Source: Crateriforma spongiae
GTDB taxonomy: Bacteria; Planctomycetota; Planctomycetia; Pirellulales; Pirellulaceae
Length of the DNA: 64,000 bases
Direction of reading: 5' to 3'
NCBI RefSeq assembly: GCF_012290005.1
Contig: NZ_JAAXMS010000009.1
Span: 62,001 to 126,000, forward strand
In this document: in pieces, positions 1-64,000 of the stretch
Numbering within the stretch: the first letter of the stretch is position 1
Layout of the letters: each line of letters opens with the position of its first letter
Position numbers and translations under genes: made by a program
The notes under the pieces: generated by a model
Databases searched by the model: none
Seen by the model: only the letters and a program-made list of their open reading frames with translations
Told to the model about the DNA's origin: nothing

Positions 1-48
1 AACCTGGCGATCGATACCGTGGCACCTTTCAACCCCACCGGATTGTGA
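1..48 (+). CDS. 3' end of an upstream gene (15 codons)
   Basis: An open frame enters from the left edge and ends at TGA 46-48. The last residues read N-L-A-I-D-T-V-A-P-F-N-P-T-G-L. The stop directly abuts the ATG of the CheX-like gene at 49, which suggests one transcript and perhaps translational coupling. A response regulator would fit next to CheX, but 15 residues cannot show that, so function is unknown. Confidence 0.4.
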   Translation, partial: NLAIDTVAPFNPTGL

Positions 49-552
49 ATGTCTGTTGCGATTGATGTACAGCGATCGGCTGCGATTTCCGAGGCCGCCG
101 ATGAATCCTTGCGTGATGTCATCGAAACCATGACCGGCGGAACGGTTCGCCAAGTTTCCAGCGATGTTCCGCACGTCGAAGAGGCCGCGACGACCGTCGA
201 CCGGTCTCCATTGACGATCACCGTTAGTTTGAGCGGTGAGTTGAACGGGTGCATCGGACTGTGCCTCAGTCGTAACGCGGCGCTTCAGTGGACCGAAGCG
301 ATCAGCGGCGAATCGACCGAGGAAATTGACCAATTGGTCATCGACGCCTGTGGCGAACTCGGCAACATGGTCGTCGGCGGAGTGAAACGCCGGCTGGACG
401 ATGTTGAACTGAAGATGGGGCTTCCCACGGCGTTTCGCGCCGGACGCGATGGTGTGGTTTTCTGCAGCAGCATGCAGCCGATCTTCTTGGCCTATGAATA
501 CGGCGACACCACGCTTGACGTGTTCGTCGCATTGGCGGCGACACCGTCCTGA
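49..552 (+). CDS. CheX-like chemotaxis phosphatase domain protein
   Basis: This 167-residue protein has the size and shape of CheX/CheC-family proteins, which remove phosphate from CheY-P in the cytoplasm. The key motif is visible at residues 100-113 (A-C-G-E-L-G-N-M-V-V-G-G-V-K). Glu103 and Asn106 match the family's E-x-x-N catalytic pair. A CheC protein would carry two such helices. Only one is seen, which fits CheX. The gene starts immediately after the stop of the preceding frame, so it is probably the second gene of an operon. No CheA, CheW or receptor gene lies in this window. The domain family is well supported, but a role in chemotaxis rather than another phospho-relay is inferred. 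Confidence 0.8.
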   Translation: MSVAIDVQRSAAISEAADESLRDVIETMTGGTVRQVSSDVPHVEEAATTVDRSPLTITVSLSGELNGCIGLCLSRNAALQWTEAISGESTEEIDQLVIDACGELGNMVVGGVKRRLDDVELKMGLPTAFRAGRDGVVFCSSMQPIFLAYEYGDTTLDVFVALAATPS

Positions 553-662
553 GCGGGCGTCGCGACGGCGCTGGGCGCCGCGACCGCTTGATCGACGACT
601 TGCTTCAAGAGGATAGTAGGAAGACACACCTGTCGTCCCACTTCCTCTGTTGACCGGTCCCG

Positions 663-1706
663 ATGCGCGACAATCTTCCGCCCTACGACTCGTTCCTGTT
701 GGTTTCTTTCGGCGGCCCAGAAGGGCCCGATGATGTGATGCCGTATCTGGAAAATGTGCTGCGTGGAAAACGCGTGCCCAGAGAACGGATGCTGGAGGTC
801 GCCCAGCACTATCAAAGTTTCGGCGGCGTCAGCCCGATCAACGAACAGAATCGCGAGCTGATGGCGGCAATCCTGTCGGAATTTCGTCAGCACGACGTTG
901 ATCTGCCGGTGTACTGGGGCAACCGCAACTGGAAGCCTTACTTTGCTGAAACGCTGCAGCAAATGAAGGACGACGGGTGCCGCCGCGCGATCGCCTTCTT
1001 CACCAGCATGTTCAGCTGCTACAGCGGATGTCGACAGTACCGCGAAAACATCGCCGAAGCGCAGGCTCAGGTCGGCCCTGACGCACCGATCGTGGAAAAA
1101 GTTCGCATGGGGTTCAACCATCCGCACTTCATCGACACCTTGGCCGATTCGGTCCGGCAGGCGGCAAAATCACTTGCGTCCGATCATGTTGCCGACACGT
1201 TGATGTTCACCGCACACAGCATCCCCAATTCCATGGCGGATAACTGTGACTATGTCTTGCAACTAAACGAGACGTGTCGGTTGGTGGCCGAAGCGGCCGG
1301 GTTTGAAACTTGGGAATTGGTGTTCCAAAGCCGCAGCGGACCGCCCCAGCAACCGTGGCTGGAACCCGATGTGTGCGATCGTATCGAACAGAAACACCGC
1401 GAATCACCGATCGGCGGATTGGTGCTGATGCCTGTCGGGTTCGTCAGCGATCACATGGAAGTGCTGTACGACCTGGATGATGAAGCGGCCACCCTGTGCA
1501 AAAAGCTGGGCATCCCACTGGCGCGTGCGGCCACCCCTGGAACCGCGCCGAAGTTCGTGCAGATGATTCGCGAATTGGTACAGGAACGAATCGCAAATTC
1601 CGACCAGCGGGCGGCGGTAGGCAAGTTGGGTCCATGGCACGATGTGTGTCCCCAAGATTGCTGCCTTTACACGCCGGCACGCCGCCCCGCTTCCGCGGGA
1701 CGATAG
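663..1706 (+). CDS. hemH: Ferrochelatase (HemH/CpfC family)
   Basis: This 347-residue protein inserts Fe2+ into a porphyrin in haem synthesis. The N-terminus has the family's V-S-F-G-G-P-E-G-P signature (residues 14-22). The catalytic histidine sits in F-T-A-H-S-I-P (His185), and the conserved acidic residue is in V-S-D-H-M-E-V-L-Y-D (Glu266). The C-terminal tail has Cys329, Cys333 and Cys334 (C-P-Q-D-C-C). This recalls ferrochelatases that bind a [2Fe-2S] cluster, though cluster binding is only a guess. The sequence does not tell whether the substrate is protoporphyrin or coproporphyrin. The start is the ATG at 663, and no strong ribosome binding site is seen. The gene converges on the HtrA-like gene with an 19-bp gap. 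Confidence 0.92.
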   Translation: MRDNLPPYDSFLLVSFGGPEGPDDVMPYLENVLRGKRVPRERMLEVAQHYQSFGGVSPINEQNRELMAAILSEFRQHDVDLPVYWGNRNWKPYFAETLQQMKDDGCRRAIAFFTSMFSCYSGCRQYRENIAEAQAQVGPDAPIVEKVRMGFNHPHFIDTLADSVRQAAKSLASDHVADTLMFTAHSIPNSMADNCDYVLQLNETCRLVAEAAGFETWELVFQSRSGPPQQPWLEPDVCDRIEQKHRESPIGGLVLMPVGFVSDHMEVLYDLDDEAATLCKKLGIPLARAATPGTAPKFVQMIRELVQERIANSDQRAAVGKLGPWHDVCPQDCCLYTPARRPASAGR

Positions 1707-1725
1707 ACGCTTGGACCGCGGCCGA

Positions 1726-3036
1726 TCATTGCAAGTCGGTCAACACCACACTGGTGCGATAGCGTTTGCCGTTGCGATAGATGATCATCGGCACCGAATC
1801 GCCGGCGGGCGTCAGTCCCACACAGGCAACCAAGTGATCGTCGCTTTCCACCTTGCGACCATTGAATTCGACGATGATATCGCCACGTTGCAAGTTGGCG
1901 GTCGCGGCCGGCGATCCCGGACGAACGTTCTTAACCCGAGCACCGCTGTCGTACTGATAGCCGGCGGAAAGCATGTCGGCGGACGTGAACTCGGGATCCA
2001 ACACGACGCCCAAGTATCCGCGACGCAATTCACCGAATCGAATCAACTGGTCGGCCACTTGGACGGCCATGTTGATGGGAATGGCAAAACCGATGCCTTC
2101 GCTGCCGCCGCTGCTGCTGGCGATTGCCGTGTTAATGGCGACGACTTCGCCACGCAAGTTCAACAGCGGACCGCCGCTATTGCCGGGGTTGATGGCCGCG
2201 TCCGTTTGGAAGAAGTCTTGCAAGTCGATCTTCTGTTCGCCCAACGACAGGTCGCGTCGTCCCATGGCGCTCATGATGCCGAAGGTGACCGAGTGGTTCA
2301 AACCAAAGGGGCTTCCGATGGCGATCACAAAGTCACCGATTTGACAATCATCGCTGTTCCCCAACTTGGCGGCGGGCAGGTCCGACGCTGCGATCTGCAT
2401 CACGGCGATGTCCGTGTTCTTGTCGGCCAAGACTTTCAGCGGTGACATTTCGCGACCGTTGTCGGCACGCAACAGGATCTGCTGTGGCGATGCACCGGCT
2501 ATGACATGGCGGTTGGTCAGGACCCAAGTTTCCCCACCGGCACTGATGAGGACGCCGGCCCCCGCCTCGTCGTAAGATTCGATCTGGCCGCCCTTGTTTT
2601 CGGTCTTGTGTGCTTCGATATGAATCACACTGGGTTTGACCAACTGGGCGACACGCCGAACCAGGTTGCCCAACCGATCAAAGGCATTGAATTCCTCGGC
2701 CAATTCATTGAACAGCCGCTCGCGTTGTTGGTCGATCTGTCGCGCCGATGGAACGTCCCCGCCACGTTCGGCAAAGTGATCGTCGTCGGCGCCGCGCAAG
2801 GCTTGAGGGCCGACCGGTGGCACCGGGGATTCCAAGCTGGGCCGGGCCATCGTGATCGGATGTCCGGTTTGGGGACTGACATAGCGTGTTTGCTGTGCCG
2901 TGGCCGTCACGGCCCCCATCCACATCAATGCAGCTGTAACGATCGGCGTGGCCCATGCGATCACGCGTCGGTGCGACTGTCGGTTGGAAACAGCAGTTCG
3001 CAGATTCGCTTCGTCACCAAGTTTCATCATCGGCAT
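1726..3036 (-). CDS. HtrA/DegP-like serine protease with one PDZ domain
   Basis: This is a 436-residue envelope protease. An N-terminal hydrophobic segment at about 26-47 serves as signal peptide or anchor. The trypsin-like domain at about 130-330 has a complete triad: His177 (T-N-R-H-V-I-A-G), Asp209 (N-T-D-I-A-V) and Ser287 (N-P-G-N-S-G-G-P). One PDZ domain follows at about 340-428. HtrA/Deg proteins degrade or refold damaged periplasmic proteins. The specific paralogue cannot be assigned, and with a single PDZ it is closer to DegS/HtrA layout than to DegP. Residues 50-125 are a Pro/Gln-rich linker. A second possible start is Met4. The gene is preceded by a 529-bp intergenic stretch that should hold its promoter. 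Confidence 0.92.
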   Translation of the reverse strand: MPMMKLGDEANLRTAVSNRQSHRRVIAWATPIVTAALMWMGAVTATAQQTRYVSPQTGHPITMARPSLESPVPPVGPQALRGADDDHFAERGGDVPSARQIDQQRERLFNELAEEFNAFDRLGNLVRRVAQLVKPSVIHIEAHKTENKGGQIESYDEAGAGVLISAGGETWVLTNRHVIAGASPQQILLRADNGREMSPLKVLADKNTDIAVMQIAASDLPAAKLGNSDDCQIGDFVIAIGSPFGLNHSVTFGIMSAMGRRDLSLGEQKIDLQDFFQTDAAINPGNSGGPLLNLRGEVVAINTAIASSSGGSEGIGFAIPINMAVQVADQLIRFGELRRGYLGVVLDPEFTSADMLSAGYQYDSGARVKNVRPGSPAATANLQRGDIIVEFNGRKVESDDHLVACVGLTPAGDSVPMIIYRNGKRYRTSVVLTDLQ

Positions 3037-3565
3037 GTCTTGTCGGAGCGATCTTGGGAAAGGGATGGGGGAACGACAGGCGGGACCGCGCGGCGGAACG
3101 TCTTGATCTTACGCATCGTCCACCCGATGGGGCCAGCTTCCACCATGTTCGCCGGGGCGCACCTTGACGCTGTCACTGTCAGAACCGAAACAAACGGCGC
3201 ATTAAAAAACGACCGCACCAATGGTGCGGCCGGTACGCTTGGTTTCTTATGCCGTCGTCGGCAATGCGAATGCGCGACGTGTCAAACAGAAATGATTGTC
3301 CCAGTGATCCGGTGCCCGGAATCTGGATCAAGTGGGATTTTGGTTGAACGACATCGCGTCGGCGAACAGGGCGGATCGAACCGAAAAAATCGCTTGGGCA
3401 ATCCGGACGTATTGCCGCGTCGGACCGATGGATCGTCGGCCCCAATAGGTCAAGTGCTAACGGGCGTGTTTCACAGCAGCGGAACGTTCCCACTGCTTCG
3501 TGATAACCTTCGCTTGGTCAATGTTGTCCGGACATGTTGGCCGACGATTCATCCCGTCGCCGGAA
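3037..3565. other. Intergenic stretch, both flanking genes on minus strand
   Basis: This lies downstream of the DksA/TraR-type gene and upstream of the HtrA-like gene. It holds the promoter region of the protease and a terminator-like hairpin at 3204-3229. The 340 bases between the zinc-finger gene's stop and that hairpin have no convincing coding frame. A 104-codon minus-strand frame (3179-3493) has no recognisable domain and runs through the terminator, so I do not call it. Confidence 0.5.
3204..3229 (-). terminator. Rho-independent terminator-like hairpin, minus strand
   Basis: Read on the minus strand, CCGCACC, loop ATT and GGTGCGG form a perfect 7-bp stem. It is followed by TCG and six T residues. 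The hairpin lies about 340 bases downstream of the DksA/TraR-type gene and upstream of the HtrA-like gene. It would therefore end the former's transcript, or a small RNA encoded between them. Confidence 0.6.
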
Positions 3566-3979
3566 TCAAACGGGATCCACTTCAGACACATCGAACACAC
3601 GATTCCAGGCCACCACGTTGCTGCCGTCTTGACCGTCTTCTTCGCGGCGACGGCAATCGATGCAGTCGGTCGCGTAGGGAACCGCTCGCAGCCGGGTGAT
3701 CGGAATCGGCTTGCCGCAGGATTCGCAATTGCCATACGTTCCCGCTTCGAATCGCGCGATCGCGTCTTCCATTGCCCCCAATTCGCGAGACTCGTTTTCG
3801 ACCAACTGGCTGTTCAGTTCGTCCTGAATGGTGTCGGCCGCGGCATCCAACGGGTCGCCCGTTTTTTGACCGTGCAGTTCCTGAAGCAAACTGAGATCAC
3901 CATCCAAGGCGCGTCGCAACGCGTCACGACGGCGGACTAGCGTCACACGCAGTTTGTTGAGGGATTCTTTGCGAGACAT
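3566..3979 (-). CDS. TraR/DksA-type C4 zinc-finger protein
   Basis: This 137-residue cytoplasmic protein has a coiled-coil first half (about 5-80) and a C4 zinc finger with Cys85, Cys88, Cys106 and Cys109. That is the architecture of DksA/TraR regulators, which enter the RNA polymerase secondary channel and act with ppGpp. DksA's coiled-coil tip normally carries acidic residues. Here the tip region near residues 41-50 reads G-D-P-L-D-A-A-A-D-T, which preserves an acidic pattern. A G-rich Shine-Dalgarno (AAGGGGG, about 3986-3992 on the complement) precedes the ATG. The long 3' region ends in a terminator-like hairpin. It could instead be a TraR-like or RNA polymerase-binding paralogue. Confidence 0.85.
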   Translation of the reverse strand: MSRKESLNKLRVTLVRRRDALRRALDGDLSLLQELHGQKTGDPLDAAADTIQDELNSQLVENESRELGAMEDAIARFEAGTYGNCESCGKPIPITRLRAVPYATDCIDCRRREEDGQDGSNVVAWNRVFDVSEVDPV

Positions 3980-4629
3980 GGGTCACCCCCTTCTATCCTC
4001 GGTTGGTCGCTGATCTGGATCGTCGACGTGCCGTGTGCGTCACCGCGCGCCGACGACGGGTGTGTCCTACGTGACCAGTGTCACCCTGGTTTGGTTCCCA
4101 GCAAAAGTCAGGGAAATCGATTCCTTTCAACGAAAGGACCGAATTTCCGACCATCGCGAAACCGCAATCCGGGGTCGTCATCGCAACGCGCCGGCGGAAA
4201 ACATCCGAACGTAGCGTCATTTGTTCACCGTCCAGCGACGAAGGGCAACGTCACCAGTAGCGCAGGCGTCGTAATCCTACGAGCCTGACGACGGAAGTCC
4301 CGTCACCAGTTGCACGGGAAGTAAGCAATCGCCGGGCCATTCGTTGGGAAATACCGCCTGAGTCGGTTCTAACGGGCGTTCAGCCCCCATTAGAAATCCA
4401 ACCACTGATAGCGGACAGTTCACGAAATCTGCACAACGGACACCCTCCACAGGGCTATCCATGCCCCTCTCCGATTTTTCCGATTTCATTGCCTGATCGT
4501 TCCAGGTTCACTCATCGACAGTCGCTACGGCGTCGATAACGGAAGAGTATCGAAACGCGCCGCGACCGAATCGGTCGATCATCGGGATCCAGTCGGTTGG
4601 GGCGAACATCGAGGCAAGGGATTGCACAG
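3980..4629. other. Long divergent intergenic region, hairpin-rich
   Basis: About 650 bases separate the DksA/TraR-type gene (minus) from the FHA giant (plus). No frame here looks coding. The stretch 4263-4461 holds several well-formed inverted repeats, listed separately. Promoters for both flanking genes must lie here, but I see no clear -35/-10 pair. Confidence 0.5.
4263..4461. ncRNA. Candidate structured RNA or leader, class unknown
   Basis: Four inverted repeats lie within 200 bases. (1) CAGGC-g-TCGTA (4263-4273) pairs with TACGA-GCCTG (4278-4287), a 10-bp stem with one bulge. (2) GACGG (4290-4294) pairs with CCGTC (4300-4304). (3) CCCGT (4299-4303) pairs with ACGGG (4314-4318), which excludes hairpin 2. 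(4) TTCTAACGGG (4367-4376) pairs with CCCATTAGAA (4386-4395). A weaker one (GGA...TCC around CCC/GGG) spans 4439-4461. In hairpin 4 the single imperfect pair is a G-U wobble if the minus strand is transcribed but an A-C mismatch on the plus strand. This hints at a leader of the DksA/TraR-type gene. It does not match tRNA, tmRNA, SRP RNA or RNase P RNA cores that I recognise. Confidence 0.3.
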
Positions 4630-7600
4630 GTGAGCGTGAATCAAGACACAACGACCGGATCGTTTCAAATCGAAGCGATCATCGGCGCACCGACGAACCA
4701 CACCAACGTCTCCGAGGGGGCGAAGGATCCGGCCGGGGTGGCTCCCATGGCAATCGACTCGGGACCGCCCGAATCAGCCGTCGCCACAACTCAAGCGGCG
4801 ATCGAGTTTCGCGTATCCCGCCAAGACGCGCCGACCCGGCGCTTGCGACTGGCCGGTGCTCGGTACACCTTCGGCAGTGGTTCCTCGTGCTCGATCTGCT
4901 TGGACGATCCGTCGCTGCAGCCGCTGCACGCGATCCTGATCCGCGAAGGCGATCGGGTCCAAATGCGTGCCCATTCGATCCCGATCGAAATCAACGGTTC
5001 GCGAACCACCGAGGCCGTATTGTCGGTGGGCGACCAAGTCCGTTTGGGCAGCTATCGATTTGAATTGTTATCGATAGCCGCCTCCGTCTCCGTGCCGGCT
5101 GTCGATCCGGTGGCGGCCACCGCGACGCAGACGCCGGGCGATCCGTCGACACGACAACACCAGCGGGACGATGAACAGGACATGGGACGTTTATCGTTTG
5201 ACGATGCGGGCATGTATGGGGAACCTTCGCTGGACCTGGCGTCCTTTGAAAAGCCCACCTCACGTCCGCCCGAAGATGCCGCCGCGTCGTCGGAAACGGT
5301 CTTACAACAATCACCACCGCTGCCTGATTTGTCGGGCGTATTGACCGGTGAGGTCATCGACCATCAAGTTTGGCAAGACCGACTGCGCCGCGAAGTCCAG
5401 TTGTGGCGTCAGCGTCAAGAAGAATGCGAACGCCTGGTCCAACGATGCACCGATCGCGAATCGGAATTGCGTCAACGTGAATCGGAATTGTGGAGCAGGG
5501 CAGAGCGTCTGCAGGCTCGCGAAGCCAATTTAAAGGCGCAAGAATCGGCCGCCTACGAAATCCAACGTGAATACTTGGTCCAGCAAGAAGAACTGCAACA
5601 GCTGCGCAAGCAACATCAGCAGCAGTCCGACGACTGGAACCGCCGCAACGAAGAATACCGACGCCGGGAAAACGAGTACCAAGCTCAGGTCGAACAAGCA
5701 TCTCGGCAACTGGAACAGTCGCGCAGCCAGACCGAAACCGCGACCCAGTCGGTCGCCCGCATGCGACAGCAGCTGTCAGCGCTGAACCACCAGTTGGCCA
5801 GTTTGTCCCAAAACCAGGAAGAACTGGAACAGCGTGAGCGAAAATATCGCGCTGAACTACAGCAACAGACCGAACATTGGAAAGCCACACTTGCCGACGC
5901 GGAATCCAAACAACAAGCGTCCCAACGTGAATTGGCGGAACTAAAGGAAGCGAAGGACGACAGCGACACACGACGTCAGGATGCCGAGGCACGTGTCCGC
6001 GAAATGACGGACAGCTTGCAGTTGGCGCAGTCCCAGGCCGAAGAGCAATCCGCCAAACTGGCGGCCAGCGAATCGATCGCCGAAGAACTGCGTGTCCAAA
6101 TCGCGGAAATGCAACAGGAATTGCAGGAAGCCCAATCCGACACGGCACGACTGCGCGACGAGTGCGAACAAGCCCAACAGCAAATCCAGAGTTTGGAACA
6201 CGAAGGCGTCCAGATTCGATCGGATTCTGACCAGCAACGCAGCCAGTGGGAAGCCGAAACGGTCCAACTGCGCGAGTCGGTCCAGCAACTGAGCGATGAA
6301 CTTGCCGTCGCCAACGAACAGCTGACGAAGTTGCAGCAGAACAACGACGAACTGTCCGACAAGCTGCAACAGATTCGCCAGCAACGCGACGAAGCCATCG
6401 CCGAGTCGGAAAGCCGCCCATCGGCCGACGACCTACAACGCGTCCGCGATGAACTGCAAGACGCCACCCAGCGTCTGAGCGACTTGCAAAACCATCACGA
6501 AGACGTTCTGCAAGAACTGGAACAGGCACGTCACGCTGTCGACGTTCAACAGGCCGCCACACCAAGCGAACCAGATCTTTCGGCCGTCGCCGAAACGCCG
6601 GCCGACGAATTGTCGCCGGCGGAGCTATCGGAACCTGAATCGGCGGATCCCAAACCCTCCACTGCAGCGTTGGAGATTGTTGAACAAGCGGCTGCACCGG
6701 AGCTGCCGGCACAGGAAGCGTTGTTGAGCGACGAACAAGCCGCACCACAGTGGCAGGATGAACACGACGCGACCGTGCCCCAAGCGGAGTCGCCCTTGTC
6801 CGTCGTCGACGCCGATGTGTGGCCGACCTACGACCATGTCGAATCACAATCGGCCGACGATGCATCCGCAACAGCGGACGATCACAGCGTCTCCACCGCC
6901 GAAGACACCTCCATGTTGTCTAACGCGTCCGTCGTCGAGGATGCGACGGAATCGATTCCAATGACGCCACCGGATTTGGGATCGGATGTCGATCACGAAT
7001 CACAGGTCGAACCATCCCCGGTCGCTGAATCGGATCCGGCCGCCGGCATGCCCGATGCGACCGACGATTCGGCATGGGACATGCCGGTTGCAACACAACA
7101 AGATGCATCAGAACCCGAACCATCGGCTGCAGTGATGCAGGATGCAACCGGATCGATCGCTGAAGACGCTGCGGAAGATCCCTGGGCTTCGGTGTCAACA
7201 GACTGGGAAGATCAAGAAACATCGATCCCCGACGGTGAAACACCCGCGGTAGCCGAACAGACGGAAACTTCAACGGGCTCCTCCGAAGACTCATCGGGGT
7301 TCGACCCGTGGGCTCAAGCCAGCGAACCGGCACAATTGAGCCGAGAGGAGATCGAAGCGGCGAAGGCCAGTTGCCAAGAAGATGCTGAGACAGAAAGCGA
7401 ACCTGCTGACGCGGGCGTCGACATGACGTCGATCTGGAGCGAGCCGGAAGCGACCGACTCCGATTCGTCGAACATCTTTCACGAACCCACGGTTCTGACC
7501 GAAAGCGACCTTGCATCCGACACCTCGGATACGTCTTGGACGCCGCCCGCTGCCGACGAAGACTTGTCGGCACTGGATGACGCTGAACCATCGTTTGCGA

Positions 7601-8562
7601 GCGAATCTGACCAAGGCCTGGAACTGGTGGCCGATCCGAGTGAGATCTCCGAACCAGAACAGGCCACCAATTCGGACTCGGACGATGCGACACGTTTCAT
7701 CGCCGAAGGATCGTTGGCCCAACAACTGTTAAGCGACATCGCCGCGGACCAATCCCAACCGATCGAAGCGGTGGATGCGTCTGAGCCCGCCACCGAAGAT
7801 GCCGATCCGCAGGAGAGCGAATCCACTTTTGCGGGCACATTCAACCTGGCCGATTGGCAGGATGAAAACCAAGACGTCGCGGACCCATCGTCGATCAGCG
7901 AAAACGCCGGTGCCGAGGAACTTGGCCCCGCGCCTGTCCAAGAAGTCGCCAGCGAAGTTGCCGCCGATCCCCAGCCGACGCCCGAACCGGCCGCCACCGG
8001 TTCCGTCGCCGACGAAGAACCCGAAGACGACTCGATCGAAGCCTACATGAATCGTCTGTTGCAACGTGTCCAGAACGGGCCAAACGCAACCGGCGCGACA
8101 GGCGGCGGATCAGCACCCACGCCTCAGAAAGACGCATCGGCGGCGGCCGAGGAAGCACCGGCGGCAGAGATTCCGGTCGAACCCGAACCGGTCATTGACC
8201 CCAACGCGCCGCTGATCGCTCGTTCCGAAGCCCCCGAAAAGCACACGAACTTGTCGGCCATGCGAGAGCTGGCCAATGATTCCGCTCGCAGCGCGATCAG
8301 CCGCAGCACCAAACAGCAAATCCGTGACACCCAATTGCGTGGCATGTCACGTCTGTTGGTCGCCGCCGTGTTTGCCATCAGCGGGCTGGGCGTTTTTGTT
8401 GCGTCACCCATCATGTGGGTCAGCCTGCTGGGTCTGCTTGCCGGGATCATCGCTGCGGCGCTTTACGGCCGCGAAGGCTGGATGCTGATCCGCGATTCAC
8501 GCCGACGTCTGATGATGGCTCAAACCGCCCAGGAAACTCAGCCGAACCAGGACGAATCCTAG
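4630..8562 (+). CDS. Giant FHA / coiled-coil / acidic-linker membrane protein
   Basis: The protein is about 1310 residues from the GTG at 4630, which has a purine-rich GAGG/AAGGG stretch (4611-4620) upstream. A TTG at 4597 extends the frame by 11 codons. Domains in order: a short disordered leader, an FHA-like fold (about 60-150), a long Gln/Glu/Arg coiled coil (about 245-640), and a low-complexity Ser/Asp/Glu/Ala linker of about 540 residues. At the C-terminus are two membrane helices (about 1241-1285) and a short cytoplasmic tail. The FHA domain is degenerate: the G-R pair is G-S (F-G-S-G-S-S), and the S-x-x-H motif is lost (S-L-Q-P-L-H). Phosphothreonine binding is therefore doubtful. The layout suggests a membrane-tethered scaffold or spacer. 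I do not recognise a named family and infer no enzyme activity. Confidence 0.85.
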   Translation: MSVNQDTTTGSFQIEAIIGAPTNHTNVSEGAKDPAGVAPMAIDSGPPESAVATTQAAIEFRVSRQDAPTRRLRLAGARYTFGSGSSCSICLDDPSLQPLHAILIREGDRVQMRAHSIPIEINGSRTTEAVLSVGDQVRLGSYRFELLSIAASVSVPAVDPVAATATQTPGDPSTRQHQRDDEQDMGRLSFDDAGMYGEPSLDLASFEKPTSRPPEDAAASSETVLQQSPPLPDLSGVLTGEVIDHQVWQDRLRREVQLWRQRQEECERLVQRCTDRESELRQRESELWSRAERLQAREANLKAQESAAYEIQREYLVQQEELQQLRKQHQQQSDDWNRRNEEYRRRENEYQAQVEQASRQLEQSRSQTETATQSVARMRQQLSALNHQLASLSQNQEELEQRERKYRAELQQQTEHWKATLADAESKQQASQRELAELKEAKDDSDTRRQDAEARVREMTDSLQLAQSQAEEQSAKLAASESIAEELRVQIAEMQQELQEAQSDTARLRDECEQAQQQIQSLEHEGVQIRSDSDQQRSQWEAETVQLRESVQQLSDELAVANEQLTKLQQNNDELSDKLQQIRQQRDEAIAESESRPSADDLQRVRDELQDATQRLSDLQNHHEDVLQELEQARHAVDVQQAATPSEPDLSAVAETPADELSPAELSEPESADPKPSTAALEIVEQAAAPELPAQEALLSDEQAAPQWQDEHDATVPQAESPLSVVDADVWPTYDHVESQSADDASATADDHSVSTAEDTSMLSNASVVEDATESIPMTPPDLGSDVDHESQVEPSPVAESDPAAGMPDATDDSAWDMPVATQQDASEPEPSAAVMQDATGSIAEDAAEDPWASVSTDWEDQETSIPDGETPAVAEQTETSTGSSEDSSGFDPWAQASEPAQLSREEIEAAKASCQEDAETESEPADAGVDMTSIWSEPEATDSDSSNIFHEPTVLTESDLASDTSDTSWTPPAADEDLSALDDAEPSFASESDQGLELVADPSEISEPEQATNSDSDDATRFIAEGSLAQQLLSDIAADQSQPIEAVDASEPATEDADPQESESTFAGTFNLADWQDENQDVADPSSISENAGAEELGPAPVQEVASEVAADPQPTPEPAATGSVADEEPEDDSIEAYMNRLLQRVQNGPNATGATGGGSAPTPQKDASAAAEEAPAAEIPVEPEPVIDPNAPLIARSEAPEKHTNLSAMRELANDSARSAISRSTKQQIRDTQLRGMSRLLVAAVFAISGLGVFVASPIMWVSLLGLLAGIIAAALYGREGWMLIRDSRRRLMMAQTAQETQPNQDES

Positions 8563-8578
8563 GGCCACGACCCGTTGA

Positions 8579-9718
8579 TCACGCGGTTTGCGTATGTCCC
8601 TGTTTCAGCGGATCGGAATGCGTTTCCGATCCGCCCGCACGTTTCCACAACGCTACGATCTGCTCGGTCAAACTGTGCGCGTTGGTTCGATGATAAATCG
8701 AATCGGCGGGCAGCCCTTCGGTCAAACGCCGATGAGCCAGACCCAGATTGTGATAGGGAATCCTGGGGAACAGGTGATGAAGGGCATGATAGCGCGTGCC
8801 CACCGGTCCCCAAAGTTCGGTGACCCAAGCGTTGTCCGGATAATTGACCGAGTCCAACAGTTGGTCTTCAAACGACATTTCACCTTGGTCATTGGTCCAC
8901 CGATGTGCTCCCAGGGTCCGAAATTCATTCAGGACCAGAACGCCAAGACCGACGGCATAGGCGACCAACCAAAACGGGTCCAACCACTCACCGCGCATCA
9001 GGCCGCCGCGGATCAAAAACCACGCCGCCCAAGCAAAACAGCAGGCTTCTTGAAGTAACACGATTCGCATCAGTCGGGGCGAAGCATCGGGACGCTCGTA
9101 GAACGGGTCCACCACCATCGTCGACGCGTGCCGATGGACCCACTTCCGTGCCGGCGGAAACACCCAACAAATCGGGCTGATGATCAGAAATCGAGCCAGA
9201 CCCAGAATGGGAATCACCAAAGCCTGGAAAATGAAGCCGACGATCATCCAACGCCCCCGATGACTTAGCGGCAAATATTCGCCGTCATGTTCGGTGCCAT
9301 AATGCTTGCGACGATGATGGTCCACATGCGGGTAATACAAGAACGATGGCACAAAGAAAAAGATCCCGCACAGGGCATTCCATGCGATTCGGAATCCGCG
9401 AAACCCTTCCTGGGGAAGATGCACCAGTTCGTGGATGAACATCAACGCCCGCATGTATAGCAGGACGGTCGCAACATACAGGACGACCACCGCGGGCGGC
9501 ATCCAAGCGGCTTCGGAATACCAGCGTGGCAGAAAAAAGATACCGTGAAGCGTGATGTGCCCCAGGACGATCGAGACCAAAAAATCGGCCCAATAAATCA
9601 TCGGATTGGGGCGGGTCAGATCACCGATCAGTGTCCGGGCTTGTGCGAACGAAAAACGTTGGTCCGATGATGGCCGCGATGTTTCATCGCCAAGCGGTCG
9701 CGTTGCAGCTGATTCCAT
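8579..9718 (-). CDS. Membrane fatty acid desaturase family protein
   Basis: This 379-residue integral membrane di-iron enzyme has all the histidine boxes: H-E-L-V-H (96-100), H-V-D-H-H-R-R-K-H (131-139) and H-A-L-H-H (311-315). An extra His272 lies in A-H-R-W. Hydrophobic segments lie at about 43-63, 73-93, 113-128, 157-182, 221-237 and 248-264. The family introduces double bonds or hydroxyl groups into acyl chains or carotenoid/sphingolipid-like substrates. The substrate cannot be read from the sequence. The gene converges on the FHA giant with only 16 bases between stops. It is divergent from the flavoprotein gene, with about 100 bases between them for two promoters. Confidence 0.9.
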   Translation of the reverse strand: MESAATRPLGDETSRPSSDQRFSFAQARTLIGDLTRPNPMIYWADFLVSIVLGHITLHGIFFLPRWYSEAAWMPPAVVVLYVATVLLYMRALMFIHELVHLPQEGFRGFRIAWNALCGIFFFVPSFLYYPHVDHHRRKHYGTEHDGEYLPLSHRGRWMIVGFIFQALVIPILGLARFLIISPICWVFPPARKWVHRHASTMVVDPFYERPDASPRLMRIVLLQEACCFAWAAWFLIRGGLMRGEWLDPFWLVAYAVGLGVLVLNEFRTLGAHRWTNDQGEMSFEDQLLDSVNYPDNAWVTELWGPVGTRYHALHHLFPRIPYHNLGLAHRRLTEGLPADSIYHRTNAHSLTEQIVALWKRAGGSETHSDPLKQGHTQTA

Positions 9719-9822
9719 GGTGTCACAAAACGATTCGGATGATGACGTGATGCTTCATTGGCCGGCCCGATCGATGTCAATGCAACGATCGTTCCTTTCA
9801 CACTAGTTCCCCCCGCCTGGTC

Positions 9823-11112
9823 ATGGCAGCAGATTCCGATTCCGAAGCTGAAATCATTGTCATTGGCGCCGGTGCCGCCGGTTTGATCGCTTCGGCGGTT
9901 GCCGCCCAACGATCCAGAGGCAGTGTATGTCTGCTGGAAAAAAATCGCAAAACGGGCGTCAAGATCCTGATGTCCGGCGGAACCCGATGCAATTTGACGC
10001 ACGACACCGATGCCCGCGGTATCACCACCGCATTCGGCCACGCGCGAAGATTCCTGCAGCCCAGCGTCGGTAGTTTCGATCCATCCGCCGTGGTGGCGAT
10101 GTTCAATGACCTGGGCGTGCGAACCAAACGCGAATCAACGGGTAAGATTTTTCCTGTCAACGATCGTGCGGTGGAAGTCCGCGATGCGTTGCATCGGCAG
10201 GCTGAAAATGCGGGTGTCCAGATCCGACGTCCCTGTGCCGTCATCGACGTCCAGCCCGAAGCCGGCGATTGGGTCGTCGATACGGACCAGGGTCGGCTCC
10301 GGTGCAAGCGGCTGATCGTCACGGCGGGCGGGCGCAGCTATCCGGGATGCGGTACCACCGGCGACGCCTATGCGTGGTTGCAGCGTCTGGGACACACGAT
10401 CATGCCCACCCATCCGGCGCTGGTGCCGCTGGTCGGCGGGCCGTCTTGGATGCACGATTTGTCCGGCGTCACGGTGGACGACGTTGCCGTTTCGGTGCGT
10501 CAAATGTGTGGCCAACGCACGGTAAAGAAACCCTTGCTGGTGCGTCGTGCATCTTGGCTGTTCACGCATTTCGGTTACAGCGGTCCCGGTGCGATGGACG
10601 TCAGCCGGTACCTGACCGGTCCGACCGATGATGATGAGCGACGATTCTTGACGATTGATTTGACGCCCGAAGTTTCGGGCACGCAGTGGGAAGAAATCCT
10701 GCGTGGCGGGGACGGTCAATCCGGGCGAACCCGCGTTGGATCGTTGCTGGGTCGTCACCTGCCGTCGCGTCTTGCCGATGCGCTCACCCTACACGCGGAC
10801 GCGGACCATACATTGGCATCGTTGCCGGCGGCCGGGCGTCGACGCCTGGTCGATCGGCTAAAAAGATTGAACGTGCCGGTTGCCGACAGTCGCGGTTTTA
10901 CCAAAGCGGAAGTCACCGCCGGTGGGGTGGATCTAAGCCAGGTCGATCCGCGTTCCATGGCCAGCCGAATCCACAACGGTCTGTACATTGCAGGGGAAGT
11001 GTTGGATGTGGACGGCTGGATCGGCGGATACAACTTCCAGGCAGCCTTTAGCACCGGCCGCGCCGCGGGAATTGCCGCCGCCCGTTCGCTGGAAACCGCC
11101 TCGGATACCTGA
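9823..11112 (+). CDS. BaiN/HI0933-type FAD-dependent oxidoreductase
   Basis: This 429-residue soluble flavoprotein starts with a Rossmann FAD site (V-I-G-A-G-A-A-G-L-I, about 12-21). Next comes the family signature S-G-G-T-R-C-N-L-T (about 51-59). The C-terminal FAD contact region reads T-A-G-G-V-D (about 365-370), I-A-G-E-V-L-D-V-D-G (390-399) and G-G-Y-N-F-Q-A-A-F-S-T-G. This matches the HI0933/YhiN group that includes BaiN, a putative NAD(P)-linked reductase. Most members have no proven substrate. The gene stands about 70 bases upstream of the FHA-cyclase gene on the same strand, so they may share a transcript. Confidence 0.9.
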   Translation: MAADSDSEAEIIVIGAGAAGLIASAVAAQRSRGSVCLLEKNRKTGVKILMSGGTRCNLTHDTDARGITTAFGHARRFLQPSVGSFDPSAVVAMFNDLGVRTKRESTGKIFPVNDRAVEVRDALHRQAENAGVQIRRPCAVIDVQPEAGDWVVDTDQGRLRCKRLIVTAGGRSYPGCGTTGDAYAWLQRLGHTIMPTHPALVPLVGGPSWMHDLSGVTVDDVAVSVRQMCGQRTVKKPLLVRRASWLFTHFGYSGPGAMDVSRYLTGPTDDDERRFLTIDLTPEVSGTQWEEILRGGDGQSGRTRVGSLLGRHLPSRLADALTLHADADHTLASLPAAGRRRLVDRLKRLNVPVADSRGFTKAEVTAGGVDLSQVDPRSMASRIHNGLYIAGEVLDVDGWIGGYNFQAAFSTGRAAGIAAARSLETASDT

Positions 11113-11184
11113 CCAACCGCCCAATGTTCCCGACGGTCGAATTTCCATCCCTCCGTTCTCCCCGACGAATCATCGACTGTTGCC

Positions 11185-13080
11185 ATGCCTGAACTGATTG
11201 CCCAAGGACGCAGCAGCGGACAACGATGGTGCCGCGAAGTGCCCGATGCCACCAACCATCGTGGTATCACGATTGGCCGTAGCGGTGCAGATTGGGACGT
11301 GCCTTGGGATTCGATGATTTCCAGAGCCCACATTCGCCTAACGGCGATGCCCGACGACCGCGTGGAAATCCAGCGGTTGCCGACGGCCCGCAACCCGGTT
11401 TTTCATGGCGGACGTCAAGTCGACCAATTCACGCTGGTCCCCGGCGAACACTTTGTGATCGGGCACACCACGTTCACTCTGGCCAGTCGCGCCGGTTCGT
11501 CCCACACGCCCAACGTGGGTGATGTGACCGAGCACGCGTTTGATTTGGGATCCCTACGGCGGCAAAAGTTCCGTGACGCCAATCAACGAATCGATGCGCT
11601 GACCAAATTGCCGGACTTGATCACCGGCAGTTCGACCGAACAAGAATTACTGGTTCGTCTGACTGGGGTGCTGCTGACAAGCACGCCCGCAGCCACCGAT
11701 GTCGCCATCGTGTGTTATCGGGATCCCTCGGACGAAGCAAAAAGCGGTTTGCGGATCTTGCATCGCGACAGTCGTGTCCCGGGTCGCGAACAACCGCCGA
11801 TCAGTTCCCGGTTGGTTCGTGCCGCGGTCTCGTCACGTGAAAGCCGGCTGCACCTTTGGTCGTCAACGCGTAAAGACGCGGTCGCTTTTACGGCCAGCGA
11901 AGAAGTGGACTGGGCATTCTGTGTACCGATTCGCAGCGATGCGTGTGCCGGCTGGGCCTTCTACGTGGCCGGCCAGACGATGGCTCCGCTGTCGGCTGAT
12001 CCTGATGAACAGGCCGCAGACTCCACGCCGCAAGACTTGGGCGACGACGTCAAGTTCGCGGAACTGGTCGGCACCATGCTGGGAAATCTTCGCAAATCGC
12101 TGCGTCTGGAACGACGGCAATCCGCGATGCGAAGCTTCTTCGCGCCGGTCGTGATGGATGCCTTGGCCAATCGCGAAGTCAGCGAAGTCCTGGCGCCGCG
12201 TGAAACGGAATTAGCCGTCATGTTTTGCGACCTGCGGGGCTTCAGCCGACAAAGCGAACAAGCTTCGGACCGGCTGTTGGAATTGCTGGATCGCGTCAGC
12301 AACGCGTTGGGCGTGATGACCCACCATATCTTGCGACAACGAGGTGTGATCGGTGATTTCCACGGCGACGCGGCCATGGGGTTCTGGGGCTGGCCGCTGG
12401 ATCAACCCGATCGTCAAGTTCGCGCGGCGCTGGCGGCTCTGTTGATTTGGCGACACTACGCGGCCGACACCAATCAATCCGGATTCCGTTGTGGCATCGG
12501 CATTGCCAGCGGCCGCGCGGTGGCCGGACGCATTGGAACGACCGACCAAGTGAAAGTGACCGCGTTTGGTCCGGTGGTGAACCTGGCAAGTCGTCTCGAA
12601 GGCATGACCAAGGTCTTCGGTGCCGAAGTCTTGCTGGATCAAACCACTGCCGAAGCATTGTCGACGGCGACGCCCGGATCGTTCGGAACCTTTCGGCTGC
12701 GGCGTTTGGCCACGGTGCGTCCGGCGGGCATGAACGAACCGTTACAGATCAGCCAACTGTTGGGCACCAGCGACGACGGATCCTTACAAGAAAGCGTCGA
12801 ATTGGGCGTCGATTCGGCGGTCACCCCGATCGATTCCCCCGGCCAACAGGACGGTTCCGACTCGCCCTCGTCGCCCCCTACGACGCTGACCGACGACGAC
12901 ATCCGAAACTATGAACAAGCCCTCGACCGATTCGTCGCGGGGGATTGGGACGAAACCTACCAGTTGCTGCATGCGTTGCCGGCATGGGACCGCCCCAAGG
13001 ATGTTTTGTTGTCGGTGATTCTGCGACACAATCGGGTCCCGCCGGCGGATTGGGACGGCGTGATCGATTTGCCCAAATGA
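11185..13080 (+). CDS. FHA-GAF-class III adenylate/guanylate cyclase
   Basis: This 631-residue cytoplasmic protein begins with an intact FHA domain (about 5-102). The phosphopeptide contacts G-R-S (31-33), S-R-A-H (46-49) and Asn70 are all visible. A GAF-like domain (about 130-305) follows, then a class III cyclase domain (about 338-525). The two metal aspartates are present: Asp349 in F-C-D-L-R-G-F-S and Asp395 in H-G-D-A-A-M-G-F-W-G. The transition-state pair is Asn466 and Arg470. The usual substrate-selecting Lys is replaced by Asp391 and its partner is Thr459, so nucleotide specificity is unclear. A 100-residue tail has an alpha-helical segment near 565-600. FHA input suggests control by Ser/Thr phosphorylation; that link is inferred. 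Confidence 0.9.
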   Translation: MPELIAQGRSSGQRWCREVPDATNHRGITIGRSGADWDVPWDSMISRAHIRLTAMPDDRVEIQRLPTARNPVFHGGRQVDQFTLVPGEHFVIGHTTFTLASRAGSSHTPNVGDVTEHAFDLGSLRRQKFRDANQRIDALTKLPDLITGSSTEQELLVRLTGVLLTSTPAATDVAIVCYRDPSDEAKSGLRILHRDSRVPGREQPPISSRLVRAAVSSRESRLHLWSSTRKDAVAFTASEEVDWAFCVPIRSDACAGWAFYVAGQTMAPLSADPDEQAADSTPQDLGDDVKFAELVGTMLGNLRKSLRLERRQSAMRSFFAPVVMDALANREVSEVLAPRETELAVMFCDLRGFSRQSEQASDRLLELLDRVSNALGVMTHHILRQRGVIGDFHGDAAMGFWGWPLDQPDRQVRAALAALLIWRHYAADTNQSGFRCGIGIASGRAVAGRIGTTDQVKVTAFGPVVNLASRLEGMTKVFGAEVLLDQTTAEALSTATPGSFGTFRLRRLATVRPAGMNEPLQISQLLGTSDDGSLQESVELGVDSAVTPIDSPGQQDGSDSPSSPPTTLTDDDIRNYEQALDRFVAGDWDETYQLLHALPAWDRPKDVLLSVILRHNRVPPADWDGVIDLPK

Positions 13081-13341
13081 TTTTGCTGGATTTCCCACCA
13101 TTTGCCCCGACGACGCGGTGGGTTCCGGCACGGTTAGAATCCGATCGATCCGTCCAAACGGACCATTGCGGTCGTTTGCCCAGCCTACCTAGACTTTCAC
13201 CCGTCGAAATCGGTCGGGCCAGCGGAAAATGAACGCCGGGCTCTTTGACGCGTTCACCGCGGGGCATCGGATCCAGTGCGTCCGCCATCCGATTCCGGCA
13301 GATCAAGGACAGCAAGGCGCGAACCAGCAAGGCGAAACCTC

Positions 13342-15246
13342 ATGACAAAGCAATCCATCACCGGGCTCACTTTGGCGACCTTCCTTGCGTTCGGCCTCGT
13401 TTCGCAGTCCGTCGTCACCGGCCAAGGCACAACCGTCGTCAGCACAACATCGATGCCAACAACGCCGGCCAGCCGATGGAACCGACTGGCCGATCAGATC
13501 GAAAGCAATCTGGACGCCATTCGCGGTGATCGGCTGCCCAACTTGGATGTCGCAAAGTCAGGATTCATTGCTTCTCTGACGCAGTTACAGCAGTATCTGG
13601 ACACCCACACCAGCCGCCGAAACCGTGCCGCATGGATGCGTTACATCGATGCCCAACCGTTGGCCGATGCGATCGAAAACGACGAATCCGTGTCGACGAT
13701 CGGTCGCCTGGCAACCGAACTGCATCAACGCATGGTGGGGCTTCACGACGGCCTGGAACTGGCGAACTTTCGTCAATTGCGAACATCCACCGAAGGGCTG
13801 ATTGCCGCGGCAAAGTTTGCCGATTCCGAGCGTTCGGTCCCGCTTCTGCAGCGACAATTGGAACTGTTATCAAAAACCTTGCGCGAGATTGATTCGGCAC
13901 CTTCGACCGATGACGCCGCGGCGATCGGTACGATCCTGGGAACGCTGAGCGAATCGCGCCAGGTCCCCGATTTGATCGCGAACGTTCGATCCTCCTTCGC
14001 CAGCCCCAACTTTCGCATCGACATCCCCGAACGCACGGTTCAGTCGGCCGTGATGCGCGACGTCAACAAACTGCAGCCGGTTCGCGATTGCATCCTGGGG
14101 ACGGCATTGCGAGGCACCAGCAATTTGCGCGGCATCGTTCAAGCGGACCTGCAACCGTCCATCGGCGACGTGCACATGGTGTTGCATTTGACCGGTCGAT
14201 TCCACAGCGACAACGTGGGTTACAACAAACCGGTCCGCTTGACGACCGTGTCCGATGGAAACGTGCACGTCACACGAAGCCTGTTTTTCGGCCCCAACGG
14301 TTCACGATTGTCCGCGGCATCCGCACAAGTGTCTCTGCAAAGCAAAGTCACGTCGATCCAACATCGATGGCGACTGGTGCGTCGGATCGCCAGCAAACGC
14401 GCCGCGGAGCAAAAGCCGTTGGCCGATTCTATCGCTCGCGAAAAGTTGCGGCGACGAGTGACATCCGAATTCGTCCGCGAAACGGACCAGGCGGCATCGT
14501 TGCCCAGCCCGAACATGATGTCCCGTGCGGAACCCTATCTACTGCGATTGGACTTGGAAAAGCCGCAGCGGACCTGGGGCAGCACGGACACATCCATGTT
14601 CATCGAAGGCGTCATGGCCGATACCCACCAGTTGTCCGCCGATCGCCCGGCGCCGATGTCTGATGCAGGCAGTGACGCGTCGATCCAGATCCATGAATCC
14701 GTGGTGGAAAACACTCTGGCACCGCTGCTGTCGGGGCGATCCTTCGAACAACATGAACTGGACGATCTGCTTGAACAGATCGGGTTGCCCACACAGAAAC
14801 CAGCGGACGATCCAATCGATGAACCGGAGGAACCGTTCCAGCTGCGATTCACGCGATTTCGTCCGATCATTTTCGAAAGTCGTGATCAAAAGGTACGCCT
14901 GGGTCTGCGTGGATCCGAGTTCGCCCAAGGCGACCGAGAACTGCGGCGGACCAACTTGGAAATCGCGGCAACGTATGTCCCCGCGCGACTGGACGACGGG
15001 TCGATGTGGCTGATCCGCGATGGGGAAGTCAGCATTCGATTCCCCGGTCGCCAGCGTTTGGGGCTTCGCGAATCCGCGATCCGCAGCACGCTGCGAAAGT
15101 CGTTTGAAAATGTGTTCCCCGAAACACTGTTGTCCAAGACGTGGACGACGCCGGACGATTTTGCCATCCAAGCGGTCGCCGGTCGCCAGTTTCAGTCCAA
15201 CCATATCGACGCCCGTGACGGTTGGCTGACGATCGGCGTTCGATAG
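13342..15246 (+). CDS. Secreted protein of unknown function, 634 aa
   Basis: The frame is open from 13276. The ATG at 13342 gives a clean signal peptide (I-T-G-L-T-L-A-T-F-L-A-F-G-L-V-S) with a cleavage site near A/G-Q-G, so I start there. The remainder is soluble, rich in Arg/Asp/Leu helices in the first half, with no Cys cluster or membrane segment. I recognise no catalytic motif. It is followed 60 bases later by the DUF2092-thioredoxin gene on the same strand, and both proteins are exported, so a shared envelope role is possible. The gene appears intact. Confidence 0.8.
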   Translation: MTKQSITGLTLATFLAFGLVSQSVVTGQGTTVVSTTSMPTTPASRWNRLADQIESNLDAIRGDRLPNLDVAKSGFIASLTQLQQYLDTHTSRRNRAAWMRYIDAQPLADAIENDESVSTIGRLATELHQRMVGLHDGLELANFRQLRTSTEGLIAAAKFADSERSVPLLQRQLELLSKTLREIDSAPSTDDAAAIGTILGTLSESRQVPDLIANVRSSFASPNFRIDIPERTVQSAVMRDVNKLQPVRDCILGTALRGTSNLRGIVQADLQPSIGDVHMVLHLTGRFHSDNVGYNKPVRLTTVSDGNVHVTRSLFFGPNGSRLSAASAQVSLQSKVTSIQHRWRLVRRIASKRAAEQKPLADSIAREKLRRRVTSEFVRETDQAASLPSPNMMSRAEPYLLRLDLEKPQRTWGSTDTSMFIEGVMADTHQLSADRPAPMSDAGSDASIQIHESVVENTLAPLLSGRSFEQHELDDLLEQIGLPTQKPADDPIDEPEEPFQLRFTRFRPIIFESRDQKVRLGLRGSEFAQGDRELRRTNLEIAATYVPARLDDGSMWLIRDGEVSIRFPGRQRLGLRESAIRSTLRKSFENVFPETLLSKTWTTPDDFAIQAVAGRQFQSNHIDARDGWLTIGVR

Positions 15247-15306
15247 ACTGGTCGCGTCGGCACCACGAGCCTTCACGCTTTTTCTCGCTCCTCACCCATC
15301 GACGTC

Positions 15307-16743
15307 ATGGCCAACTTTTCTTCCTACCATCGTGCCCGGTCTATTGCCGTCCCGTCGCATTGCACGCGTCGAGTTTGGCGCCGGGCTGGGATGGTCCCGA
15401 TCGTCGCCGTGTTGTTGGCGGTTCTGCGGCCTGCGATCGCAATCGCCGACGACCCGAAGACGCAGACTCCATCGGAAGTCGCCGAATCCGACGTCGATCT
15501 ATTTGAGCTGGATCAAGAGGTTCAATCGGCACTGTTTCCGCTATTCGAAGCCATCTCGCAAAGCCGCGTTTCAAGGTCCACGATTCAGCTGACCACGGAA
15601 ACCACCGTGGGCGGTCGCGTCGTCGACGCCCAAGTATCGACGTACCAGATCGCATCGAAGACGCCCGATCAATTCACGGTCTATTTGAAGGAGACCGATC
15701 AGCGGACTCGGATCTTCAATAACGCGGAAAAGCTGACCGTCGCGTTGTCGTCCGATGCCTACGTGGAATTTGATGAACCGATTTCGATTCGCCAGGCCGT
15801 CGACGGTTTGCCCGTTCCCATGGGTCCGTATCCCGAACCGGTCCTGGCGATGACGTTGGCCGGTTACGATCCCGCGATCGCGTTGGTCGGCGGGATGAAG
15901 TCAATCCAGTTGGTCGACCGGGCACCGTTTCGTGGCGAAACCCCAGCGGTACACCTCAAGGGCGTCCAGGACGACTTGGTCCAATGGGACTTGTGGTTGC
16001 TGGATCGCGAAAACGAACTCCAGCGTCCACTGCGGATGATTGTCGACCTGACCGACATGCTGCGGTCCAACCAGCAAATGAAGATGCCGGCCGGATACCG
16101 ATACCAGTTGCGTTTCGACTTTTTGTCCTGGCGAATCTCTGGGGATGTGGATGAAAAGCTATTCACTTATCAGCCACCGAACGGAGCGAAGAAATACCCA
16201 TCGGTCGACACGTATTTTCAGTCGCTTGCCGGTGTCTCCAAGGACCATCCACTGCTGGGCAAAGTCATGCCGGAATTCGCCAGTGTCACGCTTGATGGTA
16301 AAGGCGTCCGGTCGCAGGACCTGAAGAACAAAGTCGTCGTACTGTCTTTCTGGGCGACTTGGTGCACGCCGTGCCTGGAATCAATGCCGACGCTGCAATC
16401 GGTCACTGAACGCTATGAAGACAAGGACGTTGTTTTCTATGCCGTGAACGTGGGCGAATCGGCCGACAAGGTGGTCGGATTCCTGAGCGAACAACCGTGG
16501 CAGGTTCCCGTGATGCTGGATGCCGAAGGCGAAATCGCCGACGCGTTCAAGGCCGACGCGATCCCCCAACGGATCCTGATCGGCAAATCCGGGAAAGTGG
16601 AATCCGTGCAACTGGGTTACCAGGGTGCCGAGGCTTTGGAACACCAACTGACCGATGAATTGGACGTGTTACACATCGGCGGCCGAATCGCGACGTCAAA
16701 GTCGAATGCGTCCCAAGACAAAGCGAAATCAGACGCCCCTTAG
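15307..16743 (+). CDS. Exported DUF2092-like / TlpA-type thioredoxin fusion
   Basis: This 478-residue protein has a signal segment at about 28-48 (ending A-I-A-I-A-D-D). Residues 65-300 look like the DUF2092 fold, a LolA/outer-membrane-lipoprotein-carrier-like beta sheet found in planctomycetes. A TlpA/ResA-type thioredoxin domain (about 312-455) follows, with the redox motif W-A-T-W-C-T-P-C (Cys353, Cys356). The cis-proline region appears as A-I-P-Q-R-I-L-I. Such domains reduce or shuffle disulfides outside the cytoplasm, often in cytochrome c maturation. Linking a lipid-carrier-like fold to a thioredoxin is common in planctomycetes but its use is not known to me. The C-terminal 25 residues are low-complexity Lys/Ser. 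Confidence 0.85.
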   Translation: MANFSSYHRARSIAVPSHCTRRVWRRAGMVPIVAVLLAVLRPAIAIADDPKTQTPSEVAESDVDLFELDQEVQSALFPLFEAISQSRVSRSTIQLTTETTVGGRVVDAQVSTYQIASKTPDQFTVYLKETDQRTRIFNNAEKLTVALSSDAYVEFDEPISIRQAVDGLPVPMGPYPEPVLAMTLAGYDPAIALVGGMKSIQLVDRAPFRGETPAVHLKGVQDDLVQWDLWLLDRENELQRPLRMIVDLTDMLRSNQQMKMPAGYRYQLRFDFLSWRISGDVDEKLFTYQPPNGAKKYPSVDTYFQSLAGVSKDHPLLGKVMPEFASVTLDGKGVRSQDLKNKVVVLSFWATWCTPCLESMPTLQSVTERYEDKDVVFYAVNVGESADKVVGFLSEQPWQVPVMLDAEGEIADAFKADAIPQRILIGKSGKVESVQLGYQGAEALEHQLTDELDVLHIGGRIATSKSNASQDKAKSDAP

Positions 16744-16847
16744 TAGAAGAGTCACGGCCCAAAGAAAAAACGCGATGTCGCCCCATCGGACAACACCGCG
16801 CAGATCTTTCAATGGATCGTCCGCCGACGCTTGGCCGACGTGGATCG

Positions 16848-19310
16848 TTAAGCCATCGGCCCGACGTTCCAGATTTCGTCAGCGTATTGCTGGATCGTCC
16901 GATCGCTGCTGAACCATCCACTGCCGGCGGTGTTCAGAATGCTCATGCGGTCCCAAGTTTCGGGATCCGCATACGTCTCGGAAACCTTCTGTTGGGCATC
17001 GATGTAACCGCGAAGATCGGCGATCGTCAGCCACGGGTCGTGGGGGTTTCGCAGACCCGATGACAAGACATCAAAGATGCCCGGTTCGCTGCGGTTGAAG
17101 TGACCGCTTTCCAGCAACTGCATGATCCGCTGGATATCGGGGTCGGCGGCGATGATTTCATTCGGTCGATAATCCAACCGAGTCTTTTGTACGCCATCGG
17201 CATCCAAACCGAACAGGAAGAAGTTCTCTTCGCCGGCGTTTTCACGGATCTCGATGTTCGCACCATCCAGCGTTCCGATCGTCAACGCACCGTTCATCAT
17301 GAACTTCATGTTTCCGGTGCCGCTGGCTTCTTTACCGGCGGTGGAAATTTGCTCGGACAACTCCGTCGCCGGGCAGATGATTTCCATCGATGAAACACGA
17401 TAGTTCGGATAGAAAACGAATTTCAGCAGTTCATCGGCCCGGCGATCGCCCTTGATCGTATTGGACACGTCATTGATCAGCTTGACGATCAATTTGGCCA
17501 AGTGATATCCGGGTGCCGCTTTGCCACCGATCAGGACACAGCGGGGCACCATGCCTTCGGTTTCACCACGCATGATGCGATCGTACAGGTGGATCACGTG
17601 CAGCGTATTCAGCAACTGACGCTTGTATTCGTGGATCCGCTTGACTTGAACATCGAACATGGCGGACGTGTCAAAGGCGATGCCGGTGCGTTGCATCACG
17701 GCTTCAGCCAAACGTTCTTTGTTCGCCTTCTTGATCTCACGCCAACGTTCGCGGAACGAAGCGTCGCTGGCATAGGGATGCAAATTCTTGATCAGGCTGA
17801 GATCGTTTTCCCAACCGCTGCCGATCGTTTCGTCCAAAAGCTGACGCAATCCCGGGTTGCAGTGGGCCAACCATCGACGTTGGGTCACGCCATTGGTTTT
17901 GTTGTTAAATTTCTTGGGCCACAACGTGTAAAAGTCGTGGAACAGCCCGTTCTTCAGCAACTGGGTGTGCAATCCGGCAACACCATTGACGCTGAAGCTG
18001 CCGACAATGGCCAGATACGCCATGCGGATATGGGGGTGATCGCCTTCTTCGATCAATGACATCTTGCGACGCATTTCCGTATCGCCGGGCCACTTCTTTT
18101 CGACCTCTGCCAAGAATCGGGCGTTGATTTCGTAAACGATTTCCATCAAGCGTGGCAACAGGTGGCTGAACAATGACACCGACCAACGTTCCAGCGCTTC
18201 GGGCAACAGCGTGTGGTTGGTATAGGCCATGCACTCGGTGGTGATCTTCCAAGCCTGGTCCCATTCCAAACCGTGTTCGTCGATCAACAGACGCATCAGT
18301 TCGGGAACGGCACAGGCGGGATGCGTGTCGTTCAACTGGAAGCAGTGTTTGGCGCCGAATTCCGAGAAATCTTCGCCGTGTTCTTCGACCCACTGGGCGA
18401 TGACGTCCTGCAGGCTGGCCGAAACCAAGAAGTACTGTTGTTTCAGACGCAGTTCTTTGCCGTTTTCGCTGGCATCGTTGGGGTACAACACCATGGAAAT
18501 GTTTTCGGCCAAATTTTTCTCAGCGACCGCCTCGGTATAACTGCCGGCGTTGAATTCGGTCAGATTGAACGCGTCCGACGCGGTGGCTTTCCACAATCGC
18601 AACGTGTTGACCGTGTCATTGCGATAGCCGGGGATCGGCATATCGAACGGGACCGCGGTGATGTCATGACAGTCGGCCCAACGGGTCCGTGATTTGCCGT
18701 TGGCATCGTGATAGTGTTCCACGCGACCGTAGAAATGGATCTGACGCGCGTCTTCGTGTCGTTCGATCTCCCACGGGTTTCCGTCCCGCAACCAGTGATC
18801 GGGTTCTTCGATCTGACGACCATCGCTGATGCGTTGGTTGAACATGCCGTATTCGTATCGGATGCCATATCCGACCACGGGCAGTTTCAGGTTGGCACAA
18901 CTGTCCAAGAAACAAGCGGCCAGGCGGCCAAGACCGCCGTTGCCCAGTCCGGCGTCATATTCCTGTTCGGCCACTTCCTCCAGACGCAATCCATACTGGT
19001 GAATCGCCGCATGTGCTTCTTCGTCGACGTCCAGATTCTGGATCGCGTTGCACAGCGATCGTCCGATCAGAAACTCCAGCGACAGGTAAAACACCTTGCG
19101 TTGGTCGCTGTGGTGCATCTTGGCTTGGGTTCGACGCCACGAATCCACCAAACGATCACGGACGGCCAGAGCGGTCGCGCGATAAACGTAGGAAGGGTCC
19201 ACCGGTTCGGATTCGCAGCCCAACGTGATGTTCAGATGGCGACGCAGTTCAAGAGGAAAGTCAGCCAGCAGTTCTTCGGAAGGATTGGAATCAAGAACAG
19301 GCGTGGACAT
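16848..19310 (-). CDS. glgP: Glycogen/alpha-glucan phosphorylase
   Basis: This 820-residue enzyme has the normal family length. It releases glucose-1-phosphate from alpha-1,4-glucans using pyridoxal phosphate. The PLP-binding signature is E-A-S-G-T-G-N-M-K, with the Schiff-base lysine at about residue 669, followed by G-T-L-D-G-A-N-I-E-I. The N-terminal half contains G-N-G-G-L-G-R-L-A-A-C and Y-G-I-R-Y-E-Y-G, and the glucan-site region A-Y-T-N-H-T is present. The start is supported by GGAG six bases upstream of the ATG at 19308-19310. The gene has its own 356-bp upstream region. Neighbours give no glycogen cluster, so it appears to be transcribed alone. Confidence 0.97.
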   Translation of the reverse strand: MSTPVLDSNPSEELLADFPLELRRHLNITLGCESEPVDPSYVYRATALAVRDRLVDSWRRTQAKMHHSDQRKVFYLSLEFLIGRSLCNAIQNLDVDEEAHAAIHQYGLRLEEVAEQEYDAGLGNGGLGRLAACFLDSCANLKLPVVGYGIRYEYGMFNQRISDGRQIEEPDHWLRDGNPWEIERHEDARQIHFYGRVEHYHDANGKSRTRWADCHDITAVPFDMPIPGYRNDTVNTLRLWKATASDAFNLTEFNAGSYTEAVAEKNLAENISMVLYPNDASENGKELRLKQQYFLVSASLQDVIAQWVEEHGEDFSEFGAKHCFQLNDTHPACAVPELMRLLIDEHGLEWDQAWKITTECMAYTNHTLLPEALERWSVSLFSHLLPRLMEIVYEINARFLAEVEKKWPGDTEMRRKMSLIEEGDHPHIRMAYLAIVGSFSVNGVAGLHTQLLKNGLFHDFYTLWPKKFNNKTNGVTQRRWLAHCNPGLRQLLDETIGSGWENDLSLIKNLHPYASDASFRERWREIKKANKERLAEAVMQRTGIAFDTSAMFDVQVKRIHEYKRQLLNTLHVIHLYDRIMRGETEGMVPRCVLIGGKAAPGYHLAKLIVKLINDVSNTIKGDRRADELLKFVFYPNYRVSSMEIICPATELSEQISTAGKEASGTGNMKFMMNGALTIGTLDGANIEIRENAGEENFFLFGLDADGVQKTRLDYRPNEIIAADPDIQRIMQLLESGHFNRSEPGIFDVLSSGLRNPHDPWLTIADLRGYIDAQQKVSETYADPETWDRMSILNTAGSGWFSSDRTIQQYADEIWNVGPMA

Positions 19311-19666
19311 GCGGAACTCCGCTTGGCAAAAGGATCAACGAATATCACGGTCTCGATAGTCGATCAGAAAACCGAAACCGATTGTGCGGTGCAAGTCGAA
19401 TCGTCCGATTCGACCGTTAGGAAAAGCTAAGTCATCGGAAGTGTTGGAGTCTGAGAACGGCCCGATGTCAACGCAGTTTTTGTCGGTGCGAGCGATGCAG
19501 TCCTGACAATCCCTTCGACCGCGTCGACGGGCGTACCAGTTTCCATTGGAACAGACCGAACCGTCGGGGTGCGTCGGTGCCATAAGCCTCCGTTTAGGGG
19601 AACCAGAGTCGACTCTGACTGGCGGCCCCCGACGTTTGACCGGCCGAATTCGGCCCGACAGGGGCC
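19311..19666. other. Intergenic region upstream of glgP
   Basis: No convincing gene is seen here; an 82-codon minus-strand frame (19335-19583) has no recognisable feature. Two palindromes stand out. GTCGAATCG/CGATTCGAC lies at 19395-19414, about 85 bases upstream of glgP, where an operator could sit. AGAGTC/GACTCT lies at 19605-19616. The part next to the beta-CASP gene stop holds a nested hairpin, listed separately. Confidence 0.45.
19624..19666 (-). terminator. Nested hairpin directly after the beta-CASP gene stop
   Basis: GGCCCC (19624-19629) pairs with GGGGCC (19661-19666), enclosing the perfect 14-base palindrome GGCCGAATTCGGCC (19642-19655). It abuts the stop codon at 19667-19669. There is no T-tract, so it may be a stabilising 3' structure rather than an intrinsic terminator. 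Confidence 0.35.
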
Positions 19667-21256
19667 CTAATCCAGGGCACGACGCACACGATCGATCATC
19701 GCATGCCGCGTCGCCACGTCGTCGGTTGTTTCCAGCCGTCGCCCCAATTCCAAAATGAAGGCGGCATAGTCGTTGTACCAGTCACGACGCAATTCCGCGG
19801 TATCAATTCGGTGCTCGGCAACGCCCTGCGATTTGACCTTTCCGGCGACCAGTTCGAACACTTCGTCGAAACCGGGGGCATACACGCTGTCGGCATCCCA
19901 GCCTTTTTCGATCAACAACTGGCGAAGTGTTTCACGGGCGTCGTCTTCCCCGTGATTCAAGAAAATCGCCTGGGACACATCGCCCCGCTGCAGAATCCAA
20001 TCGATCAGTTCGCCTTGATCCGCATGGGCGCTGTAGTTGCCGATCCGCCGGATCGCAGCGGCGACGTGGTACTGCTTTCCGTGGATGCGAACATCCTTGG
20101 CACCGCTGGTGATGATGTGCCCCAATGTGCCGGGTGACTGATATCCGACAAATAGAATCGTGGCTTCTTTGCGAAAAATATTGTTGGCCAAATGGTGCTT
20201 GATCCGCCCCGCGGTGCACATGCCACTGGCCGATATGATGATCGCGCCCTTGGTCACTTTGTTCAGCGACTTGCTTTCCTCCACACTTTGGACCAAGCGA
20301 AAATTGGGATGGCGGAACAGTTCCGCGGCGGGCAATTCGATGTCTTCTAAATCACCAGCATGTTTGATGAAGACCTCCGTCGCACGGCGTGCCAAGGGCG
20401 AATCCAAATACACCTTGGCATCGGGAATTTGATTGGTTGCCAGCAAATAGCCGATGTCGTGAAGTAGTTCTTGGCTGCGTTCAACCGCAAACGACGGGAT
20501 CACGACATTTCCGCCCCGGTTCAGCGCGGTGGTCAGTTCCTGTTTCATCGCTTCGCGGCGATTTTCCAGGGTGTAATCTTCTCGATCGCGATTGCCATAG
20601 GTGCTTTCGCAAACGATGTAATCAAAGCTTTGCGGGGCATCGGGTTCCGGATGAAACGCCTTTTCCTCAGGCCCCAAATCGCCGGAAAACAGCATTCGCA
20701 ACGGGCGGTCCGAATCCCCGGCTTCTGTGCCGTCGATGCGTACTTCGATCGACGCCGACCCCAACAAATGACCGGCGTTCCAGTACCGGGCTTCGATACC
20801 ATCGGCCACGTTGATCCATTGTTCGTATTGGACCGTTCGGCATAACGCCAAGGCTTTGGAGGCATCTTCTTTGGTGTAGATCGGTTCGAGCAAGTCCAGG
20901 CCCATGCGCCGACGTTTCCGATTCAAACGATCGACATTGGATTCCTGGATGTACGCCGAATCGGGCAACATGAACTGCAACAGGTCACAGGTTGGCTCCG
21001 TTGCAAAAATAGGACCGTCAAAGCCCGCTTTGATCAGTTTGGGAATCAAACCGCTGTGGTCGATATGGGCATGGGTCAGCAGCAGGAACTTCACCGAATT
21101 CACATCAAACGGAAACGGCTGATAATTCAGATCCTGGGTCGTCCGGTTTCCCTGGAATAAACCACAGTCGACCAGAAAGGCGCTGCCGGCGGTCTGGATC
21201 AGTGAACAGGAACCGGTCACGGTCCCGGCTGCACCACAAAATCGGATGGTCGCCAT
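19667..21256 (-). CDS. Metallo-beta-lactamase / beta-CASP RNase-like protein
   Basis: This 529-residue soluble hydrolase has the metallo-beta-lactamase zinc motif T-H-A-H-I-D-H (His62, His64, Asp66, His67). Further ligands are in the N-A-G-H-L-L-G-S and S-G-D-L-G motifs. The beta-CASP insert (about 250-380) includes S-F-A-V-E-R-S-Q-E-L-L and S-A-S-G-M-C-T-A-G-R. The RNA-specificity motif follows with Y-S-A-H-A-D and L-N-H-G-E-D. It resembles the bacterial relatives of CPSF73/Ysh1 nucleases, so an RNA endonuclease or 5'-exonuclease role is likely. An H-G-E-D end motif and length set it apart from RNase J. It is divergent from the WD40 kinase gene. Confidence 0.92.
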   Translation of the reverse strand: MATIRFCGAAGTVTGSCSLIQTAGSAFLVDCGLFQGNRTTQDLNYQPFPFDVNSVKFLLLTHAHIDHSGLIPKLIKAGFDGPIFATEPTCDLLQFMLPDSAYIQESNVDRLNRKRRRMGLDLLEPIYTKEDASKALALCRTVQYEQWINVADGIEARYWNAGHLLGSASIEVRIDGTEAGDSDRPLRMLFSGDLGPEEKAFHPEPDAPQSFDYIVCESTYGNRDREDYTLENRREAMKQELTTALNRGGNVVIPSFAVERSQELLHDIGYLLATNQIPDAKVYLDSPLARRATEVFIKHAGDLEDIELPAAELFRHPNFRLVQSVEESKSLNKVTKGAIIISASGMCTAGRIKHHLANNIFRKEATILFVGYQSPGTLGHIITSGAKDVRIHGKQYHVAAAIRRIGNYSAHADQGELIDWILQRGDVSQAIFLNHGEDDARETLRQLLIEKGWDADSVYAPGFDEVFELVAGKVKSQGVAEHRIDTAELRRDWYNDYAAFILELGRRLETTDDVATRHAMIDRVRRALD

Positions 21257-21488
21257 GCAGCGAATTCCTTCGAGAGTCGTTGGAGAAGTCGCGATTCAGA
21301 AGAGTCGTCAAATGTATCGCGGAAATCTCTGGCCGGGGACCGCAGCGACGCACTACAATGACCTCCACAAGAGGGGGTGCAAATCAGGATGAACCGCGAA
21401 CGAAGCAGGACGATTCGGCGTCTGTTGTCTCAAGATTCATTCCACAGGTACGTCCAAATGCAGGGCACGCACACGGGATCGGGGCGAA

Positions 21489-24400
21489 ATGTCTGATCTG
21501 TCCTTTGATTCCAAACCGGACATTGCGTCGGTCATCCGCGAATTTGAAGACGCACTGCGGGCGGGTCGCCAGCCCAGGATCGAAGACTACCGACACTTCG
21601 TCATCGATTCACTGCGGCCTGAACTGGTGGCACAGTTGGAGGCGATACGCCAAAGCGTCCAGGCCGAACAGCCCCATCGCATTGAGTTGCCCGCCAACGG
21701 TGCCGCCGAACCAGACGCCAACCACATCCGCGCCAACAGCAACGGCGAAGACCTAACGACCATTCGCACCCAAGCGGGCTCCCACGCGTCATCCACTCCG
21801 GTCGTCGGCAATCGTACGATCAAAGGCACCACCACCGCGGCCGATAGCGGCCTGGGACGCGTCGCGGTTCCCGAACAGGTCTTGGGAGGCTATCGACTGA
21901 TTCGTGAAGTCGGCCGTGGAGGAATGGGCGTCGTCTTTGAAGGACGCGATGTCAAACTGAACAAGCGGGTGGCCATCAAAGTGCTTCCCTACGCATCGAC
22001 CATGAGTGTGTCGACGCGAACGCGTTTCGAAAACGAGGCCCGCGCCGCGGCGCAGTTGGATCACCCCAATATCGTTCCGGTCTATGCGTTCGGCATTGAC
22101 GAAGGCACGCATTATTATTCGATGAAGTTCATCGAAGGCCAAAACTTGGCCGAGTTGATCACGTTGATCACCCAAACGATTTCGCAATCGTTGCGCAAGA
22201 AGCAGCAAGACGGATCGACCCAGGCCGAACCTGTCGAACACGTGCACCCCGATTCGGACACCTACCGTTCGGCGGGTTCGACGCGATTCACCAGTGCCAT
22301 CACGTCCAAAGGCAGCACGGGTGACCACGCATACTTGGTCGCGTTTGCCCGCGTCGGCCAGCAAGTGGCAGATGCACTTCACTATTCGCACAACCGCGGA
22401 ATCGTTCACCGCGACGTCAAACCATCGAACCTGTTGATCGATGAGGAGGGCAAGGTTTGGGTTTCCGACTTTGGGCTTGCACAAGTTCAGGGTGAAGCCG
22501 GTGTAACACGTCCGGGCGACATGGTCGGCACGCTGCGTTACATGAGTCCCGAACAAGCTTACGCCCAGCGGGTCGTGGTGGATCATCGCGCTGATTTGTT
22601 TTCTTTGGGCGCAACGTTATACGAATTGTTGACGCTGCGACACGCATTTGATGGTCGGACCCGCAGCGAGATCCTTCATCAGATTGCCTTCGAAGATCCT
22701 CCGTCGCCCCACAAGTTAAACCCAAAGATTCCATTGGATCTGGACACGGTGGTGATGAAGCTGTTGTCCAAGAATCCGGACGACCGCTATCAAAGCGCAG
22801 GCGAATTAGCCGAAGACTTGGCGGCCTGGCAACGCAACGAGCCGATCAAGGCGCGACGCCCAAGTCTGATGAAGCGAACTCGCAACTGGGCGCGGCGACA
22901 CCGAACCATGGTGATCGCCGCTTCGTCGGTCGCCGCCGCGTTCACACTGGCTGCCGTTGGGTCGATGGCTTTCGCGATTCAGGTCCAAAAGAAAGCGGTC
23001 ATCGAAACACAACAGCGAAACACAGACCTGACGTCCGCGCTGCGAAAGTCTGAAGGCCGTCGCTTGACCGCCCAAGCGTCACTGGAATTGGATTCCGCAC
23101 CACGCCTGGCCATCGAACTGGCGGCAATGGGGGCGAAACTGGCACCCGGCCCTGAAGCCAACAACATCCTGTTGTCTGCCATCGATCGCAATCACGAACG
23201 TCTACTGATGCGTGGTTCCGATGCGCCGCTGGGCTCCATCGCCTACAGCCCCGATGGCAAATTGGTGGTCACCACCGGTTGGGCCGGCGACATCACGCGG
23301 GCAAATGAACCCGCACGACTGTATGAATCGGACACCGGAAACCCCGCCGGCGTTTTCGGTCAGGGGTCCCGCGTTACTTCGACAGCGTTTTCCCCCGACG
23401 GGACGCGACTGTTGTTGGTCCAGGACATTGACGACACGCCGACCGTTTCTGTTTGGGACGTGCGTCGCCAGGTCCAACTAGCAGAATTGCCCGGCGCAAT
23501 CGCCGACCGCGTGGATCGCACCGCGTTCAGTCCGGTCGACGGTCCGACCAGGATCGTCATGCCCGCACAGGACAATGCTTTCCACGTGTACAACGCCGCC
23601 GGTGATTTGTTGCTAACGCTGACGGGCCACGCAGGAGCAGCCCGGTACGCCACATTCAGCCCGGACGGTTCGCAAATCGCAACGATCGGGGGCGATGACA
23701 CGGTGCGGATCTGGGACGCAAAGACTGGTGAACCGCTGCGTGTACTGGACGAGTGGAAATCACGACTGCCGGGCCTGGACTTCGATCTGGTCGACGGTGT
23801 GCAGTTTCATCCTGGCGGGACAACCCTGTTGACCAGTTCGTCCGTTTTGGGATGCGACCTGTGGGATCTTTCCACCTTTGATCGCCGCCCGATTCATCAC
23901 AAGGGTGTGGGCACCTTCAGCCCCGACGGGCAACAAATCGCGATCACCATCACGGACAACGTGACCGTCGTCAACACACAAACATTGGATACCATGTGTG
24001 CGTGGTCGACGCCAGGCAATATTGCCGACATTGATTTCAGCCCCGATGGCAATTCAATCGCGACGTGTGGCGACGATGAATGTGTCCAGCTTCGTGACAG
24101 CCTTTCGGGTGAACTGATTGCCGAACTGAAGGGGCATCAGAAATACATCGACGATGTCGCTTTTCATCCAGACGGTCAACAACTAGCAACCGCGTCTCGC
24201 GACGCGACCGCGCGCACGTGGTACTGCGACAGCGGATTGCACCGGAGCCGATTCGCCACGGGCGTCGAAAGGGCGAACACGGTGGTTCGGTTTGCCCCCG
24301 ATGGTGCAACGGTCACCGCGACCACGACCCCACGTCGGGGAACGAGCGTTTTCGATGCCCAGACCGGACGCCATGTCACCACGGTCAGCGGCAATCCGTT

Positions 24401-26492
24401 TTATGCGTATCCGGAATCCAACAGCGGATCGGCCGACGTTTTTGCCACCGGCAGCGCACACCAGATCACCGTCTGGGACAAGTCCTCGGGTGAACCAATC
24501 GCGTCGTTGAAACGACGTCTAGAAAGCATCAAAGACCTGCGGCTTAGCCGTGACGGCCAGATCGTGGCGGTCAATGCCGGGGTTCAAAGCGGCTTATGGC
24601 ACTGGAAAACGAATCGATTCCATCGCTTTGAAGACGTGCGAATTGATAGCCTCGATTTTTCACCGGATGGATCCTCCGTAGTGACGTCGTGCGACGATGG
24701 CACCATCCAACGGTGGGACACATCCGACGCCACGATCCGAGCGACCGATTCGATGGATTTCGTGATCGAACGTGTCCGCTACAGCCCCACCGGCGAACAG
24801 ATCCTGGTCAGCGGCGAAGACTTTGAACTGCAATTGCTGGACGCAAAGGATTGGGATTCGGTCCGACGTATCGATCACAGTGACAAACGCTTTTATGAGT
24901 CCATCTTTACCCATGATGGACGCTACTTGGTCACCTACGAATCCATCCGCGGTTCGCTTTACGCATGGAACTGTGAAACGGGCGAACTGGACGACGAAGT
25001 CAAACACCCCGGTGGTCTCATTTCCGTCGCCAGTGATTCTTCGAAACCGAAACTGTGGGTCGGCAGCGATCAAAGCGGACTTTATCAGTGGCAAATCGGG
25101 TCGGGCGAATTGGAACCAACGCAGGTTTTGATCCCGACAGATCCGCAATCCGAAACCACCACCAAGATTCAATCAGTCGGGTCACTTTGCGTGGATTCGG
25201 ACGGAGGCATCGTCATCGCTTCCCACCCACAGCACCGCAGCACAGTGACACGTCGCCCACGTCCGGGGGAACCCGTTCGCGTTTCGATGTTGGCCAAGAT
25301 TCGTGAAGACGGAACCGTTGTTTGGCAACAAAAGCTTCACGACCACGCGATACTTCGTATTCGAACCGGCCGGAACGATTCGATGATCGTCGCGGAAGAC
25401 GTCCAGTTTGGTGCCGAACGTTTGGACGTCGATACGGGTCAAGTCATCGCGTCCTATCGCGGACACGCCGCACCGGTGTCGTCGATCCATCTGTCGGTGT
25501 CGGCCGGTCGGGTCGTCACCGCCAGTTGGGATGGATCGGTCGCCGTATGGAATCTGGAAACGGGCGATCGGATTGACCGAATCGATCTGGGGGCGGATCC
25601 GATTCTGGTTTCGGCAATCAGCGACGACTCACAAAGGCTGGCGTATGGAACCCGGGCGGGGCAGGTCGGTGTGATCGACTTGGCGGAGCGGCGTGTTCGT
25701 CCATTCGGAAAGTTGGAACGCCCCATTCGTCAACTCAGCTTCGCAGCCTTTGCCGCACGACTGGTCGCCCGAGACGACGGCGGTGATTGGCGAGTTTGGG
25801 ATGTCGCATTGGGACAACCGGTCACAATGCCTTTGGCCGAACGTCGGCTATCGACCGCGTTGTTCCAACCCAACGGCAGCCAGCTTTTGGTCAGCGGTTC
25901 ACCGCTGGGCGGCCCACCTGTGGCGGCACCTCAGCAGATCATGCCCAACGGACAATCTCAATTGCTGCCGAACTATGATTCACGTCCCAAGCAATTGTCC
26001 TACGGTCCGGACGGCCGCTTGATCTTGGGGGTTTACGGTCGCCGAATTCGAATCATTGACACCCGGTCCAGTGACGATCGTTTTGCCAAGTCCATCGATT
26101 GGAAGACACCGATCGATGGATACCAGTTGCTTCCCAATTCGGGTCTGATCGCGATTCGCCATCGGGATTCGATCGGCGTCTATCAAACCAATGGACGCGA
26201 AGTGATCGCGGCCCCTGGCGACTTCACATTCCAGTCGGCAACGGCGGTCGGCCAACTGGATTTGATCAGCCCCGACGCACGTTGGATCATCAGCATCGAC
26301 CGCACCGGACAATGGCGCCGCATCCCGGTCGATCCATCCACCCACGCGGTGCGATTGCCCGAGCGTCCGTTGAACGCAACGGAGCAAGCCCGTTATGGGT
26401 TGGACGATACCTGGCAATTACTGTCACCGGCCGGAAAGACAACGTCTGACGGCGTCCCGCCTGACGATGCCGTGGATGAATCGGCACAATAG
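21489..26492 (+). CDS. Membrane Ser/Thr kinase with C-terminal WD40 array
   Basis: This 1667-residue protein starts with a short N-terminal region typical of planctomycete kinases. The kinase domain is at about 134-450: Gly loop G-R-G-G-M-G, Lys164 in V-A-I-K, H-R-D at 307-309 and D-F-G at 327-329. About 50 residues (approximately 225-275), polar and low in complexity, are inserted just after the hinge and before the helix leading to H-R-D. One membrane helix at about 475-498 is followed by a coiled linker. The region from about 580 to 1600 has many WD40-like blades with F-S-P-D-G and W-D repeats, enough for two or more propellers. The kinase is predicted cytoplasmic and the propellers extracytoplasmic, so an envelope sensor is inferred. 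Confidence 0.95.
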   Translation: MSDLSFDSKPDIASVIREFEDALRAGRQPRIEDYRHFVIDSLRPELVAQLEAIRQSVQAEQPHRIELPANGAAEPDANHIRANSNGEDLTTIRTQAGSHASSTPVVGNRTIKGTTTAADSGLGRVAVPEQVLGGYRLIREVGRGGMGVVFEGRDVKLNKRVAIKVLPYASTMSVSTRTRFENEARAAAQLDHPNIVPVYAFGIDEGTHYYSMKFIEGQNLAELITLITQTISQSLRKKQQDGSTQAEPVEHVHPDSDTYRSAGSTRFTSAITSKGSTGDHAYLVAFARVGQQVADALHYSHNRGIVHRDVKPSNLLIDEEGKVWVSDFGLAQVQGEAGVTRPGDMVGTLRYMSPEQAYAQRVVVDHRADLFSLGATLYELLTLRHAFDGRTRSEILHQIAFEDPPSPHKLNPKIPLDLDTVVMKLLSKNPDDRYQSAGELAEDLAAWQRNEPIKARRPSLMKRTRNWARRHRTMVIAASSVAAAFTLAAVGSMAFAIQVQKKAVIETQQRNTDLTSALRKSEGRRLTAQASLELDSAPRLAIELAAMGAKLAPGPEANNILLSAIDRNHERLLMRGSDAPLGSIAYSPDGKLVVTTGWAGDITRANEPARLYESDTGNPAGVFGQGSRVTSTAFSPDGTRLLLVQDIDDTPTVSVWDVRRQVQLAELPGAIADRVDRTAFSPVDGPTRIVMPAQDNAFHVYNAAGDLLLTLTGHAGAARYATFSPDGSQIATIGGDDTVRIWDAKTGEPLRVLDEWKSRLPGLDFDLVDGVQFHPGGTTLLTSSSVLGCDLWDLSTFDRRPIHHKGVGTFSPDGQQIAITITDNVTVVNTQTLDTMCAWSTPGNIADIDFSPDGNSIATCGDDECVQLRDSLSGELIAELKGHQKYIDDVAFHPDGQQLATASRDATARTWYCDSGLHRSRFATGVERANTVVRFAPDGATVTATTTPRRGTSVFDAQTGRHVTTVSGNPFYAYPESNSGSADVFATGSAHQITVWDKSSGEPIASLKRRLESIKDLRLSRDGQIVAVNAGVQSGLWHWKTNRFHRFEDVRIDSLDFSPDGSSVVTSCDDGTIQRWDTSDATIRATDSMDFVIERVRYSPTGEQILVSGEDFELQLLDAKDWDSVRRIDHSDKRFYESIFTHDGRYLVTYESIRGSLYAWNCETGELDDEVKHPGGLISVASDSSKPKLWVGSDQSGLYQWQIGSGELEPTQVLIPTDPQSETTTKIQSVGSLCVDSDGGIVIASHPQHRSTVTRRPRPGEPVRVSMLAKIREDGTVVWQQKLHDHAILRIRTGRNDSMIVAEDVQFGAERLDVDTGQVIASYRGHAAPVSSIHLSVSAGRVVTASWDGSVAVWNLETGDRIDRIDLGADPILVSAISDDSQRLAYGTRAGQVGVIDLAERRVRPFGKLERPIRQLSFAAFAARLVARDDGGDWRVWDVALGQPVTMPLAERRLSTALFQPNGSQLLVSGSPLGGPPVAAPQQIMPNGQSQLLPNYDSRPKQLSYGPDGRLILGVYGRRIRIIDTRSSDDRFAKSIDWKTPIDGYQLLPNSGLIAIRHRDSIGVYQTNGREVIAAPGDFTFQSATAVGQLDLISPDARWIISIDRTGQWRRIPVDPSTHAVRLPERPLNATEQARYGLDDTWQLLSPAGKTTSDGVPPDDAVDESAQ

Positions 26493-26566
26493 CGAAGTCG
26501 ACGACATCGGTTCGGATCGCGCGATCACTTTGCCGATGGGCTTGGTGATCGAACGATCGGTATTGA

Positions 26567-26643
26567 TTGGCAATCTGTACTCATTGGCAACCTGTACTCA
26601 TTGGCAACCTGTACTCACTGGCAACCTGTACTCACTGACAATC
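26567..26643. repeat. 17-bp tandem repeat, four copies plus a partial
   Basis: The unit TTGGCAACCTGTACTCA occurs head to tail at 26567-26583, 26584-26600, 26601-26617 and 26618-26634. A decayed fifth copy begins at 26635. Copy 1 has T for C at position 8, and copy 4 begins CTGG. The array sits between the convergent ends of the WD40 kinase gene and the Cys-rich gene. Its fourth copy contains the stop codon of the latter (26632-26634). Confidence 0.9.
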
Positions 26644-27855
26644 AGTGCAGGACTTTGAATCACCGACGGACGCTTTGCCGGCACCGGGCATCGTGATCAC
26701 CGTACTTTCGCACTGATCGGGATCGGTACCACCGTGCTGGTCGGCCAAAAGCCGTGCCGCTTCCATCGCCGTTGCGCACGCCAATTCATCCGTGCGGCCA
26801 TAGCGTGAGGTCACGATTTCGGTGTCGTCTGTGGCCGTACAAGTCGCCCGGCAAACGGACTGATCGCCACAACGCACGCGGTCGGAATTCTGTATCGCTT
26901 CGCATCGAACCGATGGGCGGATCGTTACGTTTCGACGCCCCAGGTCTTCCAAGGTTGCTTTCAAGTCTTTCGCTGCGGCGATCGCCTTGATGAATGCCAA
27001 TGCCGACAGCCCGTGTTGCCCCTGGACCTCTTCGTCATACACCGTCGTCCCGTCGGCGGATTCCGACGCGACACGCAAATAGCATCGGTTGATCATTGAA
27101 AACTGAATATCACGGCGGAAGGTCCCCGCCGCGATGCCGCCGTGGGCTTCGGCAAGCGTTTTGAAACGCGTCAGTGCATCGGCGGCGTTTCGACGCGTCA
27201 CTTTGAAGGGAAGCTGCGTGTCGACACCAATTGCGGACAACGCGTAATCCATCGACAGTACCGGATCGACCGCGACATGCTTGATCCCATCAACATCAAA
27301 GGACCAGCGAAGCTGTAGCGGCTTCGGCTTGTCCTTGGATTCTTCGTCTTCGGTACAGTCCACGTCGGTGCATGGGGAGGTTCCATCGGTGCAACAGGTC
27401 AACACCGCGGTGCCTTCATAGCAATCACACTGGATGTTCTGGCAAGACGCCAACGCGGCCGTCTCGCAATCATCGCAGTCATCGCCCGTCGCAACGGTGT
27501 AATAGTCTTCACAGACGTACCAATCACCTTCGATTTCGACTTGGCAAACGTAAGTCATCCAACACGTCACCGAATCGGATTCGATCAGTTCGATTTGCGG
27601 CGCATACGTTTCCAAGTCGGGCAGGGCATCGCGGAACTGTTGCAACAAGGCATCGGCAAGCGAGGGGACAAGATCCTGTAGGATCTTCTGCAGGGACGCT
27701 TCCACTTTGGTCGCGGCGGGTTGCGAATCGGCGGTTTTCGCATCAGCCGGTTCGTTCGCCTCATCGGCAACGGCTGAATGCAAAACGATGCCGAGCCAAA
27801 GACAAGCAAACAAGATCGTGCGTGCCGCAAATGCGGTGAATCTTTTCGGGTTCAT
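26632..27855 (-). CDS. Secreted cysteine-rich protein of unknown function
   Basis: The open frame extends to 27960, but the ATG at 27853-27855 gives a standard signal peptide (R-T-I-L-F-A-C-L-W-L-G-I-V-L, cleavage near A-V-A-D). I use that start, for 407 residues; Met at 27876 is an alternative. After the signal peptide I count 21 cysteines. Twelve lie within about 70 residues (95-170), with C-D-D-C, Q-C-D-C and T-C-C patterns. The rest lie in the C-terminal half, ending in C-T-D-C-Q. An exported protein with so many cysteines is probably disulfide-bonded or metal-binding. No known family is recognised. The thioredoxin-fold protein encoded near 16 kb could act on such substrates, but nothing links them directly. 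Confidence 0.75.
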   Translation of the reverse strand: MNPKRFTAFAARTILFACLWLGIVLHSAVADEANEPADAKTADSQPAATKVEASLQKILQDLVPSLADALLQQFRDALPDLETYAPQIELIESDSVTCWMTYVCQVEIEGDWYVCEDYYTVATGDDCDDCETAALASCQNIQCDCYEGTAVLTCCTDGTSPCTDVDCTEDEESKDKPKPLQLRWSFDVDGIKHVAVDPVLSMDYALSAIGVDTQLPFKVTRRNAADALTRFKTLAEAHGGIAAGTFRRDIQFSMINRCYLRVASESADGTTVYDEEVQGQHGLSALAFIKAIAAAKDLKATLEDLGRRNVTIRPSVRCEAIQNSDRVRCGDQSVCRATCTATDDTEIVTSRYGRTDELACATAMEAARLLADQHGGTDPDQCESTVITMPGAGKASVGDSKSCTDCQ

Positions 27856-28356
27856 CGGGTGACTTCTACGACTCATTTCGTGGTGCATGGACAAGACAAG
27901 CCCCACGTCCGAGTGCGGGGATGCGGCAAACCGCCGCTGCACGGAGTGTAAGCGGACCACCCAGCGGCGGTCAAAATTTACGGCCTGCTCAAAGTGTGCG
28001 GGCGATCGTCCGGATGGCTCAGGTGCGGCGGCTTGTCGCTGAAGCGGACGACGTCAAGCACCGTGGCACCGGCGGGCGAAGCAATGGGTGCGGAAAACAC
28101 GTGATTTGTGAAGAAGTCGCCAAGCTAGCAAGGCGGGGAGACAAAACAATTGCAAAACCGTTGCGCGGCGTCGGTCCTGTGAAGGGTCCCGCATTCATAG
28201 ACTTGTGATATCACCGTGATCGGGAACCGGCCTGGCGGACATCGGACGCTTGCCACCTGGAACCCCATCCGCGGCGGTCGGCCGGCGTTGCGTGTCTTCC
28301 TGCAGCGACGCTCGAGGAAGCTGGCCCAGTTTTCACCACAGCTAGGAGCGCATGTC
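27856..28356. other. Divergent intergenic region
   Basis: This holds the 5' regions of the Cys-rich gene (minus) and the nitronate-monooxygenase-like gene (plus). An inverted repeat CCGCCGCTG (27931-27939) / CAGCGGCGG (27962-27970) could form a 9-bp stem with a 22-base loop. A 95-codon plus-strand frame (27921-28208) has no family features and is not called. Confidence 0.45.
28344..28348 (+). promoter_or_regulatory. Ribosome binding site deciding a GTG start
   Basis: AGGAG at 28344-28348 lies eight bases before the in-frame GTG at 28357. The frame is open for 47 more codons upstream (from GTG 28216), but that stretch has no family similarity. The protein core starts soon after 28357. Confidence 0.75.
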
Positions 28357-29823
28357 GTGTTTTCATCCGACGCCACTGCACAAGAACCCGTTTTGATCCA
28401 AGGTGGCATGGGTGCCGCCGTGTCCAATTGGCGGCTCGCCAAAGCGGTTGCCATGACCGGGCAATTGGGTGTCGTTTCGGGGACCGCGATGGACGTCGTA
28501 TTGTCACGACGGTTGCAATTGGGCGACCCCGGCGGACACATGCGTCGGGCTCTTGCGGATTTCCCTTTTCCCGAGATGGCCCGGCGAATCTTGGACAAGT
28601 TCTATGTGCCCGACGGCAAAGCGGCCGACCAGCCGTTTCGCGGCGCGATGGTGATCACCGACACGCCGACGACGTCACAGTTGGAATTGGTGGTGGTGGC
28701 AAACTTTGTCGAAGTCTGGCTGGCCAAAGAAGATCATGACGGCCCGATTGGCATCAACCTGTTGGAAAAGATTCAAACCCCAACCCTGGCATCACTGTAC
28801 GGTGCCATGCTGGCCGGGGTTGATTACGTGCTGATGGGTGCTGGGATCCCGAAATTCATTCCCGGTGCACTGGATCGTTTGTCACGGGGCGAAGCGGCCG
28901 AATTGCCGCTGCATATTTTGGACACCGACCAACCGGTTTATTCGCGTTTCGATCCCGTCGCCTTCGGTGCCGGTGAAATCACTTGGCTGAACCGCCCCAA
29001 ATTCTTGGCCATCGTCGCATCGGCAACGTTGGCATCGATGCTGGCCAAAAAATCAACGGGCAAGGTTGATGGCTTTATCATCGAAGGCCCAACCGCCGGC
29101 GGGCACAACGCACCGCCGCGTGGCCGTACGGAGTTGAATGATCGCGGCGAACCGGTTTATGGACGTCGCGACGTGGTGAAACTGGCGGAGATTGCAAAGA
29201 TTGGATTGCCGTTCTGGTTGGCGGGATCTTACGGTTCAGCGGATGCGATCGAACAAGCCATTGCCGAAGGCGCAACCGGCGTCCAGGTAGGCACTCCATT
29301 CGCGTTCTGCCAAGAATCGGGACTGAGCGACGGAATCAAATCCGAAGTCATCCAGCGTGCTCGTGCAGGCAAGCTGGACGTTCATACTGACCCGCTTGCT
29401 TCGCCGACCGGTTTCCCGTTCAAAGTGTTGCAACTGAACGACACGATGTCCGAGTTGCCAATCTACGAAGAACGTAAACGCATTTGCGACCTTGGATTCC
29501 TGCGGCAAGGTTACCTGCGTGAAGACGGCAAAACCGGCTGGCGTTGTCCGGCCGAACCCGTTGATGACTACGTCCGCAAAGGCGGCAAGGTGGAAGACAC
29601 CGTCGGCCGAAAGTGCGTCTGCAATGGCTTGCTGGCCGACATCGGATTGGCACAAACTCGCAAGTCGGGCGAAACCGAATTGCCGTTGGTGACCTGCGGC
29701 AACGACGTGGTCAACATCGGCCGTTTCCTGCCAAGCGACGACGCCATCGCCTACAGTGCTGCGGATGTCGTCGAGACGCTGTTGACAAAAATGCCGTCGG
29801 CGGAAGTCGCCACGACGGTCTAG
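28357..29823 (+). CDS. Nitronate monooxygenase / PfaD-like FMN enzyme
   Basis: The protein is 488 residues from the GTG at 28357. The TIM-barrel FMN signature V-L-I-Q-G-G-M-G opens the protein. The phosphate-binding loop is in I-I-E-G-P-T-A-G-G-H, and the final barrel strand reads G-A-T-G-V-Q-V-G-T-P-F. This is the 2-nitropropane dioxygenase fold. The extra length and the C-terminal extension (Cys-containing R-C-P and K-C-V-C-N-G segments) resemble PfaD-like trans enoyl reductases of polyunsaturated fatty acid/polyketide synthases. No PKS gene lies nearby, so the substrate is unknown. The four or five cysteines in the last 130 residues are unusual for plain nitronate monooxygenases. Confidence 0.85.
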   Translation: MFSSDATAQEPVLIQGGMGAAVSNWRLAKAVAMTGQLGVVSGTAMDVVLSRRLQLGDPGGHMRRALADFPFPEMARRILDKFYVPDGKAADQPFRGAMVITDTPTTSQLELVVVANFVEVWLAKEDHDGPIGINLLEKIQTPTLASLYGAMLAGVDYVLMGAGIPKFIPGALDRLSRGEAAELPLHILDTDQPVYSRFDPVAFGAGEITWLNRPKFLAIVASATLASMLAKKSTGKVDGFIIEGPTAGGHNAPPRGRTELNDRGEPVYGRRDVVKLAEIAKIGLPFWLAGSYGSADAIEQAIAEGATGVQVGTPFAFCQESGLSDGIKSEVIQRARAGKLDVHTDPLASPTGFPFKVLQLNDTMSELPIYEERKRICDLGFLRQGYLREDGKTGWRCPAEPVDDYVRKGGKVEDTVGRKCVCNGLLADIGLAQTRKSGETELPLVTCGNDVVNIGRFLPSDDAIAYSAADVVETLLTKMPSAEVATTV

Positions 29824-29869
29824 CCGTCGTGGTTTCGGTTCGTCCGTGCCGATTTGGAATCGGGGCAGG

Positions 29870-30079
29870 TCACTGATCCAGATTGAAGCCAATCTTGATT
29901 GTCACTTGCCATTCGGACACTTTGCCTTCTTCGATCAACCCGCGGGTTTCGGTCAGTTCAAACCAACTGAGTCCGCGGACGGTACGTGACGCGTGCGTGA
30001 TGGCGGTCTCGACCGCTTCTTCGATCGAAACCGGGGATGTTCCGGTGACTTCGATCTTCTTGTAGGTGTGGTGTGACAT
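29870..30079 (-). CDS. Dodecin flavin-binding protein
   Basis: This 69-residue protein matches dodecin over its full length. It has Y-K-K-I-E-V-T-G-T-S, then S-I-E-E-A-V-E-T-A-I, then the flavin-stacking tryptophan (Trp39) in R-G-L-S-W-F-E-L-T-E. Dodecins form hollow dodecamers that store and buffer flavin in the cytoplasm. The gene has a strong Shine-Dalgarno: read on the minus strand, GAGGGGAG lies about five bases before the ATG. It converges on the FMN-enzyme gene with about 46 bases between stops. The flavin theme shared by the two genes may be coincidence. Confidence 0.95.
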   Translation of the reverse strand: MSHHTYKKIEVTGTSPVSIEEAVETAITHASRTVRGLSWFELTETRGLIEEGKVSEWQVTIKIGFNLDQ

Positions 30080-30391
30080 AACACTCCCCTCAGGATGTTC
30101 AGGAAAAACGGCATACGGAAACGCGCCGCGGCGTCCCCTCTTTGTACCCTCGACGCCGCTGGCCCGGGACGCCGGCCTGTTCGCTGACCGACCAACGCGA
30201 CGTTTCGTAGCAGGGGTTGGGGCATGACAACGGCGACATCAAGTATGATGGCGGTCCGGCGGTGCCGGGTCGTGCGTTTTTGGCCGGCGGCACACGCAAA
30301 AGCAACCTTCGTGTTTCGCCGCCCCAAGCCGCGCCAGCTTCGTTCCGCGATACACCATGCCTTCGCTTTCCTTATGGGTACCCAGTTCACC
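30080..30391. other. Divergent intergenic region, dodecin / DUF1080
   Basis: No gene, repeat or clear hairpin stands out. The DUF1080 frame is open through part of it, but the signal peptide argues for a start at 30392. Promoters for both genes are expected here. Confidence 0.4.
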
Positions 30392-31174
30392 ATGTTTCGC
30401 TGCTTCGCTGTTCTGACTTTCGTCCTCTGCGGCAACATCATCGTTTTTGCCGACCAGCCCGAGCCTGGAAAATGGACCTCGCTGTTCAACGGCAAAGACC
30501 TGACCGGCTGGACCCCCAAGATTCGCTATCAAGAAACAGGCGTCGATCCCTACAACACCTTTCGCGTCGAGGACGGTTTGCTGAAGGTGCGATACGACCA
30601 ATACGACGAATTCAATCAAACCTTTGGACACCTGTTCTACAAAGACGACTTTTCCAACTATCGATTCCGAGTCGAATACCGCTTTGTCGGCGAACAATGC
30701 AAAGGCGGACCGGGATGGGCGCTCCGCAACAGCGGCGTGATGATCCACGGTGAACGCCCCGAACAGATGACCAAGGACCAGGATTTCCCAACATCGATCG
30801 AAGTCCAATTGCTGGGCGGTGATGGCACCCACGACCGAACAACGTCCAACTTGTGCACGCCGGGAACCAACGTGTTCTATCAAAACAAGTTGTTCTTGCC
30901 GCACTGCACCAAGTCATCATCAAAGACCTACCACGGTGAACAGTGGGTGACCGCGGAGATCGAAGTCCGTGGCAACAAAGTCGTGAAGCATATCTTGGAC
31001 GGCGATGTCGTTTTGGAATATCAACAACCGCAGTTGGATCCGCGCGACGCCCACGCGAAAGAACTGAGCGAAAAAGCCGGCGGGCTGATGCTGAGCGGTG
31101 GTTCGATTTCATTGCAATCCGAAAGCCATCCAATCGATTTCCGCCGTGTCGAAATCATGGTCCTGGAAGACTAA
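30392..31174 (+). CDS. Secreted DUF1080 (3-keto-disaccharide hydrolase-like) protein
   Basis: The protein is 260 residues from the ATG at 30392, where a signal peptide begins (F-A-V-L-T-F-V-L-C-G-N-I-I-V-F-A-D). The ATG at 30374 is an alternative. The DUF1080 fold is a concanavalin-like beta sandwich. It shows the opening W-T-S-L-F-N-G-K-D-L-T-G-W, then F-R-V-E-Y-R-F and G-W-A-L-R-N-S-G-V-M-I-H. It closes with a G-S-I-S-L-Q-S-E-S-H-P-I-D-F-R segment. The family is greatly expanded in planctomycetes. Some members hydrolyse 3-keto-glycosides, so carbohydrate breakdown outside the cytoplasm is likely but unproven. The aldo/keto reductase gene follows by about 140 bases. Confidence 0.92.
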   Translation: MFRCFAVLTFVLCGNIIVFADQPEPGKWTSLFNGKDLTGWTPKIRYQETGVDPYNTFRVEDGLLKVRYDQYDEFNQTFGHLFYKDDFSNYRFRVEYRFVGEQCKGGPGWALRNSGVMIHGERPEQMTKDQDFPTSIEVQLLGGDGTHDRTTSNLCTPGTNVFYQNKLFLPHCTKSSSKTYHGEQWVTAEIEVRGNKVVKHILDGDVVLEYQQPQLDPRDAHAKELSEKAGGLMLSGGSISLQSESHPIDFRRVEIMVLED

Positions 31175-31313
31175 ATTCTGCGGGTTCCCTGAACGATTCC
31201 TCCAAAACCATCCGTGGTGACCGCATGCGATGCGGTTCGTCGTCACGACCTTGGCGGGTTGAATCGGTCGTCTGGTCCTTCCATTTCACGCACGACGCAC
31301 CATTGCTTTGAAC

Positions 31314-32312
31314 ATGAATCATTCTGACGCTTCTTCAACGGACCTTGTCCTGGCCGATGGCAGCAAGTTGCCAAAGGTTGGTTTGGGATTTTGGAAGATT
31401 CCCGGCGACCAATGCGATCAAGTCGTCTCGACCGCAATCGATTTGGGTTATCGCCATTTCGATTGTGCTTGCGATTACGGAAACGAAGCGGAGATCGGTG
31501 CGGCGATGTCCAAACAGTTTTCCAGCGGATCGATCAATCGTGACGAACTGTGGGTGACCAGCAAGCTGTGGAATACGTATCACCGCCGGGAACACGTTCG
31601 TTTGGCGGTGGAGAAAACGCTGCGGGATCTGCAGCTGGATTATTTGGACCTGTACCACATCCACTTTCCGATCTCGCTGGAATTTGTTCCCTTCGAAGAC
31701 CGATATCCGCCCGCTTGGTTCTTCGATCCTGATGCGGAATCACCGGCAATGAAGCCGGTCCAAGTTCCGATCCGCGAAACATGGGCCGCGATGGAAGAAC
31801 TGGTCGACGCAGGCTTGGTCCGACACATCGGGATTTGCAATTTCGGCGTCTCGCTGATCCGCGATCTGATTAGCGATTGCCGCATCCGGCCCTCGGTGCT
31901 GCAGGTGGAACTTCACCCCTACCTGACGCAAAACCATCTAGTGCGATACGCGGAAAGCGAAAACATCGCCGTGACGGCGTTTTCACCGCTGGGTGCAAAG
32001 AGTTATCAACCGCTGGGAATGGCCGAGGCATCCGATTCCGTTTTGGACCATTCGGTTGTGCAACGTATCGCGGAAGAAACCGGTCGATCCACCGCTCAAG
32101 TCGTCTTGCGGTGGGGCGTGCAACGAGGCACGGCGGTGATTCCCAAAAGCCAGCAGGCGGCGCACCTGGCGGACAACCTGAATCTGTTCGATTTTGAATT
32201 GACCGAATCACAAATGGAATCGATCAGCGGCCTGGATCAACACCGCCGGTTCAACGACCCGGCCGTCTTTTGTGAAGCCGCGTTCAATACGTACTATCCG
32301 ATATTCGATTGA
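31314..32312 (+). CDS. Aldo/keto reductase
   Basis: This 332-residue soluble NAD(P)H-dependent reductase has a (beta/alpha)8 fold. The catalytic tetrad is complete: Asp50 and Tyr55 in F-D-C-A-C-D-Y, Lys84 in T-S-K-L-W-N, and His117 in L-Y-H-I-H-F-P. The cofactor region is I-P-K-S near the C-terminus. The ATG at 31314 is chosen over a TTG two codons upstream. It lies downstream of the secreted DUF1080 gene on the same strand. A role in sugar-derived carbonyl metabolism is plausible from this context. The natural substrate cannot be read from the sequence. Confidence 0.95.
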   Translation: MNHSDASSTDLVLADGSKLPKVGLGFWKIPGDQCDQVVSTAIDLGYRHFDCACDYGNEAEIGAAMSKQFSSGSINRDELWVTSKLWNTYHRREHVRLAVEKTLRDLQLDYLDLYHIHFPISLEFVPFEDRYPPAWFFDPDAESPAMKPVQVPIRETWAAMEELVDAGLVRHIGICNFGVSLIRDLISDCRIRPSVLQVELHPYLTQNHLVRYAESENIAVTAFSPLGAKSYQPLGMAEASDSVLDHSVVQRIAEETGRSTAQVVLRWGVQRGTAVIPKSQQAAHLADNLNLFDFELTESQMESISGLDQHRRFNDPAVFCEAAFNTYYPIFD

Positions 32313-32375
32313 TCTCTCTGGATCCGATCGGAACGGACAAACGGCCGCGGTGTTTTCGGAGCGATGCGTTGATGT

Positions 32376-35015
32376 CTACTTGCGGGATGCCAAAAACGCG
32401 ATCAAGTCACGAAACTCTTTGGCCGTCAGATTCTGCTCCAACCCGGACGGCATCACCGATCGGCGTGACGCCTGGTAGTCTTCGACGTCTTCGCCCTCGA
32501 TGCGTCGCATCACGCCTTCGGTCGACATGATCTCGATCGCGCCACCGGCTTTCTGGTCGATCTGCAACCCCGTCACCACCTGACCGTCGGCGGTTAAGAT
32601 CGTCCAGGCTTGATACTGCGGTGCAAAGTCCGCCGACGGATCCAACACGGACCGGATCAATTGTGCCCGGTCGACTGACAAAGCAATACGGCTAAGGTCC
32701 GGACCCAGCGTATCGTCACGTCCGGAAAGTGAATGACATTTCGCGCACGTCGCGTGGTTACTAAGAAAAACTCGACGCCCTGCCGCAGGATCGCCTCCCG
32801 ACGCTGCGTTTTGCAACCAGCCATCAAGATCATTCGGTCGATCGCCGGCGGGCCGGCCCAAAGCCATCGCGAAGTGACGCGTGATGGCATCGGGTGACAC
32901 CAATGTGGATTCCAAACGACGTTCCGCGGCAGCTCGCACGATCGGATCGGCAATGAAGCCCCGCAGCGTTCGCGCCGCTTCCTCGGCCACACTGGGCTGT
33001 GCGTCATCAAGCAACGACAGCAATGGCTTTGGTTCCACCGCCGGATCGCTTGCCAGCATCAACAGTGCTTCGCATCGCAGTTCAGACGACCGTGATGAAT
33101 CCATCGCAATGGTCATCAAACACTCGCGTGACCTTCGGTCGGTCATCTTGCCCAGAACACCGATGGCGGCCATGGCGGCGGAGTGATCGGTCGAATGGGC
33201 CGTCTGGATCAATCGCTCGGCCGTCGAATCAGTCAACGGCGGTTGCAGTCGCCTGATTGCAATCGCGCGGACGGCCGGCTGGATGCTGGAATCCCAGGCG
33301 ATTCGGCGGATCAAGGTTCCCACATCCTTTCTGGGCAGCTGTTTGGCTTTGACAACGCGCCGGTCGAAGGCTTCGGAGAATTCAGACGTCAAGATTTCCG
33401 TGGTCGCCAAAAAGGTTTCCAACAGGACAGGCGTCGTATTGGCGGGACGGATGGAGTCTTCGATTCGGTCTTGAAGATCCACCAAACGATCTTCGCCGGC
33501 CCAAATCAGTGCGGCACGACGGATGATCGGGCTGGCATCGGTCAAAAAGCCATCGGCGACCCGCATCGCTTGGTCGGGTGAAAGCGTCGCTCGACGTGAT
33601 GCCAACAACGACGCCAGACGAAGCTTCGGGTCCGATGACACGGCCAGCTTTTGCCGCAACGCTGAATTCTCCGGTGCAGCAAGCTGCATTACACCAAGGT
33701 GATTTTGGAAGGGGTCTGCGGCACTGAGTGCATCGATGATTCCTTGGTTTGATTCCGCAATCGTTTCTGCTGCTTGACGAAAACGATCACCGGCATCGTT
33801 CGATGATCTTGAGCCAAACATCGGGCGTGGCAACATCGCATCGGTCCTGGTTCGGGTCGATGACAGTCGCCAGATGCGGCCGCGTCCGTGATTGGGATAA
33901 TCCACCTGGACCCAATCCGTGAAAAAGACATCGCCACCGGGTCCGACATCAAACGCCACCGGACGGAAATCCGCGTTGCCCTGAATCAATCGTTCGACGT
34001 CAGCAGTGATGGAGATTCCCTTTGGCCGCAATCGATGCCATTCGATTGTGTTTTCTGTCCAGACGCTGACTAGCAAACTGTCGCGATACTTCGTCGGAAA
34101 ATTCGTCCGCGACAAATCCAACAAATCACACGGTGCTTCGCCGGTGCCACTGATGTAGGGCAGGGTCCCCGGCGGATCGCTCAGCGGATCACCGTCCCAG
34201 CCTTGATACGGATGGGTCCCGCTGCCGCCGTGAAGCGAACGGTATCCGTAATCACCACCCCGAACGACATGAATCAGTCGATTCGGTCCACGAGCATCAG
34301 GATCATTGTCGACACACAGCAGCCGCCCACCGCTGTCGAACTTGATTCCAAACGGATTCCAAAATCCGGTCGCGTATTCGATCAATCGCCCGCCATCGGC
34401 GTCAGAGCGCATGATGTTTCCGCCATCACCGTAGCCGCGAACTTCCGTGCCGTCGGAACCCACCACACGGTACGCTTGGCCACCCAGATTGCCTCGCGAA
34501 AGGAACAGGTTTCCGTCGGCATCGAACGTGATCCCCAGCAAAGCGTTGTGCGAATAGCGTCCTTTGGTTTTGACATCAATGATTCGCTGCAGCCCGTCAC
34601 TGCGGCCATCCTGATCACGATCGGGCAACCGATAGACCGACCTGGCACACACGGCATACAGATCTCCCACCGGCGAAAACGCGATCGTCAATCCTTGTAC
34701 CAAGCCATCGGCAAAGAGGGTGACCGATTCGTAATCGCCGTCGCCGTCTTCATCGGCGAAAACCTTGATGCGATCCGAATCGGGCCCCGGATAATCGGCC
34801 GCGGATTCGTGGGTATGCGATTCCAAGACGAACAAGCGGCCCGAGGCAGCAATCGCCAGACCGATCGGCGTCACGATGTCCGGGTCCGACGCGATCAACG
34901 TCAGCCGCAGATCCGGATCGGCCACCATGGGTAAGGTCGTGTTGTCGACGGCCGCTATGACGCCGGCAAACCACCCCCAAAACCAGCAAGCCCCGATTCC
35001 GCACAACCAACGCAT
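32376..35015 (-). CDS. PVC-type propeller / HEAT / cytochrome c protein
   Basis: The protein is about 879 residues from the ATG at 35013-35015, which opens a signal peptide ending A-A-V-D. Residues about 25-395 form a sorbosone/glucose-dehydrogenase-like beta propeller (G-L-A-I-A-A-S-G-R-L-F-V and N-P-F-G-I-K-F-D). Residues about 430-720 are HEAT-like helices. The C-terminal domain has a haem c site, Cys757-x-x-Cys-His761 (C-A-K-C-H), with a distal G-P-D-L-S-R. This architecture is characteristic of the PVC group. It is thought to be a periplasmic dehydrogenase that passes electrons to its haem, though substrates are unknown. No partner oxidoreductase is adjacent. Confidence 0.93.
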   Translation of the reverse strand: MRWLCGIGACWFWGWFAGVIAAVDNTTLPMVADPDLRLTLIASDPDIVTPIGLAIAASGRLFVLESHTHESAADYPGPDSDRIKVFADEDGDGDYESVTLFADGLVQGLTIAFSPVGDLYAVCARSVYRLPDRDQDGRSDGLQRIIDVKTKGRYSHNALLGITFDADGNLFLSRGNLGGQAYRVVGSDGTEVRGYGDGGNIMRSDADGGRLIEYATGFWNPFGIKFDSGGRLLCVDNDPDARGPNRLIHVVRGGDYGYRSLHGGSGTHPYQGWDGDPLSDPPGTLPYISGTGEAPCDLLDLSRTNFPTKYRDSLLVSVWTENTIEWHRLRPKGISITADVERLIQGNADFRPVAFDVGPGGDVFFTDWVQVDYPNHGRGRIWRLSSTRTRTDAMLPRPMFGSRSSNDAGDRFRQAAETIAESNQGIIDALSAADPFQNHLGVMQLAAPENSALRQKLAVSSDPKLRLASLLASRRATLSPDQAMRVADGFLTDASPIIRRAALIWAGEDRLVDLQDRIEDSIRPANTTPVLLETFLATTEILTSEFSEAFDRRVVKAKQLPRKDVGTLIRRIAWDSSIQPAVRAIAIRRLQPPLTDSTAERLIQTAHSTDHSAAMAAIGVLGKMTDRRSRECLMTIAMDSSRSSELRCEALLMLASDPAVEPKPLLSLLDDAQPSVAEEAARTLRGFIADPIVRAAAERRLESTLVSPDAITRHFAMALGRPAGDRPNDLDGWLQNAASGGDPAAGRRVFLSNHATCAKCHSLSGRDDTLGPDLSRIALSVDRAQLIRSVLDPSADFAPQYQAWTILTADGQVVTGLQIDQKAGGAIEIMSTEGVMRRIEGEDVEDYQASRRSVMPSGLEQNLTAKEFRDLIAFLASRK

Positions 35016-35147
35016 GATCCCACCTGCACCCGAAAAGGCTCGTCTGCAACGAATTCCCATTTATCGGCGACACAGGGTGTCGCCTGGGCTGCCAGAGATC
35101 TTATCGGATGTCACCGCGGTGCATCTGATTGCGCCCGGGCCGCGGGC

Positions 35148-35993
35148 TCAAGTCGAAAGTGGCGGATCAGGCATGTTCAGCGAACCTTGCAAGCGACCGG
35201 CCAAGTTGGTCGTGATGATCTTTTGCCAGATTTTGCGTGACAGCCCCGTGGTCAACTGTTCGACTTCGCTGGCGGCGGCCACCGCAACAGGGTCATCAAA
35301 TCGCGTGATGTACAGCGCCGCAATCTTCCCGACCAACGACAGCATTTCGGTGCAGTAATCCAGATAACGTTTCAACTGCAGCGGCGTCATTGTCGTCCGT
35401 GGCGAATGATCCGTGGCCAACCAATTGGGCATGGCCCGTTCGGGATCCTTGGTCAATTGGTGCATGTCCACCACGTGCGCCAAAGAACGCAATTCATGAA
35501 TCGCTGTCAGAGCACGCTGACGTTTGATGCGAGCTTCCAAGCTGATCAGAAAATAGATGGCGGCCGTGATGAAGATCATCGCACTGATGCCGGCATCAAA
35601 GGTTTGGATGATGTCGGTCAACCGCAGTTCGTCCGTATCGACGCCGAATAGCACGATACTTTCGACCACCGTGCCAATGATCAACGCGAACAAGACAAAG
35701 GCCAACAAGTATCCAGACCAGCGGATCGACGGGATCGGCCGGCCAATCAAATCCGACGTCTGCGATGCCGACTGGGCCACTTGCAGCAGTTCGCCACACA
35801 AGTTGGCCAAACCGGAATCGGGAAAGCGATCCTGGATCCGCTTTTCCAGTTTGGCGACGGTATCGACGATGCGATCGTCGCGCAGAATTCGATAATCGCG
35901 CTGCGAAGCGTCTCGTTTTTTCGCCGGCACCGTCGGCGGTGCCGGCGTTTGTTCGACAATCGTCACATCTTCGCTGGCGTCAGAATCGTTCAT
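35148..35993 (-). CDS. Membrane protein of unknown function, coupled to Wzz-like gene
   Basis: This 281-residue protein has two membrane helices at about 89-110 and 124-147. The soluble N-terminus begins with an acidic leader, and a long helical C-terminal part contains L-S-L-V-G-K-I-A-A-L-Y. The stop of the upstream Wzz-like gene and this gene's ATG share one base (TGATG at 35991-35995 on the minus strand), so translation is very likely coupled. I recognise no family. The tight coupling suggests it works with the Wzz-like protein in cell-surface polysaccharide export. That is inference from position only. Confidence 0.8.
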   Translation of the reverse strand: MNDSDASEDVTIVEQTPAPPTVPAKKRDASQRDYRILRDDRIVDTVAKLEKRIQDRFPDSGLANLCGELLQVAQSASQTSDLIGRPIPSIRWSGYLLAFVLFALIIGTVVESIVLFGVDTDELRLTDIIQTFDAGISAMIFITAAIYFLISLEARIKRQRALTAIHELRSLAHVVDMHQLTKDPERAMPNWLATDHSPRTTMTPLQLKRYLDYCTEMLSLVGKIAALYITRFDDPVAVAAASEVEQLTTGLSRKIWQKIITTNLAGRLQGSLNMPDPPLST

Positions 35994-37456
35994 CAGGTCC
36001 GCGGCTTGGCGCGTCGATCATTTGGAAAACTTTGACCGCTGCCGCCCTCGCTTCCGGACGCATGATCCGATGCGCGGCGACCGCCCAGGTAATCGCTCCA
36101 GCGACGACCGTAGGTCTTACCCGATGGCCCCGGTGCGATCAAGAAAACGATCCCAAGACCGAACATCAGCCCGGCGGTCGTCGAGCCGGCGGTCAGCATG
36201 GTTCCCGACATACTGATGGGTGAATCGCCGACCTGGGGTGGCCCCAGTTCGGCGATCAGGTTCGTCGACAACGCGGCCGATCGACTGGCTCGTGCTTCGG
36301 CCAGGGCGGCTTCGGCCGCGGCAAATTGCTCGGTGCGGTTTTTCAGTTGTGCGTCCAGCTTTGCATAGGTCGCCCGGATTTCGGCCAGGTGAGCCAGCTT
36401 CTTGGTCAAGTCGGCTTCTTGCTGACGCAAACGATTGACGCGGTCTCGCGCCAGTTTCAGTTCCGGTTGCATCCCGCGAACCACCGCCGCGGCCTCCTGT
36501 TGAAGACGACGTTTGATTTCTTCTTCGACGGCCATGGCGACACGCCGTTTGGGGTTCAGCACGGTGTGATTGCCCGCCAGCTTGCTGGTTTCCAACTGTG
36601 CGTCGATCAAGCCTTCCTTCAATCGTTGCAGCGAAGGTTGGCTGGACATCAATTCGTCACCACTGATCAACAGCTTTTGTGGATCCGATGCCCCGTCGAC
36701 CAACAGCTGATGAAAGGCTTCCAGCTTGGACAGCGCCAATTCGGCCGCTTGCCGGTCGCTGGTCGTCGTTTCCAAGGTTCGCCGGCTGGTTCCATCACCG
36801 CTGATCGTGTCGTTCAGGTTTCGCAGTTCGCCCAAGTCGATCCCGGATTTGACTTCGATCTCTTGGATCATCGTCAACGCTTCGTCCAGGTTCTGTCGCG
36901 CCAGATCACGCGCGTGGGTCAGTTCGACGATGATGCTGTCGGCACGGACACGACGCACCTTTCGCAGTTGTTCGGTCAAGTTGTCAAACAGGGCGTTGCA
37001 GAACGCGACCGCGCGGTCAGGCTTCTTGGCTTTGACCGACAGATAGATCACTTCGCTGCTGCCGAATTCGCTGCCCTGGGGGGCGACGAGATTCACGCAT
37101 TGGTCGGCCACCGTTTCGATCGTTTTGACGCTGGGCCAATCGTCGGCGCCGGACCGTTTGTCGGGGCCGATCTGGCGGAGGGCTGCCGCAACCACTTCGG
37201 GATTCTTGGCCATTTCCAAGATGGTTTCTTGGGCGGCTTTCAATTCATTCTGGCTGGCGAATCGCCCCAGTCGGTCGACCGAACCGGTCGCCTCGTCGCG
37301 GATCACCAAGGGCTGTTTCGCCGACCAAACGTCGCTGCTGAACAGGGAATAACTGAGCCCGAACAGTCCGAACAACACCGCGGCCCCGCCCCACAAAGGC
37401 GAAAACAGAACCAAGACGTTGCGGATGTGCTTCCAAGGAATCGGTGCAGCTGACAT
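35993..37456 (-). CDS. Wzz/chain-length-determinant-like membrane protein
   Basis: The protein is 487 residues from the ATG at 37454-37456; a TTG four codons upstream is less likely. It has one membrane helix near the N-terminus (about 14-38), a large periplasmic coiled-coil part (about 140-395) and a second helix near the C-terminus (about 425-448). A basic cytoplasmic tail with G-R-R-W-S-D-Y follows. This is the layout of polysaccharide co-polymerases (Wzz, GumC-type), which set exopolysaccharide chain length. No BY-kinase domain or Walker motif is fused here. It is the first gene of a two-gene unit with the 281-residue membrane protein. Confidence 0.78.
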   Translation of the reverse strand: MSAAPIPWKHIRNVLVLFSPLWGGAAVLFGLFGLSYSLFSSDVWSAKQPLVIRDEATGSVDRLGRFASQNELKAAQETILEMAKNPEVVAAALRQIGPDKRSGADDWPSVKTIETVADQCVNLVAPQGSEFGSSEVIYLSVKAKKPDRAVAFCNALFDNLTEQLRKVRRVRADSIIVELTHARDLARQNLDEALTMIQEIEVKSGIDLGELRNLNDTISGDGTSRRTLETTTSDRQAAELALSKLEAFHQLLVDGASDPQKLLISGDELMSSQPSLQRLKEGLIDAQLETSKLAGNHTVLNPKRRVAMAVEEEIKRRLQQEAAAVVRGMQPELKLARDRVNRLRQQEADLTKKLAHLAEIRATYAKLDAQLKNRTEQFAAAEAALAEARASRSAALSTNLIAELGPPQVGDSPISMSGTMLTAGSTTAGLMFGLGIVFLIAPGPSGKTYGRRWSDYLGGRRASDHASGSEGGSGQSFPNDRRAKPRT

Positions 37457-37581
37457 GACCGTCGACAAACTAGCGGATGAAACAGAACCTCTGTCGAAAC
37501 CTAGGTTGCAATCCGCGTCACGTCGGGGGGGAATCCACGAAGCCAGTGGATGTAAGCCTCAACGACGGCTGATAACGATTA

Positions 37582-39018
37582 TCAGGATTCCGCCGACGCC
37601 TGCTTGATCTGCTTCAACTGATCTCGTTCGGGGCGGTCCTTGTAAAAACGGTCCAGTGGATAACACCCGCTGACCATCCCATTGCGTGGTGCGGTGGTAC
37701 AGTCACTGAACGTGCGACAGACCTTCTTACGCTGCCATGCTTGACCGGTCAGCACGTCGTCGGGAAGTTCGGGATATGACAAGACCATTCGCCCCAGACC
37801 GACACTGTCGACCATGCCCTGACGAACCACCGCCTGGGCAACACCGGGTAACCAGTCTTGAAGATACGTGTAGCCCGATCCGACCAGTGTCATGCTCGGG
37901 TGCATCCGCTTGAGCGCCGCGGTGGCTTGGATCTGACGTGTCACGCCGACCAACGGGTCCTCGGGCGGTTGGTAACCGTCGCTGGGCGGAAAATAGGCCG
38001 GGCGTTGGATGTGCGGGTTGTAGTAAGGGCTGCCGCATGTCGTACAAACCATTTCAATGCCCAGTGATTGCAACAGTTCCATGAACTGGCCCGGTTGCGA
38101 CAGATCGATCCCCAAGCCTTTTTCATCGCCGCCAAAAGCCAAGCGTGGATCCCCGTCGGCATCGGGAACACCGATGCGGTCGTCACCGGGCACATAGGGC
38201 AGAAAATCAAACACGCTGACGCGGACGCCGATCTTCATGTTCCGCGTCGCCGATCGAATGCCCTGGACAATGTCTCGCAAGAATCGGGTTCGATTTTCGA
38301 AGCTGCCGCCGTACTTGCCGGACCGGTCGACGCCGGACAGCAATTCATGCCCCAGATATCCGTGACAGTGTTTGACGTCGACGAATTGGAACCCAATCTT
38401 TTCCGCCATCACGCTGGCTCGGATGAAGTCGTCGACCAGGGTCGATAGCTCATCATCGGTGATCAGGCCGGAATCGTCTTTGATCCCCAGACGCCGGTCC
38501 AGCGCCGGGTTTCGCTGTGCCGCTCGTGGTTCGGGTTGATCCTTGCGATTGGGCCGCGCGAATCGTCCTGAATGCGTCAACTGCAAACCGACCAACAGAT
38601 CATCGGTGCTGTCAAAACGTTCGGCGTGGGCGTCCAACAACGTTTGTCGCAGGTCGGCGATCGACGACAGATTGTCATCGTTGATCAACAGTTGATTCGG
38701 GTTGGCGCGACCGTCGTGGCGGACCGCCACCGCTTCACCGCCCCACATCCACTTGGCACCGCTGATCCCGAAATTCTTCCAGCGGCGATGCGTCAAGTCC
38801 GTGGGCTTGCCGTCGGTCGTCCCGTCCCAGCCTTCCATCGGCAAAATGCAAAACCGGTTGCCCACCGTCAGCCCATCGACGTCAAAACGGTCCGCAAGTG
38901 GGCTGTCCGGTCCCGAGGCGACGTCGGCGTCACAGGGCAAATCCAGGCCCAATTCCAACAATCGGGCGGTGAAAGCATCGTGGGTCTTCAGGCTGGCGAT
39001 TCTTGGATAAGTCGACAT
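37582..39018 (-). CDS. NADH:flavin oxidoreductase, old yellow enzyme family
   Basis: The protein is about 478 residues from the ATG at 39016-39018; in-frame starts at 39030 (ATG) and 39045 (TTG) are possible. An FMN-binding TIM barrel is seen, with [11 protein letters not shown], the active-site region [11 protein letters not shown], and [22 protein letters not shown] and V-G-L-G-R-M-V-L carry the phosphate contacts. A C-terminal [11 protein letters not shown] segment with a further Cys in G-C-Y-P resembles the Fe-S-binding region of 2,4-dienoyl-CoA-reductase-type members. There is no second NAD domain. The substrate is unknown. Confidence 0.9.
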
Positions 39019-39281
39019 CGGCGTGGGCATTGGGACAAGCGGCAAGCCGGATCGTGAACCGGCGGGGCGGACAGTGGCAGCGGCATGATCGTACTTGCCC
39101 CGGCCGGGCAGGTCTTGGATGATCAGGTGAGACCCGAAATTGGCAATTCGGGCAACCGGGCGTTACAACGCGGCCCAGCCGATTTCCGTCATTCGATTCG
39201 CCGCGGGTCGGCCTGCCACCAGAAACCGCTGACACTCGCGTCAGAACCTAACGATTCTTAAACCCCCGAAAGGAAGCCTCG

Positions 39282-40136
39282 TTGTCGGATCGACGCACCA
39301 GCCGTCCGGTCGATGAAGTGTTGCCGGACTTCGGCGTCTTCGTTTTCGAGAGCCACCACACCGGTGACTTTTCGATGGACTTTCGGTCGCATCGTTTCGT
39401 CAAGCTGATCTACGTGCTCGAAGGCGCTGGCAAGCTGGAAACCCAAACCATTACCAAGCCCTTTCAAAGTGGTGATGTGATCGTGGTGCCGCCGGACCTG
39501 CGTCACCGCGTTGTCGATGCACCGGAACAGCCCAGTCGTCTGTACGTGGCCTGCATCAGCTTGAGTCTGTTGCGATTCGATTCGGCGATCGCCAAACGGT
39601 TCGCGTTCTTCGTGTTGGGTGATCCCCATCTGACCACCCGCGTCGCGGTCACCATGCGGCGGATGGTTTATCGCCAGCAGACCCTGGACGATGCCATCAG
39701 CCTGTCGATGGTCGCCGACGCCCTGCGGTTGCTGGAATCAGTTTTGGATCCGCGGACCCATGTTCGCAAGCGCGTCGCGCGGGGCATGACGCGGGACCAA
39801 GAATCAATGCGCCGCTATGTCAGCTATTTGGAAGACTATTTCTTCGAAGCCACCACGATCGATGAGGCCGCGGCCAGTTTGGGGATGTCACGGCGGCACT
39901 TCACGAAATTGTTCAGCCAGCAAACCGAGACGACCTGGTTGAACTTCGTGCGGGGCAAGGCCGTCGACCATGCTAAGAAACGCTTGCAAGACACGTCGAT
40001 TCCGATCGCCTCGGTCGCCTTCGAATGCGGGTTCAACGATCTGACGACGTTCTATCGCCAGTTCAAAAAGCATGCCGGTATGTCACCTGCCAAGTACCGC
40101 CAGCAGTCCGGCCAGGCGGATGATTCCGATCGCTGA
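39282..40136 (+). CDS. AraC-family transcriptional regulator
   Basis: This 284-residue DNA-binding regulator has an N-terminal cupin-like sensing domain (about 15-130), with G-A-G-K-L-E, F-Q-S-G-D-V-I-V-V-P-P and R-H-R-V. A C-terminal AraC double helix-turn-helix (about 175-275) contains A-A-S-L-G-M-S-R-R-H-F-T-K-L-F and the signature F-E-C-G-F-N-D-L-T-T-F-Y-R-Q-F-K-K-H. The start is a TTG at 39282, supported by AGGAAG (39271-39276) five bases upstream. It is divergent from the old-yellow-enzyme gene across about 260 bases, so that gene is a natural candidate target. This is inferred from gene arrangement. Confidence 0.92.
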   Translation: MSDRRTSRPVDEVLPDFGVFVFESHHTGDFSMDFRSHRFVKLIYVLEGAGKLETQTITKPFQSGDVIVVPPDLRHRVVDAPEQPSRLYVACISLSLLRFDSAIAKRFAFFVLGDPHLTTRVAVTMRRMVYRQQTLDDAISLSMVADALRLLESVLDPRTHVRKRVARGMTRDQESMRRYVSYLEDYFFEATTIDEAAASLGMSRRHFTKLFSQQTETTWLNFVRGKAVDHAKKRLQDTSIPIASVAFECGFNDLTTFYRQFKKHAGMSPAKYRQQSGQADDSDR

Positions 40137-40199
40137 ATCCATGCCATGGGGCGGCAACCGACCGCGCGATGACGATCCATTCGTTTTTGACGGCGTTGA

Positions 40200-40535
40200 T
40201 CAGTCTTCGACGACGGGGCGAATGATTTCGCGAATCCGCATCCCAAACTTGTCACCGATCTTGACGGTTTCACCGCGTGCGATCGGATGGTCACCGGCTT
40301 CCAAAGTCAGCGGTTCGTCACAGTGGGCGTCGAACGTCAGCATCGAACCGGGAACCAGAGAAATCACCCGGCTGAGCGGCACACGTGACCGAGCCAGTGT
40401 CACGGTCAGAGGCGTCTGAATCCGCAGCACGCGATCCTTGTATCGCGACACCTGCGAATCACCGCTGGGCGCCGCGTCAGGCTGCACAGCGGCGTCGATT
40501 GTGTCGGAGTCGATGGAATCAGACGTTTCGGACAT
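40200..40535 (-). CDS. FliN/SpoA-type switch domain protein
   Basis: This 111-residue protein is a FliM/FliN C-terminal (SpoA) domain preceded by a 30-residue acidic leader. It shows L-R-I-Q-T-P-L-T-V-T-L-A-R-S-R-V-P-L, L-V-P-G-S-M-L-T-F-D and the typical I-A-R-G-E-T-V-K-I-G-D-K-F-G-M-R-I. FliN forms the C-ring of the flagellar motor, and SpoA domains also occur in type III secretion. No other flagellar gene is in the window. The signature residues are well conserved. The protein may therefore serve a dispersed flagellar locus or an independent role. Confidence 0.85.
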   Translation of the reverse strand: MSETSDSIDSDTIDAAVQPDAAPSGDSQVSRYKDRVLRIQTPLTVTLARSRVPLSRVISLVPGSMLTFDAHCDEPLTLEAGDHPIARGETVKIGDKFGMRIREIIRPVVED

Positions 40536-40801
40536 CGTGGGGTCCTGCCAAACGGGCGTCGACGACGGTCAGCGTCAATGGTGTATCGGCCAAAAATGCG
40601 GTGTATCTTGCCCAGAATGCAGAAAACGGCCTCATTCGCCCCTAAAAACACGTCCATTTCCCAACAAAACCCCCTAACAGAGGGTGGGGTACGCCTCTTC
40701 GCGGAGATAACATTGGACCCGTCGAATCGAGCTCCGGGGCAACCCGGACCGTGCCGGCCGCGAAGATAACTTCACCGATCTTTGAAATTGAAAGCTGCGA
40801 G

Positions 40802-41575
40802 ATGTGCTTACTGGCCGTTCAGTACCGTCTGGTCCCCGAAAGCCCCATTTTGGTTGCCGCCAACCGTGAGGAATACATCGATCGCCCCAGCCAATTACCT
40901 TCCATTCAATCTGGGAAACCTCGTGTCTTATGCGGCATCGACCAAAAAGCCGGCGGCACTTGGTTGGGCGTTAACCAGAATGGCTTGTTCGTCGGACTGA
41001 CCAATCGTGCGACCGCATCGCCGTTGTTCGGTCAACGATCCCGCGGTTTGCTTGCATTGGATTTGCTGCGATGCACTTCGGCTAGCAAGGCCTTGGCCAA
41101 AGCGGAAATGGAACTGGACAAGACGCGGTACGAAGGCTGCAACATCATTGTGGCCGACGCCCAAGCGGGCTACGCGATCTATGCCGAAGAACAAGTTTCG
41201 GTCGCTCCCTTGCAGGAAGGCCTGAACATCATCGGTGCCCGCGACTTGAATGACCCGGAAGACCAACGCGTGCAAATGGCACGTCGACTGTTGACGCTTC
41301 AGACGCTGGATTCGCCGGTGAAGTTCCTGGCCGTTGCCAGCCGCGTTTTCGCTCGTGCCCCGGTCGGCCCGGGTCGCCCCAGCATGGTCGTCCGCAACGG
41401 CGATTACCAAACGGTCAGCAGTTCGCTGATCGCTTTGGGCGTCAAGCCTCGCGATGCGATCTATCAATTCAGCAGCGGTGCGCCGGATCAGTCGAAGTAC
41501 GAGGACTATTCACCGATGCTGCGTGATATCCTTAGCCGTGGTCTTCGTGAAGCACGCACCAAAGCAAGGGTATAA
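40802..41575 (+). CDS. NRDE-family (TANGO2-like) protein
   Basis: The protein is 257 residues from the ATG at 40802. The frame is open 17 codons earlier, but the family begins Met-Cys, as here (M-C-L-L-A-V). The family's N-R-D-E motif reads A-A-N-R-E-E-Y (Asp to Glu). Further signatures are G-G-T-W-L-G-V-N and G-L-F-V-G-L-T-N-R. TANGO2/NRDE proteins have an Ntn-hydrolase-like fold with a possible N-terminal Cys nucleophile. Their function is unsettled, with haem trafficking proposed for some eukaryotic members. An alpha/beta hydrolase gene follows seven bases after the stop. Confidence 0.88.
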   Translation: MCLLAVQYRLVPESPILVAANREEYIDRPSQLPSIQSGKPRVLCGIDQKAGGTWLGVNQNGLFVGLTNRATASPLFGQRSRGLLALDLLRCTSASKALAKAEMELDKTRYEGCNIIVADAQAGYAIYAEEQVSVAPLQEGLNIIGARDLNDPEDQRVQMARRLLTLQTLDSPVKFLAVASRVFARAPVGPGRPSMVVRNGDYQTVSSSLIALGVKPRDAIYQFSSGAPDQSKYEDYSPMLRDILSRGLREARTKARV

Positions 41576-41581
41576 ATCGCC

Positions 41582-42433
41582 ATGATCCGCACCATCGCCG
41601 TCGTTGTTTGTCTGTTCGGTTTCGCTCCCACACTGCCGGCCGACCAGGCATCTGGCGGCGACGGATCGTCGGTGACCGAAGGATCGTTGATTTACAAGAC
41701 GGTCGACGGACGCGATTTGCGGATCGACTTTACCCGACCGGCCGATTGGACCGCCGAAGACCAGCGTTCGGCGGTCGTCTTCATTCACGGCGGCGGTTGG
41801 ACCGGTGGCAAACCGGGTCAGTTCAGCCAGCACAGCTTGGAACTGGCTGATCGCGGTGTGGTCTGTTTTCGCGTGGAATATCGGCTGTTGGATAAGAAGT
41901 CGAAGCTGCCACCGATCACGTGCACCGAGGACGTTTCCGATGCCTTTCGATACATCCGCGGTCACGCATTGGAATTGGGCATCGATCCGAATCGTATCGC
42001 GGCCGGCGGCGGCAGTGCCGGTGGCCACCTGGCGTCATTCCTTGGCATGATGGATGACGTCGCCGTTGACGGCGTGTCACGTAAGCCCAACGCATTGCTG
42101 TTGTTCAATCCGGTTTACGACAACCGCCCGGGTCAGTGGGGCGACGCCCGCGTCGGCGATCGCGTGAAGGAATTTTCGCCGTCGGAAAACATCACCAAGG
42201 ACGACCCACCGGCGATCGTGTTTTTGGGTACCGAAGACAAGCTGATTCCCGTTGCCACGGCGAAACGTTTTCGCGACAAGATGACCGATGCGGGGCTGCG
42301 TTCGGAACTGTACTTGTACGAAGGCGAAGGCCACGGATTCTTCAACGCCGGCAAGGGCGACAATTCGGCGTACCGATCGACGACCGATCGCTCGATAGGC
42401 TTTCTGAAGTCGCTGGGTTGGTTTGACAACTAA
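41582..42433 (+). CDS. Secreted alpha/beta hydrolase (esterase/lipase-like)
   Basis: This 283-residue protein has a signal peptide (V-V-V-C-L-F-G-F-A-P-T-L-P-A-D). It has the hormone-sensitive-lipase-like oxyanion motif H-G-G-G-W (about 69-73). The nucleophile elbow is G-G-S-A-G-G (Ser near residue 144). The acid is in L-G-T-E-D-K, and the base His is in G-E-G-H-G-F. It probably cleaves carboxyl esters outside the cytoplasm; acetyl-xylan or peptidase-like S9 activity are alternatives. The gene lies seven bases after the NRDE gene and is very likely cotranscribed with it. Confidence 0.93.
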   Translation: MIRTIAVVVCLFGFAPTLPADQASGGDGSSVTEGSLIYKTVDGRDLRIDFTRPADWTAEDQRSAVVFIHGGGWTGGKPGQFSQHSLELADRGVVCFRVEYRLLDKKSKLPPITCTEDVSDAFRYIRGHALELGIDPNRIAAGGGSAGGHLASFLGMMDDVAVDGVSRKPNALLLFNPVYDNRPGQWGDARVGDRVKEFSPSENITKDDPPAIVFLGTEDKLIPVATAKRFRDKMTDAGLRSELYLYEGEGHGFFNAGKGDNSAYRSTTDRSIGFLKSLGWFDN

Positions 42434-42440
42434 GCCGTCT

Positions 42441-42477
42441 TGATGATCCGGCCCGTTCCAAAACCGGGCCTGCATCA
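42441..42477. terminator. Bidirectional hairpin between convergent genes
   Basis: GGCCCG (42450-42455) pairs with CGGGCC (42465-42470). Outside it, TGATG (42441-42445) pairs with CATCA (42473-42477) across a small internal loop. It lies between the hydrolase stop and the TrkA-like stop and overlaps the latter by three bases. No long T-run follows on either strand. Confidence 0.5.
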
Positions 42478-43821
42478 GCCACGGTCGAACAGTGGCAAAC
42501 ACTCGCTGGCGGCGTCTTGATCGACCAAGGCTACGACGATGTCGTCGGTCTGTAACGTGTCATCGGCACGGGGAACGCGGACAAAACCGTCCCGCTGGAA
42601 TCCGGCGATCAAACAACGTCCCGCCAATGGCAAATCGGCCAGCGGGGCCTGGGTCACACGACTGCCTTCCATCACTTCCAGTTCGCAGACCGCGATCTCG
42701 CCGTTGGGCAACTTTCGCTGGCTGATGATGGCGCCTTCGTTCAAGAAGCCCAGGATTTGTCGCGCGACGACGTCACGTTCACTGACCGCGCGATCAATCC
42801 CCAATTTCCCGACCACGTTTGCATAGTCGGGACGCCCGACCAGACACAGCACACGCGATGCCCCCAGTTCGCGTGCTTCAACGCCCGCCATGATGTTGTT
42901 TTCATCGTTGCCGGTGCAGGCGACAAAGTAATCGACTGTTCCGGCACCTTCGTCTTCCAAAATGCTGCGTCGGTTGGCATTGGCGTTGACCACCGTGACC
43001 TCGGGCAACAGCTTGGCCAGGATATCGCAGCGGTGTGCGGCCAATTCCAACAAAGTCACCCGATAACCGTGCGAACACAACGACGCGGCGACGTGGTATC
43101 CGGTTTCGCCGCCACCGGCGACCATGACCTTTGATGCCCGTTTTTTCCCCGTTGATCCGCTGAACAAGTCGCGTGCTTTGGCCACATCGTCGGGCATCCC
43201 GACCAACGATACACGGTCGCCGGGGCGAGTTTCATCGGCACCGCTGGCGATCCACATTCGGCCATCGCGGGCGATCGACCCGACACGCACGCCGCTAGGC
43301 AACTTCAGATCAGTCAAACGCTGGCCGGCCGCATCGGCGCCGGTCGCTACGTCCAATTCATAGACTTCCAATTGACCGCGGGCAAAGTGTTCCAGCGGGA
43401 TCGAATCGGGGTTGCGAATGGCACGCGCCAGTTCCAACGCGGACAGTTGCTCCAGACTCAGCAGGCTGTCGATTCGAAAATGGCTTTGGTAATCAAACGT
43501 GCTCAAGTCACGAAGGGCCGGCGCATAGACCCGCGCGATGCTGCGGCGGGCCCCGAGCGCTTTGGCCATGCTGGCGCCCACGATGTTGACTTCGTCGTCG
43601 CCGGTCACGGCCAAGCACAGGTCGGCGCTCAGCACATCAGCTTGGAACAACAGCGTGGCCTGCGATGCGCTGCCCTCGATCGCACGGACGTCCAGTTCAC
43701 TGTTCAACCGACGAACGTTTTCCGGATCGTTGTCGATCACGGTCACGCTGTGCCGACGTCGACACAGCATGTCGGCCACCCAACGTCCGACGGTTCCGCC
43801 ACCCAAAGTCAATACACGCAT
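42475..43821 (-). CDS. trkA: TrkA-like K+ uptake regulator (two RCK domains)
   Basis: This 448-residue cytoplasmic protein has a duplicated layout. RCK-N1 starts with L-T-L-G-G-G-T-V-G (Rossmann, residues 4-12), followed by an RCK-C domain. A second RCK-N has V-A-G-G-G-E-T-G-Y-H-V-A near 233-244, followed by a second RCK-C. TrkA binds NAD(H)/nucleotides and gates the TrkH/KtrB potassium channel. No channel gene is in the window, but a 63-residue two-helix protein is encoded nine bases upstream on the same strand. The second acidic/nucleotide residue pattern V-I-D-N-D (first copy) is intact. Confidence 0.92.
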   Translation of the reverse strand: MRVLTLGGGTVGRWVADMLCRRRHSVTVIDNDPENVRRLNSELDVRAIEGSASQATLLFQADVLSADLCLAVTGDDEVNIVGASMAKALGARRSIARVYAPALRDLSTFDYQSHFRIDSLLSLEQLSALELARAIRNPDSIPLEHFARGQLEVYELDVATGADAAGQRLTDLKLPSGVRVGSIARDGRMWIASGADETRPGDRVSLVGMPDDVAKARDLFSGSTGKKRASKVMVAGGGETGYHVAASLCSHGYRVTLLELAAHRCDILAKLLPEVTVVNANANRRSILEDEGAGTVDYFVACTGNDENNIMAGVEARELGASRVLCLVGRPDYANVVGKLGIDRAVSERDVVARQILGFLNEGAIISQRKLPNGEIAVCELEVMEGSRVTQAPLADLPLAGRCLIAGFQRDGFVRVPRADDTLQTDDIVVALVDQDAASECLPLFDRG

Positions 43822-43830
43822 TGGTCGGCC

Positions 43831-44022
43831 CTAAACGACGTATTCCAGAATCAGCAATACGACAAAGATCAGCCCCATGAATCCTGCGATCCATCGAGCA
43901 GTGCCGGCAGCGTGACGCAGAACCAGATTCATGTCCTCGTGGCGCGTCGCGCCGAACACCAAAGAGATCGCGATCAGCAACGGCACGAAGTACAGCAAGT
44001 AGGTCGGCGAGATCGAAAGCAT
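43831..44022 (-). CDS. 63-residue two-helix membrane protein
   Basis: The sequence is almost entirely two hydrophobic helices (about 7-24 and 43-62) separated by a hydrophilic, charged turn (T-R-H-E-D-M-N-L-V-L-R-H). It ends at the membrane edge (Y-V-V). It lies nine bases upstream of trkA and about 60 bases downstream of the 213-residue membrane protein, all in the same direction. It is likely an operon member. No family is recognised. It might assist potassium transport, but only its position suggests this. Confidence 0.7.
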   Translation of the reverse strand: MLSISPTYLLYFVPLLIAISLVFGATRHEDMNLVLRHAAGTARWIAGFMGLIFVVLLILEYVV

Positions 44023-44085
44023 GGATGCGGGCCTGAATGAAGGACGGCTTGTCGTCAGACTTGAGCGGCGGAAAGGGACAAGCGG

Positions 44086-44727
44086 CTAAGCGGACGCCGT
44101 GGTCGCTGGTTGCTGCGATCCGTCGCCATCGGGTTCGGCCGATTCATCCCCGTCGTCCTTGGCCCGCTCGCGCCCTTTGCGACCGCTGATCGGAATCGAC
44201 AACGGCCCTGCGTAGGCATCGTAAATCACCAGGATGTTCAACAACCCAGCGATCATTGTGTACCAGGTTCCCATTTCATAACCGGCACCTCGCCGGGCAT
44301 ACCATGCGGAAACCTCGTCGGCGTTCTTTTCGATCACCGGTCGATGGGGCGGCGCCATGAACCCATTCCAAAGCGGTTGGTAGCCGTCCAGAGTGCGCCC
44401 GGTCATCGGATCGGTCATCCGCCGCATGCGGTCGCCTTGAATCAAGGCCGGCAGGGCAGCGGCACCAACACCGGCTTGCAAGAAATAATGCCAACGCTTG
44501 TCGCCCGGTTGCCAAGACGCGTAGACGACATGATTGCCGCCCAAGGCGAATCCGAGAATCCAAATCATCAGAATGCTGATCACGAACAGCCCGCCTTTGG
44601 CGCGACGTCCCTGGTAAAAGTGCCCCGCACCGGGGATCAGCCAGGCCAGCAGCGCGGCCAGATGTCGGTTGCGTAGGTCGACCAATTGGCCGTCGACCTC
44701 GATCACGTTGGATTCTTCGTTGGTCAT
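44086..44727 (-). CDS. Membrane protein of unknown function (TM2-like start)
   Basis: The protein is 213 residues from the ATG at 44725-44727; an upstream Met three codons earlier is possible. Near residue 25 it has A-A-L-L-A-W-L-I-P-G-A-G-H-F-Y-Q-G-R, which resembles the first helix and G-x-G-x-F-Y-x-G loop of TM2-domain proteins. Helices follow at about 48-65 and 168-184. The rest has a cytoplasmic-looking P-L-W-N-G-F-M-A-P-P segment and an acidic, charged C-terminus. It appears to head the unit that ends in trkA. Function is unknown. Confidence 0.75.
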   Translation of the reverse strand: MTNEESNVIEVDGQLVDLRNRHLAALLAWLIPGAGHFYQGRRAKGGLFVISILMIWILGFALGGNHVVYASWQPGDKRWHYFLQAGVGAAALPALIQGDRMRRMTDPMTGRTLDGYQPLWNGFMAPPHRPVIEKNADEVSAWYARRGAGYEMGTWYTMIAGLLNILVIYDAYAGPLSIPISGRKGRERAKDDGDESAEPDGDGSQQPATTASA

Positions 44728-44953
44728 CGGAAGCAAGTGCCGATTCGATCAGTCGTTTTGATTTTGTCCGGACTCCGATCACGCGTTTTGGCGCACCGGT
44801 CGGCTGGACGGAAAGACGCATTGTGGGTCAAACGCCGCTTGGGCGATAGACGAATGGCTTTCGCAGTTTTGCGGCCGATCTTGGCGGATTTCCTCGCATG
44901 ACGGCGTCATTGCCCGCACGCTTTCGCGTGGCCGCAACCGCGATTGAAGCGGC

Positions 44954-46501
44954 TTATGCACCGGGATTGAAGGTCCGCAACATTTTGCGGCCCTTGTACA
45001 GATTGAACACGTCGCCGCTCTGCAGCGGTCGCTGACGCCCGGCAATGGGCTGGTCGATCGTTTCCAGACCATCGGTGACCACCCGACACTCGGTTTCGTC
45101 CCGAATGGCGCGAAAGATCCCGGCGGTTTCGTCCAAGAACAACCCCAGCAATTCCGGCGTGGCGTCTTCGTAGCCGGCCCGATCCAAGTGATCTCGATAG
45201 GCGGCCATCAGACGCTTTTGAGCCTCGTTCAACTGGTCCGCTGCGACGGTAAAAATCTCGTCGTGTTCGGCGTGCCAGCCGGCGTAGATCGCAAAGATGT
45301 CGTCGACCGGCAGATCCGCGACGTCCGCGGCCATGGCAAACGTCACCGGCCCCACAATTCCGATGTTGCTGTATTGGCGATCGCCGAAGTTGTATTCGAA
45401 CCGGACCAAATGGACGTCGATCGGATCGTCAAAGCTGGGCCACATCATCCGGCGACTCTCGATCACTTCGACTCCGGTCGGCGGCACGCCCATTTGTTGC
45501 GGCTGGGTCAGCCACAGCGCCATTTCGCTTTCGGCCGATGCGGTTTCGGTGCGCTGGTCGGGATCCACGTCATCGCCAAAGCCAAGTTCATCGGCGTACT
45601 GGATCGCCCGCAGCCGTGCGGCGGGTTCGTCGGTCAACTGCAGCAACCGCTTCTTGCCCAGATCGTCGTCCATGCGGGCAAGCGCCCCCGCGGCCTCACA
45701 TTGCACCCGTCGGTGCTTCAGCTCGATAGCTTGGTTCAGCTTGCCGATGGACGATTCGTCACCGATCAGCCCCACCGCGTCGCACAACGACACCGCCAGG
45801 GCCACCGATTCGGACAAGCGATTCTGAACCGTTTCGACGTCGTCGCCGAACGACCGCGGATCTTCTTCAAACCGCGACAATCGTCCGCTGACTTCGCCCA
45901 GCAAGTGATTCAGCACCGTCAACTGATCGGCGGCCGGATGCCGGTCCACGCGACCTTTGCGGCACAGAAAGTTGGCCAAGTCCAACACCGGTGCGGCCAT
46001 CGCCGGCGAACTCAGGCAGTCCAGCAGATCGGGGTAGACGGCGTCGACGTTCCAGCCGTCTCGCTGCATCAACGGCCCCAAGATCTGTCCGGCCTGCATC
46101 CAGGTCTGTGGAGGCCGCTGGCGGAGCTGGTTCACCAGAACGCCCAGCGACGCATCGCTGCCGCGGGTGGCCAGCAGCTGCAGCAACAGGAATTGGTTCG
46201 GCGTGACTTCGGGGACCGCGGACAGGATCGTGCCGATCCAGCCGTGGGCCAGTTTGGCGAACTCGGTGTCTTCAGGGATCGATTCGATGCCCGCACGTGC
46301 CAGCCGCAAATGGATCAGACGGAACAGGCCGCCAAGGATCGCCGGATCGCTGTCGGCCAGCCGCTGCGGGTCGGCCGCCATCGACCGCAGAAGCGCCGAC
46401 ACATCCAATTCCAAATCGGCGGCCATTTGCCCCAGCCGCACCCCCGCTTCGGCGGGATCAACGTCGGAGCCAAGCAGACCGGAAAGCAATTCAGTTAACA
46501 A
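44954..46501 (-). CDS. HEAT-repeat-like cytoplasmic protein
   Basis: The protein is 515 residues from the TTG at 46499-46501. No Shine-Dalgarno is seen, and Met26 (46426) is a later alternative. It is mostly amphipathic helices resembling HEAT or armadillo repeats through about residue 310. A mixed alpha/beta C-terminal part follows, with H-L-V-R-F-E-Y-N-F-G-D-R-Q-Y-S-N-I-G. No enzyme motif is seen. The 5' end lies directly against an AT-richer islet (46502-47531), so the original start might have been displaced. It appears otherwise intact. Confidence 0.75.
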   Translation of the reverse strand: MLTELLSGLLGSDVDPAEAGVRLGQMAADLELDVSALLRSMAADPQRLADSDPAILGGLFRLIHLRLARAGIESIPEDTEFAKLAHGWIGTILSAVPEVTPNQFLLLQLLATRGSDASLGVLVNQLRQRPPQTWMQAGQILGPLMQRDGWNVDAVYPDLLDCLSSPAMAAPVLDLANFLCRKGRVDRHPAADQLTVLNHLLGEVSGRLSRFEEDPRSFGDDVETVQNRLSESVALAVSLCDAVGLIGDESSIGKLNQAIELKHRRVQCEAAGALARMDDDLGKKRLLQLTDEPAARLRAIQYADELGFGDDVDPDQRTETASAESEMALWLTQPQQMGVPPTGVEVIESRRMMWPSFDDPIDVHLVRFEYNFGDRQYSNIGIVGPVTFAMAADVADLPVDDIFAIYAGWHAEHDEIFTVAADQLNEAQKRLMAAYRDHLDRAGYEDATPELLGLFLDETAGIFRAIRDETECRVVTDGLETIDQPIAGRQRPLQSGDVFNLYKGRKMLRTFNPGA

Positions 46502-46862
46502 ACGATCAGATCTTTTTCGTGGAATACGCCGGCGGTGAATCTCCGGCTTCGCAATACATCAGCCACGCCAGAGGTGACGCGGGAGTCGTCAGGTACAGCA
46601 TGACGGAACGCTGGACAGGCTACGAGAGGCATGGCAGCGAAGAAAGGCCCTGCTTGACCACCAATTTGACGACATATGAACTTCAAGAACTCGAATCTGT
46701 CGCGATCGCGACGACACCGCGATTTGACGTTTGTAAGGATTACGTTAAGTTTACCGTGCCCCCGCATTTTTACATTGCGAACTATTCTTTCGCACTTAGT
46801 CTGTTGTCGATACGTCGCCAGGACACATCTTTACCGTTTACCGAATCTCTGAAGAGTCGGCC
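46502..46862. other. AT-richer non-coding stretch before the PEP-CTERM gene
   Basis: This stretch is visibly lower in G+C than its surroundings. No frame with family features is present; the longest (46495-46767, minus; 46297-46866, plus) are shadows or unsupported. It presumably holds the promoter of the PEP-CTERM gene. It could also be the edge of an insertion. Confidence 0.5.
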
Positions 46863-47531
46863 ATGAAGAAACTGCTGTTTATTGTTCTCTGCTGTATTAC
46901 CGCAAAAATGCAGGCTGCAATCGTCATCAACGAATTCGACTCGGACACTTCCGGTGTTGATGCGTTGGAGTTTGTTGAGCTTTTCGGCGATCCCAACATG
47001 TCGTTGGATGGGCTGTCGATCGTAGGAGTGAACGGAAGCGATGACCTGACGTATGATTCATTTGCGTTTGATTTGGACGGATTCTCCACCAATAGTGATG
47101 GCTTATTCTTGATCGGCAATGCGGCGGTAGCTGGTGCTGATATTGTGTTTAGTGGCAACGGCCTACAGAACGGGCCCGATGCAATCGTGCTCTTCACTGG
47201 AAACATCTCCGACTACCCCAACGACACTGCCCCGCCGACAGGTGCGATGCTGGTCGATGTGGTTCACTATGGCACTAATGATAGTGCTGATCCTGGTCTT
47301 TCTGCCTTGTACCCATCGGCGTCCTACATTGATGAAGGCGATTTAGGGGACAAGGACACTGACTCGATCGGCCGATCGGTTGACGGAGCGGGTAGCTTTG
47401 TAGTGTTCGACACGCCCACTCCTGGCGCATTGAATGCGGCTGCCGTTCCCGAACCCTCCAGCGTTGCTTGCTTGACTTTGCTGGGTTGTGGAGCGGTCTA
47501 CCGCCGAGTGCGTCGCAAGAAGGTTGCCTGA
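46863..47531 (+). CDS. PEP-CTERM protein with lamin-tail-like domain
   Basis: This 222-residue exported protein has a signal peptide (L-L-F-I-V-L-C-C-I-T-A). A lamin-tail/LTD-like beta domain opens with I-V-I-N-E-F-D-S-D-T-S-G-V-D-A-L-E-F-V-E-L. The C-terminal sorting signal V-P-E-P-S-S is followed by a hydrophobic stretch and R-R-V-R-R-K-K. PEP-CTERM proteins are processed by an exosortase and kept at the cell surface or in extracellular polysaccharide. No exosortase gene is visible here. Base composition is less G+C-rich than the flanks, which suggests transfer. The ATG at 46863 overlaps no neighbour, and a strong terminator follows at 47597. Confidence 0.88.
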   Translation: MKKLLFIVLCCITAKMQAAIVINEFDSDTSGVDALEFVELFGDPNMSLDGLSIVGVNGSDDLTYDSFAFDLDGFSTNSDGLFLIGNAAVAGADIVFSGNGLQNGPDAIVLFTGNISDYPNDTAPPTGAMLVDVVHYGTNDSADPGLSALYPSASYIDEGDLGDKDTDSIGRSVDGAGSFVVFDTPTPGALNAAAVPEPSSVACLTLLGCGAVYRRVRRKKVA

Positions 47532-47596
47532 GGCGGGCTCAATCGCGACTTTTGGCGAGTGTGGTTGCTGACCGCGTGCGTTCAAACAGTTTTTCC

Positions 47597-47627
47597 ACGG
47601 CCGCGAAGCCATTTCGCGGCCGTTTTT
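47597..47627 (+). terminator. Rho-independent terminator of the PEP-CTERM gene
   Basis: ACGGCCGCGAA (47597-47607) pairs perfectly with TTCGCGGCCGT (47613-47623) around a five-base loop. It is followed by four more T residues, giving a run of five with the stem's last base. It lies 66 bases after the PEP-CTERM stop codon. This is the clearest intrinsic terminator in the window. Confidence 0.85.
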
Positions 47628-47681
47628 CGTGCGCCCAGCGATCCCCCCTCCCCGCGTGAGTTCGCTGAAGCTCACTTCGCG

Positions 47682-47895
47682 ACCCTCCCGGAGGGAGGGT
47701 AAATTCCGTAGTCTTCACCCTCCCTCCGGGAGGGTCACGGAGGAGCCTGCGACGACGTGGGGAGGGTCGGTCCGCTGAATCCGGCGAACAGCAGCCCCGG
47801 AACGCAGCCCTCCCTGAAGCCTCGTCCCTCGGCTCCGCCCAGCGCGAAAGCGGGAAGATAAATTCCGCGATCTTCACCCTCCCTCCGGGAGTGTC
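47682..47895. repeat. CCCTCC/GGGAGG palindromic intergenic repeats
   Basis: A 19-base arm (47682-47700) is the exact inverted complement of 47717-47735, with a 16-base spacer. Each arm is itself nearly palindromic. The spacer plus second arm (47701-47736) recurs at 47860-47895 with 32 of 36 bases identical (ATT-rich AAATTCCG start, then TCTTCACCC). A further GTGAG/CTCAC hairpin lies just upstream (about 47657-47675). The layout resembles mobile palindromic intergenic elements. No transposase is present. Confidence 0.8.
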
Positions 47896-47966
47896 GAGCC
47901 AAAGCGAGGGGAGGGCTGACGCCGCAAATCAACCTCCCGCGCGCAAGGGTGAAAGACGCTGGCATC

Positions 47967-50900
47967 TCACCAGCCCAGGATCGGCCCAAGGTTCAGGGAC
48001 TCGTTGAGCCGTTCGATGCCGCGGTTGATCTCGCTGTTGATCTTCTGGCGGCCACGGTCCAGGTAGTTTTCCGCCGCCGCGCTGGCCGCCTGCTGCCCCA
48101 GACCGGTCAGCGCCCGAGCCATTTCGCGGTTGTCCAACTGAGGCTGCCAGATCGTTCCGCTGATTGGGAACCGCAGCGTCTGGCCGCTTAGCATGCGTAG
48201 GTCGCTGCCCAACCACCGCTCGTTCAACGGCACCTGGGCCACCAAGTTCAAACGCCCGTCGGTGTGGACTCGGCCGCCGGTGAAGATCTGTGCCTGGTCG
48301 ACCTGCATGACCAGTCGCCGGTGAGTCACCATCCGATCGGCCAACTCGAAATCGACCTGCTGGGCGGGCAACGACACCAGCTTTGTCTCGGTGCGATCCT
48401 TCGGCGCGCCGGTCAGCCCACGCAGTTGATCCAGCCCCGCGATGATCGGCGTCGTCATCGGTCCAGACAGCATCTGGACCTCCACGATGTCCAGCCGTCC
48501 GGCCACGTGGCTGTCGGCCGGTTGGTCCAAGTTCACGTCGCCGATGTCGACGTAGGCATCAAACGTGCCTTGGATCCGGGCCGCGTCGGCGACCACCGGG
48601 GCGACGTACTTCAACCAGCGATCGGCCATCTCCGGCGTCACACGGATCTGACGTGCGATCTGGCCGGGTGTCAGCCGCATTCGGATCGGCCCAGGACGAT
48701 AGTCGACCGCTCCATCCAAAATCACGGCTCCGTCGCCCACCGGCACCGACGAACGATCGATCGTGACCGTCGTCTCGGTCATGTGAAAGGGGATCTGGGC
48801 GGGACCAAGATCGACACCGCCGACCGCGGCACTTTCCCAGCCGAGGTCGCCGGAGATGTCAAACGCAACGTCACCCGCTTTGGACATTCCCACACGGATG
48901 GCGACCGGCGTTTGATACTGGCCGGCGGCCGCGATGGGCGTCCCGGTCAGCGTTGTCAGCAAACGCGCGACTTCGTCCATCTTCAGCGATGTCGGTCCCT
49001 TCAGACGCACGTCATAGTTCCCCGGTTGCCAGGACGCCGGGCCGGAAAGTTCCGTCGTGAACCAACCGCTGGTCAGCTTGGTGTGATCCGCCTGGACCAC
49101 GCCGGTGGTCGAATCCAACATCAAGCGACCATCCAACTTCAAATCGGGTTCGAACCACACGGTCCGTGGCGTTTGGCCGGCGGATTGCGGCGGCTGGATC
49201 ACCGCGATGTTCGATCCCGTGGCAGTGGTGTCAATGCTGTAGCGGCCGTCGCGAAGGCCCGCCAGTTTCACCCGGCCTTCGCAGTAACCGTCGACCAACC
49301 ATCCGTCGGCATCGGCGGCCGTGTCGGGCGTCGCATTGCTGTCCTGATAACTGGCTTGGCGGATCTCGGCCGACGCGGCGATGCGTGGCCGCACGCTGCC
49401 CTGCAGCTGACGCAAATCCGCCCGCCAGTGCATTTCCATTTGCTTGGTTTGTTCGGACCAGCGACCGGCCAGGGCAGCCGAGACGGTGTCACCTTTGACG
49501 GTCAATTCGTCGACCCGCAGATCATCGGCCGACGATGACACGTCCCCGGCAAAGTGAATGTCCAGATGGTTCTGTTGGTATTCGCGCTGGGGCGTGACCA
49601 CGCGGACCGCTCGCAAGTCACCCGAAAGTGTTCGCAGCGTCGCACCGCCGGCGGACGCCTGCAATTCAGCGGCGATTTGGAACGAACCGTCGACACTGGC
49701 AATGGCCGACGGCGTCCAATTGGCGACCATCGAATGCAGCGTGCCCAGCGGTCCGTTGCCAGTCAGCCGCAACGGCAGTTTGGTTGCCGCCCCGCCATCG
49801 ATCCGCGTCGGTTGTTGCAATTCGGCAGACAGGTGAACGCCATCACTGCGCAATTGGACGATCGCGGTATCCAATTCGCTAAGCGTTTGACCGTCCCACA
49901 AACCGGTCGCTTCGACCGATGCGTCCACGGCATCGCGTCGCAGTCGTCCGCCATCGGGCAGCGTCAGCGCCAAACGACTTCCCCGCCCGTTGCCTCGCAG
50001 TCGCCAGCGGTCTTGTCGATCCACGTTCCAATCAATCTGGCCTTCGATCGTGCCGCGCAGCGGAGATTCGGAAAGATCGAAGATCGGCTGCAGAGTCTCC
50101 GCCAGCTTGCCGAAGTCGACCTGCACGTCGGCTTGCCCGCGACGCAGGTCGCCACCGCCGGTGGCCTGGGCAAAAGGACTTTGCAATCGAAATTCGTCGG
50201 CACGAAGCGTTCCGCGATCTTCGGCGACCGTTGCGGTCAGTTGCACCGGAGCGACGTCCACGTTGCCGCCGCTGGTGCGGGCGCGGATCGCTTCGCTGCG
50301 AAGTGTGACGCGGCTGCGTGAACCACCGGAAGCATCGTTGACCAACGATTCCGCGGTCGCCACGATCCGACCGTCAACGATCGATACGCCGTCTCGCATT
50401 GGCAAGACGCCGGGCATCGCCGCATCCAAGCGAGCCAGATCGATTTCAGCCGACGCGCGACCGGCGATGCTGCGGAACCAAGCCAACAAGTGATCATTGG
50501 GGTCCACGAAAGACGTCGAATTGGAAATCGCACCGTCAAAATCAACGCGCGCAAAATCGGTGACCACGGTCAAATCACGGCCGACCACCGAATCCGTCAA
50601 ACAAACTAGATCACCCGACAGTGTTGCCAATTCGTTGCCCCAGCGGCGAGTCGTCGTCCGGCCATCGGGTGATGGGCTTGCCATCGCCGCGACAAAGTTT
50701 CGAACCTTGACGCCGCGCAGTGAGACGTCCATCACCCCATCGTCAAAACCGGTCGATGTGATTTGGCCCGTCAATTCGCCGCCCATCTCTTCCGGTAATA
50801 ACGACGGATCATCGGTCAAACGGGGTCCGATCAGTGCCATGATCGACAGCGGCAGCGATTCCAGATCGACGGCGGCTTTCCACGCTTCACGTCCATCGGC

Positions 50901-51611
50901 CTGGGCGACGGTATCGGAATTCGGTGCCCACTGGACGTCGGCTTGAACCGATCCTTCGCTGCCGCCGGGTTCTCGCAGGACTCCCGACGCATTGGCGTCA
51001 ACGGCATCCGGCTGGATCGTGATTTCCGCATTGGATTGATTCAACGACCACGTCTGGTCGGTGCGGACGTCATGCACATTCACGCCGACTTCTTGCAACC
51101 GGACCACCGCTGATACGGTGGTTGATGATTGTGAATCGGATTGCATCAAGGCATGCAGATCGTCTTCCAACCCGCAACGCCCGCCGTTCCACAGACAATC
51201 CACACGCAGTCCGCGGACATCGATCGCGCCCAGTTGGTCCATCGACGACGTCACCAGATCCCACGCCGTCAACGATGTGTCCACACGATCGACGCGGATC
51301 CGGCTTTCGGCGTTTCGTCCATCGATGGTGACCCGTGTCAACTGAAGCGGTGTCAGCCAACCGACACGGACGCCGTCGGCATCCAGGTCCAGGTCATAGT
51401 CGTCACCGATGTCTTGCAAGAACGATCGCGCAAACCCGGTGTGGCTGACCAGACTGGGCAGCGACAAAACGGCCAGCACCAAGAAAGCGGCCGTGACCAG
51501 CAAAATCAGGTTGCGGCGTCGCATCCGGTCTTCGCGACGACGATTCGTCTTTTGACGCTGGGAACGGTCCAGCTGATCCAACAATCGGTGGGATTTCAGC
51601 ACAACACGCAT
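47967..51611 (-). CDS. Large AsmA-like envelope protein
   Basis: This 1214-residue protein has one N-terminal membrane helix at about 35-55 after a basic leader (R-R-E-D-R-M-R-R-R-N). A very long periplasmic part follows, with repeated beta-rich segments (G-R-L-x-L and G-x-A-x-L patterns). The C-terminal block has L-R-F-P-I-S-G-T-I-W-Q-P-Q, which resembles the AsmA end motif. AsmA/TamB-type proteins are thought to form lipid-conducting bridges between membranes. It is the only member visible in this window. The protein is encoded just upstream of the palindromic repeat cluster. Assignment is by architecture and short motifs, so moderate. Confidence 0.72.
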   Translation of the reverse strand: MRVVLKSHRLLDQLDRSQRQKTNRRREDRMRRRNLILLVTAAFLVLAVLSLPSLVSHTGFARSFLQDIGDDYDLDLDADGVRVGWLTPLQLTRVTIDGRNAESRIRVDRVDTSLTAWDLVTSSMDQLGAIDVRGLRVDCLWNGGRCGLEDDLHALMQSDSQSSTTVSAVVRLQEVGVNVHDVRTDQTWSLNQSNAEITIQPDAVDANASGVLREPGGSEGSVQADVQWAPNSDTVAQADGREAWKAAVDLESLPLSIMALIGPRLTDDPSLLPEEMGGELTGQITSTGFDDGVMDVSLRGVKVRNFVAAMASPSPDGRTTTRRWGNELATLSGDLVCLTDSVVGRDLTVVTDFARVDFDGAISNSTSFVDPNDHLLAWFRSIAGRASAEIDLARLDAAMPGVLPMRDGVSIVDGRIVATAESLVNDASGGSRSRVTLRSEAIRARTSGGNVDVAPVQLTATVAEDRGTLRADEFRLQSPFAQATGGGDLRRGQADVQVDFGKLAETLQPIFDLSESPLRGTIEGQIDWNVDRQDRWRLRGNGRGSRLALTLPDGGRLRRDAVDASVEATGLWDGQTLSELDTAIVQLRSDGVHLSAELQQPTRIDGGAATKLPLRLTGNGPLGTLHSMVANWTPSAIASVDGSFQIAAELQASAGGATLRTLSGDLRAVRVVTPQREYQQNHLDIHFAGDVSSSADDLRVDELTVKGDTVSAALAGRWSEQTKQMEMHWRADLRQLQGSVRPRIAASAEIRQASYQDSNATPDTAADADGWLVDGYCEGRVKLAGLRDGRYSIDTTATGSNIAVIQPPQSAGQTPRTVWFEPDLKLDGRLMLDSTTGVVQADHTKLTSGWFTTELSGPASWQPGNYDVRLKGPTSLKMDEVARLLTTLTGTPIAAAGQYQTPVAIRVGMSKAGDVAFDISGDLGWESAAVGGVDLGPAQIPFHMTETTVTIDRSSVPVGDGAVILDGAVDYRPGPIRMRLTPGQIARQIRVTPEMADRWLKYVAPVVADAARIQGTFDAYVDIGDVNLDQPADSHVAGRLDIVEVQMLSGPMTTPIIAGLDQLRGLTGAPKDRTETKLVSLPAQQVDFELADRMVTHRRLVMQVDQAQIFTGGRVHTDGRLNLVAQVPLNERWLGSDLRMLSGQTLRFPISGTIWQPQLDNREMARALTGLGQQAASAAAENYLDRGRQKINSEINRGIERLNESLNLGPILGW

Positions 51612-51731
51612 CCTTGCGATAAGCTTCTTCGACGAACGACAACGACAGAATCAGCGTCTAGCTTACCGATTGTCGGCCCTTGGCCCCAAGATGTCTTTTT
51701 GCGTCCGTCTGGCCGGGCTGCTGCCAGCAGC

Positions 51732-53792
51732 TTATGCGGTGCCCTTGCTGCGTCGTCGACGCACGCGTCTGACCGGCAAATCGGGCAGCGACTGGATGAA
51801 CGTCCGGCCGTACGGCTTGCTCAAGATTCGCGGATCCAGCATCACGACCATCCCCGTGTCCTGCTTGGAACGAATCAGACGGCCGAATCCCTGTCGGAAC
51901 TTCAGCACCGCGGCGGGCACCTGATAATCGACAAACGGATTGCCACCGCCGGCGCGAATGGCGTCCAAACGTGCTTCCAGCAACGGATGATCGGGCACGG
52001 CAAACGGCAGTTTGGTGATGATCACGTTTTGTAGGGCATCGCCGGGGACGTCGACCCCCTGCCAAAAGCTATCGGTGCCGAACAGAACGCCACGCGGATT
52101 GGCCCGAAACGCATCCAAAATCTGGGACCGCGTCTGGGTGCCGGCTTGGCTGTACAGCTGCAAATCATGCTGGACCAACCACGACCGAATCGCATCGGCA
52201 CAGCGCCGAAGCAGGTCGTAACTGGTGAACAGCACAAACGCATGTCCATCGGTGTGCCCGATAAAACGTTTCAGCTGTTCGGGCAACGCCTTTTCAAACG
52301 CTTGGCGATCGGCGGACGGATCGGGCATGTCATCGACGATCACCAACTTCGCCTGCCGGCGATAATCGAACGGGCTGCCGACGCGTACTGATGCCCCGCC
52401 TGTCAGGCCGATCCGCGAACGAAAGAAGGCGAACTTGTCATCATCGCCACTGGCGATCGTGGCACTGGTCATCACCACGCTGTCGATCATTTCGTTTTGA
52501 AACAGCTCCGTCCGCAACACTTCGCCCACGTTCACCGGCGACGCCGCCAAGGTCACGCGGTCCAGCCCACGCCGGCTGCCGGATCGTTCGACCCAGTACA
52601 CCGAATCGTCCAAATCCTGGTTGATCCATTGCCGCAAACCTCCGGCCAATGCGATCGTGCGTTGGAACGCGGATTCCAGATCCTGTCGCTCCGATGCATT
52701 GTCTTGTCCGTCGGCTTGCTGGCGCAGTCCTTTGGCCAGCCGTTCCATGACCTCGCTCAGTTCGTTGGCGACAATCCCCGGACGTGTGACGCGTCCATTT
52801 TTGGGTCCATCCTTTTCCCACCAATCCAACACGTCGGCGAACAAATTGCTGGACGCAAAACGACATTGATTGACGACCTGTTGCAGGCCGCGCAGCCCCT
52901 TTTCGACCAGCAATCCTTTGTTCGTTTGGTCGTTGTACAAGCGATTGAACAGATAATCGAACTGTCCGCTGGTCAGCCGCAGCCCCAAGTGATCGCCGGC
53001 CACCGATTCGATCGTGTGACATTCGTCCAAGATCAGGGCGTCGTAATCGGGCAAGATCGCCACACCCTGTTGCCGCAGTGCCAGGTCGCTGAACAGCATC
53101 GCGTGATTGACGATCAACAGTTGGGCGTTCTCCGCACGCCGGCGGGCGCGAAAGTAAAAACAGTCGGCAAAGTGCGGACAGGCTCGCCGCAAACAGTTGC
53201 CCGTGTCGCTGGCGACTTCGTCCCAGACCACCGCATCGGGTTTCTGGGGCAACGATGACAGCGAACCATCGCCGGTTTCCTTGGACCAGGCTTTGATCCG
53301 GCGAAGCTGGTCGTATTGCCGATCGGTTTCGAACAACGAAACTGATTTGGCGATCGCTCGTTCCATTCGTCGCATCGACAGATAATTGCGACGTCCCTTG
53401 ACCAAAACAGCGCTGAATTCGCGTGGGATGACACTGTTCAACAGCGGCACGTCCTTGGCAATCAGCTGTTCTTGCAGACTGATCGTGTCGGTGGAAATCA
53501 CGACCCGGCGTTTGCGTGGCTGATCATCCTGCCCTTCCGCAGGATCGGCACCGGTCGGTCTCTTGACGACTTGCTGATCCGACGTCGCATGCAGAATCGC
53601 GGGCACCAGGTAGGCAAAACTCTTTCCCGTCCCCGTACCGGCTTCGGCGATCAAATGCTGCTGATTCTCCAGCGCGTCGGCGACCGCGGCGGCCATCGTC
53701 AATTGCGGGCGTCGCGGCTCGTACTGTTTCAGGCGGCGGCTGATGCTTCCGCCGTCGCCCAAAATAGATTCGACGGTCAATTCATCCGACAA
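51732..53792 (-). CDS. DinG/XPD-type ATP-dependent helicase
   Basis: The frame runs to 54233, but that part overlaps the plus-strand gene at 54001 and has no family similarity. I place the start at the TTG at 53790-53792 (L-S-D-E-L-T-V-E-S-I-L), giving 686 residues. There is no clear ribosome site, so the start is uncertain. Walker A A-G-T-G-T-G-K-S has Lys57. The Walker B variant D-E-C-H is at 256-259. The Q-rich and motif VI end reads R-Q-G-F-G-R-L-I-R. Three of the four Fe-S cysteines are present: Cys200, Cys205 and Cys211. The first, normally in N-Y-L-C, is Ser139 (N-Y-L-S). It unwinds DNA or RNA-DNA hybrids in repair. Confidence 0.9.
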   Translation of the reverse strand: MSDELTVESILGDGGSISRRLKQYEPRRPQLTMAAAVADALENQQHLIAEAGTGTGKSFAYLVPAILHATSDQQVVKRPTGADPAEGQDDQPRKRRVVISTDTISLQEQLIAKDVPLLNSVIPREFSAVLVKGRRNYLSMRRMERAIAKSVSLFETDRQYDQLRRIKAWSKETGDGSLSSLPQKPDAVVWDEVASDTGNCLRRACPHFADCFYFRARRRAENAQLLIVNHAMLFSDLALRQQGVAILPDYDALILDECHTIESVAGDHLGLRLTSGQFDYLFNRLYNDQTNKGLLVEKGLRGLQQVVNQCRFASSNLFADVLDWWEKDGPKNGRVTRPGIVANELSEVMERLAKGLRQQADGQDNASERQDLESAFQRTIALAGGLRQWINQDLDDSVYWVERSGSRRGLDRVTLAASPVNVGEVLRTELFQNEMIDSVVMTSATIASGDDDKFAFFRSRIGLTGGASVRVGSPFDYRRQAKLVIVDDMPDPSADRQAFEKALPEQLKRFIGHTDGHAFVLFTSYDLLRRCADAIRSWLVQHDLQLYSQAGTQTRSQILDAFRANPRGVLFGTDSFWQGVDVPGDALQNVIITKLPFAVPDHPLLEARLDAIRAGGGNPFVDYQVPAAVLKFRQGFGRLIRSKQDTGMVVMLDPRILSKPYGRTFIQSLPDLPVRRVRRRRSKGTA

Positions 53793-54000
53793 CGAACAAA
53801 ACCCGACAAAGAAGAACAAGATACGGGTCGGTGGCCCGAATCCCCAAACAGCCTGCTTAGCCACACAGCCGCATTCCCCACCAGAACACGGCACGAAACG
53901 GCCGACGGTGCCGCGAAACACAGCGCCGCGGTGGCCACCGGTTCGGGCAGGGGAGTATAAATTGCCCGCCGGATCAAGACCTTTCCACGACGGATAAACC

Positions 54001-55113
54001 ATGACCACGATCCAACAGTTGTGCCCGGGATGCGGCCGCCAACTGCAGTTGCCCGCCGAAGCGGTCGGAAAAACCGCTCGTTGTCCGGCGTGCGAGGCCA
54101 CGTTCCAGGTGACCGGTGACGCGGCGGACGTCCAGCCCGATCCGTGGGCGGCGGGGACCGCGCCGGTGTCCCCAGGATCCGCCCCCAGCGGCAGCGTCGG
54201 TTCGAGCCCCGGTGCCGGACCATCGCCGGCCAATCCCTATCAACCGTCGGCATCGACCAGTCCCGCGGTGACGATCGGTCCGTACCAAGTCGTGGACGTC
54301 TCGTTCGAGCAGATTTTTCAAACCAGCTGGGCCATTTTCCAGCAGCGGTGGGTCAATTTGTTGTTGACGACACTGGTGGTCATGGGCGTCGGGATCGCGA
54401 TGGTCGCGTTGTTCTTTCTGCTGTTCGGTGGCGTGGGGATGTTCTTCGGTGCGGCCGGAGCAGACGGGATGAGCGTTCTGGCGATCGTGCTGGGCGCGGT
54501 GATCTTCATCCCCGCCATGATGCTGTTGTCCGGATACATCTGGACCGGCTGGGGCCGCGCGATCATTGCGATCGCCCAAGATCACCCGAACCCGCTGTCG
54601 GAAATGATGCCTCCGATGTCGTTGGTCATGCGGGTGATCCTAAGCTCGTTGCTGATCGGTGCGATCGTGTTGGGCACGGTCATGTTCTTCGGAATTTTCA
54701 TCGGTCTTTTGGGAGCCGCCGCGGGACCGGATGCCGCCGCGACGCTGGGCGGAATCGTCGGCGTGGTCTTTCAATTGGCGGCTCAATTCGTCTTTCAGTT
54801 CTTCATGTGGCCGTGGCTGTATTCGATCTGCTGTGGCAAATCGACGGCGATGGGCGCGATTGCGGATTCGTTCCGTATCGCCATGCACAACAAGCTGACG
54901 TCGCTGTTGATCGTCGTGGTTTCGATCGGGCTTTCTTTGGTCGGAACACTGATGTGCTACGTGGGTCTGCTTGTCACCACTCCTGCATCGATGCTGCTGA
55001 CCGCGGTCGCGTTTTTGATGATGAGCAGCCAATACGTTGCCGATCCTCGGTTCGTATCCGATCCTGGCTTCCCGGGACAGCAACCGCCGCCCCAGCAGCC
55101 GGCCGGATATTGA
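54001..55113 (+). CDS. Zinc-ribbon membrane protein
   Basis: This 370-residue protein starts with a short zinc ribbon (Cys8, Cys11, Cys28, Cys31; C-P-G-C and C-P-A-C). A Pro/Gly/Ser linker (about 45-95) follows, then five or six membrane helices (about 117-141, 153-180, 205-240, 255-275 and 300-345). The end is Pro/Gln-rich. The linker and multi-helix part resemble membrane proteins related to the glycerophosphoryl-diester-phosphodiesterase membrane domain. The protein has no evident catalytic residue. It is divergent from the helicase gene with about 210 bases between starts. Confidence 0.8.
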   Translation: MTTIQQLCPGCGRQLQLPAEAVGKTARCPACEATFQVTGDAADVQPDPWAAGTAPVSPGSAPSGSVGSSPGAGPSPANPYQPSASTSPAVTIGPYQVVDVSFEQIFQTSWAIFQQRWVNLLLTTLVVMGVGIAMVALFFLLFGGVGMFFGAAGADGMSVLAIVLGAVIFIPAMMLLSGYIWTGWGRAIIAIAQDHPNPLSEMMPPMSLVMRVILSSLLIGAIVLGTVMFFGIFIGLLGAAAGPDAAATLGGIVGVVFQLAAQFVFQFFMWPWLYSICCGKSTAMGAIADSFRIAMHNKLTSLLIVVVSIGLSLVGTLMCYVGLLVTTPASMLLTAVAFLMMSSQYVADPRFVSDPGFPGQQPPPQQPAGY

Positions 55114-55303
55114 CGCGTCGACCGCCAATGCATCTGGTGGACGAACGCGGCGGCAGTGAACAAAACACCACGCAACGAAACTTGTGTCGGGATTGATCTT
55201 TGGACACAATGAAGCGCACGGGCTCGCGGATCACGCGGCCCGCCCCGCCTTTGCAAAGATTCCCGCCTTGCGATCCTTCCCACCTTCGGCATCGGGTCCT
55301 CCC

Positions 55304-57733
55304 ATGCGCCAACCCTTCGTCCGCGCCACGCGCCGGCGTGGCTCACGCTTGTACGGATGGTTGATGGTTCCCGCCACCATCCTGACGTTGTCACTTGTTT
55401 CCGACCGGGCGGTCGGTGTGGAGCCGCCGGAATCGATCTCGGTGTTTCAGCAAGACTACTGCCTGGATTGCCACCAGGGGCCAGACGCCGAAGCCAGCCT
55501 GGACCTGGAAACCTTATCGGCGGACTTGGACGACCAGGAAGCGTTTGCACGTTGGGTGCGCGTCGTCGACCGAGTCCGCGACGGCGAAATGCCACCGGAA
55601 GACTATGGTGCGGCAGATCCCGACGACGCAAAGCGATTTTTGAAGAAGGCGTCGCGTTGGTTGGCGGACCATCAAACTCGGCAAGACGATTCACTGGGTC
55701 GCGTGCGGGGCCGGCGGCTGACCAACCGCCAGCTGGAAAAAACGCTGCAGGATCTGCTGGTGATCCGCACCCCCTTGGCTCCGCTGATGTCGGGCGAACC
55801 TCGGCTTCACGGTTACGTGGGCATCGCCGACGCCCAGCCGATGTCACCGTATCAATTGCAAACTCATCTGGATGTTGTCGACGTCGCGCTGGATGCGGCC
55901 TTTCAAAAGGTCTCGCGAACCGAACCGCTGATGGAGCGACAATGGGACGCGGCGGGCATCGCGCGGAAGAACCCGCGTCGGCGCTGTCGCGAACCAGAAA
56001 TGCGGCAAGGCCAGGCCGTTGTCTGGTCCTGCAGCATGCCGTTTTACGGTCGGATGGAAGCCACCCGCGTCCCACGAAGCGGTTGGTACGACATCCGATT
56101 CACCGCATCGGCGGTCAAACCGCCCAGCGAAGGCGGCGTTTGGTGCACCGTTCGCCGTGGCCAGTGCGTTTCCAATTCACCCCTGATGACGTGGATCGGA
56201 TCGTTCGAAGCGCAAAGTGAACCACGCACGTTGGAATACCGGGCGTGGATACCCAAGGGCGAAAAACTGGAAATCCGGCCCAACGATTCGACCCTGAAAA
56301 GGGCTCGCTTCGCCGGTGGCCAAGTGGGCACCGGCGAAGGGGAACCACAGAACGTTCCCGGTTTGGCGATCAGTGAACTTTCGATGCGTGAAGTCCAGCC
56401 CGCAGGATCAGCCGCGGATACCGCCGCCGTTTTGTTCGGGGACCTCGCCATCGCAAAGCAGGGACGTGACGGCGTCGTTTCGTTCCAAGTCGATCCTTCG
56501 GCCAACCGACAACAGCTTTCCGACCAACTGGTCCGGTTCGCACAACTGGCTTTCCGTCGCGATATCGAACCGGATCGGCTGGTCGGTTTCCAGCAAATGC
56601 TGTCTCAGCAATTGGACGACGGCGTACCTGCGGTCGATGCGTTGCGTTCGACGTATCGGGCCGTGCTGTGTTCGCCGCGTTTCTTGTACTTCAGCGAACC
56701 GGTCGGCCGTTTGGATGATTTCGCGATCGCATCACGACTGAGCTATTTCCTGTGTCAAAGCATGCCCGATCAGGAATTGCTGGAAGCAGCGCGACGCGGC
56801 CAACTTCGCAATCCCCAGACACTGGTACAACAAGCCCAGCGATTGCTTGATAGCCCCCGCGGCAGTTCGTTCATGTCCGACTTCGCCGATCAGTGGTTGG
56901 AACTGGACCAGATCACCGACACCGAACCGGACCGACGTCGTTTCAGAGAATTTGACCCGATCGTGCAAGATGCCATGCTTGCCGAAACGCGAGCGTTCTT
57001 GAATCAACTGTTGGAACACAACGCTCCGGTGCAACAGATTGTCGCCGCAGACTTCACCTTTTTGAACAGCCGTTTGGCACGGTATTACGGGATCGACGAC
57101 GTCCAAGGCGACCAGTTGCGACTGGTCCATCTTCCCGACGACTCGGTTCGTGGCGGACTGATGGCCCACGGCAGCGTCTTGAAGGTCACGGCCAACGGCA
57201 CCGACACGTCGCCCGTGCTTCGCGGCGTTTGGCTGTGCGATCGCATCTTGGGAACGCCAATCCCACCGCCACCGTCAAACGTCCCGGCCATCGAACCGGA
57301 CACACGAGGTTCCACATCGATCCGTGAAATGTTGATCCGTCACGAAGAAGATCCGAACTGTGCCGGATGTCATCGCAAAATTGACGCGGCCGGTTTCGCG
57401 TTGGAATCCTTTGATGCATCGGGCCAATTTCGGACTCGCTATGAACGTGGCAACAGTCGCAACAAAGGCCCGGCGGTGGACCCCAGCGGCACGCTGCCCG
57501 ACGGAGACGAGTTCGATGACTTCACCGAATTCCGTCACTTGGTCAGCCACCAGGATCATCGACTGGCCGAAAACTTGGCGGATCACTGGATCACCTATGG
57601 CACGGGCCAGCGAATCCGCTTCGCCGATCGCGCCAAGGTTGAATCCATCGTCCAACGGACCGCAGACTCACAATACGCGATCAATGATCTGCTGATGGCT
57701 GTCATCACCAGCCCGTTGTTCCTGGAAAAGTAA
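55304..57733 (+). CDS. DUF1592-type planctomycete cytochrome c protein
   Basis: The protein is 809 residues from the ATG at 55304, where a signal peptide begins after a basic leader (W-L-M-V-P-A-T-I-L-T-L-S-L). A c-type haem motif C-L-D-C-H (Cys53-His57) is followed by the DUF1587 segment (L-T-N-R-Q-L-E-K-T-L). DUF1595/DUF1592 segments (R-F-L-Y-F-S-E-P and L-S-Y-F-L-C-Q-S-M-P-D) come next. DUF1588 has a second C-A-G-C-H motif, and DUF1585 ends the protein. This arrangement is confined largely to planctomycetes and relatives. It is thought to act with the DUF1552 partner encoded immediately downstream. Substrate and electron partner are unknown. Confidence 0.95.
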   Translation: MRQPFVRATRRRGSRLYGWLMVPATILTLSLVSDRAVGVEPPESISVFQQDYCLDCHQGPDAEASLDLETLSADLDDQEAFARWVRVVDRVRDGEMPPEDYGAADPDDAKRFLKKASRWLADHQTRQDDSLGRVRGRRLTNRQLEKTLQDLLVIRTPLAPLMSGEPRLHGYVGIADAQPMSPYQLQTHLDVVDVALDAAFQKVSRTEPLMERQWDAAGIARKNPRRRCREPEMRQGQAVVWSCSMPFYGRMEATRVPRSGWYDIRFTASAVKPPSEGGVWCTVRRGQCVSNSPLMTWIGSFEAQSEPRTLEYRAWIPKGEKLEIRPNDSTLKRARFAGGQVGTGEGEPQNVPGLAISELSMREVQPAGSAADTAAVLFGDLAIAKQGRDGVVSFQVDPSANRQQLSDQLVRFAQLAFRRDIEPDRLVGFQQMLSQQLDDGVPAVDALRSTYRAVLCSPRFLYFSEPVGRLDDFAIASRLSYFLCQSMPDQELLEAARRGQLRNPQTLVQQAQRLLDSPRGSSFMSDFADQWLELDQITDTEPDRRRFREFDPIVQDAMLAETRAFLNQLLEHNAPVQQIVAADFTFLNSRLARYYGIDDVQGDQLRLVHLPDDSVRGGLMAHGSVLKVTANGTDTSPVLRGVWLCDRILGTPIPPPPSNVPAIEPDTRGSTSIREMLIRHEEDPNCAGCHRKIDAAGFALESFDASGQFRTRYERGNSRNKGPAVDPSGTLPDGDEFDDFTEFRHLVSHQDHRLAENLADHWITYGTGQRIRFADRAKVESIVQRTADSQYAINDLLMAVITSPLFLEK

Positions 57734-57803
57734 ACCGCACCCGAATCGCCCGCTGATAACTGTTCGCCCGCCGAAAACAGACCGCCCGACAGGCACCACC
57801 GCA

Positions 57804-59114
57804 ATGAATTTGAACACTGCAAAAATCGTTTCGTCGCGAATCCGTTCTCTGCTGCATCGCCGTACGGTGTTGCGTGGAAGCGGTGTGGCGATGAGTCTGC
57901 CGTGGCTGTCGGCCATGGCGGGATCCTTCGCTGATGACATGGAAAGCGCCGCCCCACGCCGGATGGTCACCACGACGCTTGGCTTAGGCCTGGTCGACGG
58001 CAACTTGAATCCGACACAGACCGGTCGCGACTACGCGGCATCGCCGTACTTGAAATCGCTGGATGACTTGCGCGATCGATTCACGGTCATCTCGGGGACG
58101 TCGCACCCGGGCGTCAGCGGAGGCCACCGTGCCGAAGCCAGCATCTTGACCGCGCGGCCGATGGGGACGACCGGCCAGGTCCGCAACACGATCTCCCTGG
58201 ACCAACACGTTGCCCAACAGTTCAGCGGACAAACCCGATACGAAAGTCTGGTTCTGGCGACGTCGGGGACGGGCAGCCCCTGTTACACCCGTCACGGTGC
58301 GATGATCCCGCCGGAAACGTCGCCATCGCGTTTGTATGAGAAACTGTTCGTCGATGAATCCGATGCTCAGCGAAAACGCCAAGCCCAAAAGGTGCTGCAA
58401 AGCCGCAGCATCATGGACTTGGTCGGTGACGACGCCAAAGCGTTGCAACGTGAATTGGGTGTCGCCGACCGCGACCGCTTAGACGCCTATTTCACCAGCG
58501 TCCGTGAACTCGAAAAACAAATGCAGACCAACCAACAATGGGCGCTGCAACCCAAACCGTCGGTGGACGTGCCGCGACCAGTGGACGTTGCCGACCCGAA
58601 CGATTTGATCCAGCGATTTGATGTCATGTGCGGCATGATCAAACTGGCATTGGAAACCGATTCCACGCGGGTCATTTCGCTTCACCTGCCGGCCGGTGGC
58701 GGCGTGGTGCCGATCGACGGCGTCGACCAGGGTTATCACAGCCTGTCGCACCACGGACGTGATGAAGAAAAGCTGACTCAGCTGCAACGAGTGGAAACAG
58801 CCATCGTCCGGCAATGGGGTCAGTTCATGCGTGACTTGGCGGCCAGCGAAGATTCCGGGACCAGCCTGTTGGATCAAACGACGTTGCTGATGACCAGCAA
58901 TCTGGGCAACGCGTCGAATCACGACAACCGCAACATGCCCGTGCTGTTGGGCGGCGGCAAATTCCGACACGGCACCCACCTGGGCTTTGACCGCAAGAAC
59001 AACTATCCGCTGCCGAATCTGTTCGTATCCATTTTGCAGCAGATGGGTGTCCCGGCGGATCAATTTGCCACCAGCACGGGAACCATGACGGGGCTGGATT
59101 TCAAGGTCGGGTGA
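57804..59114 (+). CDS. DUF1552 protein, Tat-exported
   Basis: This 436-residue protein has an N-terminal twin-arginine-like signal (L-H-R-R-T-V-L-R-G-S-G-V-A-M-S-L-P-W-L). Export by the Tat pathway in a folded state is therefore likely. The DUF1552 body contains S-G-T-S-H-P-G-V-S-G-G-H and L-S-H-H-G, typical of the family related to sulfatase/DUF1501-type folds. It starts 70 bases after the DUF1592 gene, on the same strand. The two families nearly always occur as neighbours in planctomycetes, which supports a functional pair in the envelope. The chemical activity is unknown. Confidence 0.95.
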   Translation: MNLNTAKIVSSRIRSLLHRRTVLRGSGVAMSLPWLSAMAGSFADDMESAAPRRMVTTTLGLGLVDGNLNPTQTGRDYAASPYLKSLDDLRDRFTVISGTSHPGVSGGHRAEASILTARPMGTTGQVRNTISLDQHVAQQFSGQTRYESLVLATSGTGSPCYTRHGAMIPPETSPSRLYEKLFVDESDAQRKRQAQKVLQSRSIMDLVGDDAKALQRELGVADRDRLDAYFTSVRELEKQMQTNQQWALQPKPSVDVPRPVDVADPNDLIQRFDVMCGMIKLALETDSTRVISLHLPAGGGVVPIDGVDQGYHSLSHHGRDEEKLTQLQRVETAIVRQWGQFMRDLAASEDSGTSLLDQTTLLMTSNLGNASNHDNRNMPVLLGGGKFRHGTHLGFDRKNNYPLPNLFVSILQQMGVPADQFATSTGTMTGLDFKVG

Positions 59115-59392
59115 CCTCGGCAGGGGTGCCGACGATTCGACTCACCAACGCCGTGAAATTCGGTCGACCGGCGTGGGGAAAGACCGCCGTCATCTTGTCC
59201 GGCGGTGGGATGTGCGATATCAAATCCGCTCCCCCGACGACTGGCGAATTGACAATCACCATCGCCGACTCGGTCAGAACCAGCCTCGCAATCGCCTGAC
59301 GCACCCTCGCGACAGGCCGGGATGATCGCTCACGTCCGCCATCGGCGGGCTTTGATGGCGGATCTCCCGATCGGCCTTCAAGGAAACTTCAC

Positions 59393-60472
59393 GTGTCATA
59401 TTTCATCGGCGTCGATGTGGGCGGAACAACGTCCACGATCTGCATGGGTGACCACCAGGGTCAACTGATCGAACTGTCGGATCAATTCCGCACCCGTTCC
59501 AACGACGGTCCCGGTGCGACCGTGGACGACATCGTTGCCGAAATCCTGCGTTCGGCGGATCGCCTGCATCTGTCCTTGGAAGACTTTCCGGTCGTGACCT
59601 TGGCAACGCCCGGGCCGGCCACCATCGATGGTGTGCTTCACGGGTCACCCAACCTGAACCATCCGGATTGGAACCATTGTCCGATCCGCGAAATGTTACA
59701 GGAAAAGTTGCGTGAAACCGCGCCGGCGATCGAGGTCCGCTATCTGGGCGACGGCCAGGCCGCGGCTTTGGGCGAATTCGCCGTGCGGCGTGGCGACTTG
59801 AAGATCGATGCGAAATTGGCCCAGCACACCGGGCTGAATTTGGATCGCCCCAACAAACAACTCGATTCGCTGTTCATGATCGCCGTGGGCACCGGATTTG
59901 GTGGTGGCGAAGTCCGTGAAGGCAAGGTCGTCCGCGGTCGCAAGGGTCGTGCCGGACACGCCGGACACATTCTGTTGCCGGTCGACGCCTTTCGTTATCC
60001 CCAGGATCGCGAATTGAAAGTCGGCAACACCTTCAACGCGGTCGAATCCGCGGTGTCACTGACCGCTCTGACACACCAGTTGGCTTATCGTTTGAAGCTG
60101 GACGATTGGAAGGACCATCCGCTGAACAGTGTCGACGGCACCGACAAGGACCGCGCCAAACAGCTTCGTGAATTGGCGGCCGACGGCGACGCTTTGGCCA
60201 TCGAACTTTTCGACGACCAAGCCAAAGCATTGGGCATGGCGTTGTTGATGCTGCAGTACATCGGTGATTACGACCTGTTGGTCGTCGGTGGTGGCGTCTG
60301 TGACCTGGCGCCCGATGTGCGTCAACGTTACCTGCGGATCGCCCAAGAATCGTTCTACGATCATGCGTTGGACGGATTCCGGGACTTCACTGACATCGAA
60401 TTTTCCGACTGTGGCGACAGCGCCGCGGTCATCGGGGCCTATGTCGACGCCTTGTCGGCAAACGAATCTTAA
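59393..60472 (+). CDS. ROK-family sugar kinase
   Basis: This 359-residue cytoplasmic protein starts at GTG 59393, supported by AAGGAA about seven bases upstream. ATP-binding phosphate-1 motif is G-V-D-V-G-G-T-T-S-T. The catalytic-site region is G-D-G-Q-A-A-A-L-G-E (Asp in place of the usual N-D-A-N start). Near the sugar site it has G-K-V-V-R-G-R-K-G-R-A-G-H-A-G-H, matching the family's G-x-x-G-E-x-G-H loop with changes. The adenosine motif is V-V-G-G-G-V. The zinc motif C-x-C-G-x-x-G-C typical of ROK proteins is absent. It probably phosphorylates glucose or a related sugar. Substrate is not assigned. Confidence 0.85.
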   Translation: MSYFIGVDVGGTTSTICMGDHQGQLIELSDQFRTRSNDGPGATVDDIVAEILRSADRLHLSLEDFPVVTLATPGPATIDGVLHGSPNLNHPDWNHCPIREMLQEKLRETAPAIEVRYLGDGQAAALGEFAVRRGDLKIDAKLAQHTGLNLDRPNKQLDSLFMIAVGTGFGGGEVREGKVVRGRKGRAGHAGHILLPVDAFRYPQDRELKVGNTFNAVESAVSLTALTHQLAYRLKLDDWKDHPLNSVDGTDKDRAKQLRELAADGDALAIELFDDQAKALGMALLMLQYIGDYDLLVVGGGVCDLAPDVRQRYLRIAQESFYDHALDGFRDFTDIEFSDCGDSAAVIGAYVDALSANES

Positions 60473-60490
60473 TCAGCAGGCCGCGAACCA

Positions 60491-60754
60491 ATGGTCGCAC
60501 CGGAGCCGGAAAAGAACTCAACGGATCGCCGAAATGACCTGGCGTTGATCCGCACCGACTTGGCCAACGAACGCACCTTGTTGGCCTATGTGCGGACCGC
60601 GTTGATGTTCGCCGGAAGCGGGATCACGCTGATCAAGTTCTTCGCCGATCTGCCGTGGACTCGAAGCGTCGCCTGGGTGCTGATCACCGCTGGCGCACTG
60701 ATGCTGTTGATTGGGATCGTGCGATTCATCCGACTCGGCCGCCGCATGCACTGA
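60491..60754 (+). CDS. DUF202 small membrane protein
   Basis: This 87-residue protein begins with a charged leader. It has the DUF202 signature D-L-A-N-E-R-T-L-L-A-Y-V-R-T-A-L (about 22-37). Two helices follow, at about 38-50 (partial) and 58-82. DUF202 proteins are short inner-membrane proteins of unsettled function, also found as the VTC-domain partner in eukaryotes. The gene starts 18 bases after the ROK stop and is likely cotranscribed with it. The family match is good for so short a protein. Confidence 0.88.
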   Translation: MVAPEPEKNSTDRRNDLALIRTDLANERTLLAYVRTALMFAGSGITLIKFFADLPWTRSVAWVLITAGALMLLIGIVRFIRLGRRMH

Positions 60755-60821
60755 CATCGCAAATGCGGAAAGCTTGCGATCGATTCGCGATGCCCGATCA
60801 GCCTGTTTTTGCTGATGCCAT

Positions 60822-61784
60822 TCAGAACTTGTACAGCAATAACATCGAGTAATAGACGTCATTGGCCAGCGCGCCTTGCGGAGTGCTGTCGTAGCGGTCG
60901 GTCACGGCCAGCTTCAGGCTGAAGTTTTCGGCCTCGTTCAGCAAGATCTCCCACGCCAAGTCGGTGACCAGGCGATAGTCGGAGAAATCTTCCCAACTGG
61001 GGAAGTAATCAACCTTGCCCTTCAGTTTGTTGCGCGAATTCAGTTGGTGTTCCGCGTCCAAGCCGAACACGGCCTCCGGAGTCCAGTCGTCAATCGGAGC
61101 CCCGAATTCACGCGACGCACCGGCACCGAAACGAGTCACAAACGAAGTTCGATCGTTTCGGATCCAGTAATACCCGAGACCACCGTTCAGGTTCAGACGC
61201 AAATCGAAGGCTTTGAAATCGTCATACTCAAAGCCCAACTTGCCGAATGCCGACCAATTGCTGTCACCTAACAAGCGGTCGTAATCGATGTTCAGTCGCG
61301 CATTGTCTTCGGTCAGAACGCTGCGGCTGCTGGCTTGGCGGTAATCAAAGTCGATTGCCAGGGTATACGCATCAGTCGCCCGTTTCATTTCCAAGCCGGT
61401 TTGGATGGCCAGTGTGTCGGCGTTTCCTTCGCTGCCGTCCAAACCGAACTCCGCGTGGTTTTCCCAACCCTGCGTCATCCACCGCCACGGGTATTGGTAC
61501 CATCGAATGACCTCCTGCTGCAGCGGCGCCGCCTCGGCCACCGCCTGCGAACCAATGACGGCATCAAAATCGATCGTTTGCCCGTCGATCACGGGTTCCT
61601 CCGGCATCGGAACCGGGGTCGGGATTGGTTCGGAAATGATCGGAGCCTGCAACCAGGGCTCGGTCGGCACCGACGTTTGACCGAAGGCCGATGTCGTGCT
61701 GGCCAGATTGCCTGAAACCATCAGAAGCGTGACGAATAGCAGAGACGGCAACGAAACCACTCTGTGATCGATTGGTCGGTCCAT
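60822..61784 (-). CDS. DUF481-type outer-membrane beta-barrel protein
   Basis: The protein is 320 residues from the ATG at 61782-61784, which opens a signal peptide (L-P-S-L-L-F-V-T-L-L-M-V-S-G-N-L-A). The longer frame to 61982 adds no family similarity. A Pro-rich leader is followed by an antiparallel strand pattern (G-L-E-M-K-R-A-T-D-A-Y-T-L-A-I-D-F-D-Y and L-R-L-N-L-N-G-G-L-G-Y). It ends in an aromatic residue, K-F, as outer-membrane barrels do. This matches DUF481, a salt-induced outer-membrane family. Divergent M28 peptidase gene lies about 90 bases away. Confidence 0.88.
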   Translation of the reverse strand: MDRPIDHRVVSLPSLLFVTLLMVSGNLASTTSAFGQTSVPTEPWLQAPIISEPIPTPVPMPEEPVIDGQTIDFDAVIGSQAVAEAAPLQQEVIRWYQYPWRWMTQGWENHAEFGLDGSEGNADTLAIQTGLEMKRATDAYTLAIDFDYRQASSRSVLTEDNARLNIDYDRLLGDSNWSAFGKLGFEYDDFKAFDLRLNLNGGLGYYWIRNDRTSFVTRFGAGASREFGAPIDDWTPEAVFGLDAEHQLNSRNKLKGKVDYFPSWEDFSDYRLVTDLAWEILLNEAENFSLKLAVTDRYDSTPQGALANDVYYSMLLLYKF

Positions 61785-61874
61785 GACGACACCGGCGTGC
61801 TGGATGTGAAACTGTGCAAAGCATTCCCCGGCCTTTTGCGTGCTGGCCGGGCAGGCCCCCCGGTTACCAAATCC

Positions 61875-63194
61875 ATGGTTGCCACGCCAACGCGAATCAG
61901 GGCACATTTGAACAGTTTTCCAGACACACCCGTTCGGCTGGTAAACCTGGACTTGGGACCGCCAAACGCCTACGTTTGGCATCGACGAGGCTTCTTGGCG
62001 GCCTCCGGAGTCCCCCCAAACGAACCTCCCTTGGCAACCTCAACGCCGGCGGCCGACGTGGCATCGACAAAGACAGCTGGAAAGTCAGAACATTCGCGTG
62101 CGGCGGCCGGCCATCGGGCATCCCAGCGTTCCGCCGTTCATGACGCTGGGCCGCACCGATCCAATGACGCGGACGGTTCGGATGCGCGGCCCAACACGCG
62201 AAGAGCGACACCGCTGTTGGCCGTCGCCGCAACCTTGGTGGTGGCGGGCATCGCACTGGTCGCGATTGGAATTCAGTCCGGCGGCGGATTGGACAACGAC
62301 ATTGCTGCGGCGCCGGCGCGCACCGCGATCCCGGCACCCTACGATGCGGATCGCGCAATGGGATACTTGCGACAAATCTGTGACATCGGCCCCAGGCCCA
62401 CGGCCAGTGCCGGCATGGAAACGCAGCAAGCGTTTCTGAAACGTCACTTCGAATCGTTGGGAGGAACGGTTCGCTTGCAATCGACGCGTATCCGGCATCC
62501 GGAAACCGGCGATGTCATCCCGATGGCCAACCTGATCGCTTCATGGCACTTGGATCGTCCGAAACGTTTCCTGCTGTGTGCCCACTACGACACGCGTCCG
62601 TTCCCCGATCGAGACCGTCGCAATCCCAAAGGTCGGTTTGTGGGCGCCAATGACGGTGGCAGCGGAGTCGCGGCCTTGATGGAACTGGCACATCACCTGG
62701 ACGAACTGCCGTCGGATGTCGGCGTGGACTTGGTCATGTTTGACGCCGAAGAATTCGTCTTTGACGAACGGCGTGACAAGTACTTTCTGGGTTCCACCTA
62801 TTTTGCCCAACAGTACCGAATGCAGCCGCCTCAATCGCCGTACACCGCCGGCGTGCTGTTGGACATGGTCGGCGACAAAGAACTAAAGATCTATTACGAA
62901 CGCAACAGCCTGAAGTACGCCCGCCAAGTGGCACGTCAAATTTGGAACGTGGCGGACGATTTGGGGGTCACCGCTTTTGTCCCACGCAGTCGCCATGAAA
63001 TTCGCGACGACCATCTGCCGTTGAATCAGATCGCGGGCATTCCGACGGTGGACTTGATCGATTTCGACTATCCCAGGCCAGGACTGGGTGCCCCGCAATA
63101 CTGGCATACCGAACAAGACATCCCCGAAAACTGCAGCGGCGAAAGCCTGGCCGCGGTGGTTTGGGTCGTGCATCAATGGCTACAACGGCAATAA
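61875..63194 (+). CDS. M28-family peptidase / glutaminyl-cyclase-like protein
   Basis: The protein is about 439 residues from ATG 61875. The start is uncertain, and GTG 62058 would remove 61 low-complexity residues. One membrane helix lies at about residues 114-137, with a disordered, basic segment before it. The M28 zinc site is visible: C-A-H-Y-D-T-R (His), A-N-D-G-G-S-G-V-A (Asp), F-D-A-E-E-F (Glu) and D-M-V-G-D. A final His lies in R-D-D-H-L-P-L-N. The arrangement fits aminopeptidases or type II glutaminyl cyclases. It is predicted to be anchored in the membrane with the enzyme outside the cytoplasm. Confidence 0.9.
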   Translation: MVATPTRIRAHLNSFPDTPVRLVNLDLGPPNAYVWHRRGFLAASGVPPNEPPLATSTPAADVASTKTAGKSEHSRAAAGHRASQRSAVHDAGPHRSNDADGSDARPNTRRATPLLAVAATLVVAGIALVAIGIQSGGGLDNDIAAAPARTAIPAPYDADRAMGYLRQICDIGPRPTASAGMETQQAFLKRHFESLGGTVRLQSTRIRHPETGDVIPMANLIASWHLDRPKRFLLCAHYDTRPFPDRDRRNPKGRFVGANDGGSGVAALMELAHHLDELPSDVGVDLVMFDAEEFVFDERRDKYFLGSTYFAQQYRMQPPQSPYTAGVLLDMVGDKELKIYYERNSLKYARQVARQIWNVADDLGVTAFVPRSRHEIRDDHLPLNQIAGIPTVDLIDFDYPRPGLGAPQYWHTEQDIPENCSGESLAAVVWVVHQWLQRQ

Positions 63195-63200
63195 CGCATC

Positions 63201-63572
63201 ATGTTTAGCGGCGGAATCATCCTTTCGGTCACGCTGATATTGTTTGCCGTTTGGCTGCAGTGGAACGAGCGACAGGGATGGCCGGGGGAAGAATCCGAGT
63301 ACGACGACAAGACGGATGCGGATTATCTGCGTTCGCGTTTTCGCAGCCGGCGCCGGATCCACTGGATCATTGGCGTTTGCGGCCTGTTGATTCTGATTGC
63401 AACCGTCAAGGGACCGGAAAGTCGTGCCGTGTGGATCGGTTGTTGGAGCATTGTGATGCTGTGCCTGATCACGGTCGTCGGACTGGCGTTATTGGACGCC
63501 GTCCGCACGCACCGGTATCACCGCCGACGTCTGCCAGAATTGCGACGCAAAATGCTGGGCGACGACGATTGA
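63201..63572 (+). CDS. 123-residue three-helix membrane protein
   Basis: It has one helix near the N-terminus (about 4-19), then a polar, charged loop (D-D-K-T-D-A-D-Y-L-R-S-R-F-R-S-R-R-R). Two more helices lie at about 53-68 and 77-97. The C-terminus is basic and acidic-tipped. It begins six bases after the M28 peptidase stop, so the two genes are probably cotranscribed. I recognise no family. Confidence 0.72.
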   Translation: MFSGGIILSVTLILFAVWLQWNERQGWPGEESEYDDKTDADYLRSRFRSRRRIHWIIGVCGLLILIATVKGPESRAVWIGCWSIVMLCLITVVGLALLDAVRTHRYHRRRLPELRRKMLGDDD

Positions 63573-63615
63573 TCGTCGCCGTACGCGATGACTCGATCGG
63601 ACATCGATAAAACCA

Positions 63616-64000
63616 CTACTCGGTTTCGGCGGCCAGCGATTCGTATCGTCGCCACTGTTGATCAATGTCGTCTTGGGCCAGTTGATACAACTGTTCGGCA
63701 CGCTGGGGATCGGTTCGCGACACGGCGGCAAAACGACCTTCCTGCTTGGCCAGTTCGGCGAACGTGATCTTGGGTTTGCGACTGTCCAGACGAAACGCAT
63801 TTTTGCCCTCGTCCTTCAAACGCGGATCGTGACGGTACAGCGGCCACAGCCCCGATGCGATGACATCTTTTTGATGTGTCATCCCGGTTCCCATCGCGAT
63901 GCCGTGAGCGATGCAGGGACTGTATGCAAGGATCAACGACGGTCCGACGAATGATTCCGCTTCGTGGAAGACCTTCATCGTCTGGTTCGGATTGGCCCCC
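63616..64000 (-). CDS. nifJ: Pyruvate:ferredoxin oxidoreductase, C-terminal part
   Basis: The gene starts beyond the right edge. The visible 128 codons end at the stop at 63616-63618. They match the C-terminal TPP-binding part of pyruvate:ferredoxin (flavodoxin) oxidoreductase. This includes the edge residues G-A-N-P-N-Q-T before M-K-V-F-H-E-A-E-S, then G-P-S-L-I-L-A-Y-S-P-C-I-A-H-G. L-W-P-L-Y-R and the end A-Q-D-D-I-D-Q-Q-W-R-R-Y-E follow. The enzyme oxidatively decarboxylates pyruvate to acetyl-CoA and reduces ferredoxin. The Cys in the S-P-C-I motif is a known conserved position. The upstream domains are not visible. Confidence 0.9.
   Translation of the reverse strand, partial: GANPNQTMKVFHEAESFVGPSLILAYSPCIAHGIAMGTGMTHQKDVIASGLWPLYRHDPRLKDEGKNAFRLDSRKPKITFAELAKQEGRFAAVSRTDPQRAEQLYQLAQDDIDQQWRRYESLAAETE

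Follow-up and report, generated by a model that had tools for sequence, protein, structure and literature searches.

Domain architecture of the cyclase gene and its surroundings

The window, meaning the whole 64,000-nucleotide stretch of Crateriforma spongiae DNA analysed here, contains on its forward strand a cyclase gene whose ATG start agrees with the MPDLIAQG start conserved among its orthologues. The features discussed below, in window coordinates, are as follows.

11185..13080, + strand: FHA-GAF-class III cyclase gene, an intact open reading frame with an ATG start, 631 amino acids (631 codons plus stop)
11266..11484, + strand: FHA domain, residues 28-100, 19.6 bits in Pfam (cut-off 20.7), with invariant residues
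11536..12099, + strand: predicted GAF-fold domain and start of the signalling helix, residues 118-305, from the AlphaFold2 model and its match to 3ci6
12010..12132, + strand: long signalling helix connecting GAF to cyclase, residues 276-316, from DSSP of the model
12199..12774, + strand: class III cyclase homology domain, residues 339-530, from PF00211 and the structural match to 3r5g
12229..12231, + strand: metal-binding Asp349, in 131/131 distinct domains
12355..12357, + strand: Asp391 at the purine-selecting Lys position, codon GAT, in 131/131 distinct domains
12367..12369, + strand: metal-binding Asp395, in 131/131 distinct domains
12559..12561, + strand: Thr459 at the second base-selecting position (121 Thr, 7 Gly and 3 Ser among 131 domains)
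12580..12594, + strand: transition-state Asn466 and Arg470, each in 131/131 distinct domains
12880..13077, + strand: conserved helical C-terminal tail, residues 566-631, ending PPxxWDGVI, a separate conserved tblastn segment

PF00211 matches residues 339-493 of the window protein with 34.7 bits (cut-off 21.9), and 47/47 orthologues are matched at E<=0.01. A full-length AlphaFold2 model, built on an alignment of 47 sequences, one of them the window protein and the other 46 its orthologues, has a mean pLDDT of 85.9 and a pTM of 0.62. The cyclase domain of this model has the cyclase fold, with Pseudomonas aeruginosa CyaB (3r5g) as its best structural match (Z 22.0, rmsd 2.0, 185 residues aligned); the match to Cya2 (2w01) has Z 20.1 and rmsd 2.5 over 189 residues, and matches within 1 Z of each other, including the guanylyl cyclase 6ao9 (21.5), are treated as tied. 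The C-terminal tail is modelled as helices with pLDDT 82-98 in the blocks covering residues 571-631 and had no match in the Pfam scan.

Pfam returned no GAF match in the window protein. Modelled separately, residues 118-305 reach a pLDDT of 81.4 and resemble the GAF domain 3ci6 (Z 13.2, rmsd 3.5, 136 residues aligned), with the tandem GAF structure of an adenylyl cyclase, 1ykd, also among the fold matches (rank 40, E 2.5e-3). From the model, this region is predicted to be a GAF domain, so the FHA-GAF-cyclase architecture proposed in the initial annotation appears to be right despite the silence of Pfam.

Two neighbouring genes were considered as operon partners. The HI0933-like gene upstream is kept in 13/80 orthologous loci and the 656-residue open reading frame downstream (13276-15246, + strand), which has no Pfam match, in 12/80, in both cases mostly in the loci nearest the query. 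As this is conservation in a minority only, an operon with these neighbours was rejected, and the function of the cyclase is not defined by them.

Conservation of Asp391 and the catalytic residues

An aspartate had initially been noted where class III cyclases usually carry the purine-selecting lysine, with both metal-binding aspartates and the Asn/Arg pair intact, and it had been proposed to gather homologues with the same aspartate. The larger sample bears these readings out. Asp391 aligns without gaps with the Lys of CyaC and of planctomycete Lys-type cyclases and with the Glu of Cya2; the position is Asp, and never Lys, in 131/131 distinct cyclase domains of the window family, and Asp349, Asp395, Asn466 and Arg470 are all retained in the same 131. 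A 102-row alignment, from which 9 exact copies were removed beforehand, has Asp391 and each of the four catalytic residues in 102/102 rows and Thr (101) or Ser (1) at position 459; as it contains the window gene twice (once in a longer reading frame) and a near-identical same-genus copy, these rows represent 100 distinct domains. Twenty further rows all have Asp391, with 16 Thr, 2 Ser and 2 Gly at 459, and Asp391 is found in 16/16 rows of a supplementary set in which 5 rows are repeats.

The mean pairwise identity of the rows is 52% (800 sampled pairs). Only 65 of the 631 positions are invariant, Asp391 among them, and 40 of these fall in the 192-residue cyclase domain. Invariance at this level of divergence argues that Asp391 is a fixed feature of the family, neither decay nor chance; a decayed or misaligned site was ruled out, the position being both ungapped and invariant. 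By its conserved residues the window enzyme looks catalytically competent.

The family was found in 107/246 sampled genomes of the order (cyclase threshold E<=1e-40). A strict motif pattern run on 392 genomes of the phylum matched 6 of them, every one a member of this order with Asp where the pattern left the codon free, and no occurrence count was taken from it because it misses known members (AV in place of AA, for example in G018). An Asp-type orthologue on contig C18 of G003 went unreported by PF00211 even at E<=1 and was found with the protein query at 9.6e-116, so Pfam-based surveys may overlook such enzymes. One full-length orthologue (L076) lies on a contig labelled Candidatus Nealsonbacteria; it groups with Pirellulales in the tree, and the contig is probably mis-binned.

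A wider group of Asp/Asn-type planctomycete cyclases

In total, 71 other planctomycete cyclases were read at the same positions, 30 of them chosen by PF00211 score, 40 by similarity to the query, and one being the second cyclase of the window genome (L001, of which L240 is a same-genus copy). The Lys position holds Lys in 40, Asp in 26, Asn in 3, Gln in 1 and Arg in 1, frequencies that, given selection by similarity or score, are no census. The aspartate reported at the outset is real, and the impression that it sets this protein apart is not sustained, as it is common to many planctomycete cyclases. Thr459, the second base-selecting residue, was absent from the initial annotation. Among the Lys-type rows this second position is Thr or Asp in 38/40 (Thr in 30), and among the Asp/Asn-type rows it is some other residue, mostly Gly, in 28/29. 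The two selecting positions therefore change in concert, in cases that are not independent, since the Asp group goes back mostly to a single event.

In a 91-row tree, a branch supported at 100/99 separates the 58 Asp/Asn-type rows from the others, and these 58 split into the window FHA-GAF family (38 rows, 100/100) and a set of paralogues (20 rows, 99/96). The tree is midpoint-rooted and sampled the family and the first 20 paralogues, the second 20 lying outside it. Most Asp-type paralogues are Asp-Gly: 14/20 in the first set and 9/9 Asp rows in the second. The window family thus sits in a well-supported larger assemblage, a distinct group of Asp-type cyclases in which Asp391 and Thr459 would together select the base. 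Invariance of Asp across such a group would extend the recognised base-selection code, and planctomycetes may turn out to use a messenger other than cAMP.

The Asp/Asn-type paralogues, again mostly Asp-Gly, are L113-L132, L227, L228, L230-L233, L236, L238 and L246. By eye, eight paralogues read over their whole frames show FHA-like plus GAF-like or REC-like front ends, one frame being without FHA. The catalytic Asn or Arg is missing from four Asp-type paralogues (L227, L230, L236 and L246). The window genome has one other PF00211 protein, the Lys-Thr cyclase mentioned above. In five genomes (G005, G006, G018, G025 and G055) the window-family enzyme is the sole PF00211-type cyclase detected at E<=1, and its product would be their class III messenger.

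Predicted nucleotide preference

According to the papers cited here, adenylyl cyclases read the N1 of adenine with Lys and the 6-amino group with Asp or Thr, and guanylyl cyclases read the N1 and 2-amino group of guanine with Glu (PMC5967339, PMC4886424). An acid at the Lys position is described as a guanylyl-cyclase hallmark and is normally Glu (PMC4215837, PMC4886424), with C, S, T, H, A or G at the second position (PMC4215837). The selecting pair is Glu-Gly in Cya2 (PMC4215837) and Glu-Thr in Myxococcus xanthus PKN2 (PMC1262709). In the nearest engineered pair, Ma1120 K101E/D157T, kcat/Km (x10^6) is 3.16 for ATP versus 0.227 for GTP (PMC4215837).

Set against these patterns, the window family has Asp at the first position in 131/131 domains, which is neither the Lys of adenylyl cyclases nor, acid though it is, the Glu of guanylyl cyclases; Thr459 falls within the second-position residues of both. 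Asp is one methylene shorter than Glu, and by analogy Asp-Gly in the paralogues and Asp-Thr in the window family resemble the Glu-Gly and Glu-Thr pairs with a shorter acid. In the profile search an adenylyl cyclase, CyaB, and a guanylyl cyclase, Cya2, come out almost level as nearest solved relatives, so profile similarity cannot tell ATP from GTP enzymes. No characterised Asp-type cyclase with a measured product was found in the literature searched.

The nucleotide had initially been called unpredictable. The acid at 391 and the Thr allowed at the second position match the guanylyl-cyclase pattern and favour GTP, so a leading prediction, if a weak one, can be given. On the analogy of cyclases with Glu-Gly, Glu-Cys or Glu-Thr pairs, GTP is most likely the substrate and cGMP the product, which we hold with modest confidence. 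Invariance of the site as proof of GTP use was dropped because the Glu-Thr pair of Ma1120 still prefers ATP.

The FHA domain

The FHA domain of the window protein scores just below the Pfam cut-off for PF00498 (19.6 against 20.7 bits), and 28/47 orthologues are matched at E<=0.01. Residues 1-100 are modelled as beta-rich with pLDDT about 87-98. G31, R32, S46, H49 and N70 are each present in 102/102 aligned rows; the NG of the motif reads NP in the window protein, with GR, S, H and N invariant.

The same window contains a gene for a giant coiled-coil-like protein (4597-8562, + strand) whose FHA domain, at 28.6 bits, exceeds the Pfam cut-off. Read by eye, the loops of that domain are FGSGSS and LQPLHAI, and the phosphothreonine-contacting Arg and Ser are missing. 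The contrast first drawn between an intact FHA domain in the cyclase and the FHA domain of the giant is therefore upheld at the level of these residues.

Linkage and co-occurrence with a Ser/Thr kinase

An orthologous Ser/Thr kinase gene lies directly upstream of the cyclase on the same strand in at least 12 of 80 named orthologous loci, a lower bound since 66/80 loci have at least 2.5 kb of upstream sequence. With the cyclase start located in 11 of these 12 loci, kinase and cyclase are 1-95 nt apart in nine and 320 and 419 nt apart in the other two. With thresholds of our choosing (E<=1e-70 for the kinase, E<=1e-40 for the cyclase), 54 cyclase-kinase pairs are found on one contig, of which 41, from 40 of the 99 genomes that have both genes and from ten families, lie within 1.4 kb; these distances run between match ends and not gene ends. 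All 41 have the kinase 5' of the cyclase in the same orientation, an operon-like arrangement. One genome (G472) has the pair twice (L222, L223), kinase first in both. The two frames of each of its pairs are within about 65 bases, which shows that incomplete matches account in part for the larger distances. In another, G030, the two genes are divergent.

The kinase occurs in 108/246 genomes of the order. Both genes are present in 99 genomes, the cyclase only in 8, the kinase only in 9 and neither in 130 (phi 0.86, with kinship ignored). A control multi-copy Ser/Thr kinase family co-occurs weakly with the cyclase (phi 0.39), an imperfect control because it is multi-copy, and the desaturase encoded two genes upstream in the window gives phi 0.00. 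Counted by hand at the genus level, the corresponding figures are 60, 5, 3 and 45. Presence and absence of the two genes are concordant inside family f2 and nearly so in f3. In a set of 60 genomes including that of the window, the kinase is found in 47, once each, at E<=1e-70.

In the window genome the kinase is present and unlinked, on another contig (C1, about 666505-668910), and the two genes are likewise unlinked in a near relative (G001); adjacency combined with co-inheritance is thus seen in the relatives. A sulfatase reading frame (L203:6931-9051) starts 16 nt 3' of the kinase frame of the window genome, where the cyclase would stand. Pfam finds a kinase domain and no Cache match in this kinase. 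In six upstream kinases scanned, Pkinase scores far above its cut-off and a dCache match falls below its own in all; hydrophobic segments are visible by eye in the upstream kinases. In an alignment of 28 kinases, HCD takes the place of HRD in the catalytic loop of all 28, and DFG is kept in 27/28. No conserved phosphosite was identified in these 28, and because the activation-loop Thr before Pro varies among them, no specific FHA ligand in the kinase is named. Phosphorylation-dependent control of the cyclase, initially raised as a possibility, is made likelier by the adjacency and co-occurrence of the kinase gene, which lend it comparative support.

The exceptions to the pairing were inspected individually. 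Family f7 accounts for five of the eight genomes that have the cyclase only. These five carry the Asp-Gly subtype, its FHA residues being intact in four and the fifth copy truncated; G019 also has the Asp-Gly subtype, intact FHA residues and no orthologous kinase. As intact FHA domains occur there without the kinase, FHA function seems not to depend on the orthologous kinase alone, family f7 being the main evidence. Of the remaining three cyclase-only genomes, G489 is 75% complete with its cyclase at a contig edge, the copy in G505 sits on a 4.9-kb contig, and that in G004 is cut by a contig end. On the kinase-only side, the kinase of G600 is at a contig edge with the expected cyclase place beyond the end, and five of the nine genomes are from a single genus (g368), whose kinases score lower and may represent a different paralogue. 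The Asp-Gly subtype of the FHA-GAF cyclase at L207-L211 and L214 carries ADFQGDAALGFWGWP and variants, with FHA intact in 5/6 and truncated in the sixth.

A proposed kinase-cyclase module

We put at about one in two (roughly 0.5) the chance that the window enzyme is a homodimeric FHA-GAF-class III cyclase acting as the output enzyme of a kinase-cyclase module conserved in the order, one that reads phosphothreonine and has an Asp-type, GTP-preferring pocket. In such a module, the Ser/Thr kinase would sense a signal that alters its activity and would place phosphothreonine on itself, on the cyclase or on a third protein. The FHA domain of the cyclase would bind that phosphothreonine, the GAF domain and long helix would relay the change and reset the catalytic dimer, and the Asp391-Thr459 pocket would make the messenger, probably cGMP. 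More tentatively, the Asp-for-Lys group of planctomycete cyclases may as a whole make a messenger other than cAMP, with the enzyme of this order gated through its FHA domain by a dedicated membrane kinase. The kinase operon would then offer a concrete example in which a Ser/Thr kinase signal is passed on to a second messenger via FHA. No planctomycete FHA-cyclase, kinase-cyclase gene pair or phosphothreonine-to-cyclic-nucleotide relay was found described in the open-access literature searched.

The identity of the product leaves room for other readings. The enzyme could be an adenylyl cyclase, or a promiscuous one preferring ATP, in which Asp391 is tolerated, Thr459 and the backbone read adenine, and the kinase link is unchanged. 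Thr459 is indeed the usual second residue of the Lys-type cyclases, the Ma1120 double mutant still prefers ATP, and the top structural match is an adenylyl cyclase, in a tie that includes a guanylyl cyclase; Lys, however, appears in none of the 131 domains, and the related paralogues are mostly Asp-Gly, which a changed base choice fits better than tolerance, so ATP use seems to us rather unlikely. Asp391 might instead contact another base, giving a non-purine or unusual nucleotide such as cCMP or cUMP. Neither Asp nor Asn at this position belongs to the ATP or GTP pairs given in the literature consulted, and pyrimidine cyclases also have the class III motifs (PMC11224242), but there is no positive evidence for such a product and Pfam showed no Pycsar-type effector among the seven neighbouring window genes scanned, leaving this reading remote. 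Nor is a catalytically silent, regulatory cyclase domain at all probable: the non-canonical selecting residue and the four Asp-type paralogues lacking Asn or Arg would suit it, but in the window family the four catalytic residues are kept throughout and the invariant positions concentrate in the cyclase domain.

A different objection concerns the module itself, since kinase and cyclase may merely be co-inherited without acting on each other. The co-occurrence statistic ignores kinship, a control kinase family itself reaches phi 0.39, and neither the window genome nor G001 has the two genes linked. Against this, the kinase-first, same-strand order holds in all 41 close pairs across ten families, the pair occurs twice in G472, and phi is 0.86 as opposed to 0.39 and 0.00 for the controls; simple co-inheritance is accordingly judged distinctly unlikely.

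The proposed kinase-cyclase module with a GTP-preferring enzyme can be compared with several known systems. CyaB resembles the window enzyme in cyclase-domain structure and differs in being, by its structure title, an adenylyl cyclase, with a Lys-type selecting pair and different regulatory domains. Cya2, a Synechocystis guanylyl cyclase, shares the class III domain, the acid at the Lys position and a second residue other than Asp, but its pair is Glu-Gly rather than Asp-Thr and the solved chain is the cyclase domain only; 6fht, a chimera with nearly the same domain as Cya2, has Lys at the selecting position. In the cyanobacterial GAF adenylyl cyclases (1ykd) GAF likewise precedes a class III cyclase, although in tandem; these enzymes are not known to carry an FHA domain, and their pair is not of the Asp type. 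Mycobacterial PknH-EmbR and other kinase-FHA gene pairs similarly combine a Ser/Thr kinase with an FHA protein, EmbR having such a domain, but the output of PknH-EmbR is a transcription regulator and not a nucleotide cyclase. EmbR is phosphorylated by PknH, and FHA and kinase genes cluster, according to PMC1262709. The same paper describes M. xanthus PKN2, which also couples a Ser/Thr kinase to a cyclase domain with an acid-Thr pair, unlike the window system in that the kinase and the guanylyl-cyclase-like domain are fused, the acid is Glu and not Asp, and no FHA or GAF domain is described there (PMC1262709).

Cyclic-nucleotide receptors were set aside as a clue to the nucleotide, the selectivity of cyclic-nucleotide-binding proteins being unreadable. 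The window genome does encode such proteins, among them, on contig C7, a 207-residue stand-alone cyclic-nucleotide-binding protein (L153) with an apparently intact phosphate cassette, which is a candidate receptor.
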